This document shows positions 1-64,000 of a DNA stretch of 64,000 nucleotides, one piece after another. A program made the translations under genes and the position numbers. The DNA comes from an uncultured Lentibacter sp. (GTDB lineage Bacteria; Pseudomonadota; Alphaproteobacteria; Rhodobacterales; Rhodobacteraceae), in assembly GCA_947497495.1 (NCBI GenBank), contig CANMGT010000004.1, positions 173,730-237,729 on the forward strand. Reading direction: 5' to 3'. The stretch's first letter is position 1. Each line of letters starts with the position of its first letter. Under the pieces are notes generated by a model. It was not told where the DNA came from. It did no database searches and saw only the letters and a program-made list of their open reading frames with translations.

Positions 1-2294
1 CAATCCATTCTGCGCTGGCCTTGGCCAACTCAAAACGCCACGAATTCGCAACGCTTGAGCACCTGTTGCTCGCCCTGCTCGATGAGCCCGACGCAACCCG
101 CGTGCTGCGCGCCTGTGCGGTGAGCGTCGAAGACCTGCGCCAGTCACTCGCCGAGTTCATCGACGAAGAACTGCTCAATCTCGTGACAGACATTGAAGGC
201 TCTGAAGCCGTACCAACAGCCGCTTTCCAGCGCGTTATCCAGCGCGCCGCAATTCATGTGCAAAGTTCGGGCCGCTCGGAAGTGACAGGGGCAAACGTCC
301 TTGTTGCCATCTTCGCCGAGCGCGAAAGCAACGCCGCCTATTTCCTGCAGGAGCAGGACATGACGCGCTATGACGCCGTTAACTACATCGCCCATGGTGT
401 CGCCAAAGACCCCGCCTTTGGCGAGACGCGCCCTTTGACAGGTGCGGAGCACGACGGCGAGCCTGAAATGCAAACGGCAGACGAGCCCGCCGCCGAAGAA
501 ACTGCACTGGCCAAATACTGTGTTGACCTCAACGCCAAGGCCCGCGCCGGCGACATTGATCCGCTTATCGGCCGCGACAGCGAAGTCGAGCGCTGCATTC
601 AGGTGTTGTGCCGCCGCCGCAAGAACAACCCACTGCTTGTGGGCGACCCGGGAGTTGGCAAAACGGCCATCGCCGAGGGCCTGGCAAACAAGATCGTCAC
701 AGGCGACATCCCCGAAATTCTAAGCAAGACGACGATCTACTCGCTCGACATGGGCGCCCTGCTCGCGGGCACACGCTACCGCGGGGACTTTGAAGAGCGC
801 CTCAAGGCTGTGGTGACCGAGCTTGAAAGCCACGACGACGCTGTGCTGTTTATCGACGAAATCCACACCGTGATCGGCGCAGGCGCCACCTCGGGCGGCG
901 CGATGGACGCCTCAAACCTGCTCAAGCCAGCGCTTGCAGGTGGCAAACTGCGCACCATGGGTTCAACCACATATAAAGAGTTCCGCCAGCACTTCGAGAA
1001 AGATCGCGCCCTGTCGCGTCGTTTCCAGAAGATCGATGTGAACGAGCCTTCTGTCGAAGACGCCGTCAAAATCCTGCGCGGCATCAAGCCCTACTTTGAA
1101 GAGCACCACGGCGTGAAATACACCGCCGATGCGATCCGCTCCTCTGTCGAACTGGCTGCGCGCTATGTCAACGACCGCAAGCTGCCTGACAGCGCAATTG
1201 ACGTGATCGACGAAGCAGGAGCAGCCCAGCACCTGCTGACATCCGCCAAGCGCCGCAAAACCATCGGCACCAAGGAAGTTGAAGCCGTGGTCGCCAAGAT
1301 CGCACGCATCCCGCCGAAGTCCGTCTCAAAAGACGACGGCGTTGTGCTCAAAGACCTCGAGAAATCGCTCAAGCGCGTGGTGTTTGGCCAAGACAACGCC
1401 ATCGAGGCACTGTCTTCCGCGATCAAACTCTCCCGCGCAGGCCTGCGTGAGCCTGAGAAGCCCATCGGCAACTACCTATTCGCTGGGCCAACAGGCGTTG
1501 GCAAAACTGAAGTCGCCAAGCAACTCGCGTCAACACTGGGCGTTGAACTTCTGCGCTTTGATATGTCCGAATACATGGAGAAACACGCGATCTCCCGCCT
1601 CATAGGCGCTCCTCCCGGCTATGTCGGCTTTGACCAAGGCGGGTTGCTCACCGATGGCGTTGACCAGCACCCGCACTGCGTCCTGCTGCTCGACGAGATC
1701 GAAAAGGCACACCCCGATGTCTTCAACATCCTGCTGCAAGTCATGGATAACGGCGAGTTGACCGACCACAATGGCCGCACCGTCAGCTTCCGCAATGTGG
1801 TGCTGATCATGACATCAAATGCAGGCGCCTCTGAGCAAGCGAAAGAGGCTGTCGGCTTTGGCCGCGATCGTCGTGAAGGCGAAGACACTGCCGCCATCGA
1901 GCGCACGTTCACGCCCGAGTTCCGCAACCGCCTTGATGCGGTGATCAGCTTCGCGCCGCTCGGCAAAGAGGTGATCCTTCGCGTTGTCGAGAAGTTTGTG
2001 CTCCAGCTTGAAGCCCAGCTGATGGATCGCAACGTGACCTTCGAACTGACCCGCGCTGCCGCCGAATGGCTGGCTGACAAGGGTTATGACGACAAGATGG
2101 GCGCACGCCCGCTTGGCCGTGTCATTCAGGAGCATATCAAGAAGCCGCTTGCTGAAGAGCTGCTGTTTGGCACGCTCGCCAAAGGCGGTGTTGTCAAAGT
2201 TGGCATCAAAGATGGCAAACTTGACCTGCGCCTTGAAGGCCCTGACAAGCCACGCCTCTCGACCAAAAAGCCGCCTCTGCTCACCGCCGAGTAA
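1..2294 (+). CDS. clpA: ATP-dependent Clp protease ATP-binding subunit ClpA (5' end outside window)
   Basis: Reading frame is open upstream to the window edge (..[31 protein letters not shown]); two AAA+ modules with GDPGVGKTA and GPTGVGKTE Walker A motifs; ClpA-type C-terminus. Confidence 0.95.
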
Positions 2295-3271
2295 TGCGGG
2301 CTCTATTTAGCTTTCTAACGGGTGCGGTTTTGGCCGCGCCCGTTTTTGCTGAAGCCCCGCGGCTTGAGCTTCCCGTTGATTGTGCTCTCGGGCAAAACTG
2401 CTACATCCAGAACTACGTTGATCGTGACACGCGCAAAGACGAAGCCGCCGATGTCATGTGCGCGCCGCTCACCTATGACGGCCACAAAGGCACCGACTTT
2501 GCCCTGCTCTCGCGCGCTCAAATGGAGGCGGGCGTCAACGTGCTCGCCAGTGCAGCGGGTATCATCCGCGGCACCCGTGACGAGATGCCAGACACGGGGC
2601 TGGCCGACACCCCTGCTGAGGCGCTGAATGGACGCGAATGCGGCAACGGCGTTGTCATCGACCATGGCGATGGCTGGCACAGCCAATACTGCCACATGAA
2701 ACGCGGCAGCATCACCGTGCGCAAAGGCGATCGCGTTAAAGCCGGCGCTGTGCTTGGCCAAGTCGGCCTGTCAGGCAAAACCGAGTTTCCGCACCTGCAC
2801 ATCAGCCTGCGCCATAAGGGGCAAATCGTTGATCCGTTTGAGCCCTCAGGCCAAGCGGCCTGCGGCATCCAGGGCCCAGGCCTTTGGGTCAGCGATAGCA
2901 TCAACTATGTCGCGGGCGGCCTTGTCGGCCTCGGTTTCTCCGACCACGTGCCAGATTTCGACAGCATCAAAGCGGGCAGCGCACACAGCCCCAACCTTGG
3001 CACAAACGCCGCCGCACTCGTCCTCTGGGGGCATTCTTTTGGCGCACGCCGTGGCGATGTTCTGGAACTGACCATAACTGGCCCCAACGGTTTTAACTTC
3101 AGCCACCGCACTCTTTTCAAGAAAAACCAGGCGCTGTCATTTCGCGCAGCCGGGAAGCGGCGCACCCTCTCTGCTTGGGCAGAGGGAAGCTACGAAGGCA
3201 CAGCCAAGTTGATCCGCCAGGGCCAGACTTTGGCAGCCCAGAACATAACTCTCGAGATCGTCAAACAGTGA
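2294..3271 (+). CDS. M23 (LytM-type) family metallopeptidase, secreted
   Basis: Signal-peptide-like N-terminus; metal-ligand motifs GHKGTDF, HGDGWHSQYCHMK, FPHLHIS; start overlaps clpA stop (TAATG). Confidence 0.85.
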   Translation: MRALFSFLTGAVLAAPVFAEAPRLELPVDCALGQNCYIQNYVDRDTRKDEAADVMCAPLTYDGHKGTDFALLSRAQMEAGVNVLASAAGIIRGTRDEMPDTGLADTPAEALNGRECGNGVVIDHGDGWHSQYCHMKRGSITVRKGDRVKAGAVLGQVGLSGKTEFPHLHISLRHKGQIVDPFEPSGQAACGIQGPGLWVSDSINYVAGGLVGLGFSDHVPDFDSIKAGSAHSPNLGTNAAALVLWGHSFGARRGDVLELTITGPNGFNFSHRTLFKKNQALSFRAAGKRRTLSAWAEGSYEGTAKLIRQGQTLAAQNITLEIVKQ

Positions 3272-4043
3272 GTGTAAAAAACAGCCGGCGGAACGGGAAC
3301 AGAACCTGCCCGTTTTCACTGCGCGGGTAGGCTTTGTCCATCACCGCTTCATACCGCGCAATAATGCTGGCCTTCTCGCCATCATCCAGCGCCTGCAAAA
3401 ACGGGCGCGCATAGGTTGCCTCGGTAAAGCGGCGCACAGGGTGTGACCCTGCTTCGCTTTCCAGCACTTGGTAGTATTCGCTTTCCCATAGGCTCAACTG
3501 GCCTAACCCAGAAAGAAGAGCGTGGTAGTGCGCGGGTTTCAAAACGCCGGGCGCCTCACTCGGCTCGGCGCGATCGGGGAACATCTCTTCCATCAAACTG
3601 CGCCAAACACGGTGCGAAGGCGCGTTGTTCTGATGCGGGACTTGCACAGCTAAAGTGCCGCCTTGGCCAAGCATGTCTACCAGCCTTGGAAGCAAGGCCT
3701 CGTGCTCTGGCAACCAGTGCAAAGCGGCATTAGAAAAGATCAAGCCGAGCGGTTCCTCGGCGCGCCAGCTCGCGGCATCGGCCTCAAGCAGAGTATCGTA
3801 GCACCCAAGCTTGGCCGCTTCTTCCAGCATCGCCGGACTGGCATCCACACCAAGCAGCGCATGGCCGCCAAACCGCTCCTTCAACGCGTTGCCAAGCACG
3901 CCATTGCCGCAGCCCAAGTCAACGACTGCACCGCCGCCAACCGAAGGGACGGACTGCAACAAGTCCAGAGCCGGACGCATCCGCAAGCCGCGGAATTTGT
4001 TGTAGGCGCTCGGGTTCCAGTCTTGTCGCTTACCTGTGCTCAT
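3261..4043 (-). CDS. tam: SAM-dependent methyltransferase, trans-aconitate 2-methyltransferase-like
   Basis: [12 protein letters not shown] motif [18 protein letters not shown]-terminus typical of Tam, [12 protein letters not shown]. Confidence 0.7.
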
Positions 4044-5977
4044 GCTGAGGGCTCAGGCTCCATGCCAGCATCATCTTTCCCGTCACTTTTACCTTTAGGC
4101 TTGGCCCGCGGCTTGGTTTTCGGGATCGCCGTGACAGAGGCCGAAGACTCTTCCTTGTCGGCTCCGCCATCGTCGTTGTTAGGTGGCTCACCGTCCATCA
4201 CGCGTCTAATTTCGGCGCCTGTCAACGTTTCGTACTCAAGCAAGCCTTGTGCCAAACGCTCCCACTCTTCGTTGTGATCAGTCAGGATTTTGTGGGCGCG
4301 AGAATAGCCTTCGTCGATGATGCGTTTCACTTCTTCTTCGATCAGCTCTTTGGTATGCGCCGAAATCGAGAAGCCGCCACCACCACCGCCACCACGGAAA
4401 GCGTCAGCCGCTTCCTGATAGTCGATATTGCCGACTTTGTCAGACATGCCCCAGCGCATCACCATAGCGCGCGCAAGGCCGCTGGCCTGCATGATGTCGC
4501 CAGATGGGCCGTTAGACACTGCGTCTTCGCCATACTTGATGATCTCGGCAGCCTTGCCCGCCATGGTCATAGCGATCTTCTGTTCGAGTTCGTCCTTGAA
4601 GTAGTTGAGCTGGTCCATCTCGGGCAAGCTCATCACCATGCCAAGCGCTTGGCCGCGCGGAATGATCGTCGCCTTATAGACAGGGTCACACTTGGGCAGG
4701 CTAAGGCCAACAACAGCATGGCCCGCTTCGTGGTAGGCAGTCATTTCCTTTTGCGCGGGCGTCATGACCATCGAGCGGCGCTCGGCGCCCATCATGATCT
4801 TGTCTTTCGCCAGTTCAAAATCGGCCATCGCTACAAAGCGCCGCCCGATACGGGCCGCCATAAGCGCTGCCTCGTTGACGAGATTGGCCAGATCCGCGCC
4901 CGAAAAGCCCGGCGTACCGCGCGCAATGATGCGCAGGTCTACGTCTGGGCCAAGCGGCGTCTTGCGGGCGTGCACCCCAAGGATCTTCTCACGGCCCTTG
5001 ATGTCAGGGTTCGGCACCGTCACCTGACGGTCAAAGCGGCCCGGACGCAGCAGCGCTGGGTCAAGCACGTCTTTGCGGTTGGTCGCGGCGATGATGATAA
5101 CGCCTTCGTTGGCTTCAAAACCGTCCATCTCGACAAGCAACTGGTTGAGCGTTTGCTCGCGCTCGTCGTTGCCGCCGCCATAGCCTGCACCACGGTGGCG
5201 GCCAACGGCGTCGATTTCGTCGATGAACACAATGCAGGGCGCGTTCTTTTTGGCTTGGTCAAACATGTCCCGCACACGGCTCGCGCCGACGCCAACAAAC
5301 ATCTCGACAAAGTCTGAGCCCGAAATCGTGAAGAACGGCACGCCAGCCTCGCCCGCAATCGCGCGCGCCAGAAGCGTCTTACCGGTGCCTGGAGGGCCGA
5401 CAAGCAAAGCACCCTTCGGGATTTTGCCGCCAAGACGGCTAAACTTCTGCGGGTTACGCAGGAATTCAACGATCTCTTCCAGCTCTTCCTTGGCTTCGTC
5501 GATGCCGGCAACGTCGTCAAACGTGACCCGGCCAGCCTTCTCGGTGAGCATCTTGGCTTTTGACTTGCCAAAACCCATCGCGCCGCCTTTGCCGCCGCCT
5601 TGCATACGGTTCATGAAGTAGATCCACACACCGATCAGCAAAAGGAAGGGTAGGATGCTGAGCAGGAAGGTCTGGAAACCAGACTGTTGCTGTGGGCGCG
5701 CCGTGACGGGAATGTCGTTTTTGATGAGCAAGTCAGTGACTTCAGCGTCTGACGGCTTGATAACCGTATAGGTTTTACCGTCTTCTCCGACAAAGCGCAC
5801 CTGCTCGCCGTCCAGCGTCACATTTTCCACTTTTCCGTCTTCAACGGCGTCGACAAACTCGGAATAGCTGCGCGCTGTGCTTGGCCCGCTTGAGCTTGCA
5901 TCAGAGAACAAGTTGAAGAGCATAAGGATCAAAACAAAAAGTATGACCCAAAACGCGATGTTTTTTACATTGCCCAA
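4040..5977 (-). CDS. ftsH: ATP-dependent zinc metalloprotease FtsH
   Basis: N-terminal TM segment, [23 protein letters not shown] Walker A, SRH region, HEAGHAVV zinc site; likely TTG start at 5977 with GGGAGA 7 nt upstream. Confidence 0.96.
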
Positions 5978-6115
5978 AGGACGGTCTCCCAAAACTGTTG
6001 TTAGCGCGCAGATAGCACGGGACGTTCCAGACTAAAATAGAGATCAGCGCGACATCTTCAACGCGCCAGAGGTAAATTCACGGCTAATTTCCGCCCGACA
6101 GGCTGCTTTTCCGGC

Positions 6116-7333
6116 TCATTTGTTTAAAAAGTCAGGCGAGTGCGCCAAATTTGCCCGCCAACCAGCGCCGAACCCCGCCAATGGCGCGGCGACAAGCACG
6201 TCGTTGTCCCAAACGGCTGGCGCGGCCAGAAGTGAAGCGCGCGGCAGGCCTGTCTCGCGCCAGTCAGGGCATTGCTGCAAGCCTTGCTCCCCGAGCGCCG
6301 CGATGTTGAGGCCAGCACGGTGCGGGCCTGTGAAGGCAAACCGCCCGTCCCACAGCGCATCACTCGCAGTGACCACGCCTTGCACCGCCGCCAGTTCGCG
6401 CATCACGCGAATACAGCCCGCCTCCAGCATAATCACGCAGCCGTTCAGCGTTGCCTTCTGGCCGCTCAGAACCGCGCTCAAAGCACTGGTGACAGCCTGT
6501 CTGCGCGGCGGATAGCCTGTCTGCCCGATCCAACCAATCGCCTCACCAAAAAGCCGCTGTCGGGTTTCTTCGGGAGCGTTGAAAAGCGCCTCAACCGCAA
6601 GCGTCAGGTCTGGCCCGTCAAGCGCCACAGCCTGCGCAGCCAGCGCCTGCATGAGGCCGTCGAGCGCGTCGCGCGCGCTGCCAAGCCGCTTTGCGGTTTG
6701 CGCCAAACCTTCGCGGGTGATCCCCAAAGATTCCAGCGTTTCTAGGGCTTCACGTGTTTTCACGCGTCCAAACCGCGTGTCGCTATTCGAGCTGTCTTCC
6801 GCCCAGTCCACGCCGCGCAGGCGCAACTCTTCACGCAACTCCTCGCGGCTGCACCCAAGCAAGGGACGCCGCCAGTTTACGCCCCGCTCAAACCAGGCCA
6901 CTTGCATCCGCGCAAGTCCCGTCACGCCCGATCCGCGCGCCAACCGCATGAGAAACGTCTCCGCGACATCGTCTTGCGTGTGGCCGAGGGCAACCGCGTC
7001 AAGCCCTTCCCGTAAGGCCCACTCTGCCAAAGCATCATAGCGGCCCGCGCGGGCTTGCGCCTGCAGGTTTCCGGCTTTGTCCCACGTCCAGTGTAATGTC
7101 TCGTGTGCAACGCCAAGGTGCGCGCAATGCAAAGCCACAGCGGCACATTCCTGCTCTGCCTCGGGGCGCAACCCGTGGTTCACTGTCGCCACCTTCAGGG
7201 CCACACCCTGCGCGCGCGCCCAATCGGCGGCCAGAAACAACAGGGCAAGCGAGTCGCTTCCGCCGGACACAGCCAACCCAAGCGGGCCGTGCAAGCCCTC
7301 AAAAATTTCAGTCAGTCGCTCGTGTGGCGTCAC
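6116..7333 (-). CDS. tilS: tRNA(Ile)-lysidine synthase TilS
   Basis: LAVSGGSDSLALLFLA PP-loop; GHTQDDVAETFLMRLARGSG motif. Confidence 0.92.
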   Translation of the reverse strand: MTPHERLTEIFEGLHGPLGLAVSGGSDSLALLFLAADWARAQGVALKVATVNHGLRPEAEQECAAVALHCAHLGVAHETLHWTWDKAGNLQAQARAGRYDALAEWALREGLDAVALGHTQDDVAETFLMRLARGSGVTGLARMQVAWFERGVNWRRPLLGCSREELREELRLRGVDWAEDSSNSDTRFGRVKTREALETLESLGITREGLAQTAKRLGSARDALDGLMQALAAQAVALDGPDLTLAVEALFNAPEETRQRLFGEAIGWIGQTGYPPRRQAVTSALSAVLSGQKATLNGCVIMLEAGCIRVMRELAAVQGVVTASDALWDGRFAFTGPHRAGLNIAALGEQGLQQCPDWRETGLPRASLLAAPAVWDNDVLVAAPLAGFGAGWRANLAHSPDFLNK

Positions 7334-8166
7334 TGGCAGCCAAGGCGCGTGCGCTCTTGCGCTGCCTTCTCGGCGGGCGTTCCTCCGGGAAAGCGCAGGC
7401 CAACTTCGCCCAGCGTGACGCAGGCTTCTTTTGTCTGGCCTAGCCGTCCGAGGCCCGTGCCCAGACGAAAGAGCGCCTCTGGCGCGTCAGAACCGTTCGG
7501 GTTTTGGCTAAAGGCTGCCAAGTAAGCCCGTGCAGCGCCCGTCAAGTCGCCCTGCCCTTCCAGCGCCGCGCCATAAGCGAGCTGGGCTTTGCTCGACAAC
7601 GGCGAGCCGGGGTAAATTTCGTTAAAGGCTTTGAACTTCTCAGCCGCGCTTGCAAATTCACCAGCCTCAAGCGCTGCGCGTGCTGCGTTGAAATCCGCCT
7701 CCTCGCCGACTGCCAGTTCAGGAGCATCTTGCGCAGGCGTGTCAGGCACCGCCTCAACAACAGGCGTTGCCAGAGGCGTACTCGAAGGCACTTCACCGCC
7801 TCCAAGCGTTGTCGTTTCGCTCAACTGGCTCACGTCGCCACCCTCAAGCTCTACGAGGCGGAACTCCAGATCACCCACGCGGTTGGTGCCGTCTTTGACA
7901 ACCCGTTCAACGCGAAACTGCAAGTCTTCGGTTTTCGCCGTCAGGCGGCGCAACTCGGATTCAATACTGTCGACCCGCTCCAGAAGCGAGCCTCCGCCCG
8001 TGGCCGTGCCCGCCGTGCCTGTCGTTGAAAGCTCACGCTTGAGCTTTTGCATTTCGACATGCAAAACCGTCAACTCCTGACGTATGTCAGCCAGCGTTTC
8101 ACTGGACTGTGCGCTCGCGAAAGTCGCACTCAGAAAGATCAGTAATCCGGCAAAAACCAAACGCAT
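7330..8166 (-). CDS. ybgF: Tol-Pal system protein YbgF/CpoB (coiled coil + TPR)
   Basis: Signal peptide, coiled coil, C-terminal TPR repeats; directly downstream of pal. Confidence 0.88.
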   Translation of the reverse strand: MRLVFAGLLIFLSATFASAQSSETLADIRQELTVLHVEMQKLKRELSTTGTAGTATGGGSLLERVDSIESELRRLTAKTEDLQFRVERVVKDGTNRVGDLEFRLVELEGGDVSQLSETTTLGGGEVPSSTPLATPVVEAVPDTPAQDAPELAVGEEADFNAARAALEAGEFASAAEKFKAFNEIYPGSPLSSKAQLAYGAALEGQGDLTGAARAYLAAFSQNPNGSDAPEALFRLGTGLGRLGQTKEACVTLGEVGLRFPGGTPAEKAAQERTRLGCQ

Positions 8167-8178
8167 GGGGCTCTCCAA

Positions 8179-8694
8179 TTAGCTGCTAAGGCCTGTCGAC
8201 AAGATGGTCACAGCGCGGCGGTTTTTCGAATAGCATGCCTCTTCGCTGCAAATCTCGAGCGGGCGCTCTTTGCCGTAGCTCAGCGTTTTGAGGCGCGACG
8301 CAGGCAAGCCCTTTGAGAGCAGGTATTCGCGCACCGAGTTGGCGCGGCGGGCGCCAAGTGCCAAGTTGTAGTCGCGCGTGCCTTGCTCATCGGCATGGCC
8401 TTCAATCACGGCCGTATAGCTGGCGTTGGTTGTCAGCCACGCGGCCTGCCCGTCCAACACGCGCTTGGCGTCGTCGTTGAGAGTTGATTGGTCAACCAAG
8501 AACAACACCCGATCCCCGATCGTTTGCTGGAAATACAGCGGCGATTTCGGGTCTTGTGCCGAGCCCGGCGCAACAGATGTGGTCGGCGCGGTCATCGCCC
8601 CTGCGGCGCCATCGTTGTCAAAGCGGTCGGGGGTTGTACAGGCCGTCATCAGCGCAAGCGCTGGCACGGCGAGTGTGATTAGTTTGAGTTTCAT
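8179..8694 (-). CDS. pal: Peptidoglycan-associated lipoprotein Pal
   Basis: Lipobox (LMTAC), OmpA-like domain (GHADEQGTRDYNLALGARRANSVREYL). Confidence 0.95.
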   Translation of the reverse strand: MKLKLITLAVPALALMTACTTPDRFDNDGAAGAMTAPTTSVAPGSAQDPKSPLYFQQTIGDRVLFLVDQSTLNDDAKRVLDGQAAWLTTNASYTAVIEGHADEQGTRDYNLALGARRANSVREYLLSKGLPASRLKTLSYGKERPLEICSEEACYSKNRRAVTILSTGLSS

Positions 8695-8793
8695 GCTGCT
8701 AGCCTCTTTAAGTTTTTTCCGCTATTTTCATCCTGTTTAGCACAGGCAGGAAATTATGGGAATCCTGTATCATATGCGCAGGCATTTGCCCGC

Positions 8794-10113
8794 TTACTTC
8801 TGCAACGGCGACCACGAAGGATCAGACGCGCCGCCTTCTGTGGGCACGCGCTTGAGGTTACGTCCGGTGATATCAACCGAATAGAGGCTCGACTGCCCGC
8901 TCGCACCCTGCGTTTCGCGGGTAAACATGATAACCCGCCCGTTGGGCGACCATGTTGGCCCTTCTTCAAGGAACGAGGCTGTCAGCAGCTTCTCGCCAGA
9001 GCCATCGGTGCGCATAACGCCAATGTGAAAGCGCCCTTTGGATTGCTTGGTAAAGGCCACCAAGTCACCACGCGGCGACCAGACAGGCGTGCCATAGCGG
9101 CCAGAGCCGGCGCTGATACGCCGTGGCTCGCCGCCCCCCGCGCTCATGATATAAAGCTGCTGGCTTCCGCTGCGGTCGCTTTCGAACACGATCTGGCTTC
9201 CGTCTGGCGAAAAGCTTGGCGAGGTTTCAATTGAGGGCGCAGATGTCAGGCGCTGCTCGCTGCCTGTGCTCACGTCCATCAAGTATAAGTCACTGTTGCC
9301 GCCTGCCTCTTGGCTGTAGACAACGCGCCGTCCGTCGGGCGCAAACCGTGGCGCAAAGCTTGTCGTGCCCTCGCGGCTTTGCAGCACTCGGCGGCCAACG
9401 TTCTCGACGTCAAGCACGTAGATTCGCGGAAAGCCTGTTTCGTAGCTGGTGTAGAGCACGCGGTCGCCCGTGGGCGAAAAGCGCGGTGCCAGAACAATGT
9501 CTTTGCTATCGGTCAGGTATTTCACGTTCGCGCCGTCATAATCCATGATCGCGAGGCGCTTTTTGCGCGCGTTCTTGGGGCCGTTCTCCGCCACATATAC
9601 CACGCGGCTGTCAAAGTAGCCGCCCTCGCCGGTGATCCGGCTGTAGACTGTGTCTGCAACCTTATGCGCCATGCGCCGCCAGCCCGCCTTGGTGCCCGCA
9701 AGTTGAAGGCCCGTGCCAAGTTCCTGACCAGCAAAGACATCGTACACACGAAACTTCACCGTGACATTCTCGCCCGCGACCGAAACAGCCCCCGTGATCA
9801 GAGCCTGTGCGTTGATCGCCTTCCAGTCGGCGTATTGCACAGGGGCGCCGAAGCTCGACACCTGACTGATGAAGGCGCTCTTGTTGATTTCGCGAAACAG
9901 CCCCGTGCCCGCCAAGTCAGCCGCCACAACCCGCGCAATATTCGCGGCCAACTGGCCAGATCCGCCATTTTCGGGAACAAACTCGGGCGCAGCAAACGGC
10001 AATGGTTCGATCACACCGTCAGTGATCTCGATGCGCAAAGGCTCGGCTGTCGCACCCAGCGGCGCAGCACCCAACAGAACAAAAACCAGCAGTCCCCAAA
10101 TTCTCATGGACAT
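8794..10113 (-). CDS. tolB: Tol-Pal system beta-propeller protein TolB
   Basis: Signal peptide; repeated WD40-like PD40 motifs ([23 protein letters not shown]); gene order. Confidence 0.95.
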
Positions 10114-10115
10114 AG

Positions 10116-11192
10116 TTACCTCATACTTTCGGGGTTGAATTTCATCTCGACACTGCGCCATTGCTCGAACTTCTCGGCGGGCAAATTATAGCCGCTCGCG
10201 CCACAGCGGATGATCGCACGGCGCGCGGCCTCATAGGCTTGCTTGGCAGCCGCATCCGAGCCGCCTGAACTGTTGATTAGCCTAATCGAGTCGACCACAG
10301 GCTTGCCCTCACGAGTCATGTCCACACCGACGGTTATGGTAACCTGCATCGCGTCCGAAGAAAGCGCCCCAAGGTTCCAACAGCGAGAAACCGCCAGTTT
10401 GAGGCCCTCGCGCTCCGAGCCTGTCAAAGGCGGGCCAGTTGGCGCGGCAGGCGTTTCAGCGGCCTCGTTCCCGCCGGAAAGCGCTTCTTGCAGCGCATCA
10501 GACACCGCGTCAGCCGTGTCAGGCGTTTGCGCCGCCGCCCGTTGGGGCCGCGTTTTCGGGCGCACAGACGTCTTCGGCGCAGAGGTTGTCGCGTCAGCCG
10601 CTTCAGGGTCAATCTCGGTTGTGGCCTCTGCAGGCGCTGCGGCCTCAACTTCCTCGACGGGTGTCTCGACTGGCTCGTCGGCAACGGTCTCTTCCCGCAC
10701 CGTCTCTTCCGGCTGCGCGTCAGGCACCTGCGGCTCGGCGGCAGGCGTCGGCGCAATCCGCTCTATGGGCTTCTGGCGCGGGCGCACACTACGCTCCGGC
10801 ACCAGTGCTGCAAAATCTTCAGCAGGCGGGGTGATTTCCGGCGGCGTATCAACAACTTCCGCCGTCACTGGCGCAGGTTGGGTCGTGTCAACCTCGGGCG
10901 CATCATCAGGTGTCGCAACAGGCACTTCCGGCGTCTCGGCGCTTGGTGTGCTGTCCGGCGATGGCGTGGCTGTGTCTTCAGCTGGCTCGCTGGGCGCAAC
11001 AGGCGCCTCGACATTTGTCTCCACGGCAGGCGCATCATTGGCGCGCAGAGCGGCCTCATAGGCCTCGCTACTCACGACAGAAACTTCCGTGATGTCAAAC
11101 GGCAATGGCTCTGACTCCCACGAGCCGCCAAACAGCAGCACGCCGATCAGGCCAACGTGGCCAGCAAGGGATATGTATTGGCCGGTGTTCAC
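10116..11192 (-). CDS. tolA: TolA-like cell envelope protein
   Basis: N-terminal TM, long Ala/Pro/Glu-rich low-complexity region, C-terminal TonB/TolA-like domain; position between tolR and tolB. Confidence 0.82.
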
Positions 11193-11204
11193 CGCGCCCT
11201 ACGC

Positions 11205-11678
11205 TCAATTCTCGCCATCAAGGCTTGGGCCGCCGGTTTCGGTGACCAACCCGATGTTTGAAAACCCCGCGCGGTTGAGCGCGCCCATCACTTGCACGAC
11301 ATCCGCATAGGGCACCGCCCCGTCAGCGCGCAAAAACACGCGATCATTGGCCCGCTCAGCAGCAATGGCCCGCATCTTGCCAATCAGCGCATCCGGCGCG
11401 ATCACAGTCTCCTGGATCATGATGTCGCCATCAACTGTCACGGTCACGGTCAGCGGCTCTTCCGCGTCAGCCGGCAGTGCATTGGCCGCCGTTTTGGGCA
11501 ACTCAACAGGCACACCGACTGTCATCAGAGGGGCGGCCACCATGAAGATGATGAGCAACACAAGCATAATGTCGACAAACGGGGTGATGTTGATCTCGGC
11601 CATTGGCCGCGCGCGCCCGCCTGAACGGCGGCGACGGCTGCCGCCCCCGCTGTCTTTCTGAACAACTCCTCCAGCCAT
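11205..11678 (-). CDS. tolR: Biopolymer transporter ExbD/TolR family
   Basis: MAEINITPFVDIMLVLLIIFMVAAPLM motif. Confidence 0.95.
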   Translation of the reverse strand: MAGGVVQKDSGGGSRRRRSGGRARPMAEINITPFVDIMLVLLIIFMVAAPLMTVGVPVELPKTAANALPADAEEPLTVTVTVDGDIMIQETVIAPDALIGKMRAIAAERANDRVFLRADGAVPYADVVQVMGALNRAGFSNIGLVTETGGPSLDGEN

Positions 11679-11680
11679 GA

Positions 11681-12376
11681 CTAGCTGTCCAACTGGCGGC
11701 TCAGGATCGTCGAGAACTCGTCGGCGAAGGCTTCATAACCCGCCACGATCCTGTCGCTGTCAGCGCTCAGTTTGTTGTAGAAAATAACCGCTGGGATAGC
11801 CGCCAAAAGGCCAAGCCCTGTTGCCAGCAGGGCCTCGGCAATGCCGGGGGCGACAACCGCGAGGTTGGTGTTTTGCTGCTGCGCGATCTCGATAAACGAG
11901 TTCATGATGCCGATGACGGTTCCGAACAGGCCGATAAAAGGCGCGGTTGAGCCGACTGTCGCCAGCACTTGTAAACCGCTCTGAAGCCCCTCGGCCTCTT
12001 TGGCGATCGCTACATCCATGGTTCTGTCGATCCGTGCATGCGCTCCGGCGATAAGCCCGCCGTCCGCACGGTGCGAACGCCGCCACTCTGTCATGCCCGA
12101 GGCAAATATGCGCCGGCTCTGCCCTTCTGGATCTGCGCCGATCTGCTCGTAAAGCCTGTCAAGCGGTTCGCCCGACCAAAACGCATGGTCAAACGTCTCC
12201 GCCTCGGCGCGCGCTTTGCGGTAGTTGATGATCTTCTGGATAATGATCGACCACGACCAGCCCGAAGCCAAGATCAGGATGATCATTACTAATTTAACGG
12301 TAAGGGTTGCGCGTGCAAATAATGCCCACAGGGAGAAATCAATCTCCTGCGCAATCGCAAGTGTCTCTGCTTCCAT
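11681..12376 (-). CDS. tolQ: MotA/TolQ/ExbB proton channel family protein TolQ
   Basis: GTVIGIMNSFIEIAQQQNTNLAVVAPGIAEALLATGLGLLAAIPAVI motif; gene order. Confidence 0.95.
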   Translation of the reverse strand: MEAETLAIAQEIDFSLWALFARATLTVKLVMIILILASGWSWSIIIQKIINYRKARAEAETFDHAFWSGEPLDRLYEQIGADPEGQSRRIFASGMTEWRRSHRADGGLIAGAHARIDRTMDVAIAKEAEGLQSGLQVLATVGSTAPFIGLFGTVIGIMNSFIEIAQQQNTNLAVVAPGIAEALLATGLGLLAAIPAVIFYNKLSADSDRIVAGYEAFADEFSTILSRQLDS

Positions 12377-12469
12377 TGTGCCTGCTCTCTTTATGGCTTT
12401 TCGCCTTATTACAGGCAAATTAGCGCAAGTTTATTCAGAAAGCTATCCCAAGTCGCACAGAGATCGTTT

Positions 12470-12859
12470 TCAGTGCACCATCTGGCGAATATTTGCCGGA
12501 AGGCGCACAGGCTGGCCCTCAAGGCTCATGCAAACAACCGTGACAAGCGCGTGGAACAACACCTCTTCACCGCGCTTAACCCATTGTTCCATAACCATTC
12601 TCACACCAGTCACCGACTTGACAGAAGTCTGCACAAGCAACTCGTCGTCCAGCCTGCCCGAGCCAAGGTAGTCAGCCTCAACGCGGCGCACGGCAAAGAC
12701 AATTCCGTCACGCTCTTTCATCACGTTCTGGTCAAGCCCGATCTCGCGCACCCACTCCGAGCGCCCGCGCTCGATGTAACGCAGGTAGTTGGCGTAATAG
12801 ATGATACCCGCCATATCGGTGTCTTCGTAATACACCCGAACAGGAAGTTCATAGATCAT
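12470..12859 (-). CDS. ybgC: Tol-Pal associated acyl-CoA thioesterase (hot-dog fold)
   Basis: YYEDTDMAGIIYYANYLRYIERGRSEW 4HBT motif; upstream of tolQ. Confidence 0.93.
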   Translation of the reverse strand: MIYELPVRVYYEDTDMAGIIYYANYLRYIERGRSEWVREIGLDQNVMKERDGIVFAVRRVEADYLGSGRLDDELLVQTSVKSVTGVRMVMEQWVKRGEEVLFHALVTVVCMSLEGQPVRLPANIRQMVH

Positions 12860-12869
12860 AGCGCGCCCT

Positions 12870-13508
12870 CTAGCTTTGCGGTGGCAAAACTATGCTTGCC
12901 CGCGCCGCCAGCCGCAAGGCAAAGCTCGCATCCTGCTCCATCACAGGCAGCACCGGGTCGTAAGCCGCCTTGATCACTGCGGCGATCTCGGGGTGCAGCA
13001 GGTGCACGCCGTCTTTTGTCTGCGCCAAAGGCGAGCGGTTGGCAAAAGCGGTGTCTGACCACAGCAAGCTCACCTGCGCAACTTCAGCCAAGGCGATGCT
13101 TTCGGCGGGCATCTCGGCCAAAGCGCCGCCCATGCACAAAAAGCTGAACGCTGCCTTGATCGCGCCCTGCGCATCAAAGCGGAAAAACCTGTATTGATGC
13201 GCCTGCTGTTCCTTCAACCGCGCCACAAGCGCTGCCAAGTCAGGCACCAACTGGTCAAGGTCAGGCACGTCCAACAGCTCGTCCCACTCTCGAAAGAAAA
13301 AGAACATCAGGTTCGAGCCAAGCTCTGCGTCTGTCTCCATCAGCGGCTGGCCTGTCAGCACAGACATCGCCTCAACCGCGCCTTTGACGGTGGCGACTGT
13401 CGCGTCGTCCACACCAAAAACAATCGGCGCCATGGGCCGCCCCCAGCGGGCAAACAAAAAGCTGCCGTCGCTGCGTGTGAATAGCTGTTCTACATCTTCA
13501 GGTGTCAT
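12870..13508 (-). CDS. Conserved hypothetical protein between ruvB and ybgC
   Basis: Intact 212-aa ORF co-oriented in the ruv-tol run; MTPEDVEQLFTRSDGSFLFARWGRPMAPIVFGVDD; family not recognised. Confidence 0.75.
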   Translation of the reverse strand: MTPEDVEQLFTRSDGSFLFARWGRPMAPIVFGVDDATVATVKGAVEAMSVLTGQPLMETDAELGSNLMFFFFREWDELLDVPDLDQLVPDLAALVARLKEQQAHQYRFFRFDAQGAIKAAFSFLCMGGALAEMPAESIALAEVAQVSLLWSDTAFANRSPLAQTKDGVHLLHPEIAAVIKAAYDPVLPVMEQDASFALRLAARASIVLPPQS

Positions 13509-13533
13509 GGGCGCGCTTCTAAAGCCTTAAACG

Positions 13534-14553
13534 CTATTCGAAAAGGTCATTTCGCCCCGTTGGCGCACGCAGGCCCAAATGCTCCCAGCCTTTCGCCGCC
13601 AGCATTCGGCCGCGCGGTGTGCGTTGCAGCAAGCCCCGCTGCAACAGGAAGGGCTCGATGACCTCTTCCAAAGCATCGCGGCTCTCGCTTAACGCAGCCG
13701 CAATCGTTTCGATGCCCACAGGCCCGCCCGCATAGTTTTCCGCAATCAGTCCAAGATAACGCCTGTCGGCCCCATCAAGGCCCAACGCATCAACCCCCAA
13801 ACGCAGCAACGCCTTATCAGCCAGCTCCTGCGTGATAACGCCGTCGCCCTCAACCAGCGCGAAGTCGACAACCCGCCGTAGCAAACGCCCCGCAATCCGC
13901 GGCGTGCCGCGCGAGCGTTTCGCGATCTCCTGCGCGCCCGCCTTGTCAGCCTTGATATCAAGCTTCATGGCGTTGCCACTGACGATCGTCTCAAGCTCGT
14001 CCACCGAGTAAAACTGCAACCGTGTGGGGATGCCAAACCTGTCGCGAAGAGGCGTTGTCAGCAAGCCAAGCCGCGTCGTTGCACCCACAAGCGTGAAGGG
14101 TTGCAACTCGATGCGCACGGTGCGCGCGGCAGGCCCCTCGCCGATCACCAAGTCCAGCTCGAAGTCTTCAAGCGCGGGGTAGAGCACTTCTTCCACAACA
14201 GGGTTAAGGCGGTGTATCTCGTCAATGAACAGCACGTCATGCGCTTCAAGGTTGGTCAGAATGGCCGCCAAGTCGCCAGCTTTCGCCAGCACAGGCCCGC
14301 TCGTCATGCGAAAGCCAACGCCAAGTTCTTTGGCGATGATCTGCGCCAGCGTTGTCTTACCAAGGCCCGGAGGGCCGTGAAACAGCGTGTGGTCCATCGC
14401 GTCTTTGCGCATCTTGGCGCTCTCGATGAACACCTTGAGGTTGGCGCGCGCCTCGGCTTGGCCAACAAACTCGGACAGCGACTGAGGCCGCAAAGCGCGC
14501 TCATAGTCTGTCGGTTGCGCCTCGGGGTTCAAAAGCGGGTCACGGTCTTCCAT
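13534..14553 (-). CDS. ruvB: Holliday junction branch migration helicase RuvB
   Basis: [52 protein letters not shown]. Confidence 0.97.
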
Positions 14554-14556
14554 GCT

Positions 14557-15222
14557 CTACCCCTTCGGCGCCATGAGCTTCAGCGCGGCGCGAATAAGCG
14601 AGGAGGTGTCTTCTCCCGCCCCCTCGTTTTGCGCCTGCGCCACAGCTGCGGCCGCCTCGCCGGGGGCATAGCCAAGGTTTGTCAGCGCCGACAAAGCCTC
14701 TGACTGCGCGGCAGCACTACCCGCAGGCTCGGGGGCCGACTCGACAATGTCTTCCAGCACGCTGTCGTCTTCCGGCGCGCTCGCCCCCTTGGCCGCGCCC
14801 CTTGGCACCAATGCCATCACGCTTGGCGCCTTGTCTTTCAAGTCCAGCACAACCCGCTGCGCCGTTTTCGGGCCGATGCCTTTGGCCGCCTTCACAGCGT
14901 TCCAGTCGCCCAGCGCAATCGCGCGGCTGACGCCCTCAGCGCCGACCGTGCCCAAAATAGCCAGCGAGGCCTTTGCGCCCACACCCTGTACGCTCATCAG
15001 CAGCCTGTGCCACTCTTTCTCAACCAGAGACGTGAACCCGAAAAGCTGCAAATTGTCCTCACGCACCAGCAAGTCAGTATACAGCGCAACAGCCTCGCCC
15101 GCGCTTGGCAAAGCCTGCATCGTGCGCTCCGAGCAATAGACAAGATAGCCCACGCCCTTGACGTCAATCAGCACATGATCATCAGAAATATAGTCAATCC
15201 GTCCGGCTATCTTCCCGATCAT
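14557..15222 (-). CDS. ruvA: Holliday junction DNA helicase RuvA
   Basis: [11 protein letters not shown] start, [14 protein letters not shown] and [18 protein letters not shown] HhH motifs. Confidence 0.96.
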
Positions 15223-15226
15223 GTGC

Positions 15227-15721
15227 TCAGCTTCCTGTCTTCAAAAGGAGTTGGTCGTATTTGTGGTGGTGAGCGTGGCAAATGGCAATCGCCAAAGCAT
15301 CCGCCGCATCGGCGCTTTTTACGTCCGCGCCGGGCAGCTGCATCTTCACCATATGTTTGATCTGCTCTTTACTGGCATGGCCGACGCCAACAACCGTCTT
15401 CTTCACCTTGTTGGGCGCATATTCCCCCACGCTCAACCCGAACTGTGCAGGCACCAGCAAGGCAATGCCGCGCGCTTGCCCGAGTTTCAGCGTCGAAGCG
15501 CCGTCTTTGTTCACAAACGTCTGCTCAACGGCGGCGGTCTGCGGGGCATGTTCGCGCAAAACCTCTGTAAGTTGCCTATGCAGCGAGCAGAGCCTGTCTG
15601 CCAAATCGGCGCCTTCGGAGTGCACCACACCGTTCGCAACAAAGCTCAAACGCGAGCCGGCAGAGTCTATAATGCCCCAGCCCATATTCCTCAGGCCCGG
15701 GTCGATCCCTAAAATCCGCAT
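15227..15721 (-). CDS. ruvC: Crossover junction endodeoxyribonuclease RuvC
   Basis: [46 protein letters not shown]. Confidence 0.96.
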
Positions 15722-16041
15722 GACTACTCACTGCTCTGTTGCTTTTTTGAAGCAGTAGCACGAAACAAGAACATGTGCCAAGTCTTAACATCTCAAAGCC
15801 CCAAAACGTCACAATTCCCCGCAAGCGACATTGCAATGTCCAAAACCGCCGCGTGCAGCCTGAAAACGACACAGTCGAAGACGCATTTGAGCCATACTAA
15901 AAAGGTGCATTAACCCGCCCAAGACCCATGCAGAAAGCGCATATCTCATATGTGATTTCACCGCTTGTGAGTGGAGCAATCTCCCCCTAGATGCCCCCCA
16001 ACGCTAATGACCATGACGCAACACAAAAAAGGAACACGGAT

Positions 16042-16251
16042 ATGGCCTCAATCGAATTCACCCGCACCGAGCAAGTCATTGCTTCAAATGGCCGTATCGG
16101 CCAGTTCTTCGCCCCTGTGATCGCGATGATCTCTGCCTGGAACGATGCGCGCGTCACACGTAACGCGCTTTCAACCCTGAGCGACCGCGAGCTTGAAGAC
16201 ATTGGCCTCTGCCGCGGCGACATTGACCGCATTGCAGAGCAGCACATCTAA
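16042..16251 (+). CDS. DUF1127 domain small protein (69 aa)
   Basis: ATG at 16042 with AAAGGAA upstream; RNALSTLSDRELEDIGLCRGDIDRIAE matches the DUF1127 pattern. Confidence 0.8.
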   Translation: MASIEFTRTEQVIASNGRIGQFFAPVIAMISAWNDARVTRNALSTLSDRELEDIGLCRGDIDRIAEQHI

Positions 16252-16292
16252 ACGCATCTCTACAGTCCTAACGGGCCATGGGCCCAAAGGAC

Positions 16293-16327
16293 AAAGCCGC
16301 GCTTCCGGTCAGAAGCGCGGCTTTTTC
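16293..16327 (+). terminator. Rho-independent terminator downstream of the DUF1127 gene
   Basis: 13-bp stem AAAGCCGCGCTTC / GAAGCGCGGCTTT, 6-nt loop, followed by T-run. Confidence 0.85.
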
Positions 16328-16400
16328 TATGGAGGGTCGTCACTGGAGAGAAAGCTTTTGGAGGGACAGCCTTTGGAGGGGCGGAGAGAAACAGTTTCAG

Positions 16401-16745
16401 CTACCGGATGATGCCGCCGACGAAAGACGCCAGCATGTAAGTCGGCTTGCCCGGCTCAAGCAGCCAAGCGCTGCCTTGCTCAACGACAGTTCCCGACTTC
16501 AGCAAAGCGACCTTGGAAGAATATTTCTCAGGGCCGTAGCTGGCAAAAACAACCGCTTTGAACAGGAGGCCAACCGCGAGCACAGCAACCACACCGCCGA
16601 AGGGAAAGCCCGGCTTGGTGTGCTTGGGTTTAATCTTGATCAGGCCGCTCTTCTCCACGCGAAACGTGTAGCCACGGCTCATCGCTTCATGGGTTTTTCG
16701 AACGCGCCCAATGCGCTTATCAAATTTTTCAGTCGTACCGGACAT
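16401..16745 (-). CDS. Hypothetical single-TM protein
   Basis: ORF with one clear hydrophobic segment (FGGVVAVLAVGLLFKAVVFASYG); ends in the convergent region with the DUF1127 gene. Confidence 0.65.
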   Translation of the reverse strand: MSGTTEKFDKRIGRVRKTHEAMSRGYTFRVEKSGLIKIKPKHTKPGFPFGGVVAVLAVGLLFKAVVFASYGPEKYSSKVALLKSGTVVEQGSAWLLEPGKPTYMLASFVGGIIR

Positions 16746-16838
16746 AGCAGCCTCCAGCGCCCCCACCGGATTGACTTCAATATCTCGTTGAATTGTGGCA
16801 ATTTTTGGGCAACTGCCTCAATTTAGACTATAAATCGC

Positions 16839-17714
16839 TTAAACTCGTTCTAACTTTGTCAGCAAAAGTGTGCTCCAGTCACCAATCACATCTTTTTGAG
16901 ACAGATTGATGCCATTTTGTGCATAAACCTCGATCACCTCGTCAGCCTGCTCATTCAAAATCCCCGAAAGAATCGCATAGCCGCCTTGTGTGAGATTCGC
17001 CGCAATCTCGGGCGCCAAAGCCAAAAGCGGCCCCTTGAGGATATTGGCAAAGATCAAGTCATAGGGTGCCGCAGCCGCCAGATCAGGGTGATCAAAGCCA
17101 GCCGCCTCTACGCAGTCGATTCTGCCTGCCAGCCCATTGGCCTCGGCATTGGCCAGCGCCACATCAACCGCAACCTCGTCGATATCACTTGCAATAATCT
17201 TTGCGGGCCAAAGCCGCGCGGCCCCCATCGCCAGCACAGCCGTGCCGCAGCCGATGTCGGCGACTGTCTTGGCCACGAAGCCCTCGGTTGCAATATGGTC
17301 AAGAGCGCGCAAACAGCCCAGCGTGGTGCCGTGGTGGCCCGTGCCAAAGGCCATCGCAGCCTCGATCAGCAGAGGCTCGGCACCTTCAGGCAGTTTGTCA
17401 GCGTCGTGGCTGCCATAGACAAAAAACCGGCCCGCCTCGACAGGAGCCAACTCGCGTTTCACTTTGGCAACCCAGTCGGTTTCCGGAATTTCCGAGACAA
17501 CAAAACTCGCGCCATGCATGGCCTCAAGCAGGGCCAGCCCGCCCTTGTCGGGCGCTTCTGTGAAGTAACCCGCCACTTCCCAAAGCCCGGAGCCGTCTTC
17601 AACCTCGAAAACACCCACGCCCGTTGGCTCGGGGTTCATGCCCTCCAGGGCTTCTCCGAGGGTCTCGGCTGTGGCTTTGCCAGTAACTGTGGTGAACGCA
17701 GAGTAAGAGATCAT
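16839..17714 (-). CDS. prmA: Ribosomal protein L11 methyltransferase
   Basis: MAFGTGHHGTT, VADIGCGTAVLAMGAA, IFANILKGPL motifs of PrmA. Confidence 0.93.
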   Translation of the reverse strand: MISYSAFTTVTGKATAETLGEALEGMNPEPTGVGVFEVEDGSGLWEVAGYFTEAPDKGGLALLEAMHGASFVVSEIPETDWVAKVKRELAPVEAGRFFVYGSHDADKLPEGAEPLLIEAAMAFGTGHHGTTLGCLRALDHIATEGFVAKTVADIGCGTAVLAMGAARLWPAKIIASDIDEVAVDVALANAEANGLAGRIDCVEAAGFDHPDLAAAAPYDLIFANILKGPLLALAPEIAANLTQGGYAILSGILNEQADEVIEVYAQNGINLSQKDVIGDWSTLLLTKLERV

Positions 17715-17729
17715 GAGAAAAGTCCGCTG

Positions 17730-18965
17730 TTATGTGGCCGCTTGAGTGCGGGCGAATTTGGAGAAAACTGTTTCGTTGCCCGGCTCCGGGTGACGCGGGA
17801 TCATCAATGCCAGGGCAAACGAGCCCGCCGCCATCGAGGCCGCCAGCGCAAAGACGGCCGAGGGTGAGACGAGCCAGAGATACCCCAAAGAGGCCGGCAA
17901 AACGACAGCCGCGATATGGTTGATCGTGAAGGCAACAGCCGCTGTCGGGGCAATATCTTTCGGGTCGGCTATCTTCTGGAAGTAGGTTTTCAAAGCCAGT
18001 GCGAGCGCGAAGAACACATGATCGATGACATAGAGCATCGCGGCCAGCACGACGCCCCAGCCAAACCAGTAGATGCCGCCATAAGCCAGAAAGACGACCA
18101 TCAACCCGAAGTATTCAAACAACAGCGTGTTGCGCTCCCCAAACCGGTGAACAACATGTCCGAACACCGGCGCGATCACCATGTTGATGACGAGGTTGAT
18201 CAAGTAAAGCGCGGTGATTTCATGCACGGCAAAGCCAAACTTTTCGACCATCATAAAACCCGCGAAAACCATGAAAATCTGGCGTCGCGCACCGGCCATG
18301 AACTGCAACGCATAGTAAAGCCAGTAGCGGCGGCGCAGGATCATCTTCTTAATCTGCGGATGCGGCGCTTCGAACTGCGGATACGCCAGCAGGCAGAACA
18401 CAGCGATCGCAGCGGTAACACCGCCGGACACCATGTAAACAATGTTATAGCTCAGCCCCAAAGGCTCCCAGAGCGCGACGATGATCAGATAACAGATCAG
18501 TGTCGCCCCCGAGCCCATTGCAAGCAAATAGCCCAAAACCTTGGGTGCACGCTCTTTGGGAAGCCACTGAAGCTGCAAAGACTGGTTCACCGTTTCATAA
18601 TAGTGAAAGCCGATTGAGCTCAGCATCGTGATCGTCAGAATGCCCGCCAGCGAGGGAAACCACGCCGTCACAGCCGTCGCCGCGCCCAGCATGATCAGCG
18701 AGACGAGCCCCAAGACTTGCTCGCGAATGAAAATGATCAACGCAATCACGCCAACCGCCAGAAACCCCGGAATTTCGCGTACCGTGTGCAGCCAGCCGTT
18801 GTCAGAGCCGTCAAAATGCCCGACCTCGATCACGAAGTTGTTGAGCAGAGCGCTCCATGTCGCAAACGCGATCGGCATCGCAAAGGCCATCATGAACAAC
18901 AGCCCCTCCGGCCTGCGCCAAAACGGCAGTGTCGCGGTGTCGGAGATTTTCACAAGTCTGGCCAT
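17730..18965 (-). CDS. MFS-type transporter
   Basis: Multi-TM ORF; internal start MARLVKISDT at 18965 chosen; MFS-like loop charges. Confidence 0.75.
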   Translation of the reverse strand: MARLVKISDTATLPFWRRPEGLLFMMAFAMPIAFATWSALLNNFVIEVGHFDGSDNGWLHTVREIPGFLAVGVIALIIFIREQVLGLVSLIMLGAATAVTAWFPSLAGILTITMLSSIGFHYYETVNQSLQLQWLPKERAPKVLGYLLAMGSGATLICYLIIVALWEPLGLSYNIVYMVSGGVTAAIAVFCLLAYPQFEAPHPQIKKMILRRRYWLYYALQFMAGARRQIFMVFAGFMMVEKFGFAVHEITALYLINLVINMVIAPVFGHVVHRFGERNTLLFEYFGLMVVFLAYGGIYWFGWGVVLAAMLYVIDHVFFALALALKTYFQKIADPKDIAPTAAVAFTINHIAAVVLPASLGYLWLVSPSAVFALAASMAAGSFALALMIPRHPEPGNETVFSKFARTQAAT

Positions 18966-19077
18966 GACTTCGCATAAGCTCTTTTGCGGGCAAGTCCCAG
19001 AATTTTCTGCTGTCTGATATAAATCAAGGTGCATACATTCATTTCAATGCATACCGCACGCGAAAGTGAGGAAAACG

Positions 19078-20148
19078 ATGGACATAGTTGCACTGATTGA
19101 ACGGATCGGCGAGGCGCCCACAGTGGCGCTTTTCGGGCTGATCACCGGCATCGTTTTCGGCGTGGCCGCCCAGCGCAGCAAATTCTGCCTGCGCGCTGCG
19201 GCTGTCGAATTCGCCCGCGGGATGATGAAGGACAAGGTCGCCGTCTGGCTTCTGACCTTCTCAACCGCCCTTGTCTGGGTGCAAGGCGCGCAGCTTCTGG
19301 GTCTGTTTGAAACAGCCGATGCGCGGATGATGGCGGTGCCTGGCAGCTGGTCAGGCGCTGTGATCGGCGGGCTTCTGTTCGGCGCGGGTATGGTGTTGGC
19401 GCGGGGCTGCTCGGGGCGGCTTCTGGTGCTGGCCGCAACGGGCAACCTGCGCTCCGTGGTGGCGGGGCTTGTGTTTGCTGTCGTGGCGCAGATGTCTCTG
19501 TCTGGCGTTTTGTCGCCGCTGCGCGACAACCTCGCTGCACTTTGGGTCACAACGGGCGGACGCAACCTTGATTTGCTGGCATTCGTCGGCGCACCGCAAA
19601 CCGCTGGCCTCCTGCTTGGGCTGTTCACGGCGGGGCTGGCGCTCTATATTTCCTACAAGGAAAAGATCGGCCTTTCTCGGCTGGTGTTTGCCTCTGGCGT
19701 CGGCTTCTCTGTCGCGCTCGGATGGGTGCTGACCTATAGCCTGAGCCAAGTGGTGTTTGACCCGATCCAGATCGAAAGTGCGACCTTCTCGGGGCCGTCG
19801 GCACACACGCTGATGTTTTTCCTCGATCGCAACGCTGTGCTTGAGTTTGACGTGGGCCTCGTTCCGGGCGTTGTCATCGGCTCGTTCATTGCCGCTGTTC
19901 TGACCCGCGAGTTCAAGTTTCAGGGCTTTTCGGACGAAAGCAACATGCGCCGTTCGATGACGGGGGCCGTGCTGATGGGCTTTGGCGCCATGCTGGCAGG
20001 CGGCTGCGCCATCGGGGCTGGCGTTACCGGCGGTTCGATCTTTGCGGGCACTGCGTGGCTGGCGCTCTTTTGCATGTGGATCGGCGCTATGATCACCGAC
20101 TATCTCGTCGATCAACGCGGGATGAGCGCCAAAGGACAGGCTGTTTGA
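19078..20148 (+). CDS. YeeE/YedE family (thiosulfate/sulfur transport-type) membrane protein
   Basis: Repeated GxxFGxxAQRSKFCLRAA and GxGxxLAxGCxxGxGVTGGS motifs; multi-TM. Confidence 0.82.
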   Translation: MDIVALIERIGEAPTVALFGLITGIVFGVAAQRSKFCLRAAAVEFARGMMKDKVAVWLLTFSTALVWVQGAQLLGLFETADARMMAVPGSWSGAVIGGLLFGAGMVLARGCSGRLLVLAATGNLRSVVAGLVFAVVAQMSLSGVLSPLRDNLAALWVTTGGRNLDLLAFVGAPQTAGLLLGLFTAGLALYISYKEKIGLSRLVFASGVGFSVALGWVLTYSLSQVVFDPIQIESATFSGPSAHTLMFFLDRNAVLEFDVGLVPGVVIGSFIAAVLTREFKFQGFSDESNMRRSMTGAVLMGFGAMLAGGCAIGAGVTGGSIFAGTAWLALFCMWIGAMITDYLVDQRGMSAKGQAV

Positions 20149-20150
20149 AT

Positions 20151-20230
20151 TCGAATTTCGCTGCGCGAAATCCGACAGGCTGGGGGGCCAGCCCCCCAGA
20201 CCCCCCGGGATATTTGGACCAAAAAGACAG
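20151..20230 (+). repeat. Gene-end modular repeat, copy 1
   Basis: ATTTCGCTGCGCGAAATCCGAC + CTGGGGGGCCAGCCCCCCAG + CCCCCCGGGATATTTGGACCAAAAAGA; same architecture as the 39.6, 39.7 and 44.0 kb copies. Confidence 0.75.
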
Positions 20231-20233
20231 ACG

Positions 20234-22429
20234 TTAGTAAAAGTTTTGCGGATCGATATCGACGTTCAGGCGGAGTTGGTTGGGGAGCTTAAGGCCCTTC
20301 AGCCATTGGCGGATCGCACCTTGCAGGGGGGCGTCTTTAGGAGCCTTTATCAGCAGGCGCACACGGTGACGGCCGCGCACGCGGGCTATGGGCGCGGGTG
20401 CCGGGCCGAATACTTGAGCGCCGATGGCCTCTAGCGGAGCCGTGTTGCGCGCCAGATGTTCACCAAGCTCGAAGGCATCCTGTGGCTCGGGTGCGCTGAT
20501 GATCACACCCGCGAGCCGCCCGAAGGGGGGCATGCCCGAAACGCGCCGCTCGTCGGCTTCCGCGTGCCAGAAGGCCCGCTCTTTGCCGGACATGATCGCC
20601 CGCAACACAGGGTGATCGGGCTGATAGGTTTGCAGCATAGCAACGCCGCGCTTTTCGGCGCGCCCTGCCCGCCCCGACACCTGCCGCATTTGCTGGAACG
20701 TGCGCTCGGCGGCACGCATGTCAGAGCCCTGCAGGCTCAAATCGGCGTCGATGATGCCAACCAGCGTGAGCAGCGGGAAGTTGTGCCCCTTGGCCACCAG
20801 TTGCGTGCCGATGATGATGTCAGCGCCGCCTTCGGCGATGCTGGCAATCTGCGCCTTCAAAGCCCGCGCGCTGCCGAAAAGATCGGACGATAGCACTGCA
20901 ATGCGCGCCCCTTCGAAGCGCTCTCCAGCCTCCTCGGCAAGGCGCTCGACGCCCGGGCCGACGACAGCCAGCGAGTCTTCGCTTTCGCACGACGGGCAGG
21001 CCTCGGGGATCGGCTTGCTTTCGCCGCACTGGTGGCAGACCAGCCGCTTTTGAAACCGGTGCTCGACCATGCGTGCGTCGCAATGGTCGCACCCGATCTG
21101 CTCGCCACATTTGCGGCACAGCGTGACGGGCGCATAGCCGCGTCGATTGAGAAACAGCAGCGACTGCTCGCCGCGGCTGATCCGCGCTTTGACAGCATTC
21201 TCCAGCTCTGGCGATATCCAGCGGTTTGACGGCAACTTGACTTGCCGCATGTCGATGGTTTTCAGCTCGGGCAACACAGCCTCGCCATAGCGCGAGCCAA
21301 GCTCGACAAGGTCATACTTGCCGGATTGCGCGTTCGTCCAGCTTTCAAGGCTGGGCGTGGCCGACGCCAGAACAACCTGCGCCGAGCACAAAGACGCGCG
21401 CAAAACAGACATGTCGCGGGCGTTGTATAGCACGCCGTCTTCCTGCTTGTAGGAGGTGTCGTGCTCCTCATCGACCACGATCAACCCCAAGTCGCGGAAC
21501 GGCAAAAACAGCGCCGAGCGCGCGCCAACGACCACGTCAGCAGCCCCCTCACCCACCATCTTCCAAGTGCGGCGGCGCTCTGTCATCGTCACGCCCGAGT
21601 GCCACTCGGCGGCTTTCGCGCCAAAGCGCGCTTCGACGCGTTTCATAAACTCGGCCGACAGAGCGATCTCGGGCAGAAGCACCAAGGCCTGCCGCCCCTT
21701 GCGCAGGGTTTCTGCGACAGCTTCAAGGTAAACCTCCGTCTTACCTGAGCCTGTGATGCCCCACAAAAGCGTGCTGGCGTAGGCCCCTGCCTTGACCTTG
21801 TCACAAAGCTGGTTGGCAGCGGCTTCCTGCGCCTCCGTCAGGTCTTTGCGGCCAAAGTCTGGCGTAAGTCGCGGGAACGGCAAGTCACGCGGCGTGTCTT
21901 CCTCAAGCACAACGCCCTGCTTGACGAGTCCCTTAATCACCGAGGGCGTCACGTCTGCGTGCTCGGCCAACTCGCGCTGCGTAAACGACAACCCGCCGTA
22001 GTCTTCAAAGACAGCAAGCACGCGGCGGCGCGCCTCGGTCATGCGGTCAGGCATGGCCACGCCTTTGCGCAAGATCTTCTGCATCGAAGGCGGGTTTGAC
22101 AGCCCCGGTGCGCGCGTTGCCAGCCGCAGCATCTGCGTGATCGGCGTCAGCGTATAGGCGGCACATTTCACCAGGAACTCGCGCATTTCGGGGCGCATCG
22201 GCGCGACATCCAAAACGCGGCTCACAGAGCGCGCCTTGCTCAAGTCAAAGCCGCCACGTCCCTTGCCCCAGACCACGCCGATGACTTTGCGCGGCCCCAA
22301 AGGCACCTCAACGAATGCCCCCAAGTGACACCCGCCCTCGCAGGCTTTATAGTCCAGCGGGCGATGGATCGGCTGTGTTGTCAGAACACTGACAAGCTCG
22401 CCTTCGCTGAAATAGTCCTGCTCGGCCAC
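20234..22429 (-). CDS. priA: Primosomal replication protein N' (helicase) PriA
   Basis: [49 protein letters not shown] zinc-binding cysteines; GTG start at 22429 inferred. Confidence 0.94.
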
Positions 22430-22516
22430 CTGTTGCTCCGGTTTGGGGGTTTGCGCATGCCTTTCTATGAGGTAAAGCTGCCCACGACAATTCCAAAGCC
22501 AAGAAGGCCGCACTTT

Positions 22517-23170
22517 ATGAAGTTCTTTGTAGACACCGCCGAAATCGACGAAATCGCCGAGCTGAATGATCTGGGCATGGTGGATGGCGTCACAACCAAC
22601 CCCTCGCTGATCATGAAGTCAGGCCGCGACATTTTGGAAGTCACCAAAGAGATCGCCGCAATGGTGAGCGGGCCTGTGAGCGCCGAAGTGGTGGCGCTTG
22701 ACGCGGACACGATGATCGCCGAGGGGCGCAAACTTGCCGCCATCGCCGACAACATCGCCGTCAAAGTGCCGCTCACATGGGCGGGCCTCAAGGCTTGCAA
22801 CACGCTGACAAACGAAGGCCACATGGTCAACGTGACGCTGTGCTTCTCGGCCAATCAGGCGCTGCTCGCCGCAAAAGCGGGCGCAACCTTCATCAGCCCG
22901 TTCATCGGGCGGCTTGACGACATCAACCTGGACGGTATCGAACTCATCGAAGATATCCGCACCGTCTACGACAATTACGGCTATGAAACGCAGATTCTTG
23001 CGGCCTCTATTCGCACCGTCAACCACGTGCTTGACTGCGCCCGCATCGGTGCCGATGTGATGACTGCGCCACCCAAAGTTATCAAGGCGATGGCCAACCA
23101 TGTTCTCACAGACAACGGCCTTGCGGCATTTATGTCCGATTGGGAAAAAACAGGTCAAAAAATCCTGTAA
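22517..23170 (+). CDS. Transaldolase / fructose-6-phosphate aldolase family, 217 aa
   Basis: [54 protein letters not shown]; real start ATG at 22517. Confidence 0.93.
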
Positions 23171-23206
23171 GTGTGCTATAAGGCGACAAAATATTAAGAG
23201 GCACGC

Positions 23207-23911
23207 ATGAGCAGCAAGCCACGCATCGAAGACACATTGCGCGAGAAAATCATTACGCAGCCTGACGTTATCTTGGACGATCAGGACCTTATGCGCGCCC
23301 TCATCGCCGCCAACGAGCGCACGATGGGCGGCAATATCGTTGATTTGCGCGGCATCGCGATGGAACGCCTTGAGGCCCGCCTTGACCGCTTGGAAGACAC
23401 GCACCGTAGCGTAATTGCCGCAGCTTACGAAAACCTCGCTGGAACCAACCAGGTGCACCGCGCGATTCTGCGCATGCTTGATCCGCACGAGTTTGAGCCA
23501 TTCCTGAAAGACTTGGACGGGCCGGTTGCGGAAATTCTGCGCGTCGATTGCGTGAAGCTAGTGCTTGAATCCGTCCAGAACGACAATGACCCAGCCGTGC
23601 AACGTCTGGGTGAAGTGCTCACAGTCGTTGAACCGGGCTACATCGAGGCCTACCTCAACGCAGGCACCACGCTTGAAGCGCGCCAGGTCACGCTGCGCCA
23701 AGTCGAAGAAGGCGCCGATGTCTACGGTGACAAGGCAAACTTCATCCGCTCGGAAGCCTGCCTCAAGCTCAACCTCGGCGAAGGCCGTTTGCCGGGCATG
23801 TTGCTCATGGGCGGCGAAGACCCGCACCAGTTTACGCCCCAACAAGGCACTGACTTGCTGTCGTTCTTTGCGGGTGTATTTGAAAGAGCCATGCGCCGCT
23901 GGTTGTCATGA
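23207..23911 (+). CDS. DUF484 family protein
   Basis: Upstream of xerC with ATGA overlap; N-terminal helix + GAF-like architecture typical of DUF484. Confidence 0.75.
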   Translation: MSSKPRIEDTLREKIITQPDVILDDQDLMRALIAANERTMGGNIVDLRGIAMERLEARLDRLEDTHRSVIAAAYENLAGTNQVHRAILRMLDPHEFEPFLKDLDGPVAEILRVDCVKLVLESVQNDNDPAVQRLGEVLTVVEPGYIEAYLNAGTTLEARQVTLRQVEEGADVYGDKANFIRSEACLKLNLGEGRLPGMLLMGGEDPHQFTPQQGTDLLSFFAGVFERAMRRWLS

Positions 23912-24852
23912 CCGCTGAAGCTGCGTTTGTATCCCCCGCCCTGCGCGATGCGGTGCAAACATGGCTAGACACCCGCCGCGCCTTGAAGGCCGCCTCGGAC
24001 AACACGGTTGAGGCCTACGCGCGCGATGTGCACGATTTTCTCGGTTTCTTCGCCAGTTACAAGGGCGGTGAAACCGGGCTTACCGCGCTCAAATCCCTCA
24101 CGATAACCGACGTGCGCGCATGGCTTGCCAGCCTGCGCGCCGAAGGGCTTGCCTCGCGTTCAATCGCCCGCAAACTCTCGGCCAACAAGAGCTTTTTTCG
24201 CTGGCTCGGCGAGCGTGAGGGCTTTGAAGCCACAGCGCTGCTCAACGCCCGTGCGCCCAAGTTTCAGGCCAAGTTGCCGCGCCCGCTTGCGCCCGACGCC
24301 GCCCGCGACGTGCTCCAAACCGTTGAACTTCAGTCAACGACGCCTTGGGTTGGCGCGCGCGACACGGCCGTCATCACCCTGCTCTACGGCTGCGGCCTGC
24401 GGATATCCGAAGCGCTCGGCCTGCAAATGTACGACGCCCCGCTGCCTGCCATTCTGCGCATCACGGGAAAGGGGGGCCGCGAGCGAGTCGTTCCCGTCAT
24501 CGACGCCGCGCGCGACGCTGTCGCAGCCTACCTCAAGCTCTGCCCCTTTGCCGGCCTTGAAGGCCCGCTCTTTCGCGGTGTGCGCGGCGGGAAGCTTAGC
24601 CCCCGCATCATCCAGAAAGTCATGCAAGACACGCGCCTACAACTTGGCTTGCCTTCCTCGGCCACGCCCCATGCCATGCGCCACAGCTTTGCCACGCACC
24701 TGCTCACAGCAGGCGGCGACTTGCGCGCCATCCAAGAGTTGCTTGGCCACGCGTCTCTTTCTACAACCCAAGCCTATACAGCCGTTGACGCCCAGCACCT
24801 GATGGATGTCTACGAAAAGTCACACCCGAAATCTGCGAGCAATGCCAAATGA
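23908..24852 (+). CDS. xerC: Tyrosine recombinase XerC
   Basis: Tyrosine recombinase catalytic set: GCGLRISEALGL, HAMRHSFATHLL, LGHASLSTTQAYT. Confidence 0.9.
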   Translation: MTAEAAFVSPALRDAVQTWLDTRRALKAASDNTVEAYARDVHDFLGFFASYKGGETGLTALKSLTITDVRAWLASLRAEGLASRSIARKLSANKSFFRWLGEREGFEATALLNARAPKFQAKLPRPLAPDAARDVLQTVELQSTTPWVGARDTAVITLLYGCGLRISEALGLQMYDAPLPAILRITGKGGRERVVPVIDAARDAVAAYLKLCPFAGLEGPLFRGVRGGKLSPRIIQKVMQDTRLQLGLPSSATPHAMRHSFATHLLTAGGDLRAIQELLGHASLSTTQAYTAVDAQHLMDVYEKSHPKSASNAK

Positions 24853-25544
24853 CAGCCCAAGTCAAAGCCCTCTCCGTTCACCTGCTGACAGCCACAGGCG
24901 CGGTCTTCGCAATGCTCGCCATGCTTGAAGCGATCGAAAAAGACTGGGCGATGATGTTCGTCTGGCTGATCGTCGCCTTCGCGGTTGATGGCGTCGATGG
25001 CCCGCTTGCGCGCCACTATCACGTCAAGCATTACGCACCGCAGTTTGACGGCGTGCTGCTTGATCTGATCATCGACTATCTCACCTATGTCTTTATCCCC
25101 GCCTATGCCCTTTATGCCTCTGGGCTCATGGACGGCTGGTCAGGCTGGGTGGCGATCATTGTCATCACTTTCGGCTCGGCCATGTATTTCGCCGACACGC
25201 GAATGAAGACCGCCGACAATTCCTTCGCAGGCTTCCCAGGCTGCTGGAACATGGTGGTGCTCGTGCTCTTCGCCCTCTCGCCGCCTTGGCAAACCTGCCT
25301 CGTGCTTGTAGCGGTTCTCACGGTGACAATGTTCGTTCCCGTCAAGTTCATCCACCCCGTCCGCACAGACCGCTGGCGCATCGTCTCGCTGCCCATGGCG
25401 CTGGTGTGGACAGTCTTCGCAGGCTTCGCCGCATGGGAAAGCTTTGATCCGATCCCGCTCGTCTTCTGGGGCCTGATGATCACCTCGATCTACCTGCTTG
25501 TTGCAGGCGCGGCGCAACAAGTGATGTATGGCAAAGACGGCTAA
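24849..25544 (+). CDS. pcs: Phosphatidylcholine synthase (CDP-alcohol phosphotransferase family)
   Basis: DGVDGPLARHYHVKHYAPQFDGVLLDLIID CDP-alcohol phosphotransferase signature in the Pcs context; multi-TM. Confidence 0.88.
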   Translation: MTAQVKALSVHLLTATGAVFAMLAMLEAIEKDWAMMFVWLIVAFAVDGVDGPLARHYHVKHYAPQFDGVLLDLIIDYLTYVFIPAYALYASGLMDGWSGWVAIIVITFGSAMYFADTRMKTADNSFAGFPGCWNMVVLVLFALSPPWQTCLVLVAVLTVTMFVPVKFIHPVRTDRWRIVSLPMALVWTVFAGFAAWESFDPIPLVFWGLMITSIYLLVAGAAQQVMYGKDG

Positions 25545-25990
25545 ATCAAAAGCCCTCCGGCCCCTTCATGTTTGAGCAACCAAACCTTTGTCTCAACTCC
25601 GCCCGTGCCTGAAAACCCGCCAAGGCTGCTGGCCCCCAAAACCCTATGACAGGGGATGATCACAGGGATCGGGTTGCCCCCGCAAGCCTGCCCTACGGCC
25701 TGCGCAGGCACGCCGAGGCGCTTGGAAATGTCGCCGTAGGTCAACGTCTCCCCAAACGGGATCGCGCTCATCACATCACAGACCGCGCGCTGGAAGTCCG
25801 AGCCTCGCACCCGCAACGGCAAGTCAAACGCCGTCAGCGTGCCCACATAGTAAGCCGTGATCTGACGTGCGGCCTCGTCGAGCAAATCGGAATGGTCTTC
25901 AAAGTCGCCGCCCCACTCTGCCCGCACAATCGCACCACCTTCCTCACTCAACGTAAACGGCCCTGTCGGGGTCTGAACGGTCAGATGCAT
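25541..25990 (-). CDS. ogt: Methylated-DNA--protein-cysteine S-methyltransferase
   Basis: VIIPCHRVLGASSLGGFSGTGGVETKVWLLKHEG active-site motif. Confidence 0.93.
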   Translation of the reverse strand: MHLTVQTPTGPFTLSEEGGAIVRAEWGGDFEDHSDLLDEAARQITAYYVGTLTAFDLPLRVRGSDFQRAVCDVMSAIPFGETLTYGDISKRLGVPAQAVGQACGGNPIPVIIPCHRVLGASSLGGFSGTGGVETKVWLLKHEGAGGLLI

Positions 25991-26003
25991 TATGCCTCCT
26001 TAA

Positions 26004-26049
26004 GCGCCTGTGAGCGCGGGGTGGGTGGTTGGGCGCCGCTCACAGGCGC
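26004..26049. repeat. Perfect 13-bp inverted repeat (GCGCCTGTGAGCG/CGCTCACAGGCGC) next to the ogt ribosome-binding site
   Basis: Direct reading: arms 26004-26016 and 26037-26049, 20-nt loop. Confidence 0.85.
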
Positions 26050-26067
26050 ATCTTTACAGGCTCTCAA

Positions 26068-26904
26068 TCAAAGCCGCGTTAACACAACCCCGCCGACAAT
26101 CAGCAAGGCTGCAAGGGCTTTGCCCCTGTCCATCCTGTCCTTAAAGAACAGCCATCCGATCAGAACCGCAAACAAAATCGACGTCTCGCGCAGCGCCGTC
26201 ACCAAAGCAATCGGCGCGACTGTCATGGCCCAAACCGCGATCGCATAGGCGCAATAAGACGCCGCCGCCGCCAAAGCGCCAATGCCCCAGTCCCTTCGGC
26301 TCGCGCGCATCCCCGCCGTGCCGCGCAACGCCAAAATCAACGGCGAGAACAGCAAAGCATCAAAAGCAAACAGCCAGCCGACATACATCACAGCGTTGCC
26401 CGCCTCGCGCGCCCCAAGCCCGTCAACCAGCGAATAGCCCGCCGTCATGCACGCCGAGCCAAGCGCCAAAGGCACCAGCTTTCGGCTCTCGCCATTGGTG
26501 AAAGCCCCGCGCGCCATCAGCGCAATGCCAAGGCCCAAAAGCACAATCGCGCCGTATTCCACGGGCTTGATCACATCGATCAGCAGCAAAGCCGACACAA
26601 GCGTAACAATCATCGGCGCCGCCCCGCGCGCGATCGGGTAGACGCGGCTCAAATCCCCCTGTTCATAGGCAAAGGCCAAGAACAGCTTATAGCCCGCGTG
26701 AAACACCCCCGACGCCGCCAGCCAAAGCCAGACCTCTCCCGCAGGCCAAGGCTGGGTCATGGCAATGCCAAACCCCGCCACGCCCTGCACCAAAGTGAGG
26801 ATAAACATAGAGGCAATTTTGGAAGCGCCCGTCTTGATGAGCGCGTTCCAGCTCGCATGCAAAAGTGCTGCACCAAGGACAGCCAGAAAGACCGTCAGGC
26901 TCAT
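26068..26904 (-). CDS. EamA/DMT family transporter
   Basis: Ten hydrophobic segments; paired EamA repeats (ALLHASWNALIKTGA; LREISILFAVLIGWLFFKDRM-type). Confidence 0.85.
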   Translation of the reverse strand: MSLTVFLAVLGAALLHASWNALIKTGASKIASMFILTLVQGVAGFGIAMTQPWPAGEVWLWLAASGVFHAGYKLFLAFAYEQGDLSRVYPIARGAAPMIVTLVSALLLIDVIKPVEYGAIVLLGLGIALMARGAFTNGESRKLVPLALGSACMTAGYSLVDGLGAREAGNAVMYVGWLFAFDALLFSPLILALRGTAGMRASRRDWGIGALAAAASYCAYAIAVWAMTVAPIALVTALRETSILFAVLIGWLFFKDRMDRGKALAALLIVGGVVLTRL

Positions 26905-26932
26905 ACCGAGCCTGCCTCAGCGCAGCAGCAGA

Positions 26933-29839
26933 TCAACCGAGCGCCTTGCTACACCGTGCGCAAGTGCCCGCGTGTTTATGCGTGCCCACGTCTGGCAAAA
27001 TCTTCCAGCAACGCTCGCACTTCTCGCCATCGGCCATTTCAAACTCGACACCGATGTCTTCGATCTCCGGCATGCGGAAGGCCTCGTCGGAAATTGGGTT
27101 GTCTGTGAGTTGCAAACCGGAGGTGATGCAGATGTCCTTGAACGGCACGCTCTTCAGCGCCTCCAGCATCTCGGCGTTGCGCACGTAAACGATCGGCGCC
27201 GCCTCAAGGCTGGCCCCGATAACCTTGTCAGCGCGCTGTACTTCAAGGGCCGCGTTTACCACACGGCGCGCGCGGCGCACGTGCGCCCACTTGGCGGCCA
27301 GAGGCTCGTCCAGCCAGTTGGCAGGCGTGTCGGGAATGTCTTGCAAGTGCACAGAGTTGTCCTCGCCCGGATAGCGCGAGAGCCAGACATCTTCCATCGT
27401 GAACACCAGAACAGGCGCGAGCCATGTTGTCAGACGCTCAAACAGCAGGTCCATAACCGTGCGGGCCGCCTTGGCGCGAAGCGTGTCGCCGTCGCAATAC
27501 AAAGCATCCTTGCGAATGTCGAAATAGAACGCCGACAGCTCAACCGTGCAGAAGTTGAAAACCGCCGAAAACACGCCCTGAAAGTCAAACGCGCGATAGC
27601 CCGTGCGCACTTGGTGATCAAGCTCCGCCAAGCGGTGCAGCACATAGCGCTCAAGCTCGGGCATCTCGGCTACATCAACGCGCTCTTCCTCTTTGAAGTG
27701 CGACAGCGCGCCAAGCATATAGCGCATCGTGTTGCGCAAACGGCGATAGCTATCGGCCACCCCTTTCAGGATCTCCGGGCCAATGCGCTGGTCAGCGGTG
27801 TAATCCGTCTGCGCCACCCAAAGCCGCAGGATATCAGCACCATATTGCTTAATAACCGTCTCTGGCACGATGGTGTTGCCGAGCGACTTCGACATCTTCA
27901 TGCCCTTCTCGTCCAGCGTAAACCCGTGCGTCACCACGTTCTTGTAAGGCGCGCGCCCCAAGGTTCCGCAGGCCTGCAACAATGATGAGTGGAACCAGCC
28001 GCGGTGTTGGTCGGTGCCTTCCATGTAAACGTCGGCAATGCCGTCAGGCGCGCCGTCAGCACGGTCACGCAAAACGAAAGCGTGGGTTGAGCCGGAGTCA
28101 AACCACACGTCGAGAACGTCAAACACCTGCTCCCACTCGTCAGCGTCATAATCGCCGCCCAAGAAGCGCTCTTTCGCGCCGTCCATATACCAGCAGTCAG
28201 CGCCCTCGGCCTCAAAGGCTTCGGCCACGCGGGCGTTCACCGCATCATCGCGCAGCAAAAAGCCCTCGTCAGTCGGCAACAGGCCCTTCTTCGTGAAGCA
28301 CGTCAGCGGAACACCCCAAGCGCGTTGGCGCGAGAGCACCCAGTCAGGCCGTGCTTCGATCATGGAGTAAAGGCGGTTGCGCCCCGTCTGCGGCGTCCAT
28401 TTCACCAGCTTGTCAATCGAGTTCAGCGCGCGCTCGCGAATGCTCTTGCCCATCGCGTCCTGTCCGTCGCCAACGGCCTTGTCCACGCTCGCAAACCACT
28501 GCGGCGTGTTGCGGTAGATGATCGGAGCTTTTGAGCGCCAAGAATGCGGATAGCTGTGTTTGATCTTGCCACGCGCCAGCAATCCGCCGACTTCGGCCAA
28601 CTTGTCGATCACGGCTTTGTTCGCGTCGCCCTCGCCGCCTTTGCGGTTGAGGATGTACTTGCCGCCAAAGAACGGCAGATCAGCGCGGAAACCGCCATCG
28701 TCCATGACGTTATAGGTGATGACTTGCTCCAGCATCCCCAAGTCGCGGTAGAGCTCGAATTCTTCCATCCCGTGAGATGGCGCGCAGTGCACAAAGCCCG
28801 TGCCTTCGGTGTCTGTCACAAATTCGGCTGCGCGGAAATCGCGAATGTCGTCCCACTCGCCATTGCTGCCCTCAACGCCGTTCAGCGGGTGCTTCAGGCT
28901 CAGGCCCGCAAGCTCGTCGGCAGCCACATCGCGCACACGTGTCCACATACCATCTTCAAAACGCGCACGTGCAAAGACATCAGCGGCCAAGTTGTCCGCC
29001 AACAGGAACTTCTCGCCAACGCTCGCCCAACACTCGTCAGGCGTGCCTGTGACTTCGTAAAGCCCGTAGGAGATGCTCTCGCCGTAAACCACGGCCTTGT
29101 TTGACGGCAGCGTCCAGGGTGTCGTCGTCCAGATGACGACCTTCGCACCGTCCAGCTCAGTGCCGCCAGCAACCTCAAACTTCACCCAAACCGTGAAGCT
29201 CTCTTTGTCGTGGTATTCCACTTCGGCCTCGGCCAAAGCTGTCTGTTCCACGGGGCTCCACATCACAGGCTTTGAGCCTTGGTAAAGCGTGCCGTTCATC
29301 AGGAACTTCATGAACTCTTCCGCGATCACCCGCTCGGCGTGAAAATCCATCGTGAGGTATGGGTCAGGCCAGTTGCCTGTGATGCCAAGGCGCTTGAACT
29401 CCTCGCGCTGGATGTCCACCCAGCCCTCGGCAAACTTGCGGCATTCCTGACGGAAATCAACGATGTTCACGTCGTCCTTGTTCTTGCCCTTCTTGCGGTA
29501 TTGCTCTTCGATCTTCCACTCGATGGGCAGCCCGTGACAGTCCCAGCCCGGCACATAGCGCGCGTCGTGGCCCATCATCTGATGAGAGCGCACGATCATG
29601 TCCTTGATCGTTTTGTTCAGCGCATGGCCGATGTGCAGATGCCCGTTCGCATAGGGCGGGCCGTCATGCAGGATAAACGGCTCGCGGCCTTCGCCCTTGG
29701 CGCGCAGCTGGTCGTAGATGCCCAGCTTCTCCCAGCGTTCAAGCCAAGCAGGCTCGCGTGTGGGCAGGCCCGCGCGCATCGGGAAATCGGTTTCAGGCAG
29801 GTTCAGCGTGGTCTTGTATTCAGGCGTATCGGCGCACAT
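26933..29839 (-). CDS. ileS: Isoleucyl-tRNA synthetase
   Basis: DGPPYANGHLHIGHALNK, KMSKSLGN, PGWDCHGLPIEWK, C-terminal CERCWK...CARC zinc site. Confidence 0.97.
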   Translation of the reverse strand: MCADTPEYKTTLNLPETDFPMRAGLPTREPAWLERWEKLGIYDQLRAKGEGREPFILHDGPPYANGHLHIGHALNKTIKDMIVRSHQMMGHDARYVPGWDCHGLPIEWKIEEQYRKKGKNKDDVNIVDFRQECRKFAEGWVDIQREEFKRLGITGNWPDPYLTMDFHAERVIAEEFMKFLMNGTLYQGSKPVMWSPVEQTALAEAEVEYHDKESFTVWVKFEVAGGTELDGAKVVIWTTTPWTLPSNKAVVYGESISYGLYEVTGTPDECWASVGEKFLLADNLAADVFARARFEDGMWTRVRDVAADELAGLSLKHPLNGVEGSNGEWDDIRDFRAAEFVTDTEGTGFVHCAPSHGMEEFELYRDLGMLEQVITYNVMDDGGFRADLPFFGGKYILNRKGGEGDANKAVIDKLAEVGGLLARGKIKHSYPHSWRSKAPIIYRNTPQWFASVDKAVGDGQDAMGKSIRERALNSIDKLVKWTPQTGRNRLYSMIEARPDWVLSRQRAWGVPLTCFTKKGLLPTDEGFLLRDDAVNARVAEAFEAEGADCWYMDGAKERFLGGDYDADEWEQVFDVLDVWFDSGSTHAFVLRDRADGAPDGIADVYMEGTDQHRGWFHSSLLQACGTLGRAPYKNVVTHGFTLDEKGMKMSKSLGNTIVPETVIKQYGADILRLWVAQTDYTADQRIGPEILKGVADSYRRLRNTMRYMLGALSHFKEEERVDVAEMPELERYVLHRLAELDHQVRTGYRAFDFQGVFSAVFNFCTVELSAFYFDIRKDALYCDGDTLRAKAARTVMDLLFERLTTWLAPVLVFTMEDVWLSRYPGEDNSVHLQDIPDTPANWLDEPLAAKWAHVRRARRVVNAALEVQRADKVIGASLEAAPIVYVRNAEMLEALKSVPFKDICITSGLQLTDNPISDEAFRMPEIEDIGVEFEMADGEKCERCWKILPDVGTHKHAGTCARCSKALG

Positions 29840-30117
29840 TTTTGGCGTCCTTCGGATCAGGTTTTGTCAATTTGTGAAGCGGTTCGGCGTGGGCTCCCCA
29901 AGCGCCTTATCCCGGCGGCTCGTTGTGTCAGAGCGCCGGGCATATAATTCGGATAATGAGCAGGTCGAGCCATGTCATGACTCGCGTTATAGGCCGAGTT
30001 TGTAGCGCGGTCCAGAGCGCTCACGCCCTGTCAAATAGCCGCGCAGCGCAGATGATGCAGCAGCTTGCATGGCCCGCGCGCATTTGCTAGCGACAGCGCA
30101 AGAAAAGGAGTCTTGTT

Positions 30118-30642
30118 ATGAAACTCAAATCCGGAATTTTGCTGCCCCTTGCCGCCCTTCTGGCGATCACGGCCTGCACTGAACAGGGCCAGAATGCGCG
30201 CCAGCAAAGCGCAAATGGCACGGCTGTCTCCGCCGCCGTATCACTGACGGCCCAAGGCAAAAAGCTAACGCAAATCGGCGCCTACCCCTCCAAAACCGAT
30301 CTGCGCCTCGGCACGCCCAACTTTGTGCAAGACAAAAAAGGAACCTGCCTTTACGAAAGCGCCGCTTTCACCGCCCAAAGCAGGTTCGGCAAGGCGATAA
30401 ACCTGCCCAGCTTCGGCAGAGCCTCACCAGATCTGACTGTGACATGCGAAATTGAAGGCAAGAGCTATTCCCAGACTGTTTCAGCCGTAAATCTGACACA
30501 GCTGGCCTACCAGTCACAGGCCGCGGGCCATGTGCTTTTCGGGTTCGGCATCGTCGGCGCAGCTGTCACAGCAGGCAAAGCCAGCGGGCGCGACAAGACA
30601 AAAGACATCTACGGATATCCGACGATCGTCACCTTCCAGTAG
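30118..30642 (+). CDS. Hypothetical lipoprotein
   Basis: Signal peptide with lipobox LAITAC; AGGAG upstream. Confidence 0.7.
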   Translation: MKLKSGILLPLAALLAITACTEQGQNARQQSANGTAVSAAVSLTAQGKKLTQIGAYPSKTDLRLGTPNFVQDKKGTCLYESAAFTAQSRFGKAINLPSFGRASPDLTVTCEIEGKSYSQTVSAVNLTQLAYQSQAAGHVLFGFGIVGAAVTAGKASGRDKTKDIYGYPTIVTFQ

Positions 30643-30658
30643 CCCGGTAGCGCGCGCC

Positions 30659-31138
30659 TCAAAACAACGCAATCGGCGGGCGCACCAGCATCAGCCAGAC
30701 AATGCCCATGACGGCAAAGAAGGCCGGAAAGCCGCAAGCAAACCAAACGCCAAACAAGCGGTTGTAGTCAGCTGGCAGGGCCTGCCCGCTGGCCGCCGCT
30801 TCTTTTGCGAGGTCACGCAGGCGGATTTGTATCCAGACAACAGGCAACCAGAAAAGCCCCGTGAACACATACAGCCCTAGCGACAGCACGATCCAGCCTT
30901 CGCTCAAAGGCCAGCCGGTTTCGCGCGCCAGAAGCACGCCTGTTATGGGCTGCACAATGGCGGCGGTTGCCGTAAACACCGTGTCGGCAACAACAACAAC
31001 GCTGGCCGTATGCGCCACCAACGCTGCCTGCCCCGTGCGGTGCGCCATCAGCATAAAAAACGCGATGCCAGCCCCCGTGCCCAGCAGCACGCAAGCGCCG
31101 ATAACATGCAGCCAACGCAGTATATCCACATACTCCAT
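30659..31138 (-). CDS. DUF2269 family membrane protein
   Basis: Four TM segments; YVDILRWLHVIGACVLLGTGAGIAFFM N-terminus. Confidence 0.75.
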   Translation of the reverse strand: MEYVDILRWLHVIGACVLLGTGAGIAFFMLMAHRTGQAALVAHTASVVVVADTVFTATAAIVQPITGVLLARETGWPLSEGWIVLSLGLYVFTGLFWLPVVWIQIRLRDLAKEAAASGQALPADYNRLFGVWFACGFPAFFAVMGIVWLMLVRPPIALF

Positions 31139-32433
31139 CAGCGTGTTTCCAACATCGGCAGAGCCACCAGTGCCAACATGATAGAGGGCAGGACTTTGAC
31201 AAGCGGGCCGAGCGGATCAAGCCAGAGCGCGGGCGTTACCACGCTTGCGCTGAGCAGGTAGAACACGCTCACCGCGATCATCCCCCACAGCGCCCTCTTG
31301 GCATGTCGGCGCATGAGCACGAGCAGCCCCAAGCCAACATCAACCAGCGCAAACAAAGCAACACTGGCCAGCGCCACGGGCTGCTCCCAGCCGGCCTGTG
31401 TCAACACCTTCGCCGCCTCTGAAAGCTGCCAAAGCCCGACCAGACCAGAAACCGTCCAGAACAAGGCCAAAACGGCGATGACGACAGGCATCAACAGCGC
31501 CATCCGCGCCGCCAGCCTGTCTTCGGGCCGCGCTTCCAGACTTTGCAGGGTATCTGCCAAACGGCCCATCGGTGCGGCACCCGTTGTGTTCCAAGCCGTC
31601 GCGTCGCCTGTCACGCCGTCTTTCAGCGTGGCCACCGCAGTGCTGCGCAAAGGCGAGCGCCAGCCAAGAAGCCCAAGCCCGTCAGCCAGCTTGGCGACAG
31701 GCCAAAGCAGCACTTTCGGCAAGGGCAGCGTAAGCCGCGCAGGCTTGAAGCCAAGCCAGCTCCGCAACGCGCGCAAAACCTCCCGCAGGGTCTGTGGCGT
31801 CTCTTCAACGAGGTCATAAGCGCCCTCAGGCACCTCTCCCTCAACGCTCGCTACAACAGCCGCCGCAACGTCAGCCAACGCAACCGTTTGCACAGGTGTT
31901 TTGCCCAGCGCCAAAGGCTGCACCCAAGGCACCGCCGCCAGTTGGCGCAACAACAGCGTGCCGCCATAAGCCGCCGAAGCGACGACCAGCCCGGGCCGCA
32001 AAATGACATGCCGGCAGCCGCTCTCCACAATCGCCGCATCACCACGTGCCTTTGAGCGCATAAACTCGGTGTTCGCCTCAGGCACCGCCCCCGTTGCTGA
32101 AATCTGAACAAGCCCGGTGCCAGAGCGAAGGCAAGCCTGCGCCAAGGCTTTCACGGCAAAATGATGCACAGCTTCCAAGTCGTCATCAGGCCCGTCTTGC
32201 AAAGCCCCCGCCGCATTGACAACCGCGTCAACACCCTCAAGCAGTGGCTGCCAGTCTTGCGGTTCAAGATAGTCCCGCATGTCGCCGATCACCCACTCAA
32301 AAGACGCGCCAAGCCGATGCGCAACGCTTGCATTGCGCCCGAAACCGAGCACCTCATGCCCCGCAGTTTGAAGCCGATGCACGACACCCGATCCTATCAG
32401 CCCGTAGGCGCCGAGACACAAAACTCTAGACAT
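31138..32433 (-). CDS. SDR-family NAD(P)-binding oxidoreductase fused to a DoxX-like membrane domain
   Basis: N-terminal VLCLGAYGLIGSGVVHRL Rossmann motif; C-terminal four-TM region; start MSRVLC at 32433. Confidence 0.8.
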   Translation of the reverse strand: MSRVLCLGAYGLIGSGVVHRLQTAGHEVLGFGRNASVAHRLGASFEWVIGDMRDYLEPQDWQPLLEGVDAVVNAAGALQDGPDDDLEAVHHFAVKALAQACLRSGTGLVQISATGAVPEANTEFMRSKARGDAAIVESGCRHVILRPGLVVASAAYGGTLLLRQLAAVPWVQPLALGKTPVQTVALADVAAAVVASVEGEVPEGAYDLVEETPQTLREVLRALRSWLGFKPARLTLPLPKVLLWPVAKLADGLGLLGWRSPLRSTAVATLKDGVTGDATAWNTTGAAPMGRLADTLQSLEARPEDRLAARMALLMPVVIAVLALFWTVSGLVGLWQLSEAAKVLTQAGWEQPVALASVALFALVDVGLGLLVLMRRHAKRALWGMIAVSVFYLLSASVVTPALWLDPLGPLVKVLPSIMLALVALPMLETR

Positions 32434-32517
32434 GCGACAGTTGCCCTTATTGCCATTTACCCCAGCATACTCAAAATGGCGGCATGCCCAACCACATTGC
32501 GCATTGAAAGGCTCAAT

Positions 32518-32922
32518 ATGTCGTCTCTTCCGCCCCGTTTTGACATAACCTCCGAGCAGATCGACGCTGTGATGAGCGCGTTTTACACCCGCATTCGCGC
32601 GCACGCGGTGCTCGGGCCGATCTTCGCCTCACGCATCAGCGACTGGCCAAAGCACGAAGCCAAAATCGGCGGGTTCTGGAAGAAAGCGATCCTGCATGAG
32701 CAAGGCTATGAGGGCAATCCGATGATGGTTCACCTCGGAATTCCCGAAATGCGCGCCGAGCACTTTGACCATTGGCTGGCGCTGTTTGACGAGGTCTTGA
32801 CGCAAAAACTGCCCGCGCCTTCCGCCGCCAGCTTTTCTGCCCTCGCCCACCGGATCGGGCGCGGATTGCGCCTCGGCATAGCCGATCGCGACCGCCCCAA
32901 AGGCTCAGTCCCGATCTTCTGA
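32518..32922 (+). CDS. Group III truncated haemoglobin-like protein
   Basis: FYTRIRAHAVLGPIF, WPKHEAKIGGFWKKAIL, HLGIPEMRAEHFDHWLALFDEVL as in trHb3. Confidence 0.85.
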   Translation: MSSLPPRFDITSEQIDAVMSAFYTRIRAHAVLGPIFASRISDWPKHEAKIGGFWKKAILHEQGYEGNPMMVHLGIPEMRAEHFDHWLALFDEVLTQKLPAPSAASFSALAHRIGRGLRLGIADRDRPKGSVPIF

Positions 32923-35751
32923 AAGCTCAGGCTCTGCAGCCGCGCCCTTTTCCCATTGCGCCGTCATCAGGCGGTTGACCCAGGTCAGCCCCAAAAGCGC
33001 AAGGCCCAGCCCCATAAACGAGAACACGCGCGTCAGGCCCGAAAGCCCTGACATATCGACAAGGAACACCTTGGCGATCGTCACCGCAACCAGCCCCATC
33101 GCGATTTTGCGCAGCGTGACAGAGCGGCGCGAGAAGGCCAGCATCAGCAAAAGCCCCGCGCCGACAAGCATAGCCACCGTGTAGGCGTAAAGCTCGCCGT
33201 CCGTGACTCCATAAACCGACAGATCGCGCCCGCGAAACAGACGACGGATTTCAAACGCTACATATGTCACGCCATAAAAGCTCGCAAAAATCACCAGCAC
33301 TTTGCGCCGCATCCCGTCCGGTTTGGTAAACTTCCAAGCCGCCAAGGCAAACAGCGCGGCGACAGGCAGATACGCCAGCGCAAGGCTGTCAAACAGGATC
33401 GGGCCCGCGACTTTTTCACTGCTCATAAAGCCGCCCATCAACGGGTTAAACACAGTCGCCTGCGCCACCAGCGACAAGCCCGCCAGCAAGCCAAACAGCG
33501 CCATCAGCACATAGCGCACGCCGCGGTGCACTGCCAGTTCGGTGCCGCGCAAACGGTAAAGCTGCGCCAGCAAGGCCGCGCCCCAAAGCGTGGCCAACAA
33601 GCCCATGCCCCAATGGCTGAACATATTGTCTTCCAGCACCCGCGCGAACACGACCATGACGCCAGCAAGCGCCACAAGCATGCCCGTCGATTCAATCGCA
33701 AGCCGTGTAGACAGCCGCTCTTGGCCGTCAAGCAAAAGCCACGCCGCCGCAAGGAACCCCAAAACGCCGCCATAGGCCACAGCCGCCTCAAGCGCGCTGG
33801 ATTGCTCAACCGCCCAGTAAAGGCCCGGATCGGCGATCAGACGGTAGGTGATGACAGCCAGACCGAGCTGAACAAACCAGCCAAGCGCTGGCAGGTTGAT
33901 CCGCTTGTCCAGCACCACAATGCCAAGCACCATCGCGGCCAAGGCCAGCGACAGCGCGGTTTTTGACAGCACCAGAAACAACGCCATCGCGATCAGCGTC
34001 AAAGCAGCCAGAGCCATAAGCCCCGCGCGCGCCTTCACGGCCTCTCCGCCCGCCGCAACGGTGCGCTCGGCCAAAACCGTCATAAACGCCGCCAAGGCTA
34101 TCGCCGTAAGCGCCCAAGGGTAGGCACCAATGACCTGGCTCGCAGGCCACAAGAACTCAAGGATCAGAAAGCTTGCAGGCGCCAGCACTGCCGCCGAAAC
34201 CGCCCAAATCATTGGCTCGCCAGCACGCGCCGCGCCCAAGGCCGCCCCGCGCATCCGCCAGAACGCCAACAGCGACAGGAACGCGCCAAAGCCAACCAGC
34301 GTATAAAGGATGTAACCAACCTGCGGCGGATCAACCTCGGCACTGGTGCGCAGCCCTGTGGTCACTTCAGAAACAAGGTAGCTTCCGCCCTGCCCGAGCG
34401 CCAGCAACGCCAACAGAAAGCCAAGCGCGGGCGGCAACGGGTGGTCAAACAACGCAGGCGCACGCGCCATCCAGAGCGCCGCCCCAGAGGCGAGCACAAT
34501 AAGCGCGCCAAGGCCAAGCCACTCTTCGGCGACGTTGCCCGCCCCCATCAGCACAGCAAAGCTTGCGTAGGTTGCAAACAACAGCGCCCCTGCCGAAAGC
34601 CGTGTCGGAAATTCGGGGAATGTGGCCTCGCCTTTCGTGGCCATCAGAACGTCGCTCAAAGCCGCGCCTGCGTGGCTTGGCACAAGGCTGCGCTGCGGGA
34701 TGATAACCGCCGCCAGAGCCACCACAAAAGTAGAGCCAAGGAAATGCAACGCCCCTGTGTCGCCCACGAACAAGAGCCAGATCGCCGCAAAGCCAAGAAC
34801 CAGCCCCAGTACCGAAACCCAAGCCCAGCGCTTGATGGTGTCAATGCCCAGCGCCATGATCGCGATGAGCCCGAAGTAGTAATACAGAATGTCCGGCGCG
34901 CCTGCGCCTGTGCTCAAGGTGAAGGGCGCGGCCATCGCACCGATGACGCCGATCGCGGCCATGAACGGGCCATAAAACCAGCCCAGTATCATGGCAAAAA
35001 CAGACACAGCCACAAGCCCCGCAAGGGCAGTGTTGCTGCCAATCAGACCATAAAGCAGCTTGGCAGATAGCACGCCCGCAAACAGCGTGATAATGCCCGC
35101 GCCCGAAAGCGTTGAGGGCAAATACTGTGCCGCCCCTTCGCTTTCGTCGCCAAAGCGGCGGCGCATAACTTCGCCCGCAGCAACAAGCACAGCGCCGAAG
35201 CCAAGCGCCGCCATGACACGCCAGAACGGCGTCAGAACGCCATGCTCGACGCCGTATTGCACCATGAAAATACCCGCAAACGCGAGCGAGGCGGCCGCAA
35301 CCGCCAGCACCCAGTTTTCCTTCAGCCACGCGCTCAAGGCGGAAAATTTGCTGTCGTCAAACACAAAGGCTTTGGGCGGGCCGCTTTTGCGTTGCGACTC
35401 CAGCGCGCGGGCCTCGCGCACTGTCAAACCTTCGGTGCGCATCGCTGCAGCGGCGGGGTGCGCGTCAGGCCTTGGAGGGTCTTCCGAGGTAAGCGCCGCA
35501 GCTTTCTGAGGCGCTTCGGCCTTGGGCGTTTTCTGGGCAGGTGTCGCCCTATCCTCGCTTGCAGGCGCGTCGCTCGCAACCTCGCTCGCAGCATCACTGA
35601 CAGCCGCGCTCAAACGGCGGCTCAGCCCGTAGACTTCCTTCTCAAGCCGCCCGACTTGCGCCCGCAACCCCGACAGCGAAATCAACGCATATGGAATGCC
35701 GATAAAAATGAGCAGCCCGAAAATAACTGCCAGAACGATAAGACCATCCAT
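32905..35751 (-). CDS. DUF2339 family large polytopic membrane protein
   Basis: N-terminal TM + coiled coil followed by more than 20 hydrophobic segments, as in DUF2339 proteins. Confidence 0.85.
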   Translation of the reverse strand: MDGLIVLAVIFGLLIFIGIPYALISLSGLRAQVGRLEKEVYGLSRRLSAAVSDAASEVASDAPASEDRATPAQKTPKAEAPQKAAALTSEDPPRPDAHPAAAAMRTEGLTVREARALESQRKSGPPKAFVFDDSKFSALSAWLKENWVLAVAAASLAFAGIFMVQYGVEHGVLTPFWRVMAALGFGAVLVAAGEVMRRRFGDESEGAAQYLPSTLSGAGIITLFAGVLSAKLLYGLIGSNTALAGLVAVSVFAMILGWFYGPFMAAIGVIGAMAAPFTLSTGAGAPDILYYYFGLIAIMALGIDTIKRWAWVSVLGLVLGFAAIWLLFVGDTGALHFLGSTFVVALAAVIIPQRSLVPSHAGAALSDVLMATKGEATFPEFPTRLSAGALLFATYASFAVLMGAGNVAEEWLGLGALIVLASGAALWMARAPALFDHPLPPALGFLLALLALGQGGSYLVSEVTTGLRTSAEVDPPQVGYILYTLVGFGAFLSLLAFWRMRGAALGAARAGEPMIWAVSAAVLAPASFLILEFLWPASQVIGAYPWALTAIALAAFMTVLAERTVAAGGEAVKARAGLMALAALTLIAMALFLVLSKTALSLALAAMVLGIVVLDKRINLPALGWFVQLGLAVITYRLIADPGLYWAVEQSSALEAAVAYGGVLGFLAAAWLLLDGQERLSTRLAIESTGMLVALAGVMVVFARVLEDNMFSHWGMGLLATLWGAALLAQLYRLRGTELAVHRGVRYVLMALFGLLAGLSLVAQATVFNPLMGGFMSSEKVAGPILFDSLALAYLPVAALFALAAWKFTKPDGMRRKVLVIFASFYGVTYVAFEIRRLFRGRDLSVYGVTDGELYAYTVAMLVGAGLLLMLAFSRRSVTLRKIAMGLVAVTIAKVFLVDMSGLSGLTRVFSFMGLGLALLGLTWVNRLMTAQWEKGAAAEPELSEDRD

Positions 35752-35814
35752 GAGAATACCTAGCCAATAAAATCAGCCTCAGGCTAGGGCGCTTCGGCCC
35801 CTAGCGCAAGCGCG

Positions 35815-36816
35815 CTAGCCGCCGGATTTGCCGCCGCTGAACAGCCCTTTGAGGGCGCGTCCGACAAGCGCCGACACCGACGGGCGCGGCATGGCCTCAA
35901 ACGCCAGCGGGCGGCAAACGTCGATCGCGGCAACGCCCACACGTGCGGTCAGCGCGCCATTGATAACCCCCTCGCCGAAGCGGCGCGACAGCTTGGCCAA
36001 AACCCCGCCGCCCGCAAGGCTGCCGAGCATGTCGTCGCCCACCGCCACAGCGCCTGTCGCCACAAGATGCGTCATCACGGCCTTGACCAAACGCCAGTTG
36101 CCCAACATGCCCGAGCGGCCTCCGTAAACTTCGGCAATCCGGCGGATCATCCGGATGTTGGAGGTCAGCGCGACGGCCACATCAGCCAGCGCCAGCGGCA
36201 CGATAGCTGTCACCGTCGCGACTTGACGCGCGGCGGCCTCAACCTCTTTGATGGCCAGTGCATCAAGCGGGCCAAGCAACTCGCGCTCGCCCAACGCCAG
36301 CAGTGCGTCCGCATCAAGCTGATCTCCCGCGCGCTCTTCATAGCGCGCCATCGCCCACGACAGCTCATCGCGGTTTTTGTAAAGCTTAGTAAGCTGCGCC
36401 ATGGCCGCCTGCGCCTCAGGCAAAGCGCCCGAGGTCAAGGCCTGCTCGGCAGCCAGCTTCACTGTGTCGAGCCGCTTAAGGCGCGCAAAGGCCGCCAACT
36501 CGCGCAGCGTGACCACGAGCAAAACCAGCAAAATCGCTGCGATGAGGCCCGTCACGGTATAGCCCAGTATCGGCGAGCGCGCGATCAGACCCATGGCAAA
36601 GTCCCACGCCGCGACAGAGACAACAGCCACCAGCAAAGCGCCTGTCAGCGACCAGAACCAGCGCGTCAGACGCGACGGCTTGCGCGCCGCCAAAGTGATC
36701 GCGGCTTGCATCGCCTGACCCTGCGGCGCGGCAATCTCAGGAACCGGCGGCGCGTCTGCAGGGCTTTGCTGCACGGTCTCGCTCTCAAGGTCTATCAATA
36801 CGGGCGTTTTGCTCAT
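35815..36816 (-). CDS. TIGR01620 / YcjF-like membrane protein
   Basis: Two TM segments, C-terminal GRSGMLGNWRLVKAVMTHLVATGAVAVGDDML; follows ycjX-like gene. Confidence 0.85.
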   Translation of the reverse strand: MSKTPVLIDLESETVQQSPADAPPVPEIAAPQGQAMQAAITLAARKPSRLTRWFWSLTGALLVAVVSVAAWDFAMGLIARSPILGYTVTGLIAAILLVLLVVTLRELAAFARLKRLDTVKLAAEQALTSGALPEAQAAMAQLTKLYKNRDELSWAMARYEERAGDQLDADALLALGERELLGPLDALAIKEVEAAARQVATVTAIVPLALADVAVALTSNIRMIRRIAEVYGGRSGMLGNWRLVKAVMTHLVATGAVAVGDDMLGSLAGGGVLAKLSRRFGEGVINGALTARVGVAAIDVCRPLAFEAMPRPSVSALVGRALKGLFSGGKSGG

Positions 36817-37244
36817 CGGCTTGGCCTCTCCCATTTCATCAGAACGTCAGGAACGCCCTCGTCATTGCCCTCACCGCCCGTCAGACGTATTTCGCGAAAG
36901 CCTTGCCCCGCGTAAAACCGCCGCGCGCCTGCGTTGGCTTGTGCCGTCCACAGCTCTAGCCGCTCGATGGCGTCCATCGCCTCGCGCACAAGCCGCGCGC
37001 CTGCGCCACGCCCCCGCCACTGCGGCTCGGTGTAAAGCGCGTGAATACGGACCCCGTCGCGGGCGATAAAGGCGCGCACCCGCCCCGCCTCGCGCCAGAC
37101 ATGTACCTTGCCACGGACAATAAGCTTGCCCAAAGCCCATGCGTCTTCATCGCGCCTGCGGGCGAGGGGCGCTTGGCGCGTGTCTGCCCAAAGGATGGCC
37201 AGCAACCGCGGCAACTGCCACAGCCGTGCGCGCGCAAGGCTCAT
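36813..37244 (-). CDS. GNAT family N-acetyltransferase
   Basis: LYTEPQWRGRGAGARLVREAMD acetyl-CoA binding motif; NAGARRFYAGQGF. Confidence 0.85.
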   Translation of the reverse strand: MSLARARLWQLPRLLAILWADTRQAPLARRRDEDAWALGKLIVRGKVHVWREAGRVRAFIARDGVRIHALYTEPQWRGRGAGARLVREAMDAIERLELWTAQANAGARRFYAGQGFREIRLTGGEGNDEGVPDVLMKWERPSR

Positions 37245-38650
37245 AACTTGTCTCCGAGCAAAAACTCGGCGGCGCGATCAAGCCTGATGTGCGGCGGCCC
37301 GTCACCGGGCTTGAGCTCAAGCACAGAAGGCGCAAACTCCATGATCTGATAATCTGCATCAAGCCACGCCTGCGCGCCCGCCCGCGCCGGAGCGAGCAGC
37401 TTGGAGGGGTCACTCGGCAACTCGCCCGCATAGAACGCCGCCCGCCGTCCCGTGCTCAGGAGCGTGCCGCGCACACAGGGCAGATCCCGTCCGTCGTGCG
37501 CCAAAGTGTCTTCAACCGTCGCCCGCAAACTGGCCAAAGCCAGCGCCCGCGTGTCAGCCCCCGCGAAGCCTGCCCTGTCAGAAGCCGCCCGCACCATCGC
37601 CTCGACAATCGCTGTCAGTTTGGCGTGCTCCGTGTGGTGCAGATGGTCAGCCTTGGTGGCCGCAAAGAGAATTTTCTCGACCCGCTTGCCCATAAACAAC
37701 CGGCTCAGAAAAGCGTTCTGCCCCGGCTTGAAGGCGCCCAGAATGTCGCCCATCGCGCGGCGCATATCTTCCAGCGCAGCAGGGCCTTTATGGATCGCGC
37801 CGAGCGCGTCGAGCAAAACAACCTGACGGTCTATTTTCGAGAAGTGATCACGGAAAAACGGCGCAACCACGCGCGACTTATACGCTTCAAAGCGCCGCTC
37901 CATCTCGCGCAAAAGCGAGCGGCGGCCAGCACCCGCTGCGGGCCTGAGCGGCGCGAACGTCAGCACCGGCGAGCCGGCCATTTCTCCGGGCAGCAAAAAG
38001 CGCCCGGGCGAGCAGTCGTAATAGCCCGCATCGCGCGCGGCCGTCAGATAGCCCGTGAAAGCAGCCGCCAGCGCTTGCGCGCTAGGCTCGTCTAGCGCGG
38101 CAGCCCCATCGGCAGCCTGAGCGGCCTTCAAAAACTCAGCCGCCTCCTCGCGCGGCGCTATGCGCTCGAATACCTCGGCCGACCACTCGCCATAACTTTT
38201 GCCCATCAGGCCCAGATCAAGCAGCCACTCGCCCGGATAATCAACGATGTCGATATGCACGACGCGCGCGCCCTGAAACCCTGCCAGCAGGCCCGAAGGC
38301 TTGACCCGCAACGAGATCCGCAACTCGCTGACAGCGCGGGTTGAACTGGGCCAATGCGGCGCCGGGCCAGTCAAAGCGGCAAGATGCTCTTCAAAGGCAA
38401 AGCGCGGCACCGTGTCATCAGGCTGGGGCTGCAAAAACGCCGCCTCGATGCGGCTACTCGCTGCAAGCCCCTGCATGCGCCCGCGATCCAGAAGGTTGGC
38501 AACAAGCGAGGTGATAAACACCGTCTTGCCAGCCCGCGCAAGGCCCGTGACGCCAAGACGAATAACAGGCTCGAAAAACGTTTCAGACACCGTGTCTGTT
38601 ACGTTCTCGACTTGCCGTGTGATACTGTCTGCGATGGCTGAAATCACCAA
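37241..38650 (-). CDS. ycjX: YcjX family P-loop protein
   Basis: GVTGLARAGKTVFITSLVANLL Walker A; DYPGEWLLDLGLM; KADHLHHTEH. Confidence 0.9.
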   Translation of the reverse strand: MVISAIADSITRQVENVTDTVSETFFEPVIRLGVTGLARAGKTVFITSLVANLLDRGRMQGLAASSRIEAAFLQPQPDDTVPRFAFEEHLAALTGPAPHWPSSTRAVSELRISLRVKPSGLLAGFQGARVVHIDIVDYPGEWLLDLGLMGKSYGEWSAEVFERIAPREEAAEFLKAAQAADGAAALDEPSAQALAAAFTGYLTAARDAGYYDCSPGRFLLPGEMAGSPVLTFAPLRPAAGAGRRSLLREMERRFEAYKSRVVAPFFRDHFSKIDRQVVLLDALGAIHKGPAALEDMRRAMGDILGAFKPGQNAFLSRLFMGKRVEKILFAATKADHLHHTEHAKLTAIVEAMVRAASDRAGFAGADTRALALASLRATVEDTLAHDGRDLPCVRGTLLSTGRRAAFYAGELPSDPSKLLAPARAGAQAWLDADYQIMEFAPSVLELKPGDGPPHIRLDRAAEFLLGDKL

Positions 38651-38775
38651 AACGCCGCCCCCGATTACCTGTTCTTACTCCTAAGATAGTCAGCAAAGCG
38701 CCCGCCCGCCAGAGGGGAGCTTTCATCAATGCTTCCCCGCTTGTGGCAGGGCGCGCATAGCGCTATGCAGCGGAC

Positions 38776-39543
38776 ATGCCCAGATATGCTCTCAAAGTCG
38801 AATACCACGGCGCGCCATACGTTGGCTGGCAACGCCAGATAGGCCTGCACACCGTACAAGGTTGCCTCGAGGCCGCCTTGGCCAAACTCGAAAAGCGCGA
38901 GCACAAAATTGTCGCCGCCGGACGCACAGACGCGGGCGTTCACGCGCTTGCACAGGTCTGCCACTGCGACATGGAAGGCGAATGGGACGGCTTTCGCCTA
39001 AGCGAAGCGCTGAACTTCCACCTCAAACCTGAGCCCATCGCTGTTGTCGCTGTCGCCCGCGTGGCCGACGACTGGCACGCACGCTTTTCAGCCCTTGAAC
39101 GGCGTTACTTTTTCCGCCTGCTCGCGCGCCGCGCGCCCGTGACTCACGACAGAGGGCTTGTCTGGCAAGTCAAAGGCAAACTAGACATCGAAGCCATGCG
39201 CGCCGGGGCCGAACACCTGATCGGCCACCACGATTTCACAACCTTCCGCTCGACGATCTGCCAAGCCAAAAGCCCGATGAAAACGCTTGATGAGATTACC
39301 ATCAGCGAACACCCTGTGGCCGCCGGCGCGGAATTTCACTTCAAGCTGCGCGCGCGCTCTTTCCTGCACAACCAAGTGCGCTCGATCGTTGGAACACTGG
39401 AGCGCGTCGGCGCGGGCACATGGGAGCCGGATTTTGTGAAAACCGCGCTCCAAACCCGTGACCGCGCGGCTTGCGGGCCAGTTTGCGCTCCTGAAGGACT
39501 CTACTTGGCGGGCGTTGGCTACCCGGAAGATCCGTTTGCTTAA
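38776..39543 (+). CDS. truA: tRNA pseudouridine synthase A
   Basis: [31 protein letters not shown] catalytic Asp motif, [15 protein letters not shown]. Confidence 0.95.
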
Positions 39544-39550
39544 GTCTTGG

Positions 39551-39660
39551 TTTCGAATTTACTTCGCAAATCCGACCGCCTGGGGGCCGGCCCCCAGACA
39601 CAGGCTAGGCTGGGGGCCAGCCCCCAGACCCCCGGAGTATTTCTGTCAAGAAAAAGCCTG
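39551..39660 (+). repeat. Gene-end modular repeat, copy 2 (GC hairpin duplicated)
   Basis: GAATTTACTTCGCAAATCCGAC + two GC hairpins (CTGGGGGCCGGCCCCCAG, CTGGGGGCCAGCCCCCAG) + CCCCCGGAGTATTTCTGTCAAGAAAA. Confidence 0.75.
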
Positions 39661-39671
39661 ACAGACTACCC

Positions 39672-39750
39672 TGTCTCTTCTCTTTGCTCCAAATATCCTC
39701 AGGGGATGAATGCCGAAGGCAGAAGGGGCGTGAGCGCCCCTTACCTAAAG
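39672..39750 (-). repeat. Gene-end modular repeat, copy 4, opposite orientation to copy 2
   Basis: Minus strand: AAGGGGCGCTCACGCCCCTT + TGCCTTCGGCA + CCCCTGAGGATATTTGGAGCAAAGAGAAG. Confidence 0.65.
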
Positions 39751-39789
39751 AATAGAGTATGCGCATTTGCGCATTCCGTTTGGGAAGGC

Positions 39790-40293
39790 CTAGGCTTTGC
39801 GCGCCAGACGTTCTTCGAGAACCTCAAATGGCACGCCAGGTTCGTCTTTTGCCCCACGGATCACCAGCGAGGTTTTCACACTTGCCACATTGTCGGCCGC
39901 TGTCAGGTCTTCCGTCAGAAAGCTCTGGAATGTCGACAGATCAGGGGCGACGCATTTCAAGATGAAGTCGACTTCGCCATTGAGCATATGGCACTCTCGA
40001 ACCAGCGGCCAAGCGTTGCAGCGCGCTTCAAATGCCGACAGGTCAGCTTCTGCCTGGCTCATAAGCCCAACCATCGCGAAGACTTGCACTTCAAAGCCAA
40101 GTTCACGCGGGTTAACCTCGGCGTGGTAGCCGCGAATAAAGCCGGCCTCTTCCAGAGTGCGCACACGGCGCAGGCAGGGTGGCGCCGAAATGCCGACTCG
40201 CTTGGCAAGTTCTACGTTCGTCATACGCCCATCGGCCTGAAGCTCGGCCAAAATCTTGCGGTCAATCTCATCGAGGCGAGTCACGGGCATCAT
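39790..40293 (-). CDS. Lrp/AsnC family transcriptional regulator
   Basis: LDEIDRKILAELQADGRMTNVELAKRVGISAPPCLRRVRTLEEAGFIRGYHAEV HTH; RAM domain. Confidence 0.93.
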   Translation of the reverse strand: MMPVTRLDEIDRKILAELQADGRMTNVELAKRVGISAPPCLRRVRTLEEAGFIRGYHAEVNPRELGFEVQVFAMVGLMSQAEADLSAFEARCNAWPLVRECHMLNGEVDFILKCVAPDLSTFQSFLTEDLTAADNVASVKTSLVIRGAKDEPGVPFEVLEERLARKA

Positions 40294-40464
40294 TTGCTCC
40301 CAAAAGAATGCAGAAGTTTTACTCCATATGCCGCAGGCGCAATAATATTACAAGAGCGCGCAAGATGATTAAACTTTCGCGAAAGTGCAGCCTTGGTCTT
40401 TTAAACGCGCCCTTGCAGCGTTATATCGCGAAACGGAGATATTTCGCTGCATTTGGGGGCCAAA

Positions 40465-41406
40465 ATGGCTGAGACACGTCACACTAAAGTTCTGATCATC
40501 GGCTCCGGCCCAGCAGGTTACACCGCCGGTGTTTACGCCAGCCGCGCCATGCTTGAGCCGCTTCTCGTGCAGGGCCTCGAGCCGGGCGGGCAGCTGACAA
40601 CCACAACGGAAGTGGAAAACTGGCCTGGTCACACCGAAGTTCAGGGCCCAGACCTGATGATGCAAATGGAAGCCCACGCGCGCGCCATGGGCACCGAAAT
40701 CATCGGCGACATCATCACCGATCTTGACCTGTCCGAACGCCCATTCAAAGCCAAGGGCGACAGCGGCACGCTCTACACTTGTGACGCGGTTATTCTCGCC
40801 ACTGGCGCGCGCGCCAAATGGCTTGGCCTGCCAACGGAAGAAAAGTTCAAAGGCTTCGGCGTGTCGGCCTGCGCCACATGCGACGGCTTCTTTTACCGCG
40901 GTCAGGAAATCGTTGTTGTGGGCGGCGGCAACACGGCCGTTGAGGAAGCGCTCTTCCTCACCAACTTCGCCAGCAAGGTTACGCTCATTCACCGCCGCGA
41001 CGAGCTTCGCTCTGAGAAAATCCTCGAAGACCGGCTGATGAAGAACGACAAGATCGTTCCGCTCTGGTTCCACGAGATCGATGAAGTCTACGGCACCGAC
41101 ATGCCGCTCGGCGTTGAAGGCGTGAAGGCCAAGAACGTCAAGACAGGCGAAATCACAGATATCCCCTGCAAGGGCGTGTTCATAGCCATCGGCCACGCGC
41201 CGGCAAACGAGCTGGTCAAAGATACGCTAGAGACGCACATGGGCGGCTATGTTGTCACCAAGCCTGACAGCACCGAAACCTCGATCCCCGGTGTTTTCGC
41301 CGCGGGTGATCTCACCGATCACAAGTATCGCCAAGCCGTTACCTCAGCCGGTATGGGCTGCATGGCCGCCCTCGAAGCCGAGCGTTTCCTGGCCGAACAG
41401 GACTAA
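40465..41406 (+). CDS. trxB: Thioredoxin-disulfide reductase
   Basis: [31 protein letters not shown] redox Cxx[11 protein letters not shown]. Confidence 0.96.
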
Positions 41407-43232
41407 TCGTCAATCCGCCGGAAACCGCCCTTATCGGCACTGTCGGCAAAGCGTGCATATATCTTAAGCGCGGTTGAAATCTCGCGGGGCCTCGGCTCTG
41501 CGGGCTGCCAGCTCGCCTTGGCCGCGCGCCGCTCCACCAGCTCTTCGTCGCTCACCAAAACCGAGATCCGTCGCGCCTTGATGTCAACTTCAACTTCGTC
41601 ACCATCCTCGATCAGCCCAATCGGGCCCTGACCCGCGGCCTCTGGCGAGACATGGCCAATGCTCAGGCCAGCCGTCGCGCCCGAGAAGCGCCCGTCGGTG
41701 ATCAGAGCGCAGTTTTCGGCCAGCTTCTGCGTCTTCAGGCTCATCGTCGGCTTGAGCATCTCCTGCATGCCCGGCCCGCCCTTTGGCCCCTCATAGCGGA
41801 TGATCACAGCACTCTGTGGCGCCACATGCCCCGCATCAATTGCCGCCAATGCTGCCTCTTGGTCGTCAAACACCCGCGCGGTGCCGCGCCATTGGCGCAT
41901 GGCCTCCGGCACAGCCCCCGTCTTCACAATGCAACCGTTGGGCGCGATATTGCCAAACAGCACGGCCAGGCCGCCCTCTTCCGAGTAGGCGTTGCTCATG
42001 TCTCGAATACAGCCGCCTGCGCGGTCAACATCCAGCTCGCGCCAGCGCATGTCTTGCCCGTACGGCGTGATCGTGCGCCGCCCGCCCGGCGCTGCGCGGT
42101 AAAACTCGCTCACAGCCGCCTCCGCACTCTGCATGACATCCCACTGCGCCAGCACCTCGCCCATAGGTTTGCCCGACACGGTGTTGCAACTCAAGTCCAG
42201 CAACTGCCCACGCTGCAACTCGCCCATCACGCCCATGATTCCGCCTGCGCGGTGCACATCTTCCATGTAGTAATCCGGCGTCGCAGGCGAGACTTTGCAC
42301 AGGTGCGGCACCTGCCGGCTGAGGCGGTCAATATCGGCCATGGTAAAGTCCACGCCCGCCTCCGCCGCCATCGCCAGAAGGTGCAGAATCGTGTTGGTCG
42401 AGCCGCCCATGGCGACATCAACTTTCATTGCGTTCTCAAAGGCTTCGCGCGTTGCAATGGCGCGTGGCAGCACATCATCTCGGCCTTCGAAGTAATACTC
42501 GTGCGCCAGCTCGACTACCCGCCGCGCCGCCCGCTGAAACAGCCCCTTGCGGTCGGCATGTGTCGCCAAAAGCGAGCCATTGCCAGGAAGCGCCAGCCCG
42601 ATAGCCTCCGCCAGACAGTTCATCGAATTGGCGGTAAACATCCCCGAACACGAGCCGCACGTCGGGCAAGCGTTCTGTTCGATTTCCAAAGCGCTCTCGG
42701 CTTGCTCGGGGTCAAACGCAGCCACATAGGCCTCGATCGGATCAACCCGCCGCTCACTTGCAGGAATGCCGGGCAAACGCCCCGCCTCCATCGGTCCGCC
42801 GCTGACATAAATCACCGGAATATTGAGCCGCAAACCCGCCATCAACATCCCCGGAGTGATCTTGTCACAATTGCTCAAACAGATCAGCGCATCTACGCAA
42901 TGCGCGCGGCACATATACTCGATGCTATCAGCGATCAGGTCGCGTGAGGGCAGGCTGTAAAGCATCCCCTCATGGCCCATGGCAATGCCGTCATCAATCG
43001 CGATGGTGCTGAACTCGCGCGCTATCCCGCCTGCCTGCCATATCTCGTCGCAGACAAGCCGGCCCACTTCGGCCAAATGCACATGCCCCGGCACAAATTC
43101 GGTAAACGAGTTCGCAACGGCGATCACCGGCTTGCCAAAATCTTCAGCCGCCACGCCCCCCGCCATCCAGAGCGAGCGCGCCGCCGCCGCTGTCTTTCCC
43201 TCGGTAACTTTCGCTGATCTCAACGGCCGCAT
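41403..43232 (-). CDS. ilvD: Dihydroxy-acid dehydratase
   Basis: [56 protein letters not shown]. Confidence 0.96.
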
Positions 43233-43301
43233 GTGCTTTCTCCCTTTGCCTGCAAGCAAAGCACAAAGCCCCCGACGCCCCAAACAGTTTTTCCAGAAAC
43301 G

Positions 43302-43946
43302 CTACGGCGCGCTGGCGATAACCGCACCAAGCTCGGCAAAGTCATCAAACTTCGCAACAAAGCTCAGGCTCTCGACCGGTACCTTGCAGTAGCCCTGCGT
43401 GAAAAACAGGAAATCAAGCCCGGCCCGCCGCGCTGTCTCCTCGTCAACTTCACTGTCACCGACAAAAATTGCCCGTGGCCCCAAGCCTTCGCAGGCTGCC
43501 AGCAAAGGCTGCGGATGCGGCTTGCGCTCGGCACAACTGTCTCCGCCAATTACCACATCAAACAAGCCCTCAAGCCCGAAATGCGTCAGGTTCACCTGTG
43601 CCGCGCCCAAGGGTTTGTTGGTGCAAATTCCCAAAACATGCCCCCGAGTTTTCAAGGCTTTCAAACTCTCCAGAACATTCGGATAAAGCCGCGCATGCGC
43701 CCCGTTCTGTGCCGTATATCCCGCCAGCACCCGCGCACTCAACTGCGGCACAGAGCCCTGATCAATCCCGCGCGCCGCGCAAGCCAGCCCAACCAGATGC
43801 GCCAGGCCAAGCCCGATAAACGAGATCACCTCGGCAAGCGAAAACGCCTCGTAGCCGTCCTCAACCATCACCGCATTCAAAGCCGTAGCAATGTCAGGGG
43901 CGCTGTCCAAAAGCGTCCCATCCAGATCAAAAATAATCGCCCGCAA
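43302..43946 (-). CDS. gph: Phosphoglycolate phosphatase-like HAD hydrolase
   Basis: IFDLDGTLLDSAPDI; FVGDSEVDEETARRAG. Confidence 0.87.
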   Translation of the reverse strand: MRAIIFDLDGTLLDSAPDIATALNAVMVEDGYEAFSLAEVISFIGLGLAHLVGLACAARGIDQGSVPQLSARVLAGYTAQNGAHARLYPNVLESLKALKTRGHVLGICTNKPLGAAQVNLTHFGLEGLFDVVIGGDSCAERKPHPQPLLAACEGLGPRAIFVGDSEVDEETARRAGLDFLFFTQGYCKVPVESLSFVAKFDDFAELGAVIASAP

Positions 43947-43964
43947 AACCCAAGCCTTTCTTCT

Positions 43965-44043
43965 TGCCTAAAATATCCTGGGGGCGCGCGAGGGGGCAAA
44001 GCCCCCTCGCTTGGGTCGGATTGGCTTTGCCAATCCGAAACCG
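43965..44043 (-). repeat. Gene-end modular repeat, copy 3
   Basis: Minus strand: TTTCGGATTGGCAAAGCCAATCCGAC + GCGAGGGGGCTTTGCCCCCTCGC + CCCCCAGGATATTTTAGGCAAGAA. Confidence 0.75.
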
Positions 44044-44044
44044 C

Positions 44045-45766
44045 TCACATCTTGGCAGGAACTTCGATGCCCAAAAGCTCAAGGCCCAGTTTAAGTTGCC
44101 CCTGCGCCGCCGCCAAAAGCCCCAGGTGCGAGGCCGCCACCGTCGGATCAACCCCCTCCGCCAACACGCGGTTTGACTGGTAAAACGAGTTCGTCGCATT
44201 GGCGAGCTTATAGACATGCAGCGCGAGGTTGCTCGGCTTGCGTGTCTCCACAGACCGCGCGAGCTTGGCGGGGAACTCGTCAAGCGTCAGCACCAGAGCG
44301 CGCGCGCCCTCCGTCACCTCGCTGAACGCCGCAGGCGCAAGGCCCACAGCTTTCGCGTTCTCCATCAGCGAGGCAATCCGCACGCTGGTATACTGGATAT
44401 ACGGGCCGGTCTTGCCCTCAAACTGCAAGAACTGCTCCATATCAAAGATATAGTTGCTCTCACGGTCATGGCTTAGCTCGCCAAACTTGATCGCCGCAAT
44501 GGCGATCTGCTCGGCCGTTTCCTCAAGGGCGTCGCCTTCAACGCGGCCCATCTCTTCTAGCCGTGCGCGCGCCGCGGCGTGCATTTCTTCCATCAGATCA
44601 TGCAGGCGCATCACCCCGCCCTCGCGGGTCTTGAAGGGCTTGCCGTCAACCCCGTTCACCGTGCCAAAGGCCGTGTGCTCCAGCACAGCATCGCCGCTCA
44701 GCCCAGTCTGCTGGGCCGCCAGAAACACCTGCTGGAAGTGCATCTTCTGGCGCGCGTCCACCACGTAGAGGATAAACTCGGGGTCATCCGTTTCAACACG
44801 GTCAACAATCGTCGCCAGGTCTGTCGCGCCGTAGCCATAGCCGCCGTTGGAGTTGCGCAGCATCAGGGGCGGCAGCTTCTTGCCCTCCTTGAGGTGCACG
44901 ACAATCGCGCCCTCCGACAGCTCGGCCTCGCCTGCGGCTTCTAGCTTGCTCACAATCGGGCCCAACATGTCCTGATAGCGGCTCTCGCCATAAAAATAGG
45001 TGAACTCGCAGCCAAGCCGGCCATAGTCGCGCATCAGGCTCTCGGTGCTGACGTCAACAACCCGCTGCCAAAGCCGCATGTAGCGCTCATCGCCGGCCTG
45101 CATCGCTGTCGTCGCACGGCGCGCACGGTCGCGGAACGCTTCGTCTTCCTTGCTCTTGGCCGACGCCGCCGGATACCACGCCTGCAAGTCTTCCATCGTG
45201 ATCGGGCTCTTGGCTTCCACCTCAAACAGGTCAGGCCGCACATCCTCAATCTGGCTGATCAGCTGGCCAATCTGCAACCCCCAATCGCCAAGGTGCACAT
45301 CGCTCACCACGTCATGGCCTGCAAACTTGAGCACGTTGATCAAACCATGGCCGACAATCGCGGTGCGCAGGTGGCCCACGTGCATCTCTTTGGCAAGGTT
45401 CGGCCCGCCGTAATCCACCAGAAACTTGCGCGCGTCCTCAAGCGGCGTCAAAGCTCGCGAGTCGGCAGCGGTGGCCGCCACAAGGCCAACCAAAGCCGCA
45501 TCTGTTGCCTTGAAGTTCAAGAACCCGGGCTTCACCACTTCGGCCTCAAACAGCCCGTCAAGCTCAAGCGCGTCCAATACGGCGGCGCCCGCGTTCATCG
45601 GGTTCATCTTCCGGCTCTTGGCCACGCCCATCAAGCCGTTACACTGAAAGTCGGCCAGATCAGGCCTGTCGGACACGCGCACGCCGCCGAATTTGGCGTC
45701 ATAGCCGACGGCCTCGAATGCCGCCAAAACTTTGGCCTGTAATGTGTCAATCAGCGTCTGTGTCAT
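44045..45766 (-). CDS. argS: Arginyl-tRNA synthetase, E. coli-type, complete
   Basis: KFLVDYGGPNLAKEMHVGHLRTAIVG (HIGH), HLGDWGLQIGQLI, FKTREGGVMRLHDL (KMSK-region equivalent of E. coli ArgS), C-terminal DALR-like domain ending LGIEVPAKM. Confidence 0.95.
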   Translation of the reverse strand: MTQTLIDTLQAKVLAAFEAVGYDAKFGGVRVSDRPDLADFQCNGLMGVAKSRKMNPMNAGAAVLDALELDGLFEAEVVKPGFLNFKATDAALVGLVAATAADSRALTPLEDARKFLVDYGGPNLAKEMHVGHLRTAIVGHGLINVLKFAGHDVVSDVHLGDWGLQIGQLISQIEDVRPDLFEVEAKSPITMEDLQAWYPAASAKSKEDEAFRDRARRATTAMQAGDERYMRLWQRVVDVSTESLMRDYGRLGCEFTYFYGESRYQDMLGPIVSKLEAAGEAELSEGAIVVHLKEGKKLPPLMLRNSNGGYGYGATDLATIVDRVETDDPEFILYVVDARQKMHFQQVFLAAQQTGLSGDAVLEHTAFGTVNGVDGKPFKTREGGVMRLHDLMEEMHAAARARLEEMGRVEGDALEETAEQIAIAAIKFGELSHDRESNYIFDMEQFLQFEGKTGPYIQYTSVRIASLMENAKAVGLAPAAFSEVTEGARALVLTLDEFPAKLARSVETRKPSNLALHVYKLANATNSFYQSNRVLAEGVDPTVAASHLGLLAAAQGQLKLGLELLGIEVPAKM

Positions 45767-45891
45767 GCGCTCGCCCTTTGATGCCTTGAAAGTCGCGCTT
45801 TCATAGGCCCAATCGGCGACAAAGGGAACAGCCAATGAAAGCAGCAAAGGCTTCCCCTCGCGGCCCTTTCTCTGCTATCGCAGTCCCCATG

Positions 45892-47064
45892 ATGACACCG
45901 CAAGATATCCTCAACGGCGCAGGGGCCATGGCGAATGTCGAGTTTGTCTCGGCCTACCCCAACCGCCCCTTGAGGGCCGAAGACGCCTATGCCGCCTTCA
46001 CAGGCGACGTGTTGGCAAACCTGCTGACGCATTGTGGCTGGCAAGTCACGCGCGAATACTACGTCAACGACGCAGGCCCGCAGGCCGACGCCTTGGCGCG
46101 CGGCATCTTTGCCCGCCTCACAAACGCCGAGCACTTTGAAGACAGCGAAACAACCGCCATCACAGAAGCCGTGCGCGCCGCCATAGCCTCCGACCTGCTC
46201 CAATCCGGTGAGGAGACATGGCTCCCCGACGTGCGCCGCGCAGCCATCGCCGCTGCGCTCGCCTCGATCAAAGCCGATCTGGCCAGCCTCAACGTGCGCT
46301 TTGATGTCTTCACACCCGACACAAACGTCGCCGCCGAAAGCGCCCTGCCCAAGCTCCTGCAAAGCTTCGCCAGCAAAGGCCTGCTCACCGATGCCTCAGG
46401 TGCACCGCTCGCAGAGGCCCCCGCAAAGCCCACAGGCCGCCTCATGCTTGACACGCCCCAACTGGGCGACGCGCGCAAGCGCCCGCTCACAGGCGCCGAG
46501 GGACGCTACACCTACTTCGCCTATGATCTCGCCTATCACCAGCACAAGCTGGCGCGCGGCTTCTCGCTTCTGGTTGACGTGTTTCGCAAAGACTACGGCA
46601 GTTACGGCCCCGGCCTTGCGGCGGGTGTCAGCGTGATGAGTGCGGGCAAAGCCGAGTTGCAAACCTCGCTGCTTGAGCCGGTGCTTGGCGCGCGCCGCGA
46701 AGATGCCCCGCCCGCTCTGGGCGAGCTGCTCGCTTACTACGGCGCCCAAAGCCTGCGCCGCCTCTACCTGTCCCATGAAGCCGGCACGCCGCTCGAGCTT
46801 GCCTGCGACGCCGACACCAGACAAGCGCTGCAAGCCGCCGAAGACACACATCTCGCGGCCCTCGCCCTGCCCGCGGCCCAAACGCCCGAAGCCCTGCTTG
46901 AAGGCTACGCCGCCGCGCTCAAAGCCAGCATGACAGAGAAAACCCCGCAAAGCCTCATGGCCTATACCGACACGCTCGCAACGGCCCTCACCGAGGCCGG
47001 AGCGGCCTCGGTGAGGGCCAAAGCCCAACTCACACAGTGCCGGCATTTGCTCGGCCTCACCTGA
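45892..47064 (+). CDS. ArgRS-derived protein lacking HIGH and KMSK motifs (putative pseudo-synthetase)
   Basis: ANVEFVSAYPNRPL, TGDVLANLLTHCGWQVTREYYVNDAGPQADALAR, EETWLPDVRRAAIAAALASIKADLASLNVRFDVF, YTYFAYDLAYHQHKLARGFSLLVDVFRKDYGSY, SAGKAELQ all match segments of alphaproteobacterial-type ArgRS; HVGH replaced by RAED, KMSK region replaced by GARREDAPP. ORF also open to an ATG at 45835. Confidence 0.85.
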   Translation: MTPQDILNGAGAMANVEFVSAYPNRPLRAEDAYAAFTGDVLANLLTHCGWQVTREYYVNDAGPQADALARGIFARLTNAEHFEDSETTAITEAVRAAIASDLLQSGEETWLPDVRRAAIAAALASIKADLASLNVRFDVFTPDTNVAAESALPKLLQSFASKGLLTDASGAPLAEAPAKPTGRLMLDTPQLGDARKRPLTGAEGRYTYFAYDLAYHQHKLARGFSLLVDVFRKDYGSYGPGLAAGVSVMSAGKAELQTSLLEPVLGARREDAPPALGELLAYYGAQSLRRLYLSHEAGTPLELACDADTRQALQAAEDTHLAALALPAAQTPEALLEGYAAALKASMTEKTPQSLMAYTDTLATALTEAGAASVRAKAQLTQCRHLLGLT

Positions 47065-47075
47065 AAGAAGCCGCA

Positions 47076-47525
47076 ATGACGCTCACAATCCGCCCCATCC
47101 TAGCCTCGGACCGCGCCGCATGGGGGCCGCTTTTCACAGCCTACCTCGCGTTCTACGAAACATCCGTGCCCGACGCCGTTTACGACACAAGCTTTGCGCG
47201 GCTCATTTCAGGTAAAGACAACGAGTTCAAAGGCTTCATCGCCGAGCTTGACGGCGTTGCCGTGGGCCTCACCCACTTTCTCTATCACCGCCACATGTGG
47301 AGCGAAGCCAACACCTGCTACTTGCAAGATCTCTACGTTGCCCCCGAAACGCGCGGCACGGGCGCTGGCCGCAAATTGATAGAAGCGGTGCACACACAGG
47401 CCGCAAGCGACGGCTGCACAACAGTCTACTGGATGACGCAGGACTTCAACGAGACCGCCCGCAAACTCTACGACCGGATCGCAACGCTGACACCCTTCAT
47501 CAAATACAACAAACCTATCAGCTAA
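47076..47525 (+). CDS. GNAT family N-acetyltransferase
   Basis: LQDLYVAPETRGTGAGRKLIEAVHTQA; NETARKLYDRIA; start 11 nt after the ArgRS-like stop. Confidence 0.88.
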   Translation: MTLTIRPILASDRAAWGPLFTAYLAFYETSVPDAVYDTSFARLISGKDNEFKGFIAELDGVAVGLTHFLYHRHMWSEANTCYLQDLYVAPETRGTGAGRKLIEAVHTQAASDGCTTVYWMTQDFNETARKLYDRIATLTPFIKYNKPIS

Positions 47526-47560
47526 GCCCCGCAAAGGCGGCGACGCGAGCCAGAACCAGC

Positions 47561-47589
47561 GCGCCCGAACCGAGGGGCGGTTCGGGCGC
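47561..47589 (+). terminator. Strong GC hairpin downstream of GNAT (12-bp stem, no T-run)
   Basis: GCGCCCGAACCG AGGGG CGGTTCGGGCGC; immediately followed by a second 7-bp hairpin TGCCAAA/TTTGGCA (47590-47610). Confidence 0.55.
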
Positions 47590-47835
47590 TGCCAAACTGT
47601 GAATTTGGCATGGACCATCCTAGCACGGGTGAGTCAGGTGCAATCGCCTCTAAAGCTAAGGCAGGTCAGCTGAAACCCGACAGGCTGCGCGCGCGGCGTT
47701 AAGTTAATTTGCGTTAAGAATTAGCGGCAAAAACGTATGCACGCGTTATGCACGCAGTGCTGCATGGAAAGCTGCATACTGTAGGCACATTCGTTTCACG
47801 GTTAACGATCGCCGTTAACCACGCCGCGCGCGGCG

Positions 47836-48921
47836 TTAACCTTGGCCCAGATCTTCACGGGCAATCGACACGGTTTTGACGATCGCAAAACAGCTCTGGC
47901 CTTCGCGCAGCTTGAGCGCCGCAAGCGAGCGGCGGGTGATGCGCGCATGCAGCTCGCCCGCGCTGGTTTGCAGTGTCACAATTGCCCCGGGACCTTCTCC
48001 CGTGCGCAGCCTAAGCACTTGCCCTGAAAGGATATTCAGCGCCGAAAGCCCCTGTGGGCGCTCGGTTGCGACGATCACATCCTGCGCTGCGATCCGCACT
48101 CTGAGGGGCGTGCCGACAGGCTGCGCGACTTGCGGCACAACCAATGTGTCGGCGCCGGCTTCAAGCTCGCTCAACCCGTCATCAGAGTGCCGCGCAACCC
48201 TTGTTTGCAAGAGTGTTCCCACGCCGCGCACCCCGCCTGGCACCAGCGTCGGATCAGACAGAACCTCCGCCGCGCTGCCCTGCCCCAGCACGCGCCCCGC
48301 CTCCATCGAAACAACGGTGGTTGCGAGCCGCGCCGCCTCCGACACCGAGTGTGTCACGTAGAGAATGGGCAGCTTGAGCTCGTCGCGAAGCCTCTCAAAA
48401 TAGGGTAAAAGCTCGGCTTTGCGCGCCCCGTCCAGCGCCGCCAGCGGCTCGTCGGCCAAAAGCATCTTGGGGCCGCTTAAGAGCGCTCGCCCAAGGGCCA
48501 CGCGCTGGCGTTCACCACCAGAGAGTTTGGCGGGGCGACGGGCCATCAGGTGGCTGATTCCCAGCATCTCGATAATTTGGTTAACGTCAGCAGCCTGCGG
48601 TTTGTTAACGGCAAAGTAACGGCCATAGTTTAAATTCTTCTCGACACTCAGGTGCGGAAAAAGTCGTGCATCCTGAAACACAAATCCAAGCCCGCGCTTG
48701 TGAACTGGCAGGTTCACGCGCCTATCGCTGTCAAACAGGAGTTGATCGCCCAGCCGGATGTGCCCCCGCTCGGGCTGCACAAGCCCTGCCACCGCGTTCA
48801 GCAGCGTTGTCTTGCCCGAGCCGGAGGGGCCGAACAAGACCGTCAAACCAGCCGGAACCTCTAGCTTAGCATCAAGGCTAAAGCCCTTGAATTGCTTATT
48901 TATTTCAAGTGAAAGCGTCAT
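47836..48921 (-). CDS. modC: Molybdate ABC transporter ATP-binding protein
   Basis: FGPSGSGKTTLLNAVAGL, LSGGERQRVALGRALL, C-terminal TOBE/Mop-like domain. Confidence 0.93.
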   Translation of the reverse strand: MTLSLEINKQFKGFSLDAKLEVPAGLTVLFGPSGSGKTTLLNAVAGLVQPERGHIRLGDQLLFDSDRRVNLPVHKRGLGFVFQDARLFPHLSVEKNLNYGRYFAVNKPQAADVNQIIEMLGISHLMARRPAKLSGGERQRVALGRALLSGPKMLLADEPLAALDGARKAELLPYFERLRDELKLPILYVTHSVSEAARLATTVVSMEAGRVLGQGSAAEVLSDPTLVPGGVRGVGTLLQTRVARHSDDGLSELEAGADTLVVPQVAQPVGTPLRVRIAAQDVIVATERPQGLSALNILSGQVLRLRTGEGPGAIVTLQTSAGELHARITRRSLAALKLREGQSCFAIVKTVSIAREDLGQG

Positions 48922-49610
48922 TCTCCCGAGGCCTTTCTAGCCACTCGCTGCGCCAGATACTCCGACGCCAGAAGCGCTCCGACAGCAATCGCGACAGCTA
49001 TAATAACCAGCTTCACAGCCGAGCTTTCACCCCCCGGAACCTGCAGGAAAGCATAGACAGCCGAGGGCAAAGTCTGCGTCTCGCCGGGGATGTTGGACAC
49101 GAAAGTGATCGTCGCGCCGAACTCGCCCATCGCCTTGGCAAACCCGAGCACCGAGCCCGCCAGAATGCCCGGCACGGCGAGCGGCAATGTCACCGTTGAG
49201 AAGGCCCAGATGCGCGAGGCCCCAAGCGTGCTGGCGGCCTCCTCCAGCCGCGGATCAACCGCCTCGAGTGACAGCCGGATCGCGCGCACCATCAGCGGAA
49301 ACGCCATGATTGCCGCCGCCAGAACAGCCCCCGTCCAGCGGAACGCCAGTGGCAGCCCGATGGCCTCTAATACGCCCCCCAGAGCGCCTTGCGAGCCGAA
49401 GAGGATCAGCAACAAATACCCCGTCACAACAGGGGGCATGACAAGCGGTAAGTGCACCAGAACATTGAGCAATTGGCGCCCGTAAAAGCGTCCGCGCGCC
49501 AAGGCGTAGGCCACAAGAATGGCGAAGGGCAGGCTCACAAGCGTCGCCCAGAACGCGACCTTGAGAGAGAGGGCAACAGCCTGCCACTCCTGCGGACCAA
49601 GCCAGCTCAT
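48918..49610 (-). CDS. modB: Molybdate ABC transporter permease
   Basis: Multi-TM; EEAASTLGASRIWAFSTVTLPLAVPGILAGSVLGFAKAMGEFGATI EAA motif. Confidence 0.94.
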   Translation of the reverse strand: MSWLGPQEWQAVALSLKVAFWATLVSLPFAILVAYALARGRFYGRQLLNVLVHLPLVMPPVVTGYLLLILFGSQGALGGVLEAIGLPLAFRWTGAVLAAAIMAFPLMVRAIRLSLEAVDPRLEEAASTLGASRIWAFSTVTLPLAVPGILAGSVLGFAKAMGEFGATITFVSNIPGETQTLPSAVYAFLQVPGGESSAVKLVIIAVAIAVGALLASEYLAQRVARKASGE

Positions 49611-50368
49611 GGGCGTGCTCCAAGGCGCAAAAACCCGTGCTGTTCAAAGCGTTTCTGGGCGGCGTCGCTCTGCAAGAAAGCAAGGTATTGCGCCCCGCCA
49701 GAACCGGCTTTTGACGTCAATGCAGCGGGGTAAATGATGGGCGCATGACTCGCAGCCTCAAACTCGGCCCGCAGATAAACCCGCGGCTCGGCCTCAGCGT
49801 CGCTTGCGTAAACAATCCCCAACGCCACCTCGCCCCGCGCCACCAGCGCAAGGGCCGCACGCACGTTGTCTGTCTGAACAACGCGAGGTTTCAGCGCCTC
49901 CCAAAGGCCATGGAATTCAAGCGCTTGTTTGCCATAGATGCCTGCGGGGACAGCCTCAACGAGACCCATAGCCACCCGGCCTTCCAGCGTCGCAAACTCT
50001 CGCATTTCAATTGGTTCCCCCGCCTGAGGCGAGATCACAACAAGCCGGTTCCCAATCAGATCGACACGGCTGGTAGACGCTAAAAAACCTTGTTTTTCAA
50101 GCACATCCATCCAAGCTACATTGGCCGAAATGAATACATCCGCTGGCGCCCCCTGCCCGATCTGGCGCGCCAAAATCGACGAGCCAGCATAGACCAGACG
50201 CAACTCATGGCCGGAGTGCTTTTGATAGTCGGGCTGCAGATCATCAAGAACCGTTTTAAGGCTCGCCGCCGCAAACACCGTTACCACATCGGCCTGCGCC
50301 ATGGCAGCCCAAGAAAACGCCAGAACGACGAGCGGCAGTTTGAGTAAGTATCGGGTGCAAAGGCGCAT
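49607..50368 (-). CDS. modA: Molybdate ABC transporter substrate-binding protein
   Basis: Signal peptide; VTVFAAASLKTVLDDLQPDYQ; YAGSSILARQIGQGAPADVFISAN. Confidence 0.94.
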   Translation of the reverse strand: MRLCTRYLLKLPLVVLAFSWAAMAQADVVTVFAAASLKTVLDDLQPDYQKHSGHELRLVYAGSSILARQIGQGAPADVFISANVAWMDVLEKQGFLASTSRVDLIGNRLVVISPQAGEPIEMREFATLEGRVAMGLVEAVPAGIYGKQALEFHGLWEALKPRVVQTDNVRAALALVARGEVALGIVYASDAEAEPRVYLRAEFEAASHAPIIYPAALTSKAGSGGAQYLAFLQSDAAQKRFEQHGFLRLGARP

Positions 50369-50565
50369 CGCGGGCCTGTCCTTGTTTTGGTACGTTCCCC
50401 AGCTTTACGAAAAGAGGGGCCTTCTGCGCAAGCGCCAGCAGGCAGACTGAGCCTGATGGTAAAAACAGTTGCCATCAAGGGTTAACACTCTAAGCTCCCC
50501 CTGTTGCTCCACGCGGATTCTCTGCCTAAGACAAGCCGCGCGATGCCCAAATGATATGCTGGACC

Positions 50566-51354
50566 ATGACCGAAACACCAAATTCAAACAGATCAACCGC
50601 GACGCTCGAAGTTGAGGACCTTCATAAATCATTCGGTGATTTGGAGGTTCTCAAAGGCGTCTCGATGAAGGCCCATGAAGGCGATGTTGTCTCGATCATC
50701 GGCTCGTCCGGTTCGGGCAAAAGCACCTTCCTGCGTTGCATCAACCTGCTTGAATTGCCAACCTCCGGCACCATCCGTTTGAGTGGCGAAGAAGTGAAGT
50801 TCAAGGGCAGCGGGCTTAACCGAGTGCCCTCTGACAAGAAGCAAGTCGCCCGCCTGCGCTCGCAGCTCGGCATGGTGTTTCAAAGCTTCAACCTGTGGCA
50901 GCACATGAACGTTTTGCAGAACGTCATGGAAGGCCAGGTGCAGGTGCTGGGCGTGCCAAAAGCGGAAGCCCGCGAGCGCGCCGAAGCGATCCTTGAACGC
51001 GTTGGCCTATATGACAAACGCGAACAGTATCCGGCGTTTTTGTCAGGCGGCCAACAGCAGCGCGCCGCCATTGCGCGCGCCGTCGCGATGGAGCCGAAAG
51101 TGATGCTGTTTGATGAGCCGACATCAGCGCTTGACCCAGAATTGGTCGGCGAGGTTCTCAAAGTTATTCAAGGCCTTGCCGAAGAAGGCCGCACGATGAT
51201 CCTTGTCACGCATGAAATGAAGTTCGCGCGCGACGTATCCTCTGAAGTTGTCTATCTGCATGAAGGCCGTGTCGAAGAGCGTGGCGCACCAGATGACATC
51301 TTCAACAACCCAACGAGTGAACGCTTTGCCGCGTTCATTCAAAACGCCCACTAG
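50566..51354 (+). CDS. Polar amino-acid ABC transporter ATPase (HisP/OccP type)
   Basis: SIIGSSGSGKSTFLRCINLLE, LSGGQQQRAAIARAVAM, VMLFDEPTSALDPELVGEVL. Confidence 0.93.
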   Translation: MTETPNSNRSTATLEVEDLHKSFGDLEVLKGVSMKAHEGDVVSIIGSSGSGKSTFLRCINLLELPTSGTIRLSGEEVKFKGSGLNRVPSDKKQVARLRSQLGMVFQSFNLWQHMNVLQNVMEGQVQVLGVPKAEARERAEAILERVGLYDKREQYPAFLSGGQQQRAAIARAVAMEPKVMLFDEPTSALDPELVGEVLKVIQGLAEEGRTMILVTHEMKFARDVSSEVVYLHEGRVEERGAPDDIFNNPTSERFAAFIQNAH

Positions 51355-51390
51355 CAAAAAACCAACTCAAAAACCAACCGGGAGACGACC

Positions 51391-52140
51391 ATGAAACTCA
51401 CAACAATCCTTGGCACAGTTGCCGCATTGGCGATCACGGCAACAGCCGCGACAGCCGAAATCAAGATCGGCTTTGCAGCCGAAGCTTATCCGCCCTTTAC
51501 AGCCAAAAATGCGGCGGGCGAATGGGAAGGCTTTGAAGTTGATCTCAAGAACGCGCTCTGCGCTGCGATGGAAGAAGAATGCGTCGTTGTTGACGTGGCT
51601 TGGGATGGCATCATCCCCGCGCTTATGGGCGGCAAGATCGACGCGATCATTGCGTCCATGTCGATCACGGAAGAGCGCAAGAAATCCATCAACTTCTCGG
51701 ACAAGTATTACAACACGCCAGCCGTGCTTGTGGCCCCGAAAGACATGATGATCGATGGCGCGTCAACAGACGGCAAGATCATCGGTGTGCAGGTTTCAAC
51801 CATCCACCAGAACTATGCTGAAAAGCACTTCGCAGGTGCCACGATCAAAACCTACAGCACCTTTGACGAGCACAACCAAGACCTCAACGCAGGCCGCGTT
51901 GATGCGGTTGTCGGCGACTCGATCGCCTTCTCGGACTTCCTCGCGGCAACACCGAGCGTTGAAGTCAAAGCCGAGCTGTCAGACGAAGAAGTCTTCGGCC
52001 CCGGCGTTGGCGTTGGCATCCGCAAAGACGACGCGGCATTGGCTGACAAGTTCAACGCTGCGATCGCCAAGATCCGTGAAGACGGCACATATGAGGCCAT
52101 CGGCAAGAAGTACTTCGACTTCGACATCTACGGCGGCTAA
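51391..52140 (+). CDS. Basic/polar amino-acid ABC substrate-binding protein
   Basis: Signal peptide; IKIGFAAEAYPPFTAKNAAGEWEGFEVDL SBP family 3 signature. Confidence 0.93.
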   Translation: MKLTTILGTVAALAITATAATAEIKIGFAAEAYPPFTAKNAAGEWEGFEVDLKNALCAAMEEECVVVDVAWDGIIPALMGGKIDAIIASMSITEERKKSINFSDKYYNTPAVLVAPKDMMIDGASTDGKIIGVQVSTIHQNYAEKHFAGATIKTYSTFDEHNQDLNAGRVDAVVGDSIAFSDFLAATPSVEVKAELSDEEVFGPGVGVGIRKDDAALADKFNAAIAKIREDGTYEAIGKKYFDFDIYGG

Positions 52141-52201
52141 GCACTCCTTCTTGCGCGTCGGAGCTTTTCGCTTCGGCGCGCCACTTTTCTGATCGGATTT
52201 C

Positions 52202-52915
52202 ATGGAACACGCGCTAGAACTTCTCGCACTGTCGCCCCCCGGCTGGGGCGGTAACTTACTGCGCGGGCTTTGGAGCACATTCCAGATTGCGGCGGGCGCC
52301 TATGCCCTCGGCCTCGCCCTTGGCCTGTTCGGCGCATTCGGCAAAATCTACGGTGGCCCTGTTTTGCGCGGGGCGCTCACAGTTTACACGACAGTCATTC
52401 GCGCGGTGCCCGAACTGGTGCTCATACTGTTGCTTTACTATCTTGGAACCGACTTGCTCAACATGGCGCTCACCTCAATGGGGTTCGAGCGCATGGATAT
52501 CAGCGGGCTTTGGGCCGGTATCTATGTCATCGGCTTTGTGCAAGGGGCCTACTCAACCGAGGTGTTGCGCGGCGCGTTTCAAGCTGTGCCATTCGGGCAA
52601 ATCGAAGCCGCCCGCGCCATTGGCATGAGTGCTTTCAAGTCACACTGGCGCATCATCCTGCCTGCGATGATCCCCTTTGCGCTGCCGGGCTTGGCCAACC
52701 TCTGGCTCATCGCTACCAAGGAGACAGCACTGCTCGCGGTTGTTGGCTTCTCAGAGCTGGCGCTGGAAACCAAACAGGCGGCTGGGGCCACCAAGGCCTA
52801 CTTCATGTTCTACATGGCCGCTGGCGGACTTTACCTCATGCTGTCGCTCGTCTCCACTGGCGTATTTGCTCTGATCGAACGGCGCTCCCGCCGCGGTCAG
52901 CCAACGCAGAGTTAG
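52202..52915 (+). CDS. Amino-acid ABC transporter permease (HisQ/OccQ type)
   Basis: YSTEVLRGAFQAVPFGQIEAARAIGMSAFKSHWRIILPAM EAA motif. Confidence 0.92.
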   Translation: MEHALELLALSPPGWGGNLLRGLWSTFQIAAGAYALGLALGLFGAFGKIYGGPVLRGALTVYTTVIRAVPELVLILLLYYLGTDLLNMALTSMGFERMDISGLWAGIYVIGFVQGAYSTEVLRGAFQAVPFGQIEAARAIGMSAFKSHWRIILPAMIPFALPGLANLWLIATKETALLAVVGFSELALETKQAAGATKAYFMFYMAAGGLYLMLSLVSTGVFALIERRSRRGQPTQS

Positions 52916-52919
52916 TCGT

Positions 52920-53615
52920 ATGGATTGGTCCTGGCTCCCCGAATATCTCCCGCGCTTTGCCGAAGGCCTCTGGCTGACGCTGCAACTTCTGTTTTGGTCG
53001 ATCCTCATCGGGATGAGCATGGCGATCCCGATTGGCCTTGTCCAAGTCACGGGTCCACGCCCGCTGGCGTGGCTCGCGCGCATTTTCACAACCGTCATTC
53101 GCGGCACGCCCCTGCTGATCCAGCTCTGGCTGATCTACTATGGCGTTGGCTCGCTCTTTCCCTCGATCCCCGGCATACGCGAAAGCTTCCTATGGCCTGT
53201 GTTGCGGGATGCTTTCCCCTATGCCGTGCTGGCCTTCTCGCTCAGCGTGGCGGGTTATGAGGGCGAGATCATGCGCGGCGCCTTTCGAGGTGTGCCAAAA
53301 GGCGAGCTTGAAGCCGCCCGCGCCATTGGCATGAGCCCCTTTCAGGTGCTGCGCCGCGTTTGGCTCCCGCGCGCTTTGCAAAACACCTTCCCGACGCTCA
53401 CAGGCGAGTTCATCCTGACGCTCAAAGCCACGCCTTTGGCCGCCACGATCACAGTGTTTGAAGTCTACGGCATAGGTTCGATCGTGCGGCAGGAAACCTA
53501 CAAGATCTACGAACCCCTGCTCTTCGTCGCCGCGATCTACCTCTGCCTCACAGGCATTCTTGTGCTCGGCTTCCGCTATCTCGAAAACCGTATTCCCAAA
53601 CAATCTCGCAGCTAA
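52920..53615 (+). CDS. Amino-acid ABC transporter permease (HisM/OccM type)
   Basis: YEGEIMRGAFRGVPKGELEAARAIGMSPFQVLRRVWLPRAL EAA motif. Confidence 0.92.
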   Translation: MDWSWLPEYLPRFAEGLWLTLQLLFWSILIGMSMAIPIGLVQVTGPRPLAWLARIFTTVIRGTPLLIQLWLIYYGVGSLFPSIPGIRESFLWPVLRDAFPYAVLAFSLSVAGYEGEIMRGAFRGVPKGELEAARAIGMSPFQVLRRVWLPRALQNTFPTLTGEFILTLKATPLAATITVFEVYGIGSIVRQETYKIYEPLLFVAAIYLCLTGILVLGFRYLENRIPKQSRS

Positions 53616-53626
53616 GGCGCACTCTC

Positions 53627-54424
53627 ATGTCCGGTAAATCCTACACCTTCTCGCATGCTATTTCTTTGCAGCCTGCTCACAGCATCACTCAGGGATTGCG
53701 CGCAGTTGATATCGGCATGCCTGATCTTGCCGTCTTCAAACAGCACCACGCTGACTATGTAGCAGCGCTCCGCTCAACAGGGGCGCATGTCGAACTGCTG
53801 GATGCACTGGAAGACTACCCTGACTCAGTGTTTGTGGAGGACGCAGCGCTTTGTTTGCCGGAAGGTGCTATCGTCATGCGCCCAGGCGCGCCCTCGCGGC
53901 TTGGCGAAGCTGCCACCATGGCACCGACCTTGGCCAAGTTTTACGACGACATCCGCACAATCGACGCCCCTGACTTCATTGAGGGTGGAGATATTCTCAC
54001 AACCGAACGCGAGATCCTGGTAGGCACCTCGGCACGCACCACTTCGGGCGGGATCGAAGCCTTGCGCCGCACCACTGCTGACTGGGGCTACACCGTGCGC
54101 GAAGTGGCCACACCCGAGGGCGTTTTGCATTTCAAAACCGACTGCTCGCTGCTTGACGAAGACACCATCCTGTCAACCAAACGTCTCGCAGTCTCGGGGT
54201 GTTTTGAAGGATACAAGGTTTTGAACACCGCCGAAGGCGAAGAGGCCTGTGCCAACACGATCCGCTTTAACGAGTTGGTGATCATGCCTGCCGGCTTCCC
54301 CAAAACCGCCGAAATGCTCGACAAGGCCGGCTACAATGTGCGCGAAGTCGGCAATTCGGAAGCGGCCAAACTCGATGGTGGCATGTCCTGCCTTTCCTTG
54401 CGGTTTTCGCCCCCCTCAGCCTAA
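53627..54424 (+). CDS. Dimethylarginine dimethylaminohydrolase-like amidinotransferase-fold protein
   Basis: DYPDSVFVEDAALCL, FIEGGDILTTEREILVGTSART, LHFKTDCSLL (His), DGGMSCLSLRF (Cys) as in DDAH. Confidence 0.85.
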   Translation: MSGKSYTFSHAISLQPAHSITQGLRAVDIGMPDLAVFKQHHADYVAALRSTGAHVELLDALEDYPDSVFVEDAALCLPEGAIVMRPGAPSRLGEAATMAPTLAKFYDDIRTIDAPDFIEGGDILTTEREILVGTSARTTSGGIEALRRTTADWGYTVREVATPEGVLHFKTDCSLLDEDTILSTKRLAVSGCFEGYKVLNTAEGEEACANTIRFNELVIMPAGFPKTAEMLDKAGYNVREVGNSEAAKLDGGMSCLSLRFSPPSA

Positions 54425-55152
54425 GCTTTGGGGAACGACGAAGGGCTAAGGCCAGCATGGAACCAGCGCACAAAACTGTGGATCGAGTAGACGGGAAGGC
54501 CTGTCTCGCTGGCAATATCGGCGGCGTGTGGCACCATATTGGTGCACTCCAGCACGATCGCGCCAACATCACTGTGCCGCTTTGTAAGCTCCGTGGCCGC
54601 CTCAAGCATATCGCGGCGGCAGGCTTCGAAATCCATTTCCTTTAGGTCTTCCAAAATTGGCCTCGCAAAGGCGCCTTGCGGGTTCATCCCTTGCAGGGGG
54701 GTATTTTCAAACGCACCCGCAGCAGCAAGATGTGCTGGCGTCAGCCCCTCAGCGGAGATCGTCAGCACCCCCGCGCGCTTACCTGCTGGCAGCACGGCTT
54801 CCACCATCGGCACCTGCATGAGTGAGGAACTCGCAAAAGGCACTCCCAGAGCAGATTTCAACTCATCCTGCATGAGTCCCAGAAAGCCGCAAGAGGTGGT
54901 TATCCCTGCGCACCCTGCCTCGACAAGCTCGCGGCCCGCCGTAACAAATGCGTCAAACAATTCTGACGGATCCTGCAAGACAACCTTGCGCGCGCTGGCC
55001 CCTTCCACAACGCGGTAATGCACTGGAAAATCCCAACTGAGGGCATTCCCGATGTCCCCCAGTGGCCGCGGAAAGCATGTCTGCAACATCAAAACGCCAA
55101 CAGACGCTTGCCCAGACTTTGCTGCCTCTTTTTGCATGTTTCTCCCAGACAT
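54421..55152 (-). CDS. Aspartate/glutamate racemase superfamily protein
   Basis: Paired cysteine motifs ITTSCGFLG and IVLECTNMVPHA; Asp/Glu/hydantoin racemase fold pattern. Confidence 0.82.
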   Translation of the reverse strand: MSGRNMQKEAAKSGQASVGVLMLQTCFPRPLGDIGNALSWDFPVHYRVVEGASARKVVLQDPSELFDAFVTAGRELVEAGCAGITTSCGFLGLMQDELKSALGVPFASSSLMQVPMVEAVLPAGKRAGVLTISAEGLTPAHLAAAGAFENTPLQGMNPQGAFARPILEDLKEMDFEACRRDMLEAATELTKRHSDVGAIVLECTNMVPHAADIASETGLPVYSIHSFVRWFHAGLSPSSFPKA

Positions 55153-55161
55153 TTTCTTAGA

Positions 55162-56118
55162 TCATGGCTCAGCTTGCCCGCTGCGAGCAAGCCCCGCCGA
55201 ATGTGCCCGCACGATCGGAGCATCACCAGCTGAATAGTGCTGAAGCTCTTCTAGCAAGAGCGCCAGAAATTCATTACCGACTTGCGATAAAGGCCGCGTT
55301 GCTGACGTGATAACAGCCATATCCATGAGGATCGTCGGCTTAAACGGGCGCGCAACAACCCGCGGATCAGTGTCAAATTCAAGGCCAAACCGATCAAGCA
55401 GCGAAACGCCCATCCCCTCTTTGACAAAACCCAGCAGGTTCTTGAACAAATGTGAATGAACCCGCGTGCGCAACGGCACGCCCGCAGCCTCAAAGGCCGC
55501 GCGCAAACGGCGCTGTGTGATGTGATCAGGGCCCATCACAACAAAAGGCTCCTGCGCAAGCAGCTCGGGTGTCAGCACCTCGTGACGCGCCAGCGGATTG
55601 TCTTCATGCAGTGCAAGGAGCGTTTGCACATGCAGCGGGTAGACGTGCAAATTGTCATAGAGCATCGGCATTTCACAAACACCGAGTTCAAACAGCCCCG
55701 CCACGACCCATTCCTGAATTTTCGACGAATACTGCGACTGAAACGAAATGTTCATGTCAGGTCTGTCGCGCGCAAACTTGGCAATGACGCTGGGCAAAAA
55801 ACCAAACGACATCGAGTGCTGGGAAGCCACTTGCAGTTGCCCCGCTTGCTTGTTTTGCAAGTCGACAACCGTTTGCGTCACATGGTCTAAGCCGCGCACG
55901 ACTGTGTCGATCTCGCGATACATCAAACCCGCTTCCGGCGTTTGTACAAGACGGCCATGCACACGTTCAAAAAGTTTTAGACCTGTTTGGCGTTCAAGCT
56001 CGGCGAGCAGGTTCGAAATGCCGGGTTGCGAGATACCCAAGGCTGCCGCAGCCCCTGTGACGGTTCCGGTTTCGACGATGGCGTGAAAGGCCTGGAGCTG
56101 GCGAAATCTAAGACGCAT
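55162..56118 (-). CDS. LysR family transcriptional regulator
   Basis: RLRFRQLQAFHAIVETGTVTGAAAALGISQPGISNLLAELERQTGLKLFERV HTH. Confidence 0.95.
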   Translation of the reverse strand: MRLRFRQLQAFHAIVETGTVTGAAAALGISQPGISNLLAELERQTGLKLFERVHGRLVQTPEAGLMYREIDTVVRGLDHVTQTVVDLQNKQAGQLQVASQHSMSFGFLPSVIAKFARDRPDMNISFQSQYSSKIQEWVVAGLFELGVCEMPMLYDNLHVYPLHVQTLLALHEDNPLARHEVLTPELLAQEPFVVMGPDHITQRRLRAAFEAAGVPLRTRVHSHLFKNLLGFVKEGMGVSLLDRFGLEFDTDPRVVARPFKPTILMDMAVITSATRPLSQVGNEFLALLLEELQHYSAGDAPIVRAHSAGLARSGQAEP

Positions 56119-56220
56119 GCCATCACTATATCACCTTTCATGATGCCATTACCATAATATTGTATTTGAAATGATATGCCCTCGTCGGCACACTCGGAGT
56201 CTGTTCCGGGGGGCCTATCA

Positions 56221-57471
56221 GTGAAAGCAGAGCACGTCGTCATAGTAGGTGCGGGCATTGTCGGTGCCGCGTCAGCGATCTGGCTGAGGCGTGCGGGCTT
56301 TGACGTTACGCTGATTGACAAGGGCGAACCCGGCATGGGCGCCTCCTATGGCAACGGCTGCATTCTGGCGAGTTGCTCGGTCGTGCCCGTCACAGGCCCT
56401 GGCCTTATCAGTAAGGGCCCGGGTTACCTTGCCGATCCGAATTTTCCGTTGTTCATGCGGTGGAGCTACCTGCCCAAGCTAGTGCCTTGGCTGGTGCGCT
56501 ATATGTCTCACGCCAATGCGCGCGATACGCAGCGCATCTCTAAGGGGCTGACGACCATTGTTGGCGACAGCCTTGAGCAACACCAAGCCCTGACAGCAGG
56601 AACAGACGCCGCCAAATGGGTTCAGGAATCATCCTACAGTTTTGCCTACCAAGACAAAGCAGCTTTTGACGCCGACAGTTTCGCTTGGGATCTGCGCCGC
56701 GAGGCAGGCTTTGTGCCCGAGCTTGTCGAAGGCGGCGCCGTGCAGGAGCTTGAACCGATCCTGAGCGACAAAATTGGCCTGCTGGCCGTGATGAAAAACC
56801 ACGGCTTTGTCCTTAATCCCGGCAGCTATGTGCAAGACCTCGTCAAGTTGCTCGAAAGCCTCGGCGGGCGGTTCGTGCGCGCGGAAGTAAAAGATTTCGA
56901 GTTGAGCGGCGGCAGTGTCAGCGCCGTTGACACCACAGAAGGGCGCTTTGAGTGTGATAAGGCCGTGATCTCTTCTGGCGTCTGGTCAAAGCCGCTCATG
57001 CAAAAACTGGGCCTGACTGTCCCGCTGGAAGCCGAGCGCGGCTATCATATTGTCTATGAAAACCCGAGCCAGACGCCGAACAACCCGATGATGCTGACCT
57101 CGGGCAAGTTTGTTGCCACCACTATGAACCAAGGCCTGCGCTGTGCGGGTATCGTCGAGTTCGGCGGGCTAGAACCAACCCCCTCAAAGGCCCCGTTGGC
57201 CCTGCTGCGCCGCAAGGTCAAAGAGGTTTTCCCCAACATGACCGCACCCCGCGAAGAAGAGTGGCTTGGGTTCCGCCCTGCCCCCACAGACAGCCTGCCA
57301 CTGATCGGCGAAGTGGGCAGCTCTGGCGTCTTCGCGGCTTTCGGACATCACCACATCGGATTGACAGGCGGCCCGAAAACGGGCCGACTGGTCGCCGATA
57401 TGATTGCTGGCAATCATTCCAACAACGATATGCGCCCCTTTGAGCCAAAAAGGTTTGCCAAGGGCGGATGA
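56221..57471 (+). CDS. FAD-dependent oxidoreductase, D-amino-acid dehydrogenase (DadA)-like
   Basis: HVVIVGAGIVGAASAIWLRRAGFDVTLID; GASYGNGCI; GFRPAPTDSLPLIG; GHHHIGLTGGPKTGRLVADM; GTG start chosen, ORF also open to ATG 56176. Confidence 0.85.
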   Translation: MKAEHVVIVGAGIVGAASAIWLRRAGFDVTLIDKGEPGMGASYGNGCILASCSVVPVTGPGLISKGPGYLADPNFPLFMRWSYLPKLVPWLVRYMSHANARDTQRISKGLTTIVGDSLEQHQALTAGTDAAKWVQESSYSFAYQDKAAFDADSFAWDLRREAGFVPELVEGGAVQELEPILSDKIGLLAVMKNHGFVLNPGSYVQDLVKLLESLGGRFVRAEVKDFELSGGSVSAVDTTEGRFECDKAVISSGVWSKPLMQKLGLTVPLEAERGYHIVYENPSQTPNNPMMLTSGKFVATTMNQGLRCAGIVEFGGLEPTPSKAPLALLRRKVKEVFPNMTAPREEEWLGFRPAPTDSLPLIGEVGSSGVFAAFGHHHIGLTGGPKTGRLVADMIAGNHSNNDMRPFEPKRFAKGG

Positions 57472-57503
57472 TAAGAAACGAACTCCAACATAGGGAATTT
57501 AAC

Positions 57504-58487
57504 ATGAAAACTCTAACACAAAAACTCAGCACAGCCGCGGCGAGCGTCGCATTGGCGATGGCAGCAAGCGCTGTCGCAGCCGAAAAGTGGGACATGCCGA
57601 TGGCCTACGCGGCGACAAACTTCCACTCCGAAATGGGCGTCGTCTTTGCGGATAAAGTGCGCGAATACACCGGTGGAGAGATCGACATCACGGTGCATCC
57701 GGGCGGCTCGCTTTTCAAAGGCGGCGAAATCAAACGCGCCGTACAAACAGGCCAAGCCCCGATCGGCGAGCGCTTCATGTCCGCCCACGCCAATGAAGCC
57801 CCTCTCCTTGGCTGGGACAACGTGCCATTCATCGCGACGAACTATGAAGACAACGAAAAACTCTGGCAGGCCGCGAAAGACAAAGTCAACGGGCAGCTCG
57901 CTGACCAGAACCTCGTAACGCTCTACACCTGCGCATGGCCGGGACAGGGCTTTTACTTTAACAAGCCTGTTGCCTCGTCAAAGGACACACAGGGCGTGAA
58001 GTTCCGCTCTTACAACACGGCAACGGCAACCTTCGCCGAAGAGTTGGGCATGATCCCCGTGCAAGTCGAAGCTGCCGAGCTGAGCCAAGCCTTGGCAACC
58101 GGTGTCGCGGAAGCCTTCATCTCCTCAGGCTCAACAGGCTATGATCGCAAAGTTTGGGAATCGCTCTCGCATTACTACAAGGTTAACGCCTGGCACCCGC
58201 GCAACTATGTTATGGTTAACAAAGGCGTCTGGGAAGGCCTCAGCACCGACGTGCAAGCAGCCGTGCAAAAGGCAGCTGACGAAACAGGCGTGGCCTGTGG
58301 CCAAAAGTCGGCTGACCTCGCCAACTGGTATTTCGAGCAACTCGAAGCCAACGGCATGAAAGTCGAAGACGCCTCACCAGAGTTCCTTGAAGAGCTCAAG
58401 ACCATTGGTGCCAAAATGAAAGCAGATTGGGTCCAAGCAGCCGGCGCTGACGCGCAAGCTATCCTTGACGCTTACAACGCCAACTAA
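57504..58487 (+). CDS. TRAP transporter substrate-binding protein (DctP family)
   Basis: Signal peptide; VKFRSYNTATATFAEELGMIPVQVEAAELSQALATGVAEA. Confidence 0.92.
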   Translation: MKTLTQKLSTAAASVALAMAASAVAAEKWDMPMAYAATNFHSEMGVVFADKVREYTGGEIDITVHPGGSLFKGGEIKRAVQTGQAPIGERFMSAHANEAPLLGWDNVPFIATNYEDNEKLWQAAKDKVNGQLADQNLVTLYTCAWPGQGFYFNKPVASSKDTQGVKFRSYNTATATFAEELGMIPVQVEAAELSQALATGVAEAFISSGSTGYDRKVWESLSHYYKVNAWHPRNYVMVNKGVWEGLSTDVQAAVQKAADETGVACGQKSADLANWYFEQLEANGMKVEDASPEFLEELKTIGAKMKADWVQAAGADAQAILDAYNAN

Positions 58488-58553
58488 GGCAACACCGGCG
58501 GCTCTGGTCTAACAATCAGGGCCGCCAATTTTCCATTTTTCGGGGGGAAAACG

Positions 58554-59267
58554 ATGAGAGACTGGCAACCGTTTTTGGGCCTGCCTTTGTGGATTTGGCT
58601 GTTCGTCTTCCCCACCTGTTTGGCGCTTTTTTGCTTGTGGAAGGGCCCTTCGGCAGAACGGCTGCTACGCCCTGTTTGGCGGTTCCTCGACAGGCTTTAC
58701 CTTGCGTCTGGCGTCTTGGCGTCGGTCTTTATGGTTACGATCCTTTTGCTGATCATCGGACAGATGATCGCGCGTTGGTCGTCGCTCACTTTCCCCGGCT
58801 CGACGGAGTACGCAGGCTACGCTATGGCCGCGACATCTTTCTTCGCTCTGGCCTATACGCTCACCCAGGGCGGACACATTCGCGTGTCGATCCTGCTCAA
58901 CCTAAATGATCACACCAGATTCTGGCTCGACGCGCTGGCAATGTTGATCGCGGCGGTCACCGCCACCTACTTTGCACGCTACGCGATCAAAACCAACATT
59001 ATGTCCGAAATGCTCAACGACCGCACACAAGGCCAAGACTTTGTGCCCGAGTGGCTAATCACGTTTCTCTCGATGTTCGCGAATTCCCCTACAAAATGGG
59101 GAGAGATGTGGGCCAATACCGGCTCTGAGTGGGTCTACACGCCCGTCTGGTTGCCGCAGCTGCCCATGTCGATCGGCACAGTTCTGTTGGCCATCGCGAT
59201 CTGGGACTACCTCATGCGCCTGCTTGTGCTGCGCGAAACACAAATCCACGGGGAGGTTCTGGAATGA
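58554..59267 (+). CDS. TRAP transporter small permease (DctQ family)
   Basis: Four TM segments; ALAYTLTQGGHIRVSILL motif; between dctP- and dctM-like genes. Confidence 0.9.
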   Translation: MRDWQPFLGLPLWIWLFVFPTCLALFCLWKGPSAERLLRPVWRFLDRLYLASGVLASVFMVTILLLIIGQMIARWSSLTFPGSTEYAGYAMAATSFFALAYTLTQGGHIRVSILLNLNDHTRFWLDALAMLIAAVTATYFARYAIKTNIMSEMLNDRTQGQDFVPEWLITFLSMFANSPTKWGEMWANTGSEWVYTPVWLPQLPMSIGTVLLAIAIWDYLMRLLVLRETQIHGEVLE

Positions 59268-60577
59268 GCGAACTTTACGCCACACTGATCTTTCTCTTCG
59301 TTCTCTTCGCCCTGCTCGGCGGCTCTGTCTGGATCGGCCTTGCGCTGATGGGCGTGGCATGGGTCGGCATGGAGCTGTTTACAACGCGTCCGGCTGGAGA
59401 CGCGATGATCACAACCATCTGGACAGGCGCCTCAAGCTGGACGCTGACAGCCCTGCCACTGTTCATCTGGATGGGTGAAATTCTCTATCGAACGCGATTA
59501 TCCGAAGACATGTTCCGCGGCCTCGCCCCGTGGATGCGCTTCCTTCCCGGCGGTTTGTTGCACACCAATATCGCGGGCTGCACCATCTTCGCGGCGGTTT
59601 CCGGCTCTTCTGCCGCAACCCTTAACATGGTCGGCAAAATGTCGATCCCCGAGCTGCGCGAACGCGGCTACCCCGAGTATATGATCATCGGCACGCTCGC
59701 GGGCGCTGCCACGCTTGGTCTGATGATCCCGCCCTCGCTGACGCTCATCGTCTATGGCGTCACGATCAACGAAAGCATCACCAAGCTTTTCATGGCGGGC
59801 GTCTTTCCTGGCCTCGTCTTGGCGTCGCTTTTCATGCTTTACATCATCGCTTGGCACTTCGTTTACCCTGATCAACGGCCCGAGCCGGAACCCAAGATGC
59901 CCTTCAGCAAAATGATGTCTGAAAGCCGCTTTCTGCTTCCGCTTTTCGGGCTCGTCTTTGTTGTCATTGGTTCGATGTATTCTGGCTACGCAACCGCCAC
60001 AGAGGCCGCCGCTGTCGGCGTTATCGGGGCGCTCGCGCTCTCGCTCGTTCAAGGATCTCTGAAATGGGAGACGTTCCGCGAGAGCCTCATGGGGGCTACC
60101 AAAACGTCAGCGATGATTGCCTTCATCCTCATGGGCGCGGCTTTCCTCTCGCTTTCGATGGGCTTCACTGGGCTGCCGCGCGCGTTGGCGGAACTGATCG
60201 ACAGTTACAACCTGTCGCCAGTCGCGCTCATCGCGGTGCTGACTTTGTTCTATCTCATCCTTGGCATGTTCATGGACGGATTGTCTTCTGTCGTTCTGAC
60301 AATGGCGATCGTCGAGCCAATGATCCGCCAAGCAGGCATTGACGTGATCTGGTTTGGCATCTTCCTCGTCGTCGTCATCGAAACCGCGCAGGTGACACCG
60401 CCGATCGGCTTCAACCTCTTCGTGCTCCAAGGGATGACACGCCATGAAATCGGCTATATCGCCAAAACGGCAATCCCGATGGTGGGGCTGATGCTGCTCA
60501 TGGTTGTGATCCTCGTTGTCTGGCCAGAGCTTGCGACATGGCTGCCTGAAAACATTCGCCAAGGGCCAAGCGGCTAA
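59264..60577 (+). CDS. TRAP transporter large permease (DctM family)
   Basis: GCTIFAAVSGSSAATLNMVGKMSIPELRERGYPEYMIIGTLAGAATLGLMIPPSLTLIVYG. Confidence 0.94.
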   Translation: MSELYATLIFLFVLFALLGGSVWIGLALMGVAWVGMELFTTRPAGDAMITTIWTGASSWTLTALPLFIWMGEILYRTRLSEDMFRGLAPWMRFLPGGLLHTNIAGCTIFAAVSGSSAATLNMVGKMSIPELRERGYPEYMIIGTLAGAATLGLMIPPSLTLIVYGVTINESITKLFMAGVFPGLVLASLFMLYIIAWHFVYPDQRPEPEPKMPFSKMMSESRFLLPLFGLVFVVIGSMYSGYATATEAAAVGVIGALALSLVQGSLKWETFRESLMGATKTSAMIAFILMGAAFLSLSMGFTGLPRALAELIDSYNLSPVALIAVLTLFYLILGMFMDGLSSVVLTMAIVEPMIRQAGIDVIWFGIFLVVVIETAQVTPPIGFNLFVLQGMTRHEIGYIAKTAIPMVGLMLLMVVILVVWPELATWLPENIRQGPSG

Positions 60578-60583
60578 ACAATC

Positions 60584-61522
60584 GTGTTGCGTGCACTCGG
60601 TTTTTTCGCGTGCTATGGCCGCTTTGTCTTGGTGGCAGGGCTCTTGGCGGGGCTTTTAGCGCCAAGCCTTGCGATGGCCCTCAAACCTTGGCTGACAGAG
60701 CTAGTGCTGCTGCTCCTGTTTCTCACAGCCTTTCGCGTCGGGCTGCCCGACGCGCTCTTGGGCCTGCGCTCGGTGCGTGTAACCTTAAAAGTTGTTCTCG
60801 TTTATCAACTCGGATTGCCCCTTGCCGCGATTGTAACTTTTGCACTCTTAGGGCTTGCACAAACACCCGTCGCGCTCGCGATCACCCTTATGCTCGCGGC
60901 CCCTTCTGTGACCGGAGGGCCGAGCATGGCTACTCTACTTGGCCAGAACCCCGAGCCAAGCTTCCGCCTGCTCATCGTTGGAACTGCGCTTTTGCCGCTT
61001 ACGGTGCTTCCGATCTTCTTCGTCTCACCCGAACTGGGCGATTTGCGCGAAACGCTAGCTGTTGCCCTGCGCCTCCTCCTGTCGATCAGCGGCACAATCA
61101 GCGCTGCCTTCACGCTGCGCCACCTTGTGCTGCCAGACATGAAGCCCGCCCAAAGCCGAGCACTTGACGGGGGAACCGCGCTGGCATTGGCCGTCATTGT
61201 GATCGGATTGATGAGTGCGCTTGGCCCCGCTTTACACACGGCGCCTCTCAACGTCACCAAATGGCTTGCTGTCGCTCTGAGCGCCAATCTTGGGCTTCAA
61301 GCTACAGCATACTTCACCCTCAGGCGCGCAGGTTACGGCTCTGCGGCCGCGCCGATGGCAATCGTCGCGGGCAATCGCAATGTCGCATTATTCTTGCTAG
61401 CTTCGCCCGTAGCCCAAACCCAGGAGTTTTTAATTTTCCTCAGCTGCTATCAGATACCTATGTACCTGACACCGATCATCATGCGCCCGCTCTTGGGCGA
61501 GGCTGATAAAACGGCGAATTAA
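60584..61522 (+). CDS. Ten-TM membrane protein, possibly bile acid:Na+ symporter (BASS) superfamily
   Basis: Multi-TM; LMLAAPSVTGGPSMATLLGQNP and AIVAGNRNVALFLL motifs; GTG start 6 nt after the dctM stop. Confidence 0.65.
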   Translation: MLRALGFFACYGRFVLVAGLLAGLLAPSLAMALKPWLTELVLLLLFLTAFRVGLPDALLGLRSVRVTLKVVLVYQLGLPLAAIVTFALLGLAQTPVALAITLMLAAPSVTGGPSMATLLGQNPEPSFRLLIVGTALLPLTVLPIFFVSPELGDLRETLAVALRLLLSISGTISAAFTLRHLVLPDMKPAQSRALDGGTALALAVIVIGLMSALGPALHTAPLNVTKWLAVALSANLGLQATAYFTLRRAGYGSAAAPMAIVAGNRNVALFLLASPVAQTQEFLIFLSCYQIPMYLTPIIMRPLLGEADKTAN

Positions 61523-61533
61523 ACTTTGGAAAA

Positions 61534-61609
61534 TGGCAGGGGCGTGGGGGCTCGAACCCCAGACCTACGGTTTTGGAGACCGTCGCTCTACCAACTGAGC
61601 TACACCCCT
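61534..61609 (-). tRNA. tRNA-Trp (anticodon CCA)
   Basis: Minus strand AGGGGTGTAGCTCAGTTGGTAGAGCGACGGTCTCCAAAACCGTAGGTCTGGGGTTCGAGCCCCCACGCCCCTGCCA; cloverleaf folds with 7-bp acceptor stem, loop CT-CCA-AA, encoded CCA. Confidence 0.97.
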
Positions 61610-61698
61610 AAAGTGAGCTTCCGAATAAAACGCGCGGCAGGGGAAATCAAGCCGTTTCTCGCTCCAACGTGCAACTATGCACAAAGCACTCTCGTTAC

Positions 61699-62445
61699 CT
61701 AGAATTGAAGCGTCACTCCATTCAGGATTTTGGCAGCATAAGCCGGCGATTTGTGGCTGGGATCTTCTTTCTCTACGGCCCCATCGACGGCATAGCACGC
61801 CTCAGTGAACATGCCCTTCACGACAGTCTCTTCCGGTTGCATTAAAAAGCGCAAACCGCGGCGCTCAAATGCTGAGGAGACAGCGCCAACGATCCGCAGC
61901 CGAATGGCTTCATCAGCTTCACACACCGTCGGATGTCCGGCAAGGATACGGCCTTCTTCCGTCTGGTCAACGACCCCCCAAACAGGAAAGCCCGCAAAGG
62001 CAAATACAACGTCTTTTGCTCCAGCGGCTTTCAACTGTTCCGCCATACGCACAGAGCGCCGGTCTTGTAGAAACGTATGTGCCGCCAGTTCAAGCACTGC
62101 ATCACTGACGGAACGATCCTTGTCAGAGAGAAGCGCCAGATAGGGTGCGAAAAATTCAGCTAGACGCAACCTGGCACCGTAGAACACGAACAAATCAAAG
62201 TCCTTGGGCTTAAGCACTTTTCGGCCATTTCCATTCACGAGAAGAACCATCTTCTCGGCATCCGATCTGATCGCTCGCAGCGCACCCTTGCCAAAGTGGA
62301 TATGCCTAAATTCAGGTCCCGCGGCGCCCCAGTACTCGTGTTCCCATCCATTAAACTCAAGCAACCCTTCATCAACCGCGCGCTTTACAGTGGCGATATT
62401 GCTGTCCCCGAACACCACGAGGCGTTTACTTTGCGAAGGCATCAA
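61699..62445 (-). CDS. SGNH-hydrolase-like hypothetical protein
   Basis: VVFGDSNIATVKRA near N-terminus (GDS-like block) and C-terminal DPSHKSPAYAAKIL (D..H-like); overlaps the upstream GSCFA gene. Confidence 0.6.
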   Translation of the reverse strand: MMPSQSKRLVVFGDSNIATVKRAVDEGLLEFNGWEHEYWGAAGPEFRHIHFGKGALRAIRSDAEKMVLLVNGNGRKVLKPKDFDLFVFYGARLRLAEFFAPYLALLSDKDRSVSDAVLELAAHTFLQDRRSVRMAEQLKAAGAKDVVFAFAGFPVWGVVDQTEEGRILAGHPTVCEADEAIRLRIVGAVSSAFERRGLRFLMQPEETVVKGMFTEACYAVDGAVEKEDPSHKSPAYAAKILNGVTLQF

Positions 62446-63496
62446 GGAGCTCCTCTTCGCATTTCACATCACTATTTGTCTGCTTTCGCTTTGGCTTGCT
62501 GCGCTTGCCCTTCTCCGGTTTGGGCGACGTTTCAACCGCGCCAAAAGTTCGCGTTTGGTCAGCGAAAAAATGCTCCATCACAGTCGCCACACCATCTGGC
62601 TCAACGCTTCGCATGTTAGGTTTGAAAAACATGCCTCTAAACACCGGGTGCGTGATAATCTCGTAAGATGGGAAATAGTCTACCGAAGCATGTTGCATCG
62701 CAGCCTCGCCCGCAACGGCTCGCAAAACCGATTTTGAATGCGACGTGGCTGTCAAAACATGCGCGCCTGATGCGCTGGCAACCAGCGGGACAGGAGAGAC
62801 AGTCAGCAGAATTTTCAAACTCTCATTATGAGTGCGCATTAGCGAGATGGCCGCGTCGAGATATTGTGCAGCTTCGCTGACAGAGGCGTTGTGAAACACG
62901 TGTTCATTCGAGTTAAAGTCGGCCCCCTCAACCGTGCCCGGGCATAGCGCATACTCCATACCCGTTTTAACATTGCGCCAACTCTCCGTCAGCCCGAGCG
63001 TGAAAACAAAAACCTGCGCCTCGCATACCGCAGTCCTGATCGCGGCTAAAGTGGAGCGCCGCGCATCCAAAAGTTCGGCGCGATGCGCAAACCCATTCGG
63101 CTCGATGACAGGGCGCAATGGATCGAACCAGCGCCTATTGGCTTGCCAAAGCTCGCCAGCGTCAGCGTCTTTAAACGCCAACCTGAGCCATTGGAGCAGC
63201 ATTTTGGGGGTATAGATATTGCCCGTGCGGAAGCTGAAAATCCCGTAGTTGAAGGCGCTCGCATCTTCCCCGCGCAGCCAAGGAGGGGCAGGTTCTGCGT
63301 CAAACCAACTGTATCCGCGCTCCGCAAGAGCCCGACCAATATGTTGCGCGAAACAACTCCCTGCCGTGACTATTTTGTCCTCTGGTTTTATCTCAAATTT
63401 GGGCGACCAAAGTTTCGAAAGACCATGTGGACCAACCTCAGCCACAGCAGGCCGCCAAAAAGCATGGCTGTCCAGAGATTTATAGGGATTGCTCAT
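62426..63496 (-). CDS. GSCFA domain-containing protein
   Basis: Defining motif GSCFAQHIGRALAERGYSWFDAEPAPP; FTLGLTESWRN; start MSNPYKSLDSHAFW. Confidence 0.9.
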   Translation of the reverse strand: MSNPYKSLDSHAFWRPAVAEVGPHGLSKLWSPKFEIKPEDKIVTAGSCFAQHIGRALAERGYSWFDAEPAPPWLRGEDASAFNYGIFSFRTGNIYTPKMLLQWLRLAFKDADAGELWQANRRWFDPLRPVIEPNGFAHRAELLDARRSTLAAIRTAVCEAQVFVFTLGLTESWRNVKTGMEYALCPGTVEGADFNSNEHVFHNASVSEAAQYLDAAISLMRTHNESLKILLTVSPVPLVASASGAHVLTATSHSKSVLRAVAGEAAMQHASVDYFPSYEIITHPVFRGMFFKPNMRSVEPDGVATVMEHFFADQTRTFGAVETSPKPEKGKRSKPKRKQTNSDVKCEEELLDAFAK

Positions 63497-63566
63497 ATGT
63501 GCAGGGCCTAAGATTGTTTCCGATACGGTAACAAAGAGCAGGGTTCCCGACAACATCTCCATAAAG

Positions 63567-63595
63567 CAAAAGGGCCGCCCTTTCGGGCAGCCCTT
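63567..63595 (-). terminator. Rho-independent terminator downstream of tuf
   Basis: Minus strand AAGGGCTGCCC GAAA GGGCGGCCCTTTT: 11-bp stem, tetraloop, short U-run. Confidence 0.82.
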
Positions 63596-63619
63596 CCGTT
63601 TTTCACCAAGCCTTAAAGC

Positions 63620-64000
63620 TTAGTCGATGATCTTGGCAACAACGCCCGAGCCAACGGTGCGGCCGCCTTCGCGGATCGCGAAGCGGAGGCCTTCTTCCAT
63701 GGCGATCGGTGCGATCAGCTCAACGCCGAACTTCAGGTTGTCGCCTGGCATAACCATTTCGGTGCCTGAAGGAAGCTCAACTGTGCCCGTGACGTCCGTT
63801 GTGCGGAAGTAGAACTGTGGGCGGTAGTTGGCGAAGAATGGCGTGTGACGGCCGCCTTCGTCCTTCGTGAGGATGTAAACCTCGGCTTCGAACTTCGTGT
63901 GCGGGTTCACCGAACCTGGCTTACAAAGAACCTGACCGCGCTCAACGCCGTCACGGTCGATGCCGCGCAGAAGAACACCAACGTTGTCGCCAGCTTCACC
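63620..64000 (-). CDS. tuf: Elongation factor Tu (C-terminal part; N-terminus outside window)
   Basis: Frame continues to the window edge: [72 protein letters not shown]. Confidence 0.97.

Follow-up and report, generated by a model that had tools for sequence, protein, structure and literature searches.

The locus described here raises a simple question: why should a genome that encodes a complete arginyl-tRNA synthetase (ArgRS) also keep, directly beside that gene, a second open gene of ArgRS ancestry from which the HIGH and KMSK motifs have gone? The window, that is the whole stretch of DNA analysed, comprises 64,000 nucleotides of a contig from an uncultured Lentibacter (Rhodobacteraceae). 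The locus within it is laid out as follows, the unusual protein being called B.

44045–45766, minus strand: argS, a complete E. coli-type arginine–tRNA ligase (TIGR00456, 387 bits; cut-off 261.65)
45767–45888, no strand: intergenic region common to the divergent argS and B genes, an arrangement kept in 8 genomes
45874–45879: putative sigma-70-like −10 box, GCTATC, near the B start (from sequence only)
45889–47064, plus strand: protein B, a catalytically dead ArgRS core of about 390 residues (from profile and PDB matches and predicted structure)
47076–47525, plus strand: GNAT acetyltransferase (Pfam PF00583, 60.9 bits)

The open reading frame of B runs from 45835 to 47064 on the plus strand and has 409 open codons, in line with the 390–410 given in a preliminary description of this DNA. 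The likely start is the ATG at 45889 or 45892, equivalent to the position where the orthologues begin, which gives a protein of about 390 residues. There is an extra in-frame ATG upstream, between 45835 and 45888. The orthologues stop short of this stretch, and automatic annotation may therefore place the start 18 codons too early. Apparent stops in two of the matches (L008 and L058) lie upstream of the start codon and are not in the gene.

The preliminary description proposed that B derives from ArgRS, and the searches bear this out. B matches TIGR00456 over model positions 116–350 with 92.9 bits (E = 1.5e-26), well below the curated cut-off of 261.65, and matches the ArgRS structure 3fnr in the PDB with E = 6.8e-19. 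The AlphaFold2 model of B is confident (pLDDT 93.4, pTM 0.91), and when it is submitted to Foldseek the top six matches are all ArgRS structures, with TM scores of 0.67–0.73 by query length and 3fnr as the best. The model is not independent of the homology, because native ArgRS sequences are present in its input alignment. The core fold of ArgRS is thus present in the predicted structure. Pfam detects neither an Add-1 nor a DALR domain, and the alignments agree with the earlier claim that the N-terminal Add-1 domain is absent and the anticodon-binding domain truncated: the C-terminal domain is cut short, and what is left of DALR is a remnant. Compared with the alphaproteobacterial ArgRS described by TIGR00456, B therefore has the descent, the core fold, the connective-peptide region, the arginine side-chain residues and the NDxGxQ block, but it lacks HIGH, KMSK and Add-1.

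The positions at which B departs from, or holds to, the native enzyme were located by alignment, and all are on the plus strand.

45940–45942: Glu36 (in NVEFVSA), kept; the acidic residue that binds the guanidinium group in ArgRS
45955–45996: the replaced HIGH region, YPNRPLRAEDAYAA instead of NPTGPMHVGHxRGA
46513–46527: Tyr227-xxx-Asp231 (YFAYD), the guanidinium-binding pair, kept
46591–46617: DYGSYGPGL instead of DHGGYVKRM
46687–46713: GARREDAPP, the sole remainder at the former KMSKR position

The comparison used a set of eight Lentibacter genomes, two of which (G202 and G203) are apparently identical to two others (G200 and G199). B of G204 is interrupted by contig ends, and seven complete B proteins were compared. 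The motif replacements first read from the single sequence (VSANP to VSAYP, HVGH to RAED, DHGGY to DYGSY, and the KMSKR segment to GARREDAPP) all hold in the alignments. It is striking that the HIGH region has not simply decayed. Seven residues around HIGH that are invariant in native enzymes are replaced, each by a residue that is itself invariant in all B (N41Y, G44R, H47R, G49E, H50D, R52Y and G53A), so that a new motif, SAYPxRxLR[AG]EDAYAA, is found where HIGH was, with R[AG]ED in 7/7 complete proteins. Judged from the alignment, the site has been exchanged and then fixed. The KMSK loop is deleted or replaced in all B. More generally, native ArgRS has 242 invariant columns; in B, 57 of them are unchanged, 24 carry a different, fixed residue and 161 vary. 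The 57 include Glu36, Tyr227 and Asp231.

In ArgRS the guanidine group of arginine is bound by Asp/Glu-203, Tyr-410 and Asp-414 (numbering of that paper), while both HIGH histidines bind the carboxylate (PMC7387524). Glu36, matched to the structural residue by alignment, is invariant in the seven B proteins and in a related protein from a second genus (G059, described below). Tyr227 and Asp231 are invariant in all B, in the same G059 protein and in a B fragment from a third genus (G100). The preliminary description held that every catalytic motif had been lost; this is correct for HIGH and KMSK, but the pocket for the arginine side chain is kept. Since HIGH is exchanged and the three pocket residues are invariant, B has, by alignment, retained the side-chain pocket and lost the reaction site for ATP and carboxylate. 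B lacks both the SANP Asn and the histidines of HIGH, and with them the grips on the α-amino and carboxylate groups, which makes the ligand uncertain: the affinity of B for arginine may be weak, or the ligand may be another guanidino compound. The three pocket residues can also persist for structural reasons alone.

B is present in all eight Lentibacter genomes, and its frame is open wherever it is complete. Its dN/dS is 0.18 (95% CI 0.12–0.24) between G000 and G199, 0.14 (0.09–0.18) between G205 and G201, and 0.27 (0.20–0.35) between G000 and G200, whereas argS shows 0.04–0.07 and the GNAT gene 0.09. More distant pairs were given no weight because dS is saturated. In a neutral simulation at the divergence of B about eight stops were expected, and none of 500 runs gave a stop-free sequence. 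B is under purifying selection; with orthologues free of frameshifts and dN/dS of 0.14–0.27 in the closer pairs, the description of an intact gene rather than a decaying one stands. In a tree of the core, B forms a single clade on very long branches, and the tree cannot for this reason place either B or the G059 relic. In a search of plasmids all matches were ordinary ArgS, with an identity of about 32%.

B and the argS beside it are not close paralogues. The preliminary description had rightly called this argS complete and adjacent: it is divergent from B and 125 bp away, with an ATG at 45766 in a frame open to 45847. It matches E. coli ArgRS (PDB 4oby) with E = 3.5e-97, and scores 330 bits against E. 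coli ArgRS structures versus 23 bits against 3fnr. For B, as for the family's native ArgRS, the nearest structure is by contrast 3fnr. The genome thus carries an E. coli-type argS, and a profile search of its contigs for ArgRS found no full native argS and one further piece, here called A.

C12:62606–63772 (L006 1468–2634): protein A, a 388-codon open reading frame

In A, an Add-1 domain scores 50.9 bits and DALR is matched weakly, at 21 bits; most of the core is missing. It is found at the locus that argS occupies ancestrally in relatives, ahead of SPOR, nagZ, scpA and scpB. Orthologues of about 380–400 residues (L038, L039, L040, L082, L084, L085 and L086) mean that A is open in 8/8 Lentibacter genomes, at 31–71% identity. 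Its dN/dS is 0.26 (0.19–0.34) in the closest pair and 0.18–0.32 in two other pairs, and A is therefore also under purifying selection. The GFxN of Add-1 is kept in all eight genomes. An Asn at an Add-1 position has been reported or proposed to read A20 of tRNA-Arg in bacterial ArgRS (PMC8318970), and we assign the Asn of GFxN, provisionally, to this role. A also keeps the DALR elements NPxFxxxYx and PxR, and has no arginine pocket. Its model is confident (pLDDT 91.1) and matches full ArgRS. A segment of A, FAKQGGxFRPGL, was considered as a remnant of KMSK; a wider alignment puts it at DHGGYVKRM, the position of DYGSYGPGL in B, where RPGL is found in most A proteins. A and B lie on different contigs and have no common promoter. 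On alignment, they retain complementary parts of ArgRS.

The wider distribution was surveyed in 199 Rhodobacteraceae genomes from 198 genera, with one genome per genus and two for Lentibacter. A B query matches 196 of the 199, mostly native ArgRS at 34–40% identity. E. coli-type argS is found in only three of the 198 genera, namely Lentibacter, g60 (G059) and g100 (G100). From its type and its rarity, we infer that this argS arrived by transfer and took the place of the native gene. All three genera retain relics of the native argS, fused in one and as two separate genes in two.

L104 1435–2856 (G059): a single 473-codon dead ArgRS at the native argS locus, directly after dgt and before SPOR-nagZ-scpAB
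L105 466–1902, minus strand (G100): A-like relic of 478 residues, after dgt (Add-1 62.6 bits, DALR 63.7 bits, no pocket)
L118 1042–1737, minus strand (G100): B-like relic, a 231-residue fragment with YLAAD, elsewhere in the genome and cut by a contig end

The G059 relic contains Add-1, the pocket (EF...TYFAGD) and a C-terminal part; only SASH is left of HIGH, and the KMSK loop is deleted. Parts that form one chain in g60 and two chains in two genera would, by the usual fusion argument, be functionally linked. Outside Lentibacter this evidence comes from one genome per genus, of which one is 84% complete and has its B cut by a contig end; a search of the two genera yielded no additional genomes. 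One end of contig C2 of G100 (L128 6838–6915) resembles the N-terminus of B beside argS, but this is an assembly artefact in which the start of argS is repeated in inverted orientation, and we therefore claim adjacency of argS and B only within Lentibacter.

The idea of a repurposed pseudo-synthetase, put forward in the preliminary description, is supported by the significant ArgRS homology, the open frames and dN/dS well below 1, and yet it is incomplete, as it contains neither the second ArgRS-derived protein, nor the change of argS type, nor the retained arginine pocket. The roles suggested there for B are candidates: a sensor of arginine or tRNA-Arg, a partner of ArgS, or a regulator. On the basis of these observations we hypothesise that A and B together are a non-aminoacylating regulatory factor that binds arginine and tRNA-Arg, probably as a complex, derived from the displaced native ArgRS; we put the probability of this at roughly 0.45. 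In an ancestor of Lentibacter, aminoacylation would have been taken over by the E. coli-type argS, after which the native alphaproteobacterial ArgRS would have lost catalysis and stayed under selection as two proteins. B would contribute the side-chain pocket and the connective-peptide core, with no site for ATP or carboxylate. A, having lost the pocket, would supply Add-1, whose Asn putatively reads A20, and the anticodon-binding domain DALR. B may then bind arginine or a similar guanidino compound and A may bind tRNA-Arg, the two acting jointly, perhaps in a complex that restores the outline of the old enzyme without its reaction. The output would be to report the status of arginine or tRNA-Arg, or to modulate the working ArgS, and so to regulate translation or arginine metabolism.

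Dead synthetase paralogues are already known. HisZ, a HisRS paralogue that regulates ATP phosphoribosyltransferase (PMC9437257), resembles B in that a dead synthetase core, which may keep its amino-acid pocket, coexists with a working synthetase encoded elsewhere that does the charging; B, like HisZ, is kept by selection. B differs in being a class I ArgRS rather than a class II HisRS, in having no evident linked biosynthetic enzyme, in having arisen beside a change of argS type, and in that the tRNA-binding parts are also kept, on the second chain A. B is thus similar to the dead paralogues, although in the loci read, where its only conserved neighbours are argS and the GNAT gene, no partner relation of the kind that defines them is apparent. 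For A the nearest described family is NrtL (NF045898, ArgS-related anticodon-binding protein), which likewise has Add-1 and DALR and no catalytic domain. A matches this profile over positions 7–322 of 327 with E = 1.4e-26, but the scores (93.7 bits for A of G000, 54.4 for A of G075) are below the cut-off of 340. To our knowledge NrtL has no partner core protein. The proteins EpmA/PoxA, GluQ-RS and MshC retain adenylating activity, whereas B has no motifs for adenylation. EpmA/PoxA and GluQ-RS (PMC9437257), and MshC, resemble B as synthetase folds in non-translational use. A review from 2022 on synthetase duplication (PMC9437257) makes no mention of ArgRS; a phrase search of the open-access literature found no dead ArgRS paralogue, and we found there no papers on NrtL or on a bacterial ArgRS paralogue. 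An ArgRS case is therefore absent from the open literature searched, and it also seems to be new that a displaced synthetase is kept in two pieces, complementary and both under selection.

Several other explanations have to be weighed. The first is that A and B are unrelated in function, B being an arginine-dependent partner of ArgS or of the probably co-transcribed GNAT, and A an NrtL-like RNA-binding protein. The two loci and their neighbours do differ, the GNAT gene is downstream of B in 8/8 genomes, and the match of A to the NrtL model extends over its full length; against this, A and B strictly co-occur in all eight genomes, hold complementary parts and appear as a single fused relic in g60, which makes separate functions rather unlikely.

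We also think it improbable, if deserving of attention, that A and B are tRNA-Arg chaperones, presenting or proof-checking tRNA for an acquired ArgS that charges at least one native tRNA-Arg poorly. It would fit the finding of relics exactly where argS was replaced, in three genera out of three, the retention of tRNA-reading modules in A, and the conserved, putative divergent promoter region common to B and argS. However, it leaves the conserved arginine pocket and core of B unexplained, and argS should have adapted during the lifetime of the genus.

B could instead be a new enzyme in the same fold, with the RxED that replaces HIGH as its active site and arginine or a guanidino compound as substrate. 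The exchanged site is invariant and not drifting, and class I synthetase folds have become other enzymes, with the CysRS-like MshC among the PDB fold matches of B. We regard this as very unlikely, as B has no nucleotide-binding motif left and there is no conserved metabolic gene cluster beyond argS and GNAT. Finally, decay of both genes to pseudogenes with frames open by chance, as might be suggested by evolution faster than that of ArgS and GNAT and by the 161 varying columns of B, is rejected with hardly any reservation, since no B or A has an in-frame stop, dN/dS is far below 1, the new motif is fixed and both proteins have confident predicted folds.

Returning to the regulatory factor that we prefer, there is a broader possibility, offered tentatively and with some doubt: the native alphaproteobacterial ArgRS may itself do more than charge tRNA, in a second function for which the arginine pocket and the tRNA-binding domains are both required. 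Replacement of argS would have uncoupled this function from charging, and a dead ArgRS, whole in one genus and divided between two complementary chains in two, would now perform it. If this is true, the relics would bring to light a hidden role for the ordinary enzyme across the rest of the group. They would be a natural case of separation of function, in which a non-translational role of ArgRS is accessible where translation no longer needs the native enzyme.

The surroundings of B add some detail. The start codons of argS and B are 121–138 bp apart in all eight Lentibacter genomes, which share a CTG[CT]TA box in this region. The −10-like box is about ten bases ahead of the B start, and would give a leaderless message for B. 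The GNAT gene starts 11 bp past B, and the two are probably on one transcript. Only argS and GNAT are conserved neighbours of B in the loci read. Elsewhere in the window, at 50551–54424, there is an arginine-type ABC transporter (substrate-binding protein, two permeases and ATPase) followed by a dimethylargininase-like gene; these were considered as a functional link and set aside, as they are missing from that place in L002. Finally, some survey genomes give irregular native argS matches: G061, G121, G021, G143 and G116 have partial matches below the family cut-off, and G120 has three matches. Contig ends are the most likely cause of all of these. G061 is a 99% complete genome, yet its native argS match is a 335-residue open frame only.
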